Assembly (NCBI GenBank): GCA_017451395.1
Contig: JAFSPR010000058.1
Coordinates: 1-34,402, forward strand
Direction: 5' to 3'
DNA: 34,402 nucleotides
Source: Bacteroidales bacterium
GTDB taxonomy: Bacteria; Bacteroidota; Bacteroidia; Bacteroidales; UBA932
The notes below the pieces were generated by a model. The model was given only the letters and a program-made list of their open reading frames with translations. It had not been told where the DNA came from and made no database searches. Each line of letters begins with the position of its first letter. Position 1 is the first letter of the stretch. This document shows, in pieces, positions 1-34,402 of this stretch. Position numbers and translations under genes: made by a program.

Positions 1-1
1 G

Positions 2-46
2 TATGCCCTCCTGAACAACCTGATTGACATGAACTCAATAGAATAA
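2..46 (+). CDS. C-terminal end of an unidentified upstream gene (partial)
   Basis: An open frame runs from the window edge to a TAA at 44-46, three bases before the apt start. It encodes the 14-residue tail YALLNNLIDMNSIE. The close spacing suggests it belongs to the same + strand operon as apt. The fragment is too short to assign to a family, and a chance open frame of this length cannot be excluded. Confidence 0.3.
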   Translation, partial: YALLNNLIDMNSIE

Positions 47-49
47 GTT

Positions 50-628
50 ATGGACTACAGTAAATTCATCAAATTCTATCCGGATTTCCCCATCAAGGGA
101 GTGAACTTTGTGGACATCATCCCGTTCCTTCAGGACAAGAAACTCTTCCAGAGCCTTATCGATGACCTGGAGGCAATGTGCGATGCTCCAAATGTTGCCG
201 CCCCCGAAGCCCGCGGATTTTTCTTTACGGCCCCTATGCTGTATTCCGCCGGAAAGGTTCAGAACGTTATTCCTCTCAGAAAGAAGGGCAAACTTCCCTT
301 CAGTGAAGGAGACCTCATCCAGGTGGAAATTATGAAGGAGTACGGCCCTGACCACGTTTACTTCCGTAATTCGGACATAGCCGCCAGCGCCGCTCCGGAA
401 GGAGACACCGTGGAAATCACCTTCTTTGATGACATCCTTGCAACCGGCGGCACCGCAAAGGGCCTTGCCGAAGGCCTTAATGCCCAGAAGGTCATCATCG
501 GCGGCAAGGAATACAAGGTGAAGGTAAAGGACTTCGTGTTCCTGGTAGAGATTGATGACCTTCCCGGCCGCGCCAAACTGGAAGGGATCGCCCCCGTAAA
601 ATCACTTATTCACGTAACTGAAGGATGA
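50..628 (+). CDS. apt: Adenine phosphoribosyltransferase
   Basis: Cytosolic purine-salvage enzyme that makes AMP from adenine and PRPP. The 192-residue product is close to the usual Apt length of 170-185. The N-terminal segment ([16 protein letters not shown], about residues 13-28) matches the Apt signature, and EARGFFF (about 53-59) matches the family's ESRGF motif. The PRPP-binding loop DDILATGGT lies at about residues 127-135. The ATG at 50 follows the stop of an upstream frame by three bases, and the gene overlaps guaB by four bases (ATGA). Translation is therefore probably coupled, and it sits in a nucleotide operon where AMP salvage is next to GMP and CTP synthesis. Assignment is firm. 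Confidence 0.93.
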
Positions 629-1698
629 GCCTGAAAGACCGCATAATGCAGGAAGGGATTACCTTCGACGACGTCCTCCTTGTCCCCGCCTACTCCGAGG
701 TCCTTCCCCGTGAAGTGTCCCTTAAAGGCCGATTCTCCCGTAATATCGGCCTTGAAAGCCCTTTTGCATCGGCGGCCATGGACACCGTCACGGAGGCACG
801 GATGGCAATTGCGATGGCCCGGAAAGGCGGGATTGGCGTCATCCACAAGAATATGACGGCGGAAATGCAGGCCGATGAAGTGGCCAAAGTCAAGGCCGAG
901 GGCCTGAAGGTTGCCGCCGGAGTTGGCATCACCCCCGATGTCCTTGACCGCGTTGAAAAACTTGTTAAGGCCGGCGTTGACGCAATAGTGCTTGACTCCG
1001 CCCACGGTCACTCAAAAGGCGTCCTGGATGCCCTGAGGGCCGTAAAAGCCGCATACCCCGCCCTAGACGTAGTGGTTGGCAACATTGCCACCGCTGCAGC
1101 CGCAAAGGATCTCATAAAAGCCGGTGCCGACGGCCTCAAGGTTGGAATCGGCCCCGGAAGCATATGCACCACCCGCATAGTTGCCGGCGTAGGAATGCCG
1201 CAACTTACCGCCATTGCCGATGTCGCCGACGTTGCCGGAGAGATCCCCGTCATCGCCGACGGCGGTCTCCGCTACTCCGGAGACGTGGTGAAGGCCCTTG
1301 CCGCGGGCGCATCCTGCGTGATGTGCGGCAGTATGTTCGCCGGCACCGACGAAGCCCCCGGAGACATTGTGGAGGTGGACGGCGTGAAGATGAAAGGATA
1401 TCGCGGAATGGGGTCCATAGATGCCATGGAGGCTGGAAGCGCAGACCGTTACTTCCAGAAAGGGGCCAAGAAACTTGTTCCGGAAGGCGTTGTGGCTCGT
1501 GTTCCGTACAAAGGCTCCGTAGAGGATGTCATCTTCCAGTTGGAAGGCGGTCTCCGCTCCGGAATGGGCTACTGCGGCGCCAAGGACCTTGAGGCCCTTC
1601 ACAAAGCCCGGTTTGTGAAGATAAGTCCCGCCACCGTGAAGGAAAACCATCCGCACGACGTCTCAATTGCCAAGAAAGCACCCAATTACAATGGATAA
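625..1698 (+). CDS. guaB: IMP dehydrogenase lacking CBS domains
   Basis: Oxidises IMP to XMP with NAD+, the committed step to guanine nucleotides. The active-site loop GPGSICTTR has its catalytic cysteine at about residue 181. The [10 protein letters not shown] phosphate-binding region, the YRGMGS segment and the RVPYKG catalytic flap are all present. The protein is 357 residues, against about 490 for typical bacterial GuaB. The missing part is internal: the family sequence [18 protein letters not shown] (about residues 78-95) passes directly to KVAAGVG, where two CBS domains normally sit. The frame is open throughout, so this looks like a real compact form and not a sequencing fault. CBS-less IMPDHs are known, for example in Borrelia. 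The loss would remove purine-nucleotide allosteric control. It overlaps apt by 4 bp and guaA by 8 bp. Confidence 0.95.
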
Positions 1699-3268
1699 AA
1701 TTATCATTCTGGATTTTGGTTCCCAGGTTACGCAGCTTATCGGCCGTCGTCTGAGGGAACTCAACGTCTATTGTGAAATTTATCCATACAACAAAGTCCC
1801 CGCACTGGACGTGGACGTAAAAGGCGTAATCCTTTCCGGAAGCCCATGCTCTGTAAGGGATGGCAATGCTCCGCAGGTGGACCTTTCCCTTTTCCGCGGC
1901 CGCCTTCCCCTTCTTGGAATATGCTACGGGGCACAGTACATAGCCTTCAAGGGTGGAGGAAAGGTGGAAGCCTCTGACACCCGTGAATACGGCAGGGCCA
2001 TCCTGAGACTGGTTTCAAAGTCCCCTCTTTTTGAGGGCGTGAGCAAAGAAACCCAGGTTTGGATGTCTCACGGAGACAGTATATCGGCCCTTCCGGAAGG
2101 CGCCTCTGTAATAGCCTCTACGGAGGATGTCCAAAACGCCGCTTATCAGTTTGAAGGGGAGCCCACTTTCGCCGTCCAGTTCCATCCTGAGGTTTACCAC
2201 ACCGTGGAAGGCGCCCGCATTCTATCCAACTTTGCGCTTGGGATATGCGGCTGCAAGGGAGACTGGACCCCGGATTCCTTCATTTCCACAACGGTGGAAG
2301 CCCTGAGAGGGAAAATCGGCCGTGACAACGTTATCCTGGGCCTCAGCGGCGGAGTGGATTCAACCGTTGCCGCCGTCCTTCTGAACCAGGCAATCGGCAG
2401 CCAGCTCACCTGCATCTTTGTGAACAACGGCCTTCTGAGAAAGAACGAATTCACAAGCGTCCTTGCCTCCTACAAGAAGATGGGGCTCAATGTGATTGGT
2501 GCCGATGCATCTGAAAGTTTCCTCAGCGCACTCAAAGGCCTTACAGACCCCGAGGCCAAGCGCAAGGCCATAGGCCGCCTCTTTGTGGAGACTTTTGAAA
2601 AATACGCCGCCGGGGTTGGAAACGCCCGCTGGCTGGCCCAGGGCACCATTTATCCGGACGTAATAGAGAGCGCCGGCATTCCCGGAATAGCCTCCAAGAT
2701 CAAGAGCCACCACAACGTTGGCGGCCTGCCTGAGAAGATGAACCTGAAGGTGGTGGAGCCCCTCAGTATGCTGTTTAAGGACGAGGTTCGCCGCGTTGGC
2801 CGCGCCCTCGGCGTTCCCCCGGAGCTCATAAACAGGCATCCTTTCCCCGGCCCTTCACTTGCCATCCGCATAATAGGGGAGGTTACGGAGGAAAAACTCT
2901 CCGTCCTCAGGGAGGCCGATGACATTTTCATAAGTGCCCTCCGCTGCTACGACTGCACGGGGATGGGTTATCCATCGGCCGCAAATCCCGCAGAAATGGC
3001 CACCAACCTCTACGATGCAATCTGGCAGGCCGGGGTCATTCTTCTCCCTGTAAAGAGCGTTGGCGTAATGGGCGACGAACGCACCTATGAGAATCCTGTG
3101 GCCCTCAGGGCCGTCATTTCCACAGACGCCATGACGGCAGACTGGTTTCCTCTTCCCTACGACTTCCTCCGGGATGTCTCCAACCAGATTATCCGCAAGG
3201 TGCGTGGGGTAAACAGGGTGGTCTACGACATCTCTTCCAAGCCGCCGGCAACCATTGAATGGGAGTAA
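1691..3268 (+). CDS. guaA: GMP synthase, glutamine-hydrolysing, full length
   Basis: Converts XMP to GMP using ATP and ammonia released from glutamine. The start is placed at the ATG encoding [12 protein letters not shown], which matches the family N-terminus and gives the classical 525 residues. A longer frame exists upstream from 1667. The class I glutaminase domain shows catalytic Cys78 in GICYG and His165/Glu167 in QFHPE. The ATP-pyrophosphatase P-loop SGGVDS starts at about residue 219. The C-terminal dimerisation domain ends in the canonical PPATIEWE. The gene overlaps the end of guaB by 8 bp, so XMP production and use are coupled. It is complete, in contrast to the glutaminase-less paralogue two genes downstream. 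Confidence 0.96.
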
Positions 3269-3293
3269 AAAGAAAAGTATTGAGATTTCTATT

Positions 3294-4901
3294 ATGGACA
3301 CAAAATACATTTTTGTAACTGGCGGTGTGGCTTCTTCCCTTGGAAAGGGGATTATTGCCGCATCCCTTGCCAAACTTCTTCAGGCAAGGGGATTACGCGT
3401 TACTATCCAGAAATTTGACCCGTATCTCAATATAGACCCCGGCACCCTCAATCCCTATGAGCACGGGGAGTGTTATGTGACGGAAGACGGGGCCGAGACA
3501 GACCTTGACCTTGGCCACTACGAGCGTTTCCTTGGCATTCACACGTCCCAGGCCAACAACGTCACTACGGGCAGGATATACAACACGGTAATAACGCGTG
3601 AACGCGAAGGCGCCTATCTTGGAAAAACAGTCCAGATTGTGCCCCATATAACTGACGAGATAAAGCGCAGGATGCTTCTGCTTGGCCAAACCGGCAACTA
3701 TGACATTGTAATCACAGAGGTTGGCGGCACTGTTGGCGATATGGAAAGCCAGCCTTTTGTGGAGGCCATGCGCCAGCTCCAGTGGGAACTGCCGGAAGAG
3801 GATTTCCTGAGCATTCATCTTACCCTGATTCCTTACCTCAAGGCCGCACAGGAACTTAAGACCAAGCCCACACAGCATTCCGTGCAGGAACTCCAGTCCC
3901 AGGGTGTGCATCCGGACATAATCGTGTGCCGGACTGAAAAGGAACTTACGCCGGAACTGCGCCGCAAAATTGCCCTTTTCTGCAACGTCAAGCCCGGCCA
4001 CGTAATTGAGTCAATGGACGCCTGGAGCATCTACCAGGTCCCTTTCAACATGGAGGCCGAGCATCTTGACACCCTTGTTGTGAATAAACTTGAAATCCCG
4101 GGCCTTCCTGAGCCTGACCTTTCAGGCCTTAAGGCCTTCCTGGAAAGGCTGAAAAATCCCCAGAGGGAAGTGGACATTGCCCTTGTGGGGAAATACGTGG
4201 AGCTTCAGGATGCGTACAAGAGCATCCAGGAAAGCTTTATCCACGCAGGGGCGGCCAATCACTGCAAGGTAAACGTTCACTGCATCCATTCCGAGCACCT
4301 TGACCCTTCCAATGTGGATGAGGTCCTGGGCCCTATGAAAGGCATCCTGGTTGCCCCCGGATTCGGTTCCCGCGGCCTGGAAGGGAAGATATGTGCGGTG
4401 AAATACGCCAGGGAGCACGGGGTTCCCTTCTTTGGGATATGCCTTGGTATGCAGATGGCGGTTGTTGAGTTTGCCCGCAATGTGCTTGGTTGGGCCGATG
4501 CCGCCTCTACGGAAGACAATCCGGACACGCCCCATCCCGTAATAGATATGATGGAGGAGCAGAAAAAGCTTACCATGAAAGGTGGGACCATGCGTCTTGG
4601 GGCATATCCCTGCCACATAAAGGAAGGGACGCTGGCGCAGAGGATTTATGGGGCCGATGATATTTCCGAGCGTCACCGCCACCGTTATGAATTCAACAAC
4701 AGATACCTTCAGGCCTTTGAAGATGCCGGAATGGTGGTGAGCGGGGTGAATCCGGATCATAACCTGGTGGAAATAGTTGAAATCCCGTCACATCCGTTCT
4801 TTGTGGCCGTTCAGTTCCATCCGGAGCTCAAAAGTACGCCGGAAAACCCCCAGCCCATTTTTGTGGAGTTCGTGCGCGCCGCTTTGCAGTATTTTTCGTA
4901 A
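3294..4901 (+). CDS. pyrG: CTP synthase
   Basis: Aminates UTP to CTP using glutamine and ATP. The start chosen encodes MDTKYIFVTGGVASSLGKG, the family N-terminus with the ATP-binding glycine-rich loop, and gives 535 residues (E. coli has 545). An in-frame ATG at 3255 would add 13 uncharacteristic residues inside the end of guaA. The synthase domain contains GTVGDMES and the ALVGKYVELQDAYKS linker. The C-terminal class I glutaminase has its nucleophile in FGICLGMQ (Cys383) and its His/Glu pair in VQFHPE. It lies 25 bp after guaA on the same strand, consistent with one nucleotide operon. Confidence 0.96.
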   Translation: MDTKYIFVTGGVASSLGKGIIAASLAKLLQARGLRVTIQKFDPYLNIDPGTLNPYEHGECYVTEDGAETDLDLGHYERFLGIHTSQANNVTTGRIYNTVITREREGAYLGKTVQIVPHITDEIKRRMLLLGQTGNYDIVITEVGGTVGDMESQPFVEAMRQLQWELPEEDFLSIHLTLIPYLKAAQELKTKPTQHSVQELQSQGVHPDIIVCRTEKELTPELRRKIALFCNVKPGHVIESMDAWSIYQVPFNMEAEHLDTLVVNKLEIPGLPEPDLSGLKAFLERLKNPQREVDIALVGKYVELQDAYKSIQESFIHAGAANHCKVNVHCIHSEHLDPSNVDEVLGPMKGILVAPGFGSRGLEGKICAVKYAREHGVPFFGICLGMQMAVVEFARNVLGWADAASTEDNPDTPHPVIDMMEEQKKLTMKGGTMRLGAYPCHIKEGTLAQRIYGADDISERHRHRYEFNNRYLQAFEDAGMVVSGVNPDHNLVEIVEIPSHPFFVAVQFHPELKSTPENPQPIFVEFVRAALQYFS

Positions 4902-4931
4902 CTTGCAGAATGATTTAACAGGTTAAAGTCT

Positions 4932-5915
4932 ATGAGTTCAAACAGTGTTCGTCCCGCAAACATGGAGCGCATAACCACTCCGGAACTGGCAAAAGCCTTT
5001 ATCGAGGAGCAGGTCAAGGAGCTCCGCGCCCAGATTGGAAACAAGAAAGTACTTCTGGCACTGTCCGGAGGCGTTGATTCCTCCGTGGTAGCGGCCCTTC
5101 TGATCAAAGCCGTTGGGCAGCAGCTTGTGGCCGTTCATGTGAATCACGGCCTTCTGCGTAAGGGGGAGCCGGAGCAGGTAATCCGCGTTTTCCGTGATGA
5201 GTTCAAGGCTAACCTTGTGTATGTAGACGCCGTAGACCGTTTCCTGGATAAACTTGCAGGCGTGGCCGATCCCGAGCAGAAGCGAAAGATCATCGGCGCA
5301 GAATTCATCCGCGTCTTCGAGGAAGAAGCCCGTAAGCAGGAAGGTATAAGCTTCCTTGCCCAGGGAACCATCTACCCGGATATCCTGGAATCCGGCCCCG
5401 TGAAGTCCCATCACAACGTTGGCGGCCTTCCGGAGGACCTCAAGTTTGAACTGGTAGAACCCGTCAAACTTCTCTTCAAGGACGAGGTCCGCGTGGTTGG
5501 AAAGGAACTCGGCCTCCCCGACAATATGGTCTACCGCCAGCCCTTCCCCGGCCCCGGCCTTGGCGTCCGCTGCACCGGCGCAATCACCCGCGACAGGCTT
5601 AACGCCCTCCGTGAGGCCGATGCAATCCTACGTGAGGAATTTGACAAAAACGGCCTTGCAAGCAAGGTGTGGCAGTATTTTACCATAGTTCCGGACTATA
5701 AGTCAACCGGTATCAAAGATGGCAAGCGCTGCTGGGACTGGCCGGTTATCATCCGTGCCGTCAACACCCGTGACGCTATGAGCGCAACCATTGAGGAGAT
5801 TCCTTACAACGTTCTTAATCACATCACCCAGCGTATCATCACGGAAGTCCCCGGAGTCAACCGTGTCCTCTACGACCTTACTCCCAAGCCCACGGGAACC
5901 ATTGAATGGGAATAG
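4932..5915 (+). CDS. GMP-synthase-like ATP-pyrophosphatase without glutaminase domain
   Basis: The 327-residue protein corresponds to the C-terminal two thirds of GuaA. The P-loop LSGGVDSS begins at about residue 44. It also has [20 protein letters not shown], the FPGPGLGVR segment and a dimerisation domain ending in TGTIEWE. No class I amidotransferase domain is encoded with it or beside it. Archaeal GMP synthases are split in this way with a separate glutaminase subunit. Here a full-length GuaA lies 1.7 kb upstream. The protein could use free ammonia, borrow ammonia from another subunit, or act on another nucleotide. The start could also be ATG 4962 (MERITTPELAKAF). All visible ATP-pyrophosphatase motifs are intact, so it is not an obvious pseudogene. 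Confidence 0.88.
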   Translation: MSSNSVRPANMERITTPELAKAFIEEQVKELRAQIGNKKVLLALSGGVDSSVVAALLIKAVGQQLVAVHVNHGLLRKGEPEQVIRVFRDEFKANLVYVDAVDRFLDKLAGVADPEQKRKIIGAEFIRVFEEEARKQEGISFLAQGTIYPDILESGPVKSHHNVGGLPEDLKFELVEPVKLLFKDEVRVVGKELGLPDNMVYRQPFPGPGLGVRCTGAITRDRLNALREADAILREEFDKNGLASKVWQYFTIVPDYKSTGIKDGKRCWDWPVIIRAVNTRDAMSATIEEIPYNVLNHITQRIITEVPGVNRVLYDLTPKPTGTIEWE

Positions 5916-6962
5916 ATGTATCAGTTAGCCACCACAATGCCGTTCATGGTGTGTCTTGTATGGACCGCCATCCTTCTTTTCCAGATAGGGAAGGCCGACC
6001 GCGCACATATTGCGCTGGCGGTCTTCGGCATTGTGACATCGGCACTGTATTTCTGCCACTATCTGCATTTTAACGGGCTCCAGAGCCGTTTTTCGGAGAG
6101 TCTCTATTACCTTTGCAATCTCTCTGTATACCCTCTCTATGCCCTCTATGTGAAGTGCCTTACCGGAAAGAGCGTACCCCGGACTTGGACGTATCTCTGG
6201 TGGTTTATACCGGCAGTGGCGGTTTTTGTCTGTTCCATTGCCGGGTGGCTGCAGGGTATAGGCGGTGCCCAGATGGCCGCCCAGGCCCTGTTCCCAGTTG
6301 TCACCATATACTCCAGCATCATAGCTGCGCGTGACCTTTTCCGGTTCCGCCTCAGCGTAAATAACTTTTACTCAAACCCGGAGGAAAAGCGCCTGGACCC
6401 TCTTTTTATCCTCCTGGTGCTTCTGGTTGTGACTGCAATGATGTCCTTTACGGTGAATCTCCTAGGCCGCGATCACTTTATGGGGTCCTGGGAACTGATG
6501 ATTCCGTCCGTGGGGTTCTCGGCCCTTCTGTTTTCCATCTTCTATTTTGGGAATAAGACGGAGTTTCCGGCCGATGAAGTTAGGGTTGAGGATTTTGCAG
6601 AAGGCTTCTCGGACTCCGACGACAGCTCCAGGGCAGTGCTTATGGAAAAGATCCGGGCTCAGATGCAGGCGCAGCAACTTTTCCGCTCCAAGGGCCTTAC
6701 GGTTGCCGACCTGGCAGAGGCTGTGGGCTCCAACAGAACCTATGTATCGGCCTGTATAAATCAGCTTGCGAAGCAGTCCTTCTCTGACTACGTGAACAGC
6801 TGGCGCATCCGTTATGCCCGCCTTCTCATGGAGGAAAAGCCCCCGCTTTCCATTACTGAAGTGGCCGACAGATCCGGTTTCTCGGACCGTGTGTCCTTCT
6901 ATCGCAGTTTCAAGAAAATCACCGGGATGAGCCCGTCTGAGTGGATGGAAAGCAAGGAATAA
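5916..6962 (+). CDS. AraC-family regulator with seven-helix membrane N-terminus
   Basis: A 348-residue protein with two parts. Residues about 1-220 contain roughly seven hydrophobic segments (for example FMVCLVWTAILLF, FILLVLLVVTAMM and IPSVGFSALLFSIFYFG). Residues about 245-348 form an AraC/XylS DNA-binding domain with two helix-turn-helices (LTVADLAEAVGSNRTYVS and SITEVADRSGFSDRVSFYRSFKK) and the closing GMSPSEW motif. It is therefore likely a membrane-bound transcription factor that senses something in the envelope. The ATG follows the preceding stop with no gap. The next + strand gene starts 115 bp downstream, behind paired direct repeats and a palindrome that could be its operator. The ligand cannot be inferred. 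Confidence 0.88.
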   Translation: MYQLATTMPFMVCLVWTAILLFQIGKADRAHIALAVFGIVTSALYFCHYLHFNGLQSRFSESLYYLCNLSVYPLYALYVKCLTGKSVPRTWTYLWWFIPAVAVFVCSIAGWLQGIGGAQMAAQALFPVVTIYSSIIAARDLFRFRLSVNNFYSNPEEKRLDPLFILLVLLVVTAMMSFTVNLLGRDHFMGSWELMIPSVGFSALLFSIFYFGNKTEFPADEVRVEDFAEGFSDSDDSSRAVLMEKIRAQMQAQQLFRSKGLTVADLAEAVGSNRTYVSACINQLAKQSFSDYVNSWRIRYARLLMEEKPPLSITEVADRSGFSDRVSFYRSFKKITGMSPSEWMESKE

Positions 6963-6968
6963 GCCTCC

Positions 6969-6998
6969 TTTTTACGATTTGCAACATAGTTTTTACGA
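6969..6998 (+). promoter_or_regulatory. Direct repeats upstream of the lipoprotein pair
   Basis: TTTTTACGA occurs at 6969-6977 and again at 6990-6998. The offset is 21 bp, close to two helical turns, a spacing often seen for AraC-family half-sites. The repeats lie just after the AraC-type gene and upstream of the candidate promoter at 7016-7046. Binding by that regulator is inference. Confidence 0.35.
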
Positions 6999-7007
6999 AC
7001 GGTAACG

Positions 7008-7046
7008 CGCGTGTGTTGCACACGCGGGTGTGGTTGTCTATCTTTG
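7008..7046 (+). promoter_or_regulatory. Promoter with a palindrome centred on the -33 element
   Basis: The -7 box TATCTTTG lies at 7039-7046 and a TTG -33 element at 7016-7018, 20 bp apart, the Bacteroidota arrangement. The TTG is exactly the spacer of a perfect 8-bp inverted repeat, CGCGTGTG at 7008-7015 and CACACGCG at 7019-7026. A protein bound there would block the -33 contact. The downstream lipoprotein ATG is at 7078. Confidence 0.6.
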
Positions 7047-7077
7047 TGTTGCTTGTAAGACAAACCACATTCAACAT

Positions 7078-7830
7078 ATGAAAAAACTGTTCGTACTCTT
7101 TTGCATCACCGCATTGGCCTGGGCCTGCGGAAGTGACAAGCCAGCAGAACTGTATGTCCCTAAAAACACGGTTGAGTTTGCGGGCAACGCTTTCACATCC
7201 TTCTCCCTTGGAGCCGATGTGAAACTTTACACGTCGCAGAATCCTGATGTATCCAAGGAATGGACAGTCCAGGCCGTAATCCCTGTCCGCAAGGAGGTGC
7301 AGGGGGCAATTGACGGTCTCAGCATCAACCTTGTTCCGCTTGATGAGCGCGGAATCCGCATCCGTGACGGTTTTGTCCTTGAGGGAGAGGATCTTGCAAA
7401 CCTTGTCCCCGTGTACAATTCGGCCGATAACATTGAGCGCACAATAGTGTTCTCGGTGGCTCAGGATGGCGTGAAGAAGTACTTCACCAAGAAAGAAGCG
7501 GAAAAGCTGCTTGCAAACACCAAGGGAGTGAGGATGGATTTCAACGTAACTTCCGCAAAAGGCGCGGCAGCTGTGGCAGAGCAGCCCAAGCAGGAAAACC
7601 CCAACACCCTTGACGCCCTTTGCAAGAAGTATGGCGTCTATGGCCTCCTGAGCCAGTATGAGTCTGCTCTCCGCAACGACAACAACCGCCGCGCAAAGCA
7701 GATCGAGGATCAGCTCTGGTCCATTGAAAAGCGTGTGAAGAACGACGGAAGCATCCCGTCCTGGCTCCGTGACCGCTTTGTGGAGTACGTAGAAGACCGC
7801 GAAGACCAAATTGAAGACCGCTACGATTGA
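7078..7830 (+). CDS. Exported lipoprotein, first of a tandem paralogous pair
   Basis: The start is set at ATG 7078 because it gives a lipoprotein signal (MKKLFVLFCITALAWAC, lipobox cysteine at residue 17). The longer frame from 7030 runs through the promoter. The mature part begins with a segment of about 140 residues (ELYVPKNTVEFAGNAF and IPVRKEV) that is clearly shared with the next gene. The C-terminal 50 residues are charged and probably helical. No named family was recognised. Its position between an AraC-type regulator and an outer-membrane barrel protein points to an envelope role. Function unknown. Confidence 0.8.
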   Translation: MKKLFVLFCITALAWACGSDKPAELYVPKNTVEFAGNAFTSFSLGADVKLYTSQNPDVSKEWTVQAVIPVRKEVQGAIDGLSINLVPLDERGIRIRDGFVLEGEDLANLVPVYNSADNIERTIVFSVAQDGVKKYFTKKEAEKLLANTKGVRMDFNVTSAKGAAAVAEQPKQENPNTLDALCKKYGVYGLLSQYESALRNDNNRRAKQIEDQLWSIEKRVKNDGSIPSWLRDRFVEYVEDREDQIEDRYD

Positions 7831-7838
7831 TCCAAGGT

Positions 7839-8576
7839 ATGAAAAAGCTTATCCTTGTGGCCTTGTCGGCCCTGGCGCTTTACTCCTGCGCAAAAAAACC
7901 TGTAGAAATCTTCGTCCCAAAAGGTCAGATGGAGTTTGCCGGCAGCGGATTTGAGTCCTTCTCTCCCGGGGCCGATGTCCGTGTTTGTATGTCCCCGGAC
8001 CAGGATAATCCCAAGCTATGGAACATCCAGGCCGTGGTCCCTGTACGCAAGGAAACGGAGGCTGTAATATCGGCCCTGGATATGGAACTTACGCTTCTTG
8101 ATGAGAACGGTCTGCGCGTCCGTGATTCCTTCTCCCTGCAGGCAGAGGAGATGGAGAATCTGGTGCCGGTTTTCAATAGCGCACCATCTGTTGAAAAGGC
8201 CGTTGTCTTCTCCGTGCCGGAGGTGGACGGAGGTAAAAAGCGTTTCCCCTACAAACAGGCCAAGTCCATGATAGAAGACACAAAGGGTGCACGTCTGAGC
8301 ATTAACTCGGAGACTTTTGTGGAGGAAGAAACAAAGCCGGAGGATATTCCCTATACCCTTCCCTGGCTTTGCAAGCGCACTGGAGTGAACGGCCTTCTCA
8401 ATCAGTACAGGAGCGCCGTGAATAAAAAGGACCTCCGCAAGGCCGGACAGATTGAAGCTAAGATCTATCAGATCGAGAAAGATGTAAAGAAAAATGATAA
8501 TTATCCAGAAAACCTCCGCAAGCGCTTTTTAAGCTACGTGGAGAACAAGATTGAGGATATAGACGACAAATATTAG
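7839..8576 (+). CDS. Exported lipoprotein, second of the tandem pair
   Basis: The 245-residue product starts at ATG 7839 with a lipoprotein signal (MKKLILVALSALALYSC). The longer frame from 7827 overlaps the previous stop. It parallels its neighbour along its whole length: EIFVPKGQMEFAGSGF, VVPVRKET, NLVPVFNSA, DTKGARLSIN, then the C-terminal segments GLLNQYRSA and ENLRKRFLSYVE. The pair therefore arose by tandem duplication. They lie 8 bp apart and are probably co-transcribed. No known domain recognised, and the molecular role is unknown. Confidence 0.8.
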   Translation: MKKLILVALSALALYSCAKKPVEIFVPKGQMEFAGSGFESFSPGADVRVCMSPDQDNPKLWNIQAVVPVRKETEAVISALDMELTLLDENGLRVRDSFSLQAEEMENLVPVFNSAPSVEKAVVFSVPEVDGGKKRFPYKQAKSMIEDTKGARLSINSETFVEEETKPEDIPYTLPWLCKRTGVNGLLNQYRSAVNKKDLRKAGQIEAKIYQIEKDVKKNDNYPENLRKRFLSYVENKIEDIDDKY

Positions 8577-8612
8577 AAACCAATACAAACAAATCAACTT
8601 AAAACAACCATT

Positions 8613-9332
8613 ATGAAAAAAATCATCTTTGCAGCTGCAGCTGCTCTTATGATGCTCATCGGCACCAAGGCAAACGCCCAGCTTTACTTCGGCGGTTCCG
8701 TAGCTTTCTCCACCACCACATGGAATGACGGTCTGAATCAGGCCGGCTCAATCACCAACGGCTCTTCCTTCAAGATTATGCCTGAGGTAGGTTTCCGTAT
8801 CAATGACCGCATGGCAGTTGGTGGCACCGTAGGTTATATGCACGGCCTTGCCGCTCTCGGTTCCCTCAACCCCAATGACTACAAGGGTATCCTTCTTGCA
8901 GCAGCAGGTATGCAGGGTGACGGTCTTTCCGCCACAAATGCTCAGGGTGTAATGAATAATAACTCACGGAAAGTAGACGGTATCCGTTTTGCTCCTTATT
9001 TCCGTTTCTCAATTGTCAACAGCCGCCGTTTCGATCTTTTTGTTGACGGTGTCCTTGGTTATAGCTCTATCTCCACCCAGAATCTTAATGCTCAGAACGC
9101 ATGGGTAGAAGGCCCCAAGTATGGTCTCCTTGAGATTGGTGCACGTCCTGGTTTCCTCGTGAAGTTTGACGGTCACTTCTCCATCATGGCCCACATTGGC
9201 AGCCTTGGTTATCAGAACATTTCTACCACCAGGATTAATGCCGACAACTCCAAGACTACTTCCTCTATCGGCCGTTTTGGTCTTGATGTAGACTCCGCCA
9301 ACATCATGCTAGGTTTCATCTACAGCCTGTAA
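8613..9332 (+). CDS. Outer-membrane beta-barrel protein
   Basis: A 239-residue protein with a cleavable signal peptide (MKKIIFAAAAALMMLIGTKANA, then QLYFGG). The mature part alternates short polar turns with amphipathic strands (FKIMPEVGFRINDRMAVGGTVGYMHG, in pieces) and ends in an aromatic-containing strand (ANIMLGFIYSL). This is typical of small Bacteroidota OMP_b-brl barrels. It follows the two lipoproteins by 36 bp and is closed by the terminator at 9363, so it is probably the last gene of that unit. Substrate or partner unknown. Confidence 0.75.
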   Translation: MKKIIFAAAAALMMLIGTKANAQLYFGGSVAFSTTTWNDGLNQAGSITNGSSFKIMPEVGFRINDRMAVGGTVGYMHGLAALGSLNPNDYKGILLAAAGMQGDGLSATNAQGVMNNNSRKVDGIRFAPYFRFSIVNSRRFDLFVDGVLGYSSISTQNLNAQNAWVEGPKYGLLEIGARPGFLVKFDGHFSIMAHIGSLGYQNISTTRINADNSKTTSSIGRFGLDVDSANIMLGFIYSL

Positions 9333-9362
9333 TCTAATCAACTGATTCTTAGTTAATTACGC

Positions 9363-9400
9363 AAAGTCGGGTGCACCTTGAGGTGCACCCGACTTTTGTT
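9363..9400. terminator. Strong intrinsic terminator, probably bidirectional
   Basis: A near-perfect inverted repeat (AAAGTCGGGTGCACC against GGTGCACCCGACTTT, 9363-9396) closes around a TTGA loop and runs into TTTTGTT. It lies between the convergent outer-membrane protein gene (+) and fabG (-). An A-rich 5' flank lets it serve both strands. Confidence 0.85.
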
Positions 9401-9425
9401 AAGCGCCTCAGTGTCAGCGCTTTGC

Positions 9426-10172
9426 TTAGCAGTACATTCCGCCGTTTACAGCAATTACCTGACCTGTGACATATGAGGAAAGGTCCGATGCCAGATAGAG
9501 GGCTGTATTGGCAATCTCTTCCACGGTAGCGCCGCGTTTGAGGGGGATGAGTTTGATGAATTCATCCTTCACGGCCTGGGGCAGGACTTCGGTCATTTCG
9601 GTGATGACATAGCCGGGAGCAATGGCATTGGCGCGTACTCCGCGGGGCCCCATCTCCTTTGCCACTGACTTTGCCATTGCAATGAGGCCGGCTTTGGAGG
9701 CCGAATAGTTCACCTGGCCGGGATTGCCGGTCTGGCCGGCGATGGATGCCATATTGATGATGCTGCCGCCTTTCTGGCGCGCCATAATGGGCACTACCGC
9801 GTGAAGGAAATTGAAGGCGCTCTTCATATTGACGTCAATGACGGCATCCCACTGGGCCTCACTCATACGCATCACAAGGCCGTCCTTGGTGATTCCGGCG
9901 TTGTTTACAAGGATATCCACCCTGCCGAACTCCTTCTCAATTTCTGCTACAACCTCCTGCGTGGCCTCGAAATCGGCCGCATTGGAGGCGTAAGCCTTAA
10001 CCTTCACGCCAAGGGCTTCAAGTTCTTTTACCGTTTCCTCCGCGGCCTCGTTGATTACAAGGTCCGTGAATGCTATAGAAGCCCCTTCAGAGGCAAATTT
10101 GAGGGCAATGGCCTTGCCAATGCCGCGTGCGGCGCCTGTTATGAGGGCCACTTTTCCGTTTAACAGTCCCAT
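9426..10172 (-). CDS. fabG: 3-oxoacyl-[acyl-carrier-protein] reductase
   Basis: A 248-residue short-chain dehydrogenase that reduces 3-oxoacyl-ACP with NADPH in fatty-acid elongation. The cofactor motif TGAARGIG is at residues 13-20 and NNAG at about 90-93. The catalytic residues are Ser143, Tyr156 and Lys160 in YSASK. The C-terminal VTGQVIAVNGGMYC is characteristic of FabG. The ATG abuts the stop of nhaA, so the gene is translated from the ahcY-nhaA-fabG message. Other short-chain dehydrogenases look similar, but length and motifs favour FabG. Confidence 0.9.
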   Translation of the reverse strand: MGLLNGKVALITGAARGIGKAIALKFASEGASIAFTDLVINEAAEETVKELEALGVKVKAYASNAADFEATQEVVAEIEKEFGRVDILVNNAGITKDGLVMRMSEAQWDAVIDVNMKSAFNFLHAVVPIMARQKGGSIINMASIAGQTGNPGQVNYSASKAGLIAMAKSVAKEMGPRGVRANAIAPGYVITEMTEVLPQAVKDEFIKLIPLKRGATVEEIANTALYLASDLSSYVTGQVIAVNGGMYC

Positions 10173-11600
10173 TTATTTTTTTGCGTTTTTACCTTTTTCT
10201 ATGGCCGATACAACCGTTATGGCCAGTGAGCCCAGAATGCCTGCGGCAAGAGACCCAAGAAGCACGGCAATCTTGCCGGCGTCCCTCAGGTGCTGGGTAA
10301 GTTCCGGGGTGATATTGGCCCCGCTGAATGACAGGGTGTCCACAAAGATGGACATCGTGAATCCTATGCCGCCAAGGCACGCAACGGCAAACAGCATAGG
10401 CCAGGATGCCTTGGAAGGCATTGCTCCAACCTTAAGTTTGATTGCAAGCCAGGAGGCAAGGGTAATGCCGATGGGCTTTCCAAGCAGCAGTCCCAGGAAT
10501 ATGCCAAGGCCAACTCCCCCAAGGGCCGGGTTCCACTGGAACACGTTGAAGTAGGAGATGTCCGTTATTTCAACACCGGCGTTTGCAAGGGCGAAGACCG
10601 GCATAATGACAAAATTCACAACCGGATTAAGCCTGTGCTCAAGCCTGTATGACGGGGGTATGGTTCTCTTGGTGAGACCGCTGAGGTGCCTCAGGTAGTA
10701 CCTCTGGGGGCCGTTGGGGAAGGATTCGGATGTGTGCACTTCCTCGCTTTCCACAAGGCCTTCGTAGAGGATCTTTGCCCTGCGGTGGAACTTTGCTTTG
10801 TTGTATCGGGCGTCCATAGGGATGAGAAGGGCGATTACAACGCCGGTCATGGTGGCGTGGATGCCGCTGTAGTAGAACAGGAACCACACTATGATTGCCG
10901 GAACGATGTAGTAGGCTATGCGTTTTTCTCCAAGTTTTTTCTCCAGGAACACAAAGAGAATCACAACCAGGGCAATGAACAGCAGAGGAAGATTTATATG
11001 CCCGCCGTAGAAGAAGGCCACCACAAGTATGGCGATGAGGTCATCGGCAATGGCAAGGGCCGTCAGGAACACCTTCAGCGACACCGGAACCTTGTCTCCA
11101 AGGATTGAAAGTATGCCGATGGCAAACGCTATGTCCGTTGCCGTAGGTATGCCCCAGCCGGAAGCGGCGGCGGTGCCGTGGTTCACCACGGCGTAGATGG
11201 TGGCGGGCACAATCACTCCGCCGAAAGCCGCAATCACGGGGAGGATGGCTTTCTTGAAGGAGGAAAGTTCCCCGCACACAACCTCGCGCTTTATTTCAAG
11301 ACCCACGGTGAAGAAGAAGATCACCATCAGGATGTCGTTGATGAACTTCTCCATAGTCATTCCGTGCGGGAAGTACCAGTCCAGAAGGCCGTCCGGGGAC
11401 GCCACGTGGATGGTGAGTTCCGTGTGAAGGAAGCCGTGGTAAAGGTGTTTTGTGAAGGGGAGATTTGCCAGGAGCATAGCAATCACCACGCATCCAAGCA
11501 GGATGATGCCGTTAGCCCAGGGCTGTTTTCTGAAGCTTTCCTGTGAAATCTTGAAGTTGCGGACTTCTTTGTTCCACCAGTGAATAGGAATAAGTGCCAT
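10173..11600 (-). CDS. nhaA: Na+/H+ antiporter NhaA
   Basis: Inner-membrane antiporter that exports Na+ in exchange for protons. The 475-residue product contains the NhaA signatures FFFTVGLEIKRE and GWGIPTATDIAFAIG (Asp156, equivalent to E. coli Asp133). The ion-binding aspartate pair is Asp186-Asp187 in ALAIADD. It is longer than E. coli NhaA (388), mainly through an N-terminal extension and a cytoplasmic insertion at about 275-320 before the C-terminal half. Its ATG shares one base with the ahcY stop (TAATG). It is operonic with genes of unrelated pathways. Confidence 0.94.
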   Translation of the reverse strand: MALIPIHWWNKEVRNFKISQESFRKQPWANGIILLGCVVIAMLLANLPFTKHLYHGFLHTELTIHVASPDGLLDWYFPHGMTMEKFINDILMVIFFFTVGLEIKREVVCGELSSFKKAILPVIAAFGGVIVPATIYAVVNHGTAAASGWGIPTATDIAFAIGILSILGDKVPVSLKVFLTALAIADDLIAILVVAFFYGGHINLPLLFIALVVILFVFLEKKLGEKRIAYYIVPAIIVWFLFYYSGIHATMTGVVIALLIPMDARYNKAKFHRRAKILYEGLVESEEVHTSESFPNGPQRYYLRHLSGLTKRTIPPSYRLEHRLNPVVNFVIMPVFALANAGVEITDISYFNVFQWNPALGGVGLGIFLGLLLGKPIGITLASWLAIKLKVGAMPSKASWPMLFAVACLGGIGFTMSIFVDTLSFSGANITPELTQHLRDAGKIAVLLGSLAAGILGSLAITVVSAIEKGKNAKK

Positions 11601-12835
11601 TATCCAAACAGATATTTATGCTGAGTTTCTGTCAGAGTGTCAATCTCGATGCCCCAGTCGGCAAGTTTTCTGCGTGCAACGTCCTGGTCCACTTCCCGTG
11701 GAACAAGGTTAAGTTTCCGGGTGATTCGGCCCTTGTTATCGGCCAGATATTTTGCGCTCAGGGCCTGGATTGCGAAGGACATGTCCATGATCTCTGCGGG
11801 GTGGCCATCCCCGGCGGCAAGGTTCACCAATCGGCCCTCTGCAATGATGTAGATGCGTTTTCCGTTCTCAAGGGTATAGGCCTCGATGTTGGCCCTTGCG
11901 GGGGCGTGGCTGACGGACATTGCGCGCAGTTTTGCCACGGCAACCTCCACGTCAAAGTGCCCGGCGTTGCAGCAGATGGCCCCGTCCTTCATCCTCAGGA
12001 AGTGTTCCGGGCCGATTACATCCTCGCAGCCTGTGACTGTGACAAAGATGTCTCCGAGGGCTGCGGCCTCAATCATAGGCATAACCTTGAAGCCGTCCAT
12101 AACGGCCTCCATAGCCTTGATGGGGTCTATTTCCGTGACGATCACGCTGGCGCCCTGGCCTTTGGCGCGCATTGCTACGCCCTTGCCGCACCAGCCGTAG
12201 CCGGCCACAACAACGTTCTTCCCTGCCACAATAAGGTTGGTGGTGCGGTTTATGCCGTCCCACACGCTCTGGCCGGTGCCGTAGCGGTTGTCAAAGAGGT
12301 GCTTGCAGTCTGCGTCGTTGACCAGCATCATGGGGAACCGGAGTTTTCCGGCGGCGTCCATTGCCTTCAGGCGCAGGATGCCGGTGGTCGTTTCCTCGCA
12401 GCCGCCGATAACCCCGGGGATAAGTTCCGGGAACTCATTGTGAATTGTTGTCACAAGGTCTCCGCCGTCGTCAATTATGATATTGGGGCCGGCCGATAAA
12501 ACCTTGCGGATATCCTCAAAGTACTCCGTCTCATTGCAGCCGTGGATGGCAAAGACGTTGAGGCCTTCGTGCACCAGCGCCGCCGCTACGTCGTCCTGGG
12601 TGCTGAGGGGGTTGGAACCGGTGATGTACATCTGGGCCCCACCTGCCGCAAGAACCTCGCATAGATGCGCGGTCTTGGCCTCAAGGTGTACGCTGAGGGC
12701 TACTTTAAGGCCCTTGAAGGGCAGTGTCCTGCGGAAATCCTTTTCAATTCCGTCCAGAAGCGGCATATGGGAGCGTACCCAACTGAGTTTTAGTTCTCCG
12801 CTTTCCCAAAGGTTTATATCTCTGATGTGGCTCAT
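11600..12835 (-). CDS. ahcY: S-adenosylhomocysteine hydrolase
   Basis: Splits S-adenosylhomocysteine into adenosine and homocysteine, recycling the product of SAM-dependent methylation. The 411-residue protein shows the substrate-site segments ALSVHLEAKTAHL and CNETEYFED, the NAD-binding loop AGYGWCGKG and AGHFDVEV. It belongs to the short form of bacterial and archaeal enzymes, lacking the roughly 40-residue insertion of the long form. The C-terminus is HKYLFG. The start at 12835 is seven bases from a -7 box, so the mRNA is nearly leaderless. It heads the ahcY-nhaA-fabG operon. Confidence 0.95.
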   Translation of the reverse strand: MSHIRDINLWESGELKLSWVRSHMPLLDGIEKDFRRTLPFKGLKVALSVHLEAKTAHLCEVLAAGGAQMYITGSNPLSTQDDVAAALVHEGLNVFAIHGCNETEYFEDIRKVLSAGPNIIIDDGGDLVTTIHNEFPELIPGVIGGCEETTTGILRLKAMDAAGKLRFPMMLVNDADCKHLFDNRYGTGQSVWDGINRTTNLIVAGKNVVVAGYGWCGKGVAMRAKGQGASVIVTEIDPIKAMEAVMDGFKVMPMIEAAALGDIFVTVTGCEDVIGPEHFLRMKDGAICCNAGHFDVEVAVAKLRAMSVSHAPARANIEAYTLENGKRIYIIAEGRLVNLAAGDGHPAEIMDMSFAIQALSAKYLADNKGRITRKLNLVPREVDQDVARRKLADWGIEIDTLTETQHKYLFG

Positions 12836-12841
12836 AAGACT

Positions 12842-12872
12842 GCAAAGTTACTAAAAAACTTGCTAACTTTGC
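12842..12872. promoter_or_regulatory. Symmetric divergent promoters of ahcY and rsmE
   Basis: A 9-bp inverted repeat, GCAAAGTTA at 12842-12850 and TAACTTTGC at 12864-12872, contains a -7 box (TAACTTTG) for each direction. For ahcY it is 12850-12843 on the - strand, and for rsmE 12864-12871 on the + strand. The boxes are only 13 bp apart, and neither has a clear -33 element. The start codons follow by 7 and 5 bases, implying leaderless or near-leaderless messages. Confidence 0.65.
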
Positions 12873-12876
12873 GAAG

Positions 12877-13596
12877 ATGGAATTGTTTTACACATATCAA
12901 ATCAGTGACGGAATCTGTTTTTTGGATCAGGAAGAAAGCGTTCACTGTGTAAGGGTTCTTCGGCACCGGGCCGGAGACCAGATAGACGTCATTGACGGAG
13001 TGGGCACTCTTTATCACTGCCGCCTGCTTGATGCAAGCGCCAAAGGAACGCAGGCCGCCATACTTTCTGAAGTTCAGGGATGGGGATCTCATCCTTACAA
13101 TCTTACCATAGGCTGCTGTCCCACAAAGAACAATGATCGCTTTGAATGGTTCGTAGAAAAGGCCGCGGAAATAGGTGTAGACCGTATTGTCCCGCTCATA
13201 GGGGAGCGCTCTGAGCGTAAAGTCTACAAGACAGACCGGGCCAGGCGCATCGCTTTATCGGCCACAAAACAGTCTCTCAAGGCCGCTGTCCCGGAAATAG
13301 CAGAGCCTGTGAGCGTTACTTCTTTCATTGGCCGGGACGGGGCATCCCTCCGTCTTATCGCTTACTGCTTTGAAGACGGGTCTCATCCGAGGAGAAGCAT
13401 CAAGGAAGCATTGCAAGGCTTTGACGGGAAAGACGTTACGGTTCTTATCGGCCCGGAAGGAGATTTCTCACTGGAAGAAGCGCAATCGGCTATAAATGCC
13501 GGTTATATCCCCGTACATCTGGGTTCTTCACGGCTCAGGACAGAAACTGCAGCAGTGACTGCCGCCACTGCGGTCTACCTTCATTTTATGGCGTAA
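12877..13596 (+). CDS. rsmE: 16S rRNA m3U1498 methyltransferase
   Basis: SAM-dependent SPOUT methyltransferase that modifies U1498 of 16S rRNA. The 239-residue protein has the N-terminal PUA-like part (HCVRVLRHRAGDQIDVIDG). The C-terminal SPOUT knot motifs are VLIGPEGDFSLEEAQ and LGSSRLRTETAAVTA, the RsmE hallmarks. The start at 12877 lies 5 bp after the -7 box, so the transcript is probably leaderless. The gene is followed by the 13624-13667 terminator and is monocistronic. Confidence 0.93.
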   Translation: MELFYTYQISDGICFLDQEESVHCVRVLRHRAGDQIDVIDGVGTLYHCRLLDASAKGTQAAILSEVQGWGSHPYNLTIGCCPTKNNDRFEWFVEKAAEIGVDRIVPLIGERSERKVYKTDRARRIALSATKQSLKAAVPEIAEPVSVTSFIGRDGASLRLIAYCFEDGSHPRRSIKEALQGFDGKDVTVLIGPEGDFSLEEAQSAINAGYIPVHLGSSRLRTETAAVTAATAVYLHFMA

Positions 13597-13623
13597 TCGC
13601 TAACGTGTTGATTTTTAATGCTT

Positions 13624-13667
13624 TATACAATTTACTCCCGTCTATTTGGACGGGAGTAAATTGTATA
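13624..13667. terminator. Long hairpin terminator between convergent genes
   Basis: A perfect 19-bp stem, 13624-13642 with 13649-13667 (core ACTCCCGTC / GACGGGAGT), closes a six-base TATTTG loop. AT-rich flanks allow termination on both strands. It separates rsmE (+) from the hypothetical gene ending at 13701 (-). Confidence 0.8.
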
Positions 13668-13700
13668 ATTCGCTGATAATAAAGCGTTTAGCAAAAACGG

Positions 13701-14198
13701 CTAAATATCCGGGTGGAGTTTCTTGGAGACTTTCAGGGAGTAGCGGAGGGATTTGATGTTACCCTTTGTGAGGGAGGCCTCTCCAATGCTGAGGTGTTTT
13801 CCAAGGCAGCCCTTGTGAAGGGTGCAAAGGACCTTGGTGCCGTCAATTGAGGTGAATTCCTTCTGCTCACCGTCTTCTTCCGTGAACATCTCAAGGAGTT
13901 CTTCAAGGTTTTCCAGGGCATCCTCATAGGTTTCCCCAAACAGCAGCACAGTGCCGTTGGAAGAGCTGAAGGTGGTGGTGAAATTCAGGATCTCCGCCTC
14001 AAAAGCGTACTCCACGCGGCTCACGCTGAGGTAATATGCGGGGGTCCCTTCCTTGTCCTTTACCTTGTAGATGTAAAAGTTGTTGTCGTTCTGCTCTACG
14101 TTGGCAAGTTCCAGGCTGGCTCCGGCAGGGATGTCCCTCTGAGCATATGCCGAAATTGCCATCAGTGCGATGGCAATTGTAATAAGAAGCTTTTTCAT
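13701..14198 (-). CDS. Exported hypothetical protein
   Basis: A 165-residue protein with a signal peptide (MKKLLITIAIALMAISAYA, then QRDIPAG). The mature part is mixed alpha/beta with an acidic stretch in the middle (EDALENLEELLEMFTEEDGE). No family was recognised. It lies 6 bp downstream of the small membrane protein at 14205 and ends against the rsmE terminator, so it closes this minus-strand group. Confidence 0.7.
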   Translation of the reverse strand: MKKLLITIAIALMAISAYAQRDIPAGASLELANVEQNDNNFYIYKVKDKEGTPAYYLSVSRVEYAFEAEILNFTTTFSSSNGTVLLFGETYEDALENLEELLEMFTEEDGEQKEFTSIDGTKVLCTLHKGCLGKHLSIGEASLTKGNIKSLRYSLKVSKKLHPDI

Positions 14199-14204
14199 GT
14201 GGGA

Positions 14205-14393
14205 TTACTTGAACCACTCTACGATATGGTCCTTTGCGTAGAGATAGTATACCAGAAGACCTACCCAGCTGGTGATAAGCACAAGCACGCAGCAGATGAT
14301 CTTTCCAACAAGGGAGATGGGCTTCTTGAGGATGTCAAGAACCGCAAGGATGGCCAGTACCAGACCGGCGATGTAAAGGATTGTTCCAAGCAT
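14205..14393 (-). CDS. Small two-helix membrane protein, PLDc_N-like
   Basis: A 62-residue protein with two hydrophobic segments (ILYIAGLVLAILAVLDIL and IICCVLVLITSWVGLLVYYLY) ending in charged residues. The pattern resembles the PLDc_N (phospholipase-D N-terminal) small-protein family, in which a helix pair ends in Gly-x-x-x-Tyr-x-Leu. A candidate -7 box, TATATTTG, lies at 14431-14424 on the - strand. Function unknown. Confidence 0.62.
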   Translation of the reverse strand: MLGTILYIAGLVLAILAVLDILKKPISLVGKIICCVLVLITSWVGLLVYYLYAKDHIVEWFK

Positions 14394-14442
14394 AACTATT
14401 AGATTTTAAAATGTTTTCCTATGCAAATATAGCAAAAAAATG

Positions 14443-15978
14443 CTATTTGTCCTCCTTGTAACAGAAGCCGTTAAATAAAGCCGTGCCCTTCTGGCAGTAA
14501 GGCCCCACGGTAACTCCGGTAAAGCCGCCGGCAATCTCCGTGCTGATGAGTTTGGAATCCAGGCGGGCAATTTCCCTGCCGTCAAGGAGGAACTCATAAT
14601 GGTCTCCGAAGGCTTTGACATCCAGCCGGGCTTTGGCCGATGAAAGCGGCACAGAGGCCTGCGTGTGAAGGATGCTGTGGAGACGGATCCTCACTTCTGC
14701 GATGGGTTTTCCACCCTTTTCACGTGCAATGTAGAATTCAATATGGCCGGAATGAGTCTGATAGATGGCAATGCCGGCTTCACCTTCTCCCTGAAGTGAT
14801 ACCGTTGTCCCGAATGTGCAGCCGGGGCTCTGCTGACGCCTGAGGAGTGCCGTTGGCCGGGGATTTCCCCAGTCAAAACCGCTGCCGCTTCCCTTGAGGG
14901 TAAGGATACCGTCGGAGGCGCTGTAATTGTCTTCCACGGGGTGCTGGATATGCATCCATTCAGGGCCGATAGAAGAGAAGTCGTATTCCCAGGAAACGGC
15001 CTCAGACGCTGCCGGAGCAGAGCTCAGCGGTACCATCATCTCTTCAGCCACGGGCTTTCCGCCGTTCACAACAGGCCAGCCCTTTTCCCATGTTACAGGG
15101 GCCAGGAAGGTCTCACGGCCTAGGTGATGGAAGTCTCCGCCGTACCTTCTGTAAGCCAGGAAAACCATCCACCAGGAGCCATCGGCCGCCTGGAACATAT
15201 CCCCGTGACCGGTTCCCTGGATATTGCTCTCCTGTCCGGCAAGGGAGCAGTGGGTGAAGATGGGATTGCCCGGGAAGGCTTCGTACGGGCCGTAGATCTT
15301 GCGGCTCCTTGCTACGGTGAGTTTATGAGCAAGTTCCGTTCCTCCCTCAGATATTAAAAGATAGTACCAGCCGCCCCTTTTGTAGATGTGGGGGCCTTCT
15401 GGGAATCGGCCTCCAGTACCTCTCCAGAGGGCTTTTCCGGGGCTTAGGGTTGCTCCGGTGACAGGGTCTATCTCACAGAGGGTGATGGTGGCATCCGGGT
15501 TGGAGACCATATAGCACTTGCCGTCCTCAAAGTAGAGGGACGGGTCTATTCCCTGCTGCTCCAGCCAGATGGGCTCGCTCCACGGGCCGGCCGGATCCGT
15601 AGCCGTGACCATGAAGTTGCCGCCGCCGGACACGTTTGTGGTGATCATATAGAACACTCCGTCGTTGTAGCGGATGGTGGGGGCATAGATGCCAAGGGAG
15701 GCGTTGGCATCGTCCAGCGGAAACTGGGATGGCCTGTCCAGCACATTCCCTATCTGCTCCCAGTTCTGGAGGTCGCGGCTGTGATAAACCGGAACACCGG
15801 GGAAGTAGTGGAAAGTGGAGTTTACAATGTAGTAGTCTTCACCTACCGCCACAACGGAAGGATCAGGATTGAAGCCGGGGATGATGGGGTTCCTGAGGAG
15901 GCATTCAGGCGCGGGCTCAGTGTTCTGAGCGCAGGCTACCGCTAAAAGGAGCATTGCGGTGGAGGCGAACTTTCTCAT
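14443..15978 (-). CDS. Glycoside hydrolase family 43 lipoprotein (beta-xylosidase/arabinofuranosidase type)
   Basis: The start at 15978 gives a lipoprotein signal (MRKFASTAMLLLAVAC, lipobox Cys16). A longer frame reaches 16173 but overlaps the S46 gene. The GH43 five-bladed propeller (about 29-300) has its three acidic residues at Asp39 (NPDPS), Asp145 (GIDPS) and Glu194 (FPEGPHIY). The C-terminal 200 residues resemble the concanavalin-like domain found on GH43 beta-xylosidases. Likely surface or periplasmic trimming of xylose- or arabinose-containing oligosaccharides. The exact substrate is not readable. It lies 10 bp after the S46 peptidase in the TonB-receptor operon. Confidence 0.88.
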   Translation of the reverse strand: MRKFASTAMLLLAVACAQNTEPAPECLLRNPIIPGFNPDPSVVAVGEDYYIVNSTFHYFPGVPVYHSRDLQNWEQIGNVLDRPSQFPLDDANASLGIYAPTIRYNDGVFYMITTNVSGGGNFMVTATDPAGPWSEPIWLEQQGIDPSLYFEDGKCYMVSNPDATITLCEIDPVTGATLSPGKALWRGTGGRFPEGPHIYKRGGWYYLLISEGGTELAHKLTVARSRKIYGPYEAFPGNPIFTHCSLAGQESNIQGTGHGDMFQAADGSWWMVFLAYRRYGGDFHHLGRETFLAPVTWEKGWPVVNGGKPVAEEMMVPLSSAPAASEAVSWEYDFSSIGPEWMHIQHPVEDNYSASDGILTLKGSGSGFDWGNPRPTALLRRQQSPGCTFGTTVSLQGEGEAGIAIYQTHSGHIEFYIAREKGGKPIAEVRIRLHSILHTQASVPLSSAKARLDVKAFGDHYEFLLDGREIARLDSKLISTEIAGGFTGVTVGPYCQKGTALFNGFCYKEDK

Positions 15979-15988
15979 TATTAGGTGT

Positions 15989-18004
15989 TTATGGAAGTGA
16001 TAGGCCGAGTTCCTGGAGAACGTAGTCCTGGCGGGCGTAGTGGCGGAGGATCCAGAGGATATAGCGGATATCCACGCACACGCACATGTTGTAGCCGGGA
16101 ACGGACTCGAAGTTAGAGGCCAGGGACTCCTTGTTGCCGTCAAAGGCAAGGCCGATAAGTTCCCCTCGCGCATTGAGGACCGGAGATCCGGAGTTTCCGC
16201 CCGTTATGTCGTTGTCCGTGAGGAAGTTCACGGGGAAATCCATGGGAGGAAGCGCCTCACGGAAAGCATCCGGGTAGTGGAAGTCATAGGCCGATGAAGA
16301 GTACTTCTCCCTGAGTCCCGCCGCGGTGCTTTGCCAGTGGGTATACACACCGTCCCGGGGGCGCATTGAGCAAACCCTTCCGTAGGTAAGCCTCATTGTG
16401 GAATTGGCGTCCGGATACTGCGGCACGCCAAGGCTCTTGAGGTAGCGGTAACGCGCGTGGACGTATTCCCTGTGAAGGGCCATAGGGTCTCCCACGTGGT
16501 TCTCCCTGCCGTTGAAAAGGTTCATATTGATATCCTTCACGTAACGGTACAGGGGGTCATCGGCAATATTTCCGTCAAACGCCTCCACAATGGATGAATC
16601 CGGAACGGAGCCAAAATCCTTGAGGAAGGAGTTCTCCCACATCCAGGCTGCCATAGCGTGGTAATCCTCCCCAAAACGCTCCCACAGTTCCTTGTGGAAT
16701 GCGGGGAGAAGAGCCTCGTCAATACCGCCGAAGAGTTCCTTCACGGATGCCTCCAGAAGTTCCCGCTCCACCCTGGGGTCTGTTTCAGAGAGCCCCTGTG
16801 AGAGGAAACGCTTCTGCTGGGAAAGGTCCTTGGAGGCACCTCCAATGCGCATCAGCGTACGGGAGATGATGAGCCCGCGGAAGATGGCTTCACGGAAATA
16901 CACCTTCTGCTTTTCTATGGCCGATGTCCCCGAAACCTCCTCCTGAAGTTTCCTCAGAAGTTCCTGGTCCGGCATTCCGGCCTCAAAGGCCCGGCGCTTT
17001 TCAATTACGCCAAAGCGGCGTATGCAGTCAAGTTCGCCTTCCTGAAGTTCGGCCACGTTTGAGAGGGAGAAGAAGTTGTCGGAGTATTTGAAGCGGACCG
17101 CGGGGTCACGGTCCATCCACTTACGGATAATCTCCATCTGGGCGGCCCTGATGCGGTTAACTTCCGGCCTTTCCACAGAAATCATCTGGTCCAGTTCCGC
17201 GGCCGATATATACCTCTGCGTGCGGCCCGGATATCCCATAATCATAGCGTAGGAACCTTCTTTGTAGCCTTTTTCGCTGATCTTAAGGTGGCGGCGGGGA
17301 TGCAGGGGCTCGCCGTTGGAGTCATAGATACGGTACAGCGCGAAATCGGCCTTGTGCTGCGGCCATTCCCAGTTGTCCTCGTCTCCTCCAAAGGCCGCAA
17401 CCTGAACGGGCGGCGCACCCACAAGGCGTATGTCCGTGTACTTGGAGTAGAGGCAGATGTAGTATTTCTCTCCGGCCCACATTCCCTGAAGACCTGCCTC
17501 CAGACCGGTTTCTTCCTTGTACTTCTTTTCCAGGACGGCGCTTATGCGGCGGCTACCGAAGGGCTTTCCGGCGGCCTGAAGTTCCGCTTTCAGCGCCGAA
17601 ACCTCGTCCGTCACGTCTATGACGCGCCTCAGGAAGTAGAACTCCAGGCCCGGGACGGGTATTTCATCGGCCCTTGAAAGAGCGAAGAATCCTTTTTCAA
17701 GGAGGTTGTTCTCCGGAGTGGAGAGCCTTGAAACGTCAGAATAAGCGCAGTGGTGGTTGGTGATAAGGAGGCCGTCATTTGATATCATACTCCCGGAGCA
17801 GTAGAATCCAAGGGAAACGATTGCGTCGGAAAGGCCGCCCGCTTCCTCGTTGTAGATTTCCCGGGCCTTGAGTTTGCAGCCGCGCGCCTTCATATTCTTC
17901 TCCAGGGCCCTGTCCAGGCACTGGACCAGCCACATACCCTCATCGGCCCGCGCACCCGGAAGGATGCACAGGCCGAGGGCAATGGCTATGAGCCACTTAC
18001 GCAT
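15989..18004 (-). CDS. S46 family dipeptidyl-peptidase, DPP7-like
   Basis: A 671-residue exported serine peptidase (signal MRKWLIAIALGLCILPGARA, mature start DEGMW as in S46). The catalytic His is about residue 85 in ITNHHCA, the Asp lies in the QHKADFALYR region, and the nucleophile Ser605 is in GGNSGSPV. S46 enzymes release dipeptides for periplasmic peptide feeding in Bacteroidota. The residue 18 positions after the serine, which is Arg in Asp/Glu-specific DPP11, is Gly623 (AFDGN) here. This favours DPP7-type preference for hydrophobic P1 residues. It is somewhat shorter than the usual 700-720. It starts 5 bp after the FISUMP gene and is part of the same operon. Confidence 0.9.
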   Translation of the reverse strand: MRKWLIAIALGLCILPGARADEGMWLVQCLDRALEKNMKARGCKLKAREIYNEEAGGLSDAIVSLGFYCSGSMISNDGLLITNHHCAYSDVSRLSTPENNLLEKGFFALSRADEIPVPGLEFYFLRRVIDVTDEVSALKAELQAAGKPFGSRRISAVLEKKYKEETGLEAGLQGMWAGEKYYICLYSKYTDIRLVGAPPVQVAAFGGDEDNWEWPQHKADFALYRIYDSNGEPLHPRRHLKISEKGYKEGSYAMIMGYPGRTQRYISAAELDQMISVERPEVNRIRAAQMEIIRKWMDRDPAVRFKYSDNFFSLSNVAELQEGELDCIRRFGVIEKRRAFEAGMPDQELLRKLQEEVSGTSAIEKQKVYFREAIFRGLIISRTLMRIGGASKDLSQQKRFLSQGLSETDPRVERELLEASVKELFGGIDEALLPAFHKELWERFGEDYHAMAAWMWENSFLKDFGSVPDSSIVEAFDGNIADDPLYRYVKDINMNLFNGRENHVGDPMALHREYVHARYRYLKSLGVPQYPDANSTMRLTYGRVCSMRPRDGVYTHWQSTAAGLREKYSSSAYDFHYPDAFREALPPMDFPVNFLTDNDITGGNSGSPVLNARGELIGLAFDGNKESLASNFESVPGYNMCVCVDIRYILWILRHYARQDYVLQELGLSLP

Positions 18005-18009
18005 AGCGT

Positions 18010-19641
18010 TTAGTTATTACGTACGCAGCGGAGAGGACCGGCGATGCGGTAACTTACCTTGGTTCCGTTGCAGGTGTATGCATCTTCGCTGGCTTTGTTG
18101 GTCATGGGCATAAGACCCATGAACTGGAGGTTCTTGATGCCGGAGGTTTCGTCGCCGGAGGTGTTGTAGGTTACGCCGCCATATGTTGAGCCGATGAACA
18201 TACCGGAAGAAATCTTGTCGGGATAACCGGTTGCCCAGCCCATAAGGGTACCGCTGGTCTTGGTGTTGTCCTGGATGGAAACGGCGCCGAATGCGTCCAT
18301 ATTGAAGCCATCGGCATTCAGGAGGGCGATTGAACCGTTGGAGCCGTCATAATAAGGAGCGGTGGTGTCATTTGTGAGCGGGCTCACGGCTTTTCCTACA
18401 AGGCCGATAATATCGGCACCGGTGGGAACGTGCCAGCCCTTAGGGCAAAGACCCTGAGCGCCTTCAAGGGCTTCGGCCTGGGCCACGGAAGTGATGGCAC
18501 CTACGCTCAGTCCAAGGGCTACTTCGGCCTGGTACAGATAGCCGCGTGCAGCGATAACCTCAACGTCCTTGGAGAATACTGCCTGGGTGTTTTCTGCGTT
18601 GACAACCACAGGGTAGTAGATGCCGGCGTCCACCTTGGTGACGGTCTTGCCGTCAAGGGTTCCGTCCACGGTGATTCCTTCCGGAACATAGCGGAGGTTC
18701 TGGGTCATCCACCACTTGCCGTCCTTCATCTTGGCAACGGTGTACTTGGCCTCGTGGTAGGTGATGTAGCCGTCGGAGAGTTTCTCGATGAGGGTGTTGT
18801 CGGCGCCAAGGCTGCCGCCGTCCTCCCAGTCCTCGATGTCTCCTGAGAAGGTGACCTTGAGGTCTGAAGGGTTCACAATCATATTGATGGTGTACTGCTT
18901 GCCGCCAAGGAGGGCGGTCTCCTCAAGGATCTGGGAAAGTTCGTTGTCCCCGGTTGTGACTACGGTAGCGACAAGGGCCACGGTCTGGGGAGGGAGGATG
19001 AGGCAGTAGGTGGCGGCGTCCTTCTTGAAGGCGGTGATGGTGCCTTCGGCGGCGGATGCGTCAACGGATGCGTTGAAATCGGCATCCAGGTTTGCGGCAA
19101 GGCGTGCTCCGCCAAGTTTCACTGCGCCAAGGTCTCCGTCTACGTTCTTTGTGATGTTGAGGATGATCTTTGTGAGTTTGTGCTTGAAGGGAACAACTAC
19201 GGGAGAAGCGGAAGGAAGAACGCCAGTCTTGGCGCCGGCCACAAAGTCTGAGGCCGATGTTCCTGCGCTTTGGTCGGCCTGGACGCTGAACGATGCGGGA
19301 ACGGTAGCGGCATAAGGATAATATGCGCTTACGCTTGCCCCTTCAGTGCCTTCTGCATACCATTTGAGGCTGCCGGAGAACTCAGAGCCGTTGTAGGTGA
19401 GTTTCTCGTTGGTGGCATAGGCGCCGGCCGTGCGGGAAATGGATACGCCAATTGCATCACCATTTTCAAAAGCGGTGTCCGTGACCTTTGTCATCACGGG
19501 GAGGATGCGTACGTCATAGACCTGGCCGTCAGGGGTAACTGCCTGCTGGTCAGGGTTTGTCCAGGTGGGAACCTGGTTCTTCCCGCAGGCTGCAAGAGCA
19601 GCTGCAAAAGCAACAAAAATCAGTACTTTTTTCATAAGCAT
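18010..19641 (-). CDS. Fimbrillin-like lipoprotein with C-terminal FISUMP domain
   Basis: A 543-residue lipoprotein (MKKVLIFVAFAAALAAC, lipobox cysteine about residue 19). Residues about 40-275 read as a fimbrillin/Mfa-like domain: VMTKVTDTAFENGDAIGVS, VPFKHKLTKIILN and a DIEDWEDGG ending. Residues about 285-543 match the Fibrobacter succinogenes major paralogous (FISUMP) domain (MKDGKWWMTQNLRYVP, GLCPKGWHVPT). Such proteins are cell-surface exposed and may bind or display. The start could be ATG 19635 instead of 19641. It sits 5 bp from each neighbour in the TonB operon and may play the ligand-binding role a SusD protein would normally fill, which is inference. Confidence 0.8.
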   Translation of the reverse strand: MLMKKVLIFVAFAAALAACGKNQVPTWTNPDQQAVTPDGQVYDVRILPVMTKVTDTAFENGDAIGVSISRTAGAYATNEKLTYNGSEFSGSLKWYAEGTEGASVSAYYPYAATVPASFSVQADQSAGTSASDFVAGAKTGVLPSASPVVVPFKHKLTKIILNITKNVDGDLGAVKLGGARLAANLDADFNASVDASAAEGTITAFKKDAATYCLILPPQTVALVATVVTTGDNELSQILEETALLGGKQYTINMIVNPSDLKVTFSGDIEDWEDGGSLGADNTLIEKLSDGYITYHEAKYTVAKMKDGKWWMTQNLRYVPEGITVDGTLDGKTVTKVDAGIYYPVVVNAENTQAVFSKDVEVIAARGYLYQAEVALGLSVGAITSVAQAEALEGAQGLCPKGWHVPTGADIIGLVGKAVSPLTNDTTAPYYDGSNGSIALLNADGFNMDAFGAVSIQDNTKTSGTLMGWATGYPDKISSGMFIGSTYGGVTYNTSGDETSGIKNLQFMGLMPMTNKASEDAYTCNGTKVSYRIAGPLRCVRNN

Positions 19642-19646
19642 ATAGA

Positions 19647-21167
19647 TTAAAAATTATAACCAAGTTTAAGACCTGAGGTCTGGCGGTCATTTCCTGAAAT
19701 CAGGACCACCTTGAATGCGTGGATCCAGAGAGTGTTGGCCTCAAGGTAAATCCCTACGGGGAAGGTGTACCTCACGGCCGCATTGAGTACGAACCTTGTG
19801 GCGTCCTGGGCTTCCTGCTCCCTGTCCCACCAGTCCTGGAGGCGGGTGGGGGGCTCCTTTACGCCAAGGGATTCATCGGCCACATCCACAACGTGGCTGT
19901 GCTCTCCTATCTTCTGGATGAACCGGAGATTGGCCCTTATGAGGAACCGGCCGATTGCAACTGCGCCGCCGGCGCTGAGGTTCATATGCAGGGAACGGTC
20001 GTCGTCAAAATAGGGGTACATCAGGGTGCTGAGGTCCCGGGCGTGGTCGAAGGAAATGCCGCCCATGGCCCTCCAGCCGTTTTTGTGGCCAAGGGCATAC
20101 TGCACGCCGGCGCTCATATCCCTGTGACGGTAGACGGTGTTGCTGCCGTACACGCGGGGAGTTGTGACGCCGCCTTCGGTTACCTTTTCCGTGACAACCT
20201 CATTGTTTTCCATAGAGTGCCACTCATAGGCGGCGGTAATGTTGTGGACCATCCCGTTTCCGGGGATTGTGAGGGTGAGTTTTGTCTCCAGCGCCTGGCC
20301 GGGGAAGCGGAACCAGGTGTAGCCTTTTTCTCCAACCTGGCCCATTGAACGGGTGTACTGGACGTCTCCGTAGAGGAGTTTTCCGTAACTTGCCTGGATG
20401 GCCGCGCCGTAGGTGTACTGCTTTACCGGGAGGCGGTTAACGCCGGCCTCGTTGAGGTGGATGCCGCTTCCGTCCCAAACCTGCATGGTGCCGTAGCGCA
20501 TACCCTTGTCAAGGAACGCCATATAGGAATCGGCCTTGGCCTGGCCCACCTGCTCTGCGGTTATGAATTCCGAATCCTTGCGGAAAATGCCGGTAAGGCC
20601 TGCCTCGAAGCCTTCTCCCCTGTAGTGGACGGACGGGGCTATCTCGAATTCCTGCCTGTAGGTGGTGTGGCGGAGGTCCTTGCGCTTTGCGTAGTTCACG
20701 CCCTGGAAGGACGCCGTGGCGCCGGGAGTCCAGCGGCTGCCGTTTTTCCAGGCAAAGCCGCCGCCTATGCTGTAGGTCTGTTTCACCTTGTCTCCGGGGG
20801 TGAATTCCAGTACGTCTATGGGATAGAATCCGGGATCTGAGAACATGGAGCCCATCATTCCGGTGCCGTAGGAAAGGTCAAAGCCAAAGACGCCGGTGAG
20901 GTAGAGATCCTCATAGGCCGATGAAGCCGCGGCCTCCGCCTGCGTGCTCCATATGGTTTTTCCCATAGAGGGGGAACGGAAGTTTCCGGAGGTGAAAGCG
21001 CCGCCCACGGAGGCCTCTGCTTCGTGGCCAAGTTCCTGGTGAACGGCCTCTCCGGCTATGTTGATGCCATCGGCCCAGTGGCTCTGGGCAAAGGCGGCCT
21101 GAGCGCAGAGACAGGCGCCCAGGAGTGCCAGCGCCCTACTGGTGAAGTGACTGTGTCTCGCGTTCAT
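19647..21167 (-). CDS. Outer-membrane beta-barrel protein, DUF6850-like
   Basis: The start at 21167 gives a signal peptide (SRALALLGACLCAQAAFAQ). A longer frame to 21236 lies inside the upstream gene. The mature 480 residues alternate long antiparallel strands (YSIGGGFAWKNGSRW, FLIRANLRFIQKI) and end in a barrel-closing strand (TSGLKLGYNF). The composition and the neighbours match the DUF6850 family, which I recall beside DUF4876 proteins and TonB receptors in Bacteroides. The family name is from memory. It overlaps the DUF4876-like gene by 32 bp. Confidence 0.72.
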   Translation of the reverse strand: MNARHSHFTSRALALLGACLCAQAAFAQSHWADGINIAGEAVHQELGHEAEASVGGAFTSGNFRSPSMGKTIWSTQAEAAASSAYEDLYLTGVFGFDLSYGTGMMGSMFSDPGFYPIDVLEFTPGDKVKQTYSIGGGFAWKNGSRWTPGATASFQGVNYAKRKDLRHTTYRQEFEIAPSVHYRGEGFEAGLTGIFRKDSEFITAEQVGQAKADSYMAFLDKGMRYGTMQVWDGSGIHLNEAGVNRLPVKQYTYGAAIQASYGKLLYGDVQYTRSMGQVGEKGYTWFRFPGQALETKLTLTIPGNGMVHNITAAYEWHSMENNEVVTEKVTEGGVTTPRVYGSNTVYRHRDMSAGVQYALGHKNGWRAMGGISFDHARDLSTLMYPYFDDDRSLHMNLSAGGAVAIGRFLIRANLRFIQKIGEHSHVVDVADESLGVKEPPTRLQDWWDREQEAQDATRFVLNAAVRYTFPVGIYLEANTLWIHAFKVVLISGNDRQTSGLKLGYNF

Positions 21168-22338
21168 AAAAGTCTTCTGTTGAATTGTTTGAGTCCATAA
21201 GAACCTCGAAGCCCTGCTCCTCCGAGAGGGATTCATCGGCCTTTCTCATAAGCGTGCGGCCCTTGTAGGTTTCAGAGAGATACACCGCCCCGGCGTCTAT
21301 GGAGGCGGGGAGGCGCTTCTGGTTGCCTGAGGAGCCGCCGTTGAATACTTCCACCCCGTCAATCACCCATTCCTGCGGGATTGCAACCACCTTTTCATTG
21401 CTTCCCGGAACCTGAGGCTGGTTCTGGTTCTGTTGGACGAACTCCTTTATGTCGGTGCCGGAAGGCGCCCTGAAAAGGATGAAGGTGGGGGAGTTGAGGG
21501 AAAGTGTATAGGCGTTGGCCTGCCCCGTCTTTATTATGATGCCAAGATACCTTTCTGCCTGAACCAGGGGGCCTGGAGCCGGATGATACGTGGCATTGGG
21601 GAAGAGGACGGGATCATAGAGCGCAAATACGTCCGGCCGGTTCAGGTTTACCGAAAGGGGATATTCCGCAGTGTGGTCAATTGCGCCGCAGAGGGCAATT
21701 ACGGCATCCTCTCCGGGTTCAAGCGGGAAGTCCTTTCCGCTTCCGGGGATGGCCAGGACGGCCTGGATCACGGGGAGGAATTCCGGGAGATTTCCGTCCA
21801 CCACCCAAGGGTTAGCGGCGTTGCTGTTGTACGGGGAAAGGGTTCCCATCAAAAGGCCGTCAAGGTACTCAGTGTCTATGCTGTTATTGTGGAGGATGAT
21901 GTATTTGTCGCTCTGGTAGGTGCCTTCCTTTGGAGCCTTGGAGCAGCCTCCGCAGTATATTTCCTTCACCACAATGGCGCCGGCCTTGGACTGCTGAAGT
22001 TCCATCTCTATGCTTACGTCCTTGTCGGATACAAGGACTTTGTCCCTTGTGGAATTGAAGATGGAGTCTTCGCTGCGGTCCCTTACCGTAATGCGGTAAA
22101 TGCCGTTTGGAACCTCCGTGACAACGCTGCCATCGGCCCCCGTATTGACCGTGTATGAAGTGATTCCGGACACTTCCACTACGGATACGGTGGCTCCGCC
22201 GCGCGCGGCTATGCCTTCCGGATACACCGCCTTTACCGTGAGGCGGTTAAGGCTCCCCGGAGCATACGGCGCTCCGTTATCCATACAGCCGGCCACAAGG
22301 ACCAGGGCTGCGATAAAACTTAGAATTTTAGTCTGCAT
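21136..22338 (-). CDS. DUF4876-like surface lipoprotein
   Basis: A 400-residue lipoprotein (MQTKILSFIAALVLVAGC, lipobox Cys18). An N-terminal Ig/CarboxypepD-like segment (about 30-115: GGATVSVVEVSGITSY, VPNGIYRITVRD) precedes a larger domain starting at VVKEIYCGGCSKAPKEG. That domain contains YIILHNNS, resembling lamin-tail-like modules, and corresponds to DUF4876. The gene overlaps the receptor gene by 19 bp and the barrel gene by 32 bp, so translation is probably coupled. A cell-surface partner of the TonB receptor is the likely role. Confidence 0.75.
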   Translation of the reverse strand: MQTKILSFIAALVLVAGCMDNGAPYAPGSLNRLTVKAVYPEGIAARGGATVSVVEVSGITSYTVNTGADGSVVTEVPNGIYRITVRDRSEDSIFNSTRDKVLVSDKDVSIEMELQQSKAGAIVVKEIYCGGCSKAPKEGTYQSDKYIILHNNSIDTEYLDGLLMGTLSPYNSNAANPWVVDGNLPEFLPVIQAVLAIPGSGKDFPLEPGEDAVIALCGAIDHTAEYPLSVNLNRPDVFALYDPVLFPNATYHPAPGPLVQAERYLGIIIKTGQANAYTLSLNSPTFILFRAPSGTDIKEFVQQNQNQPQVPGSNEKVVAIPQEWVIDGVEVFNGGSSGNQKRLPASIDAGAVYLSETYKGRTLMRKADESLSEEQGFEVLMDSNNSTEDFYERETQSLHQ

Positions 22339-25103
22339 CTTAGTCCGTAATAGAAGTTGGGGGTGAAGATTGCGCTCACGCCGGTAGCGCGGCTTGTGAC
22401 TACGGGGCGGGCGTTTGTGAAGTTATTGGCAAAGAAGGACAGGGACACGTGGTCTCCTATTTCTTTTGTCACGCTGAGGTTGGCGCACATATACGGATTG
22501 TATCCGTCCTGCGCAAAGGTGTAGATGTTGCCGGAGCGTATGATGAGCCTCTGGAGGGCGGGATCCTGGACCGATTCTTCCGTCCAGGGATGCACCGCGC
22601 CGTCAAGGTCCATATAGGCGTCAGGGTATATTGCAGTGTAGGAATTGCCGTCATAGATGTTGCCGCCGGTAGGGTTTCCGGCCTCATCCACGGTGAAAGC
22701 TTTGTCTGAGGTATAGCGTGAGTTACGGAGGAGCGCCGCCTCAAGGCGTACGGTAATGACCAGCCTGGCCCTTGGGATATGTGTGATGGCGGTAAGGTTG
22801 GCGTCCACGTTGTCCGTGATGCGGCCATTGTAGACGGCGGTGCCGCCGCGGTAGATGGCGGCGTATTCATAAGACCTTCCGGGCAGCGTGCTGTGGGACC
22901 AGCCGTCCCTGTAGAGGTTGGAGGAAATGTCAGATGTGTATTGAGTATGGTTCCAGGCGGCGTCCAGGCGGAAGGTGGTCTTGACGGGCTTTATCTCCGG
23001 GAAATCTATGGTGAGTTCCACGCCGTGGCGGCGGATATCGGCCCCGTTCTCCTGGCGGCGGGAAGCCGCAAACGAGCGGTCCGTGAGTTTGAATTCCGAC
23101 GGGACGTAGTAGCCGTCCTGGTCCATAAAGTACACCATTCCGGTCTGGTGGTCCACCTGCACCTGGGGGTCCTGAGGCATTGCGTATCCCGCAGGCACCT
23201 GATATATATTATAGGAGAAGGGGGTGTACACCGTACCCATCTCATAGGGGGCCTTGGTGATGTTGCTGAACCCCACAAGGCCGATCCTGAAGCCCTTCCA
23301 GTCCACGTCAAGGCCCACCTCCGCGTTCTGGTTCCGCTGCCACCTCAGTTCAGGGTTGTACTCCATCCGGTAGGGCTGCGTGTAATAGATATAGGAAGCG
23401 GAATTCCCGTGGGAGTAGTCTATGGTGCGGATGTCCCTGTACTCAGGCTTAGGGTAGAGAATGTAGAAGGAGGGAAGTTTTCCGGCAACGCCCCAGCCGC
23501 CGCGGAAGGAAACGCTTTTTGAGAGTTCCCATTTTGCGTTGAAACGCGGCGAGAGTATGTTGAGTCCGTTATACATTGAGCCCGCCACAAACACGTTCTC
23601 GTACCTCAGGCCCGCCATAAGGTTAAGTTTTGTGCGGCCGATAGGAATGGTCACATTGTCCTCCAGGAACCCTGAGAGGGTGTGCATATAGGGGTAATCT
23701 GAGTAGGGCCTTGAGCGGTATCCGTTTGCTGCAAGGGCGGGGTTCTCGTACCACTCACCGCGGCCCACGTTTCCATCGGCCTTCCACTGCACGCCGGCCT
23801 TGAGGACGTTCTTGACGGCTCCCCAGTGGTGCAGCCAGTGATATTTGAGGGAGGCGGAGTAATCCAGTTCCTTGGAGTCCACAATCTGGTCGGAGTAGTA
23901 GGTGGTGGGGAGGGCATCGGCCATCCAATATCCCATCTGGGTGGCGTGCACCGCAGGAAGGGCGGCGGCGTTGGAGTTGTAGGCGTGGTCCATGGACCGG
24001 GAGTCGTGGAAATAGACGCTGCCTTCCAGCGTGAGGTTCGTAACCCAACTGCGGTTGAGGAGCCAGGTGAGTTTGAAGTGCGGCGTGAGGAGGTTGTCGT
24101 TCACCTTTGAATATGCCTCCGAGAATGCATCCGGGTCACTTTTTGAGTTCATTCCGCCGATGTTTCCGTTGAGGCCGGCCTCCAGGCGCAGCACCTTCGC
24201 GAAAGTACAGGTGTAATCCAGGGTGAAGCCCCTTCGCGTGTACGAAGTATAAGGTGATGTGAGTTTTGACGTGGCATTGGCCCATTCAAGGCCCACGTTC
24301 ATAACGCCCTTCCCTATTTCAAAACCCTTTGAGGCCGATACCTCGTAGGTGCGCGGATTCACCGCAAACACTATGTTCCAGGGGGTACGGCCCTTCTTGG
24401 TGGTGACGCGTACCATACCGCTTCCAAGGTCTCCGTATTCGGCGCTTGGAACGCCGGTGATTACCTCTACGCTCTCAATATTCTCAACCGAGATGCTCCT
24501 TGTGCCGATTCCCGCCATTGCCGCAAAGTTGGCGTTGTCTCCCATTCTTACGCCGTTCACCTCCACTGCCGTGGAGAACGCGGCGTTGCCGGCGTCGGAG
24601 CCCGCCGCGCGCAGCGACAGCGCGTTATTCTGCGTCAGGTCCGGGTTGATGGTTTTGCCGCCGGGGAGGAGGGCGCCTATTCCGTCCACCCCGCTCATCT
24701 GGAGGTGGTCAAGGGCGGTCCGGCCTATCTTCTGGGTGGTGTTGAGGTTGTCCTTGGAGGTTTCGGCCGTAACGACAACTTCCTTGAGGGCAAGGGTGTT
24801 TTCGGAGATCTTGATTACGATGTCCTCGATGTCCCTTGTCACTTTTATTTCCCGGGTGTAGGTTACGTATCCCAGGCAGGATACCTCCAGGGTGTAAGTT
24901 CCCTTCTGGACACCTTCCAGCTCAAACTCTCCGTCTTCATCCGTTATGGCCCAAAGGTAGTTTTCGTCCAGGCGCACTATGGCTCCCGGCACGGGCTCTC
25001 CGCTGGCGGCATCCACCACCTTGCCGGAAATCTCCAGCCCGCCGGCGGCGAATGCCGGAGCGATGATGCTCAGCAGCAGCAGTATGAGTATTGTACGTTT
25101 CAT
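22320..25103 (-). CDS. TonB-dependent outer-membrane receptor
   Basis: A 927-residue receptor. The start at 25103 (MKRTILILLLLSIIAPAFA signal) is preferred over 25115 because the latter would overlap the -7 box. Residues about 25-105 form a carboxypeptidase-regulatory-like domain (GKVVDAASGEPVPGAIV). Residues about 110-235 form the plug (GDLGSGMVRVTTKKG at its end). The remainder is a 22-strand-type barrel ending in the aromatic strand FYYGLRCRLKF. Such receptors import bulky ligands using TonB energy. The N-terminal domain is as in SusC proteins, but no SusD follows. It heads the operon down to the GH43 gene. Confidence 0.92.
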   Translation of the reverse strand: MKRTILILLLLSIIAPAFAAGGLEISGKVVDAASGEPVPGAIVRLDENYLWAITDEDGEFELEGVQKGTYTLEVSCLGYVTYTREIKVTRDIEDIVIKISENTLALKEVVVTAETSKDNLNTTQKIGRTALDHLQMSGVDGIGALLPGGKTINPDLTQNNALSLRAAGSDAGNAAFSTAVEVNGVRMGDNANFAAMAGIGTRSISVENIESVEVITGVPSAEYGDLGSGMVRVTTKKGRTPWNIVFAVNPRTYEVSASKGFEIGKGVMNVGLEWANATSKLTSPYTSYTRRGFTLDYTCTFAKVLRLEAGLNGNIGGMNSKSDPDAFSEAYSKVNDNLLTPHFKLTWLLNRSWVTNLTLEGSVYFHDSRSMDHAYNSNAAALPAVHATQMGYWMADALPTTYYSDQIVDSKELDYSASLKYHWLHHWGAVKNVLKAGVQWKADGNVGRGEWYENPALAANGYRSRPYSDYPYMHTLSGFLEDNVTIPIGRTKLNLMAGLRYENVFVAGSMYNGLNILSPRFNAKWELSKSVSFRGGWGVAGKLPSFYILYPKPEYRDIRTIDYSHGNSASYIYYTQPYRMEYNPELRWQRNQNAEVGLDVDWKGFRIGLVGFSNITKAPYEMGTVYTPFSYNIYQVPAGYAMPQDPQVQVDHQTGMVYFMDQDGYYVPSEFKLTDRSFAASRRQENGADIRRHGVELTIDFPEIKPVKTTFRLDAAWNHTQYTSDISSNLYRDGWSHSTLPGRSYEYAAIYRGGTAVYNGRITDNVDANLTAITHIPRARLVITVRLEAALLRNSRYTSDKAFTVDEAGNPTGGNIYDGNSYTAIYPDAYMDLDGAVHPWTEESVQDPALQRLIIRSGNIYTFAQDGYNPYMCANLSVTKEIGDHVSLSFFANNFTNARPVVTSRATGVSAIFTPNFYYGLRCRLKF

Positions 25104-25112
25104 AAAAGCGTG

Positions 25113-25184
25113 CAAAAATAACCCACAAAACGGTTTTGGTCAATCCCAATAAATAGGGATAGCCCCACGCGCCATACAAAGATA
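25113..25184 (-). promoter_or_regulatory. Promoter(s) of the TonB receptor operon
   Basis: On the - strand, TTG at 25143-25141 and TATTTTTG at 25120-25113 are 20 bp apart, a close match to the Bacteroidota promoter. The ATG at 25103 follows by 9 bases. A second -7 match, TATCTTTG, is at 25184-25177, with no convincing -33. A short inverted repeat, ATCCC/GGGAT (25143-25160), overlaps the proximal -33 element. Confidence 0.6.
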
Positions 25185-25203
25185 GCAAAAAAGTCCTCAC
25201 CAC

Positions 25204-25706
25204 GAACATTTTACCCCCAAATCGCCCGTGCCCGGTCCCGCCGGGTACTCACCACGTACACTTTTGGCCCCAAACGTACGCGCTCAGTACCGCCCGGTAC
25301 TCGCCACGTACACTTTCGGCATTAAACGCACGTGCTCAGTACCGCCCGGTACTCACCGCGTACACTTTCGGCATTAAACGTCCGTGCTCAGTACCGTCCG
25401 GTACTCATCACGTACACTTTCGGCATTAAACGTCCGTGCTCAGTACCGCCCGGTACTCACGGTGTACACTTTCGGCATTAAACGTACGTCCTCAGTACCG
25501 TCCGGTACTCATCACGTACACTTTCGGCATTAAACGCACGTGCTCAGTACCGCCCGGTACTCACGGTGTACACTTTCGGCATTAAACGTACGTCCTCAGT
25601 ACCGTCCGGTACTCATCACGTACACTTTCGGCATTAAACGTCCGTGCTCAGTACCGCCCGGTACTCATCACGTACACTTTCGGCATTAATCGTCCGTGCT
25701 CAGTAC
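25204..25706. repeat. REP-like tandem array, left arm, 52-bp units
   Basis: About ten head-to-tail units start at 25204 (degenerate), 25256, 25308, 25360, 25412, 25464, 25516, 25568, 25620 and 25672, with exactly 52 bp between unit starts. Each unit reads GTACACTTTCGGCATTAAAC, then CTCAGTACCG-CCCGGTACTCA. The second part is a palindrome (AGTACCG / CGGTACT). Variants such as CCGTCC for CCGCCC keep the palindrome. The last unit is interrupted after 25706. The repeats contain no plausible gene. Confidence 0.92.
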
Positions 25707-25713
25707 TGGGCGG

Positions 25714-25814
25714 GGTGGACCAGGTCCAAAAATGCGGTGGACCAGGTCCAATTATAATGGAACCCAATCCGCTTGTATGGTGGACCAGGTCCCAAAATGC
25801 GGTGGACCAGGTCC
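25714..25814. repeat. Four palindromic GGTGGACCAGGTCC repeats in two pairs
   Basis: The 14-mer GGTGGACCAGGTCC occurs at 25714-25727, 25736-25749, 25779-25792 and 25801-25814. The copies within each pair are 22 bp apart. The core TGGACC-A-GGTCCA is a perfect palindrome with a single central base. The set lies between the 52-bp array and the transposase gene and is unrelated in sequence to the array. Confidence 0.85.
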
Positions 25815-25852
25815 AACTATTAGGAGGGTTAAGTGAAAAAATGTGGTAAGAT

Positions 25853-25913
25853 TGCAAAAAAATGTGCGTTGTTCGTCCCACAAATGCAAAAAAACACGTC
25901 ATTCGTCCCTAAA
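25853..25913. repeat. Imperfect direct repeat, about 30 bp, two copies
   Basis: Two adjacent copies start TGCAAAAAAA and end TTCGTCCC followed by ACAAA or TAAA (25853-25884 and 25885-25913). They occupy the AT-rich stretch before the transposase gene. No promoter or coding signal was recognised in this part. Confidence 0.55.
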
Positions 25914-25928
25914 TAGAGGTTTTAGTCC

Positions 25929-26008
25929 CACTACAGGAAGCAAAAACGGCACCAGAACGTGCTGTAGTGCCGTTTCAGAAAAAAAGAAACGTTTCATTGT
26001 ATGAAACG
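25929..26008 (+). promoter_or_regulatory. Competing hairpins and palindrome upstream of the RAYT gene
   Basis: CACTACAG (25929-25936) can pair with CTGTAGTG (25962-25969). AAACGGCAC (25944-25952) can pair with GTGCCGTTT (25967-25975). The two stems share bases 25967-25969 and cannot both form fully. Next comes CGTTTCAT-TGT-ATGAAACG (25990-26008), a perfect 8-bp palindrome. A weak promoter, TTG at 25997-25999 then TTCCTTTG at 26021-26028, overlaps it. This could be a transposon end or an autoregulatory site. Confidence 0.5.
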
Positions 26009-26032
26009 GATAATAATTCTTTCCTTTGCGCT

Positions 26033-26947
26033 ATGAGAGACACACAAAAAAAGCGGGAAGAATACCGCACGCTTAAGAAAGGGTATTACCATTTCTGTAC
26101 TGATGGGCTTCAGGGCGAGCTCATCTTCAACAACGCCTTGCAATTCGCTTTCGGGATGTTCCTTATGGGACTGATCAGCATCCTGTGCGGGGTGCGGATA
26201 TATGCGTTCACGCTGATGCCCAACCATATCCATATAATACTCAGCGGCACCGGCGCGGACTGCCTGAAGGCATTTGACTATTTGAAGAGGAAGTTGTCCC
26301 TGAGGCTGGTCAAAGACGGATTCAGTCCTCTGCCGGCGGATTATTGGTTTAAATTGGTGCCGATTGAATCTGAGGAGCAGATGCGCTCTGAAATAGTTTA
26401 CGTGCTCCGCAATTGCCTTGAGGAAGGGCTTGGAGTGGTAGGCGGATACCTTTGGAGTTCGGGTTGGCTATACCATTCTGATGTTTCAAAACTTGTCAGC
26501 GGAACGCTTGCCGGACAGATCTCCTGCCGCCAGAGAAGGCAACTCCTGTTGGGAGATGTCGTCCTGCCGCCGGAGTGGATTGTTAATCCGTATATCGGCC
26601 TTCATCCTGGATCTTTTGTGGATACGTCCCTGGTGCTAAGGCTGTTTCCGGAGCCCAAAGATCTGCAGACTGCCCTGGTCAAGGACTATGAGGTAATGTT
26701 CCAGATTGCAAGACGGCTTGGAGAACTGCAGGAATTCAACAAGTCAGAGATAGATGGAATAGTGACCCACGTGCTGCAAAAACGGTTCTCCGGCCGGGAA
26801 CTGGGACAGTTGTCGGAAGAAGATAAGGGGAAGATGGCCATAATCCTCAGCCGTGACTTCGGGCTTAACTCCTATCAGATCTCAAAGTCAATATATATAA
26901 AGGAAAAGACCGTCCGGCAACTCCTTGCCTCCAAAGAATTACGCTGA
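26033..26947 (+). CDS. REP-associated tyrosine transposase (RAYT, HUH/Y1 family)
   Basis: A single-strand DNA nuclease/transposase of the IS200-like Y1 superfamily. With the ATG at 26033 it has 304 residues. The HUH motif is LMPNHIHII with His65 and His67. The likely nucleophile is Tyr123 in EIVYVLRN, followed by the family's WSSGWLYH segment. The C-terminal 90 residues carry a probable helix-turn-helix (LNSYQISKSIYIKEKTVRQLL, in part) beyond the Y1 core, as in RAYT proteins. A GTG at 25967 would add 22 residues but lies inside the hairpin region. Single copy, no IS200 ends, and 52-bp palindromic repeats on both sides make a domesticated RAYT more likely than a free insertion sequence. Confidence 0.85.
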   Translation: MRDTQKKREEYRTLKKGYYHFCTDGLQGELIFNNALQFAFGMFLMGLISILCGVRIYAFTLMPNHIHIILSGTGADCLKAFDYLKRKLSLRLVKDGFSPLPADYWFKLVPIESEEQMRSEIVYVLRNCLEEGLGVVGGYLWSSGWLYHSDVSKLVSGTLAGQISCRQRRQLLLGDVVLPPEWIVNPYIGLHPGSFVDTSLVLRLFPEPKDLQTALVKDYEVMFQIARRLGELQEFNKSEIDGIVTHVLQKRFSGRELGQLSEEDKGKMAIILSRDFGLNSYQISKSIYIKEKTVRQLLASKELR

Positions 26948-26959
26948 ATATAGGCCGAT

Positions 26960-27180
26960 GGTACTCATCACGTACACTTTCGGCCTTAAACGTCCGTGCT
27001 CAGTACCGCTGGGTACTCACCGCGTACACTTTCGGCATTAAACGTCCGTCCTCAGTACTGCCGGGTACTCACCGCGTACACTTTCGGCATTAAACGCCCG
27101 TGCTCAGTACTGCTGGGTACTCACGGTGTACACTTTAGGCATTAAACGTACGTGAACGGTACCCCGCGGGACTCATCATA
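26960..27180. repeat. REP-like tandem array, right arm
   Basis: Units of the same 52-bp family start at 26972, 27024, 27076 and 27128, again at exact 52-bp intervals. A decayed copy begins at about 27180. They run in the same orientation as the left arm. Palindrome variants here (CCGCTGGG, CTGCCGGG, CTGCTGGG) often keep pairing through G-T wobbles. Confidence 0.9.
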
Positions 27181-27247
27181 TGCACATAGGTCGTTAATCG
27201 TACACACTACACTATATGCGACCGGAAGGCCTCTGTTTATAATAATG

Positions 27248-27280
27248 TTTGCAAAATGAAAGAAAATAACTCATTTTGCA
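27248..27280 (+). promoter_or_regulatory. Candidate promoter of the structured RNA / caspase operon
   Basis: TTTG (27248-27251), 19 bp, then TCATTTTG (27271-27278) fits the Bacteroidota pattern with one mismatch. A perfect 10-bp inverted repeat, TGCAAAATGA (27250-27259) and TCATTTTGCA (27271-27280), covers both boxes and may be an operator. Predicted transcription begins near 27285. Confidence 0.5.
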
Positions 27281-27284
27281 TTTG

Positions 27285-27496
27285 TCCTAAGGACACCACA
27301 TATTGAAAAGTGTTTCGGCACATCCTTGAATGGAAATCTGGAAAATTTCTCGTGAACAAGGATTCGCAACACTCACATCACCATGGTTAGTAATGATGCC
27401 CTGCATCATATCTGGCAGGTGTGGGGTATTGTTTATTTGTTCACGGGTATTCCAGAACCTCCATTCAGATAGACGAACGGCTCCACACTTTTTTTG
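27285..27496 (+). ncRNA. Candidate rod-like structured RNA with intrinsic terminator (6S-like or leader)
   Basis: Successive nested pairings build one long rod. AAAAGTGT (27306-27313) pairs with ACACTTTT (27485-27492). TGAATGG (27327-27333) pairs with CCATTCA (27461-27467), TCTGGAA (27337-27343) with TTCCAGA (27450-27456), and CGTGAACAA (27351-27359) with TTGTTCACG (27437-27445). The apical hairpin is TGATGC-CCT-GCATCA (27394-27408). The closing stem runs into seven Ts (27489-27495), as in an intrinsic terminator. The size (about 200 nt) and shape resemble 6S RNA. Because the next gene starts 48 bp later with no obvious promoter of its own, it could instead be a terminating leader of the caspase operon. 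No coding frame is supported here. Confidence 0.6.
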
Positions 27497-27543
27497 TACA
27501 CACTAAAATCGCCAAAGGAGCCAGGTGGAACATTTAAACAACT

Positions 27544-28179
27544 ATGAAACGGGTATTGATGCTCGTCGGCCTCATGGCCGCTGTTTTGGTTTCAGGAACT
27601 GCCAATGCGCAGTTGGTTTCAGAAAGGAAGGTTGAAAAAGACGCAAAAAAACAAGCCAAAGTGCTTGTGAAAGAAGGATGGAAGGTTGCTCCCGGACACC
27701 CTAGTATTGAGATGCAGCAGCTTAAAGCGGCCAAAATCAACAACACGATGGATGACAACTTCAACTCCAAGTATGTTGAGGGTAGCGCACAGGCAGTTGC
27801 TCCCACCTATGACGCGGCTAAATTCCAGGCCACAGAACTTGCCAAAATAAACATAGCCGGCAAGATTTCCAGCGATTTGGCTGGTATCGCCAAAACCAAT
27901 TTGGGAAATCAACAGATAAACCCGGAACAGGCAGAAAACATTGTCAAGACCATTGGCGCTTACAAGAATTTTGTGGCGACTAAGCTCACCAATATCATCT
28001 CCTGCGTGGATATGTATAAAATAGACCCCAAAAACGGGCAGTACACTGTGAGCATTGGTATCTATTACAATCGCGACGAGGCAATGAGGGCTGGGATGAA
28101 GGAAATCCGCGACCAGATGATGAAGGAAAGCGAAGAACTCGCTGAAGAACTTGACGACCTCCTGGGCCTGAAGAAGTGA
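27544..28179 (+). CDS. Exported LPP20-like protein, first gene of the caspase operon
   Basis: A 211-residue protein with a signal peptide (MKRVLMLVGLMAAVLVSGTANA, then QLVSERK). An Ala/Lys-rich helical part, about residues 85-150 (AAKFQATELAKINIAGKIS), resembles the LPP20/FlgT-like pattern in which conserved alanines pack a helix against a sheet. The C-terminal 35 residues form a charged probable coiled coil (EIRDQMMKESEELAEELDD). It lies 48 bp after the structured RNA and overlaps the next gene by 4 bp (GTGA). Probably periplasmic. The family call is tentative. Confidence 0.7.
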   Translation: MKRVLMLVGLMAAVLVSGTANAQLVSERKVEKDAKKQAKVLVKEGWKVAPGHPSIEMQQLKAAKINNTMDDNFNSKYVEGSAQAVAPTYDAAKFQATELAKINIAGKISSDLAGIAKTNLGNQQINPEQAENIVKTIGAYKNFVATKLTNIISCVDMYKIDPKNGQYTVSIGIYYNRDEAMRAGMKEIRDQMMKESEELAEELDDLLGLKK

Positions 28180-29039
28180 CGCGCCTTATTGTTGCCACAG
28201 GAGTAGTCTTGTTCTTGATGGCTACTCCTTCCTTTGCTCAGAAGACAAAGACTGTTTCCGGAACTTATACCTATGTGGTCCCGGAAACACAGTCGTTTGT
28301 CCAGGCAAAGGAAACGGCAATAGAGAAGGCGAAAATACAGATTTTGGCCGACACTTACGGGACTGTTATTGACATGTCGGCTGCTACATCGATAACCGGA
28401 GACGGAGCCCAGACGCTTGCTCTTTCGCAAAGCCAGGTGAAGGGCGAATGGCTTGAGACCATCGGAGAACCCGTTGTTACCCGTTTTTTTGACGGTGATC
28501 AAATGGCCGTGAAGGTAGAGATTCGCGGTAAAGTGAGAGAAATAATATCGGCCTCCACAGAATTCACTGCAAAAATCCTTTGCGGTGCACCAGACCCTAG
28601 ATTTGAAGGGGATACGTTTAAAAGTGGGGATGATATGTTTCTATACTTTCAGGCTCCAGGAGATGGATATTTGGCCGTTTATCTATATGACGGAGCAGAA
28701 GATGTCTTCTGTCTCCTTCCTTACCAGAGGCAGGGTAGCGGCATATTTGAGGTCAAGGGTGGGAAGCAATATATTTTTTTCTCGGCCGATATTTCCGATG
28801 GTCAAACCCCTTACGACTGGGTGGATGAGTACACCCTTACGGCGTCTTCTGCAGTAGAAATGAATCGCATATACATTATCTATTCGCCCAATCGGTTTAC
28901 GAAGGCAATGGATAGCATCTCTAATGCCGGTCTCCCGCGCGAACTGTCTTTTGAGAGTTTTCAAAAGTGGTTGTCCCGTATCCGGATAGAAGACCGCGCC
29001 GTCGGAGTAAAAAGTGTTGATATAACTATACAAAGTTAA
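28176..29039 (+). CDS. Exported DUF4384-domain protein
   Basis: A 287-residue protein starting at GTG 28176, overlapping the previous stop by 4 bp. It has a signal peptide (LIVATGVVLFLMATPSFA). Residues about 35-130 resemble the alanine-rich LPP20/FlgT-like fold also seen in the gene before. Residues about 135-220 match DUF4384 (TFKSGDDMFLYFQAPGDGYL, CLLPYQR, a glycine turn, then QYIFFSADI). DUF4384 is often found fused to or next to caspase-like peptidases in bacteria, which fits the C14 protein two genes downstream. No catalytic motif is visible, and a sensing or scaffolding role is likely. Confidence 0.78.
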   Translation: MTRLIVATGVVLFLMATPSFAQKTKTVSGTYTYVVPETQSFVQAKETAIEKAKIQILADTYGTVIDMSAATSITGDGAQTLALSQSQVKGEWLETIGEPVVTRFFDGDQMAVKVEIRGKVREIISASTEFTAKILCGAPDPRFEGDTFKSGDDMFLYFQAPGDGYLAVYLYDGAEDVFCLLPYQRQGSGIFEVKGGKQYIFFSADISDGQTPYDWVDEYTLTASSAVEMNRIYIIYSPNRFTKAMDSISNAGLPRELSFESFQKWLSRIRIEDRAVGVKSVDITIQS

Positions 29040-29048
29040 GTATTAATT

Positions 29049-29756
29049 ATGAAACGTTTATTAGTTACGGTGGTCTTGTTGAGTCTTACCATTATGTGTT
29101 TCTCTCAAGAAAGAGTTAAAAAGGTAATTGATTTGAAAAATGGAACGTCAGTTGCAGGCTTCGTTATGGAGCAGGAAGACGGTAGTTATCTGCTGGAAAC
29201 AGAGGCTGGTGATGTCTTGTTTTATACGGCTGAGGAGGTTAGAAGCGTAAGAATGCAGGGCGAAGAAAACAAAACAAGACCTAGTAGTAAGAGCAAAATA
29301 ACACCGTTAACAGAGGGACATATTCTAAAGAGGAATGGGTTCTCTCTTACATTCGCGGATTCTGGAGATGATTTACTCCCTGAGCAGGTGTCTACATCTT
29401 TTTGGAATGATTATCGTAAAGCGTCAAAGGGGAAGAGGGCTGGAATGTGGATTATGATTGGCGGAGGAGGTGTGGTAATAATAGGCTCCGCCCTTTCTGC
29501 GATAAAAACTGTTGAAGAGGGTTCTTATTGGAATGGCAATGGATATACTACATATCATAATGTAAATTCATCGCCAGTTGGAGCGATTGTTGCTTCTGTG
29601 GGAGCTGGCGTCGCAATCTTTGGCGCCGTTAAATTTTTCTCGGGCAATGCTAAACTGGGAAAACTTGCGAAGCAGTATAATTCACAGCACGGCTATTCTT
29701 CCGAATTGTCATTGGAAGTAGTCCCGACGGGACTAGCCTTTAAATATAGTTTCTAA
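29049..29756 (+). CDS. Exported membrane protein, paralogue of the last gene of the operon
   Basis: A 235-residue protein with a signal peptide (MKRLLVTVVLLSLTIMCFS). It then has a small beta domain (VIDLKNGTSVAGFVMEQEDGSYLLETEAGDV, read in two pieces at about 25-55) and two glycine-rich hydrophobic helices (about 135-160 and 175-200). The beta domain is almost the same as in the protein encoded at 32250-32915 (KNGTVLTGYVEVQQDG, LLETSAGDV). It lies 9 bp after the DUF4384 gene and 3 bp before the caspase gene. No named family recognised. Likely inner-membrane anchored. Confidence 0.72.
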   Translation: MKRLLVTVVLLSLTIMCFSQERVKKVIDLKNGTSVAGFVMEQEDGSYLLETEAGDVLFYTAEEVRSVRMQGEENKTRPSSKSKITPLTEGHILKRNGFSLTFADSGDDLLPEQVSTSFWNDYRKASKGKRAGMWIMIGGGGVVIIGSALSAIKTVEEGSYWNGNGYTTYHNVNSSPVGAIVASVGAGVAIFGAVKFFSGNAKLGKLAKQYNSQHGYSSELSLEVVPTGLAFKYSF

Positions 29757-29759
29757 ACT

Positions 29760-31886
29760 ATGGATAAGTTCGTTGCCATATTATTGGCGCTTGTGCTGAG
29801 CATAAATGCTTTAGCTCAGGATTATCCGCAACGGGTAAATGAGAATGGAAAGGTGGGATACAAGTTGTCGGGAAAGTGGATAGCGTCACCAGTATATGAG
29901 TATGGATCTGAGTTTAGGAATGGCTTTGCTATGGTAAGGCTGGATGGTAAATTCGGATTTATAGACGACAAGGGTAATATTGTTGTAAAATGTTTGTATA
30001 ATTCCTGTACTTTGTACGACGAAAACGGTGTGGCTACAGGAAAAATAGGGGAAACACGATATTATCTGGATAAAAATGGTAACGCTTTTCGCTCTATGGA
30101 TGAACTGAAGGCCGCTGCAATCCTAAAGTCATCGGACTATAAAAACAAGGCTAACAACTATTCTGTGGGAGATTACACTCCCACATTAGATGAATCAGGG
30201 AAGTGGGGATATAAGCAGTTCGGAGAATGGGTAATTAAACCACGTTTTGATGCAGCCGGTGACTTCGCTGACGGCTTGGCCGCAGTTTCTCTTGGTGGCA
30301 AATGGGGTTATATAGGAAAAAATGGGTCCAGTTCCATACCTTTCAAATATGAACAAGGTGGGGTCTTCGTTGATGGCCTTGCAAGGGTAAAGCTCTATGG
30401 AAAATGGGGCTTCATTGACAAAAGTGGAGCGACCGTCATTCCTTTTAAATATGCGATGGCGGCCGATTTTTCCAATGGTCTTGCTCATGTAAGCTATAAT
30501 GGGAAGAACGGTTATATAGACAAAACTGGAGAGTGGTTCGATTCTGAGGAAGAGATGATGCAAACTTTCAGTGCCTTTGCACGCCATTTTGTTGAGGCAG
30601 ACATAAACCAATGGCAAAAAAAAGGCAAATATGAGAAGATGGCGCAGTGGCAGAAGCGAGTAACAGATAGAAACAGAAAAGCAAGAATTGACTCTTTGGT
30701 TAGTGTTGCAAGGGAGAATTTTATAGCTTCAGAAAGTAAGAAGATTCGCTTGGATTATTCTATAGTAGACTATGACTCAGAGAGCGAAGTTTTTCTCGTT
30801 CACGATAAACGTTTCGGCAATTTACTTGTGCCGGTCCCTATACGTGAGGCCGAAAAATTTGAGAACTCATTCAGCGAGATTACTCGAAAAGATGTTTATT
30901 GTGTAAATGGTGATAATCTTGGTTTGAGAGAGGCTAAGTTTGTAACACCATATGGTCGCACATACAAGTACAACAACACAGCATCCCTTTCATTCGCCTC
31001 GTTGGATATTGACTACAATTTTGAAGCCGTCAATTTTGAGGAAGAGGCCCCTAAGGCGTCACGTGGAAGCCAAACTATAGCATCTGCGAATCTGCGGGTG
31101 GGGCAATCAGATGTGGATCAGAAAATTCCTGATACACATACTATCAATGACAATACATTCGCTCTAATCATTACTAATGAAAACTATAAATTTGTTTCGC
31201 AAGTTCCTTATGCTATTAATGATGGAAGGGTGTTTGAGGAATATTGTGTCAAAACATTAGGGCTTCCCAAAGATCACATTCATAGGGCCGAAGACGCTAC
31301 TTTTGGTATGGTTATGGGAGAGATGGATTGGATTACAAATATCGCCAAAGTTTACAAAGGCAAAGCGCGTATTATGGTATATTATGCGGGGCATGGTATT
31401 CCTGATGAAAGCACCCGCGATGCTTATCTTCTTCCGGTAGATGGTACAGGAAGCAATACTTCCACGGCGATAAAACTTTCCAGTATATATTCACGTTTGA
31501 ATGACAACCCCACGGAGTCTACGGTAGTATTTCTGGATGCCTGCTTTTCCGGCGCACAGCGTAATGGACAAATGCTGGCTCAGGCCCGTGGAGTCGCGAT
31601 CAAGGCTAAGGCCGAAAGACCTTCCGGAACGATGGTTGTCTTTTCCGCAGCTTCAGGAGACGAGACTGCATATCCATATAAAGAAAAAGGTCACGGACTG
31701 TTTTCTTACTTTCTTATGAAAAAAATCCAAGAGACACGAGGAGAAGCCACTCTTGGTGAACTTGCGGCATATATATCAGAAAACGTGAGTCAGCAGGCTA
31801 TAGTCCAAAATGCGAAAAGCCAGACTCCAACAGTTGTGCCTTCTGCCGAGATAGGTGATAAATGGAAAAATATAAAACTTAAATAA
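29760..31886 (+). CDS. Exported WG-repeat caspase-like peptidase (C14, orthocaspase)
   Basis: A 708-residue protein with a signal peptide (FVAILLALVLSINALAQ). Residues about 28-260 hold five or so WG repeats (KWGYI..., KWGFIDKSG, then an FxDGLA turn). A charged helical segment follows (about 270-325), then a region of unknown fold (about 330-460). The C14 caspase-like domain spans about 463-700. The catalytic dyad is visible: His545 in YYAGHGIP and Cys595 in LDACFSG, followed by the typical GHGLFSYFL. The enzyme is probably a cysteine endopeptidase cleaving after basic residues, as in other orthocaspases. Its export to the periplasm or surface is unusual and all its neighbours are exported too. 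WG repeats presumably bind a partner. Confidence 0.88.
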   Translation: MDKFVAILLALVLSINALAQDYPQRVNENGKVGYKLSGKWIASPVYEYGSEFRNGFAMVRLDGKFGFIDDKGNIVVKCLYNSCTLYDENGVATGKIGETRYYLDKNGNAFRSMDELKAAAILKSSDYKNKANNYSVGDYTPTLDESGKWGYKQFGEWVIKPRFDAAGDFADGLAAVSLGGKWGYIGKNGSSSIPFKYEQGGVFVDGLARVKLYGKWGFIDKSGATVIPFKYAMAADFSNGLAHVSYNGKNGYIDKTGEWFDSEEEMMQTFSAFARHFVEADINQWQKKGKYEKMAQWQKRVTDRNRKARIDSLVSVARENFIASESKKIRLDYSIVDYDSESEVFLVHDKRFGNLLVPVPIREAEKFENSFSEITRKDVYCVNGDNLGLREAKFVTPYGRTYKYNNTASLSFASLDIDYNFEAVNFEEEAPKASRGSQTIASANLRVGQSDVDQKIPDTHTINDNTFALIITNENYKFVSQVPYAINDGRVFEEYCVKTLGLPKDHIHRAEDATFGMVMGEMDWITNIAKVYKGKARIMVYYAGHGIPDESTRDAYLLPVDGTGSNTSTAIKLSSIYSRLNDNPTESTVVFLDACFSGAQRNGQMLAQARGVAIKAKAERPSGTMVVFSAASGDETAYPYKEKGHGLFSYFLMKKIQETRGEATLGELAAYISENVSQQAIVQNAKSQTPTVVPSAEIGDKWKNIKLK

Positions 31887-31901
31887 TTAAATAGAATTGT
31901 C

Positions 31902-32243
31902 ATGAAAACTCGTTTGGTTTTACTAGTTTCTATGTTTGTTATGGCGTGTGCCTTATGCTTATCTTGTAAAAAAGGCGCTCAAAATCTAAAATCTTTAGCA
32001 GGGACTTCATGGGTGAGTTATCAAGAGAGTGGAGAGATCTCGATTAATTTCCAGAACTCGACATTTACTATAACCGAAATTGATGATGGAAATGCTGAAG
32101 GAGTTATGGCTGGGACATATGTTTTCTCATTCCCGAATGTTACACTCACTTTTACCAATGAGGATGGGTACACGGAATCGTTGCCTGGAATTCTAAGTGG
32201 CGATAACCTGCTATTAATGGAGTATGTTTTTGTCAGGAGATAG
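31902..32243 (+). CDS. Small lipoprotein, lipocalin-like fold possible
   Basis: A 113-residue lipoprotein with signal MKTRLVLLVSMFVMACALCLSC (lipobox cysteine at about residue 22). The mature 90 residues are nearly all beta strand: GTSWVSYQESGEISINF, STFTITEID, GTYVFSFPNVTLTF and a closing LLLMEYVFVRR. The pattern recalls lipocalin-like META/DUF domains of Bacteroidota, but no certain family match can be made. It lies 15 bp after the caspase gene and 6 bp before the next one. A periplasmic inhibitor or adaptor for the peptidase is possible but is guesswork. Confidence 0.68.
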   Translation: MKTRLVLLVSMFVMACALCLSCKKGAQNLKSLAGTSWVSYQESGEISINFQNSTFTITEIDDGNAEGVMAGTYVFSFPNVTLTFTNEDGYTESLPGILSGDNLLLMEYVFVRR

Positions 32244-32249
32244 TAAATT

Positions 32250-32915
32250 ATGGCGACTAGAAAATTATTAATCATTTGTCTTTTATTATTTATTTTCCCG
32301 TTCATTTTGATGGCGCAAGAAAAAGAAGAAAAGCGCTTAGAATTGAAAAACGGGACCGTGCTCACAGGTTATGTAGAGGTGCAACAAGACGGATCCTATC
32401 TTTTAGAGACAAGTGCCGGCGATGTTTTCTTTTTCTCCCCTTCAGAAGTGGCCAAGGTTATGTCATTATTGCCTGCATCTCAGCAAACGACGGGCGTTTC
32501 TGATTATTTTGACGGGAAAACTGTAGACAAGCGAAGAGGAAAGATATATATGCTTGCAACAGAAGAAGAACTTACGAAGAATGATTTCATGACTTATCAG
32601 GGCTGGGAAAAATACCAAAAAGCCAAGAAAACCAGAAAAACAGGTAACATCTTATTGATATCTGCGGGAGGAGTTGCTGGTTTGGGGTTAGTGCTTGGTG
32701 GGACTTTTGCGATCATCGAGGAAGACGAAGACCCGTTAATTGCAGCAGCTGTGGGATTTGGGATAGGAGCCTTGACAGCAATACCGGGATTAATCCTTTG
32801 TATTTCAGGAAACAAACAACTCATAAAAATCCAAGACGCTTACAATCAGACTCCTGGTTATGTCCTTGATTTTGGTGTACAGCAACATGGTGTTGGATTT
32901 GCGTTGAAGTTCTAA
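32250..32915 (+). CDS. Exported membrane protein closing the caspase operon
   Basis: A 221-residue paralogue of the protein encoded at 29049-29756. It has a signal-like N-terminus (LLIICLLLFIFPFILMA), the same small beta domain (KNGTVLTGYVEV, DGSYLLETSAGDVFFF), a charged middle, then two hydrophobic helices (ILLISAGGVAGLGLVLGGTF; AAAVGFGIGALTAIPGLILC). The C-terminus is FGVQQHGVGFALKF, similar to VVPTGLAFKYSF in the paralogue. The two thus flank the caspase/lipoprotein pair. The terminator at 32937 ends the unit. Confidence 0.72.
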   Translation: MATRKLLIICLLLFIFPFILMAQEKEEKRLELKNGTVLTGYVEVQQDGSYLLETSAGDVFFFSPSEVAKVMSLLPASQQTTGVSDYFDGKTVDKRRGKIYMLATEEELTKNDFMTYQGWEKYQKAKKTRKTGNILLISAGGVAGLGLVLGGTFAIIEEDEDPLIAAAVGFGIGALTAIPGLILCISGNKQLIKIQDAYNQTPGYVLDFGVQQHGVGFALKF

Positions 32916-32936
32916 TCAGCACCTTTCCACAGTTTT

Positions 32937-32976
32937 AACAGGTCACGAATTCCAATGTTCGCGGCCTGTTTTGTTT
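32937..32976 (+). terminator. Intrinsic terminator of the caspase operon
   Basis: AACAGGTCACGAA (32937-32949) pairs with TTCGCGGCCTGTT (32958-32970) with one wobble and one mismatch, over an eight-base loop. The T-rich TTGTTT follows. It lies 22 bp after the last stop codon. Confidence 0.75.
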
Positions 32977-32993
32977 CTGCTCGGAACTGTGTG

Positions 32994-33092
32994 GTACTCA
33001 CCATGCACGTTTTGAGCCCAAAACGTGCATGTTCAGTGCGGCCGGGTACGCACTGCGCACAAAAAGGGTCAAAAACGTGTATGTTCGGTACC
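32994..33092. repeat. Diverged copies of the 52-bp repeat upstream of rplC
   Basis: GTACTCAC (32994) and GTACGCAC (33046) are exactly 52 bp apart, and the intervening sequence parallels the array unit (CATGCACGTTTTG..., CAGTGCGGCCGGGTACGCAC). The first copy contains a perfect hairpin, ATGCACGTTTTG-AGCC-CAAAACGTGCAT. This arm is decayed in the main array. The family therefore occurs on both sides of the caspase operon. Confidence 0.75.
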
Positions 33093-33100
33093 GGGAGGAG

Positions 33101-33122
33101 ATGCCCGGTCGGAGCCGGGCAT
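33101..33122. repeat. Short perfect hairpin, REP-like
   Basis: ATGCCCGG (33101-33108) and CCGGGCAT (33115-33122) form an 8-bp stem with a TCGGAG loop. No T-tract follows, so a terminator is unlikely. A separate intergenic repeat type or an operator are both possible. Confidence 0.55.
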
Positions 33123-33177
33123 GACGTAAGGGGGCACGACAGCTGGAAAATTGATGTTGAAAATGATGTTCATAACT

Positions 33178-33209
33178 TTTGGAAAATAAAATATTTATCC
33201 GTATCTTTG
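33178..33209 (+). promoter_or_regulatory. Canonical promoter of the rplC ribosomal-protein operon
   Basis: TTTG at 33178-33181 and TATCTTTG at 33202-33209 are 20 bp apart, a full match to the Bacteroidota primary-sigma promoter. Transcription should begin near 33215, leaving a leader of about 70 nt before the rplC ATG. The leader contains a nine-codon ORF (33240-33269) of unknown relevance. Confidence 0.75.
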
Positions 33210-33282
33210 CGGTCCGCAATTGTGCCCAAGAGGCCTACAATGAGCGTTAAAGTATTAATAAACAATTAATTAACAAACACCA

Positions 33283-33909
33283 ATGCCTGGTATTATTGGA
33301 AAGAAAGTCGGAATGATTTCCGTCTTCGGTGCCGACGGTAAGAATATACCGTGCACCGTCATCGAGGCTGGTCCGTGTGTTGTCACGCAAATCCGCACCG
33401 TGGAAACCGACGGTTACGCCGCAGTGCAGCTTGCCTATGACGAAAAGAAAGAGAAACGGACAAGCGCGGCCCTGAAGGGTCATTTTGAAAAGGCTGGCAC
33501 CACTCCCAAGAAGAAACTTGTGGAATTCCCCGCAGACTTCGCCGGAGAGGTCAAGCTTGGAGACACCATCACCGTCTCTGACATTTTCACTGAGGATGTC
33601 AAGTTCATCGACGTTGTTGGTACTTCTAAAGGTAAGGGTTTCCAGGGCGTAGTAAAGCGCCACGGATTCGCCGGTGTCGGTGGTGTGACCCACGGTCAGC
33701 ACAACCGTCTCCGTCACCCTGGTTCCATGGGTGCATCCTCATGGCCTTCACGCGTATTCCCCGGAATGCGTATGGCAGGTCACATGGGTAACGAGCGCGT
33801 TAAGGTTTTCAACCTTGAGGTCCTCAAAGTTATCCCTGAGAGCAACCTCGTAGTAGTAAAGGGTTCCGTTCCCGGAGCCAAAGGTTCTTACTTAATTCTG
33901 GAGGACTAA
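33283..33909 (+). CDS. rplC: 50S ribosomal protein L3
   Basis: A 208-residue L3, which binds near the 3' end of 23S rRNA and helps start 50S assembly. The N-terminus GIIGKKVGM and the central [25 protein letters not shown] region (read in parts at about 125-150) are hallmark L3 segments. The methylatable glutamine lies in HGQHN. It is the first gene after the promoter. The gene that normally precedes it in Bacteroidota, rpsJ, is not present in this window. Codon use is of the highly expressed type (CGT, GGT, AAG rich). Confidence 0.96.
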
Positions 33910-33912
33910 ACT

Positions 33913-34402
33913 ATGGAACTTTCTGTTTATAAGATTGACGGCACACTTTCAGGAAAGAAAGTTGTCCTTGACGAGAAGGTGTTCGGCGTAGAGCCCAACG
34001 ACCACGTCATCTATCTGGATGTTCTCCAGTACCTCGCAGCACAGCGTCAGGGCACTGCCAAGACCAAGGACCGCAGTGAGGTTGCCTATTCCACCAAGAA
34101 ACTCGGACGCCAGAAGGGCGGCGGCGGTGCACGTCACGGCTCCCTCAAGGCCGGTATCTTCGTAGGTGGTGGCAACGTTTTCGGCCCCAAGCCCCGCGAC
34201 TACCGCTTCAAGCTCAATAAGAAAGTTAAGCAGCTCGCACGCGTGAGCGCCCTTTCTTACAAGGCCGCCGAAGGCAAGATCACCCTTGTGGAGCCCTTCG
34301 CAATGGACGCTCCCAAGACCAAGGAACTCAAGAACATCCTCTCTGCCATCAAGGCCGGAGAGCGCAAGGTTCTTGTAGTGCTCCCTGAGAACTCCAACAA
34401 TA
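33913..34402 (+). CDS. rplD: 50S ribosomal protein L4 (partial, runs off the window)
   Basis: 163 codons are visible of an L4 of about 208. It begins [19 protein letters not shown]. The segments [15 protein letters not shown] and [19 protein letters not shown] form the L4 extended loop that lines the exit tunnel. It starts 3 bp after the rplC stop. In many bacteria L4 also feeds back on its own operon, but no leader structure supporting that was recognised here. Confidence 0.95.

Follow-up and report, generated by a model that had tools for sequence, protein, structure and literature searches.

A predicted exported WG-repeat caspase and its recurrent LPP20-like and FlgT_N/DUF4384 companions suggest a protease system of the bacterial envelope

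Described systems and layout of the locus

Bacterial caspases are best known as cytosolic proteases of defence or cell death. The gasdermin-linked bacterial caspase-like proteases have dedicated partner genes and are likewise cytosolic cell-death devices. The caspase described here, g4, resembles the latter in being a caspase-like protease with dedicated partners, but it is predicted to be exported, and no Pfam match to gasdermin was found in its gene run. With the orthocaspases and paracaspases (C14; MALT1 and prokaryotic homologues) it shares the domain, the His/Cys dyad and an acidic S1 pair, whereas its predicted export, its exchangeable front end and its tie to LPP20-like and FlgT_N/DUF4384 partners set it apart.

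Possible signal peptides and surface-gene operons of caspase homologues are not new in general. Indeed, a 2012 survey noted homologues with an N-terminal hydrophobic segment, read as a possible signal peptide, as well as operons that include genes for surface proteins, among which OmpA occurred in 14 cases; the operon section of its main text describes no LPP20/DUF4384 module (PMC3501461). Alphaproteobacterial QC caspases have a QC dyad and carry DUF4384 in one chain with a trypsin-like domain, and cyanobacterial pseudo-orthocaspases bear a TAT-like signal, are read as exported and are catalytically altered (PMC6426788). A caspase domain associated with DUF4384 and a homologue read as exported are thus common ground with our locus, where, on the other hand, these domains belong to separate predicted Sec-exported proteins and the dyad is HC. 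The partner genes recall the LPP20/FlgP/FlgT family, whose proteins make up rings and disks associated with the outer membrane, g1 through a tentatively predicted SHS2-like core and g2 through an FlgT_N-like part; however, none of the six genes is flagellar, g1 and g2 partner a protease, and the insert of our modest g1 model is helical, which speaks against the β-hairpin insert linked to ring formation in this family (PMC12222027).

The window, i.e. the whole stretch of 34,402 nucleotides analysed, contains six open reading frames on the plus strand between 27544 and 32915, all at the starts named by the earlier note, which had described an operon with short gaps and its own terminator. This layout was confirmed, with gaps of -4, 9, 3, 15 and 6 bases calculated from the coordinates, the first being a 4-base overlap (GTGA) of g1 and g2. 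The presence of a terminator is corroborated by a strong hairpin, since the folding energy of the segment 32930-32985 is -19 kcal/mol (z -3.55; none of 200 shuffles equal), though a simple pattern scan did not list it. The features are as follows.

27544..28179, plus strand: g1, 211 aa, predicted Sec signal peptide (ANA/Q) and putative LPP20/SHS2-like domain
28176..29039, plus strand: g2, 287 aa, GTG start, predicted signal peptide (SFA/Q), FlgT_N-like N-terminal part and DUF4384 at residues 147-237 (Pfam, family scan)
29049..29756, plus strand: g3, 235 aa, predicted signal peptide (CFS/Q), 'LKNGT...DGSYLLET.AGDV' domain, paralogue of g6
29760..31886, plus strand: g4, 708 aa, predicted signal peptide (ALA/Q), WG repeats, middle region and C-terminal C14 caspase domain
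29847..30540 (approximate, by eye), plus strand: WG-repeat region of g4, Pfam PF14903 in five stretches, best at residues 154-182
31104..31883, plus strand: C14 caspase domain of g4 with Asp488, His545, Asp593, Cys595, Arg601 and Arg610 (Pfam PF00656, alignments, column counts)
31392..31394, plus strand: catalytic His545 codon, H in 59 of 61 aligned domains
31542..31544, plus strand: catalytic Cys595 codon, C in 59 of 61 aligned domains
31587..31589, plus strand: codon of Arg610, where autocleavage may take place, within the loop that follows the catalytic Cys; R/K in 56 of 61
31902..32243, plus strand: g5, 113 aa, possible small lipoprotein with cysteines 16 and 22, no family
32250..32915, plus strand: g6, 221 aa, predicted signal peptide (LMA/Q), paralogue of g3
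32937..32970, plus strand: hairpin resembling an intrinsic terminator and leading into a T-rich stretch (fold of 32930-32985)

Export signals and the caspase active site

Five of the six proteins (g1, g2, g3, g4 and g6) have Gln at position +1 of their predicted signal peptidase I site, as in the Bacteroidetes Q-rule (PMC5837995), a count to be read with the fact that the scorer favours Q. In g5, the candidate lipobox cysteines are VMAC at 16 and CLSC at 22, but the plain lipobox pattern is not matched. The idea that every product of the run is exported is therefore upheld at the level of prediction, by Q-rule sites in five and by lipobox-like cysteines only in g5; cytosolic hydrophobic starts are unlikely because of these Q-rule sites.

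The description of g4 as a WG-repeat caspase with an intact His545/Cys595 dyad was borne out by both Pfam domains, WG_beta_rep (E 2e-44) and Peptidase_C14 (E 8e-19; 68.7 bits versus a curated cut-off of 21.4), and by the conservation of each catalytic residue in our alignment of 61 caspase domains, the window included. The acidic S1 pocket residues Asp488 (60/61) and Asp593 (61/61) align with MALT1 Asp365 and Asp462, the third MALT1 acid, Glu500, lying outside the mapping. From these conserved residues we infer a protease that cuts after Arg or Lys (basic P1), as do MALT1, metacaspases and orthocaspases. Among the columns filled in at least 50 rows, 601 and 610 are the sole ones reaching 85% R/K, and both strongly basic columns of the domain lie C-terminal to the catalytic cysteine. 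The chain ends shortly past the C14 domain.

In searches against PDB sequences, only the caspase family profile matched MALT1 and a metacaspase, while the single caspase sequence found nothing. The best NCBIfam match of the domain was the EACC1-associated caspase NF047832 (E 5.6e-18), yet its 65.2 bits fall far below the membership cut-off of 140. The front ends of related caspases are exchangeable, WG being replaced by LRR_5, TPR or CARDB.

A recurrent core of three genes

The predicted fold of g1, from a structure model of modest quality, consists of a strand, a long helix, the helical insert, two strands and a C-terminal helix. In VIA-align, its top-ranked match was H. pylori Lpp20; FlgT (3W1E) and FlgP are not among the rows shown, which proves nothing. 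Foldseek with the same model gave nothing significant. The window g1 did not match Pfam LPP20, and among 31 members of its family LPP20 was matched weakly by three (best E 0.0028) and DUF6488, equally weakly, by five. For g2, DUF4384 (PF14326) scored 26.3 bits in the window, just below the curated cut-off of 27, but a scan of 32 proteins of the family, the window's own among them, found it at E 0.1 or better in 26 (best 2.5e-9), and FlgT_N in six of the 32. The g1 and g2 profiles found nothing among PDB sequences (best E 0.47 and 0.91), and NCBIfam and PADLOC assigned no family at a meaningful score to the five partner proteins. The profile-profile match between g1 and g2 (57 columns, 58% probability) is too weak to support homology of their domains.

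The order is probably Bacteroidales, judging by the Q-rule sites, a promoter motif and the number of families. Recurrence was surveyed in 393 of its genomes, neighbourhood being defined as within 5 kb on the same strand. All 18 g2 matches of at least 190 bits have a caspase in this neighbourhood, against a rough chance expectation of 0.08, and so do 15 of 15 when the query-building genomes are left out. The 190-bit cut was chosen post hoc; the next four matches, all of one family, have no caspase among the matches listed. In the reverse direction the linkage is looser. The caspases were drawn from the best 150 matches with at most six candidates scored per genome, so that caspase counts are lower bounds, and among the 107 close caspases listed, 31 have g2 within this distance and 76 do not. 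Twenty of these 76 were re-checked with a deeper profile, taken from the top of the list minus G059:C5 (locus L036, without g2) and G228:C146; neither g1 nor g2 was present in any of the fetched stretches, some of which stop at contig ends. A caspase that always needs g1 and g2 was accordingly discarded. The earlier claim of dedicated partners thus stands from g2 to the caspase and fails in the opposite sense, where caspases regularly occur without these neighbours.

The recurrent core consists of three genes, namely g1 (LPP20-like), g2 (FlgT_N-like plus DUF4384) and the caspase. Within one order, 11 family codes have the g1 and g2 module beside exported caspases; gene orders vary between the operons, which cluster on the tree. 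The six genes had been proposed as a single conserved system, a view that we dropped, g3, g5 and g6 being absent from this core. No accessory gene is common to all operons listed. Elsewhere, a β-barrel is found in L082, β-propeller partners in L087 and L088, and an un-named partner family has invariant Cys, His and Asp in eight aligned sequences; its member from L034 matched nothing in the genome to which the window belongs, an empty answer that is uninformative.

Close g2 occurs in 16 of the 393 genomes, and a search of 36 genomes from the same genus, many incomplete, gave caspase-domain relatives in three; a scan of genome contigs gave one poor relative. Since a search of 296 genomes across the phylum (E 1e-20) matched the window's own genome alone, close g2 relatives look restricted to the order within this sample. 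One paired-locus comparison left out four of 42 loci (L104, L131, L135 and L140), and in one caspase set both L104 caspases were dropped from 44 and the window's was added. Site scoring, neighbour lists, the re-check, R/K columns and the tree all depend on simple ORF calling, in which the longest frame is taken and its start is left unrefined.

Proposed mechanism and alternatives

Both the export of the caspase and its linkage to partners are well supported. Since the products appear exported and two companions recur with the caspase across families, the data suggest a protease system that acts in the envelope of the bacterium rather than in the cell interior. Our preferred reading, to which we give slightly less than an even chance, is an envelope Arg/Lys-specific caspase tethered to or activated on an LPP20/FlgT-type scaffold. 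The first step is well supported, namely that Sec would export all six products, with signal peptidase I cutting five at a Q-rule site and one possibly lipidated. The genome comparison then shows g1 and g2 as a module joined to some exported caspases, chiefly from a single clade, g3, g5 and g6 being local additions. In the fold family that g1 and g2 resemble, there are proteins that form rings or disks along the outer membrane, and the two proteins could build an oligomeric platform on its inner face, where the exchangeable repeat domain of the caspase may dock or read a ligand. Crowding on the platform might provoke self-cleavage at Arg601/Arg610, in the basic loop that follows Cys595, and the enzyme thus activated might cut a small number of proteins of the envelope or surface, perhaps a single one, upon an envelope change. 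This specific form, in which an assembly of LPP20- and FlgT-type proteins at the outer membrane recruits repeat-bearing caspases and activates them by crowding, as a periplasmic equivalent of the apoptosome or inflammasome, we consider distinctly improbable. If the preferred reading is true, caspase-type proteolysis would also be a tool of envelope signalling or maturation, and the fold family seen in flagellar disks would take on a second role alongside a protease.

Alternatively, the caspase could be a maturation protease that processes surface proteins of its own operon or of others (adhesins, barrels, lipoproteins) during assembly, with g1 and g2 holding the substrate without any sensing, comparable to dedicated envelope proteases that trim adhesins. 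The S1 acids suit a basic P1 and the accessory genes of L082, L087, L088 and the un-named family are of envelope type, but none is shared by all operons listed and the exchangeable repeats look more like recognition of varied ligands than of one substrate. We regard this alternative as unlikely.

Less probable than either the maturation or the crowding scheme is an envelope effector of defence or death, which adsorbing phage, a contact-dependent attack or damage to the envelope would set off to kill or seal the cell. The patchy spread (three of 36 and 16 of 393 genomes, as above) and the match of g4 to the PADLOC 'caspase' model (E 4e-9) would fit it, and surface or fratricidal roles were proposed by the 2012 survey (PMC3501461). 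On the other hand, the other five proteins are at chance level in PADLOC (best E 0.027; systems described up to 2023), Pfam and NCBIfam reveal no pore-former or nuclease in the run, and no match came from 50,697 phage records searched with the caspase domain or from 72,556 plasmid records searched with g2. That the six are merely co-transcribed exported genes without joint function is very improbable overall, since the 18/18 linkage, the varied gene orders and the clustering on the tree disfavour it for g1, g2 and g4 despite the many caspases without g1 and g2, though it is possible for g3, g5 and g6, which lie outside the core.

The paralogy of g3 and g6, which share 31% identity (E 1e-25), had escaped the earlier note. 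Inspection by eye shows two hydrophobic segments at the C-terminal end of g3.

The six-gene run and its export signals

The window belongs to an assembly of 133 contigs (2.15 Mb, 81% complete). The six open reading frames of the run lie exactly at the coordinates of the earlier note, and all are read in one direction:

27544..28179, + strand, g1, LPP20-like
28176..29039, + strand, g2, FlgT_N-like plus DUF4384
29049..29756, + strand, g3
29760..31886, + strand, g4, WG-repeat caspase
31902..32243, + strand, g5
32250..32915, + strand, g6

The close packing is borne out by gaps of -4, 9, 3, 15 and 6 bases, and the proposed terminator by a stable hairpin leading into a T-rich stretch (-19 kcal/mol, z -3.55 on folding), which a pattern scan for terminators did not pick up. 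In Pfam searches, g4 (708 aa) matches WG repeats (E 2e-44) and Peptidase_C14 (E 8e-19), and g2 matches DUF4384 slightly below the cut-off. Moreover, g3 and g6 are paralogous, sharing 31% identity (E 1e-25), a relationship absent from the earlier note.

A signal peptide or lipobox had been claimed for all six products. Signal peptidase I sites are predicted in g1 (ANA/QLV), g2 (SFA/QKT), g3 (CFS/QER), g4 (ALA/QDY) and g6 (LMA/QEK), whereas in g5, cysteines 16 and 22 resemble those of a lipobox, yet the plain lipobox pattern is not satisfied. All five sites follow the Bacteroidetes Q-rule, i.e. Gln directly after the cleavage site, for which a passage in PMC5837995 gives a mean predicted share of 71% across species. 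With a scorer that favours Q, the fetched loci show such sites in 23 of 40 proteins for g1, 58 of 78 for g2 and 46 of 60 for the caspase, versus 177/758 among their other ORFs; five further g1 and three further caspases carry a lipobox instead. These predicted Q-rule sites, in the run and in the fetched loci, make cytosolic hydrophobic starts unlikely.

Linkage of g1 and g2 to caspase genes

In a first sample of 61 genomes, where the neighbourhoods of the best matches were inspected, g1, g2 and a caspase occur together in one genome of the window's genus (G032) and in two from other families (G056 and G060), and a diverged g1-g2 pair adjoins a caspase in G013. A g2 profile built from five sequences (A2) and run on 393 genomes of the order gave 76 matches in 69 genomes; a caspase domain is present in 148 of the 393 (E 1e-10) and g1 in 52 (E 0.001). 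At 190 bits or more, a cut-off set after a first look at the neighbourhoods, g2 has a same-strand caspase no more than 5 kb away in 18/18 cases and g1 in 12/18, with differing gene order. The linkage holds in 15/15 once the query-supplying genomes (G000, the window's own, G056 and G060) are removed. These 18 loci are spread over 16 genomes and 11 family codes, and compare with a rough chance expectation of 0.08, though shared descent makes them not fully independent. For the next four g2 matches (166-185 bits, all from family f83), none of the caspases listed lies within 5 kb. Among the best 150 caspase matches listed, a caspase accompanies at least 5 of the 23 g2 at 100-190 bits and at least 12 of the 35 below 100 bits. 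Some g2, with or without g1, have no caspase within the fetched stretch, and in a phylum-wide sample of 296 genomes, g2 was matched at E 1e-20 in the window's own genome only.

Seen from the caspase, the association is looser. Among the matches listed, 107 caspases reach 300 bits, with g2 near 31 and g1 near 18 (within 5 kb, same strand); iterated profiles recovered g1 or g2 in 0/20 fetched loci from the 76 that are g2-less. Because of these two results, the earlier view that the neighbours belong with the caspase is half undermined: caspases regularly occur without them, but all 18 g2 matches above the cut-off come with a caspase.

A tree was built from 79 caspase domains, mostly fetched for g2 or kinship, with 20 g2-less ones added. 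The window caspase lies within a 28-row set (SH-aLRT 99, quick method), 22 of which have g2, a proportion that is no frequency as the rows were not randomly drawn. The g2 label requires 17 changes on the tree versus 25.8 when shuffled (1/500 as low), and over 38 loci the identity pattern of g2 shows a modest correlation with that of the caspase (Spearman 0.27; 3/2000 permutations as high). The window caspase has as its five closest rows loci L167, L161, L160, L169 and L159, all of them g2-less; therefore, the module was gained or lost near it.

Anatomy of the protease and its interpretation

The catalytic dyad is intact, as first read, His545 and Cys595 each being conserved in 59/61 aligned caspase domains. 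Asp488 (60/61) and Asp593 (61/61) are similarly conserved and, in a profile alignment, match two aspartates of MALT1 whose separation, 97 residues, equals that of Asp365 and Asp462; part of a structural review (PMC4357240) assigns this pair to the S1 pocket as the acids for arginine at P1. Among columns occupied in at least 50 rows, only 601 and 610, located 6 and 15 residues past Cys595, are at least 85% Arg/Lys. Activation of caspases commonly includes cutting in the loop after the catalytic Cys, and 601 and 610 are candidate self-cleavage sites.

In a domain scan of the window caspase and 42 others that have g2 close by, all 43 matched C14, 10 CARDB, 7 TPR_14, 6 LRR_5 and 5 WG. WG, LRR_5 and TPR forms all fall inside the 28-row set, so g2 is retained while front ends are swapped.

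In the best-supported reading, the caspase is exported, of paracaspase/orthocaspase type and specific for Arg/Lys; its recognition repeats are exchangeable, and a two-protein LPP20/FlgT-like module accompanies it. A platform, a trigger, self-cleavage and a substrate are putative parts of this picture. A maturation protease is a less likely alternative, and an envelope defence device less likely still. Parts of earlier publications already note caspase homologues with possible signal peptides and operons with surface genes (2012, PMC3501461), and alphaproteobacterial caspases with DUF4384 and cyanobacterial pseudo-orthocaspases with TAT-like signals (2019, PMC6426788). Among the matches listed, open-licence titles and abstract openings held no exported caspase with LPP20/DUF4384 partners; both DUF4384 and caspase are mentioned in PMC7475262 and PMC8283722.

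Additional features of related loci and of the window

An exported-looking partner of these caspases, about 490-530 aa long, recurs in the fetched loci L034 (11010-12467), L083, L085, L088, L089, L090, L105 and L117. It has no Pfam family in the five scanned, and Cys405, His432, Asp459 (8/8 aligned) and a DCEDR motif; it may be transglutaminase/LapG-like. The end of a 635-aa ORF in L086 is similar to it. Beta-propellers (WD40-type) with signal-like starts adjoin large caspases in L087 (2960-5167) and L088 (927-2999), and genes of L086, L089 and L090 resemble them in length and end. In L084 (5740-7578), the g1-g2-linked caspase matches the profile without the usual His/Cys motifs in a pattern search, and is perhaps, judging by sequence, an inactive form.

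The window's genome has a second caspase (L154, contig C42; 1129-aa frame, signal-like start AKA/Q), in which the caspase domain comes first, followed, by eye, by Sel1/TPR-like repeats. On contig C55 (L157), a 165-aa protein related to g6 in its C-terminal half lies near a lipoprotein-like ORF, presumably OmpA-like; the relationship concerns that half of g6.

Downstream of the run, a promoter-like TATCTTTGC, presumably the Bacteroides -7 box, stands at 33202 before rplC (33283-33909), its six occurrences in the window versus 4.5 expected being no proof. While rplC and rpsJ are usually neighbours, no rpsJ precedes this rplC, and the genome's only Ribosomal_S10 match is on contig C66, reflecting either a genuine separation of the two genes or an error of assembly.

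A 326-aa ORF (25967-26947) has weak similarity, under both cut-offs, to Y1_Tnp/REP-associated tyrosine transposases. A 52-bp tandem repeat flanks it:

25227-25706, first array, 9.2 copies, on one side
26960-27154, second array of the same repeat, 3.8 copies, on the other side

Diverged pieces also occur on five further contigs of the genome.
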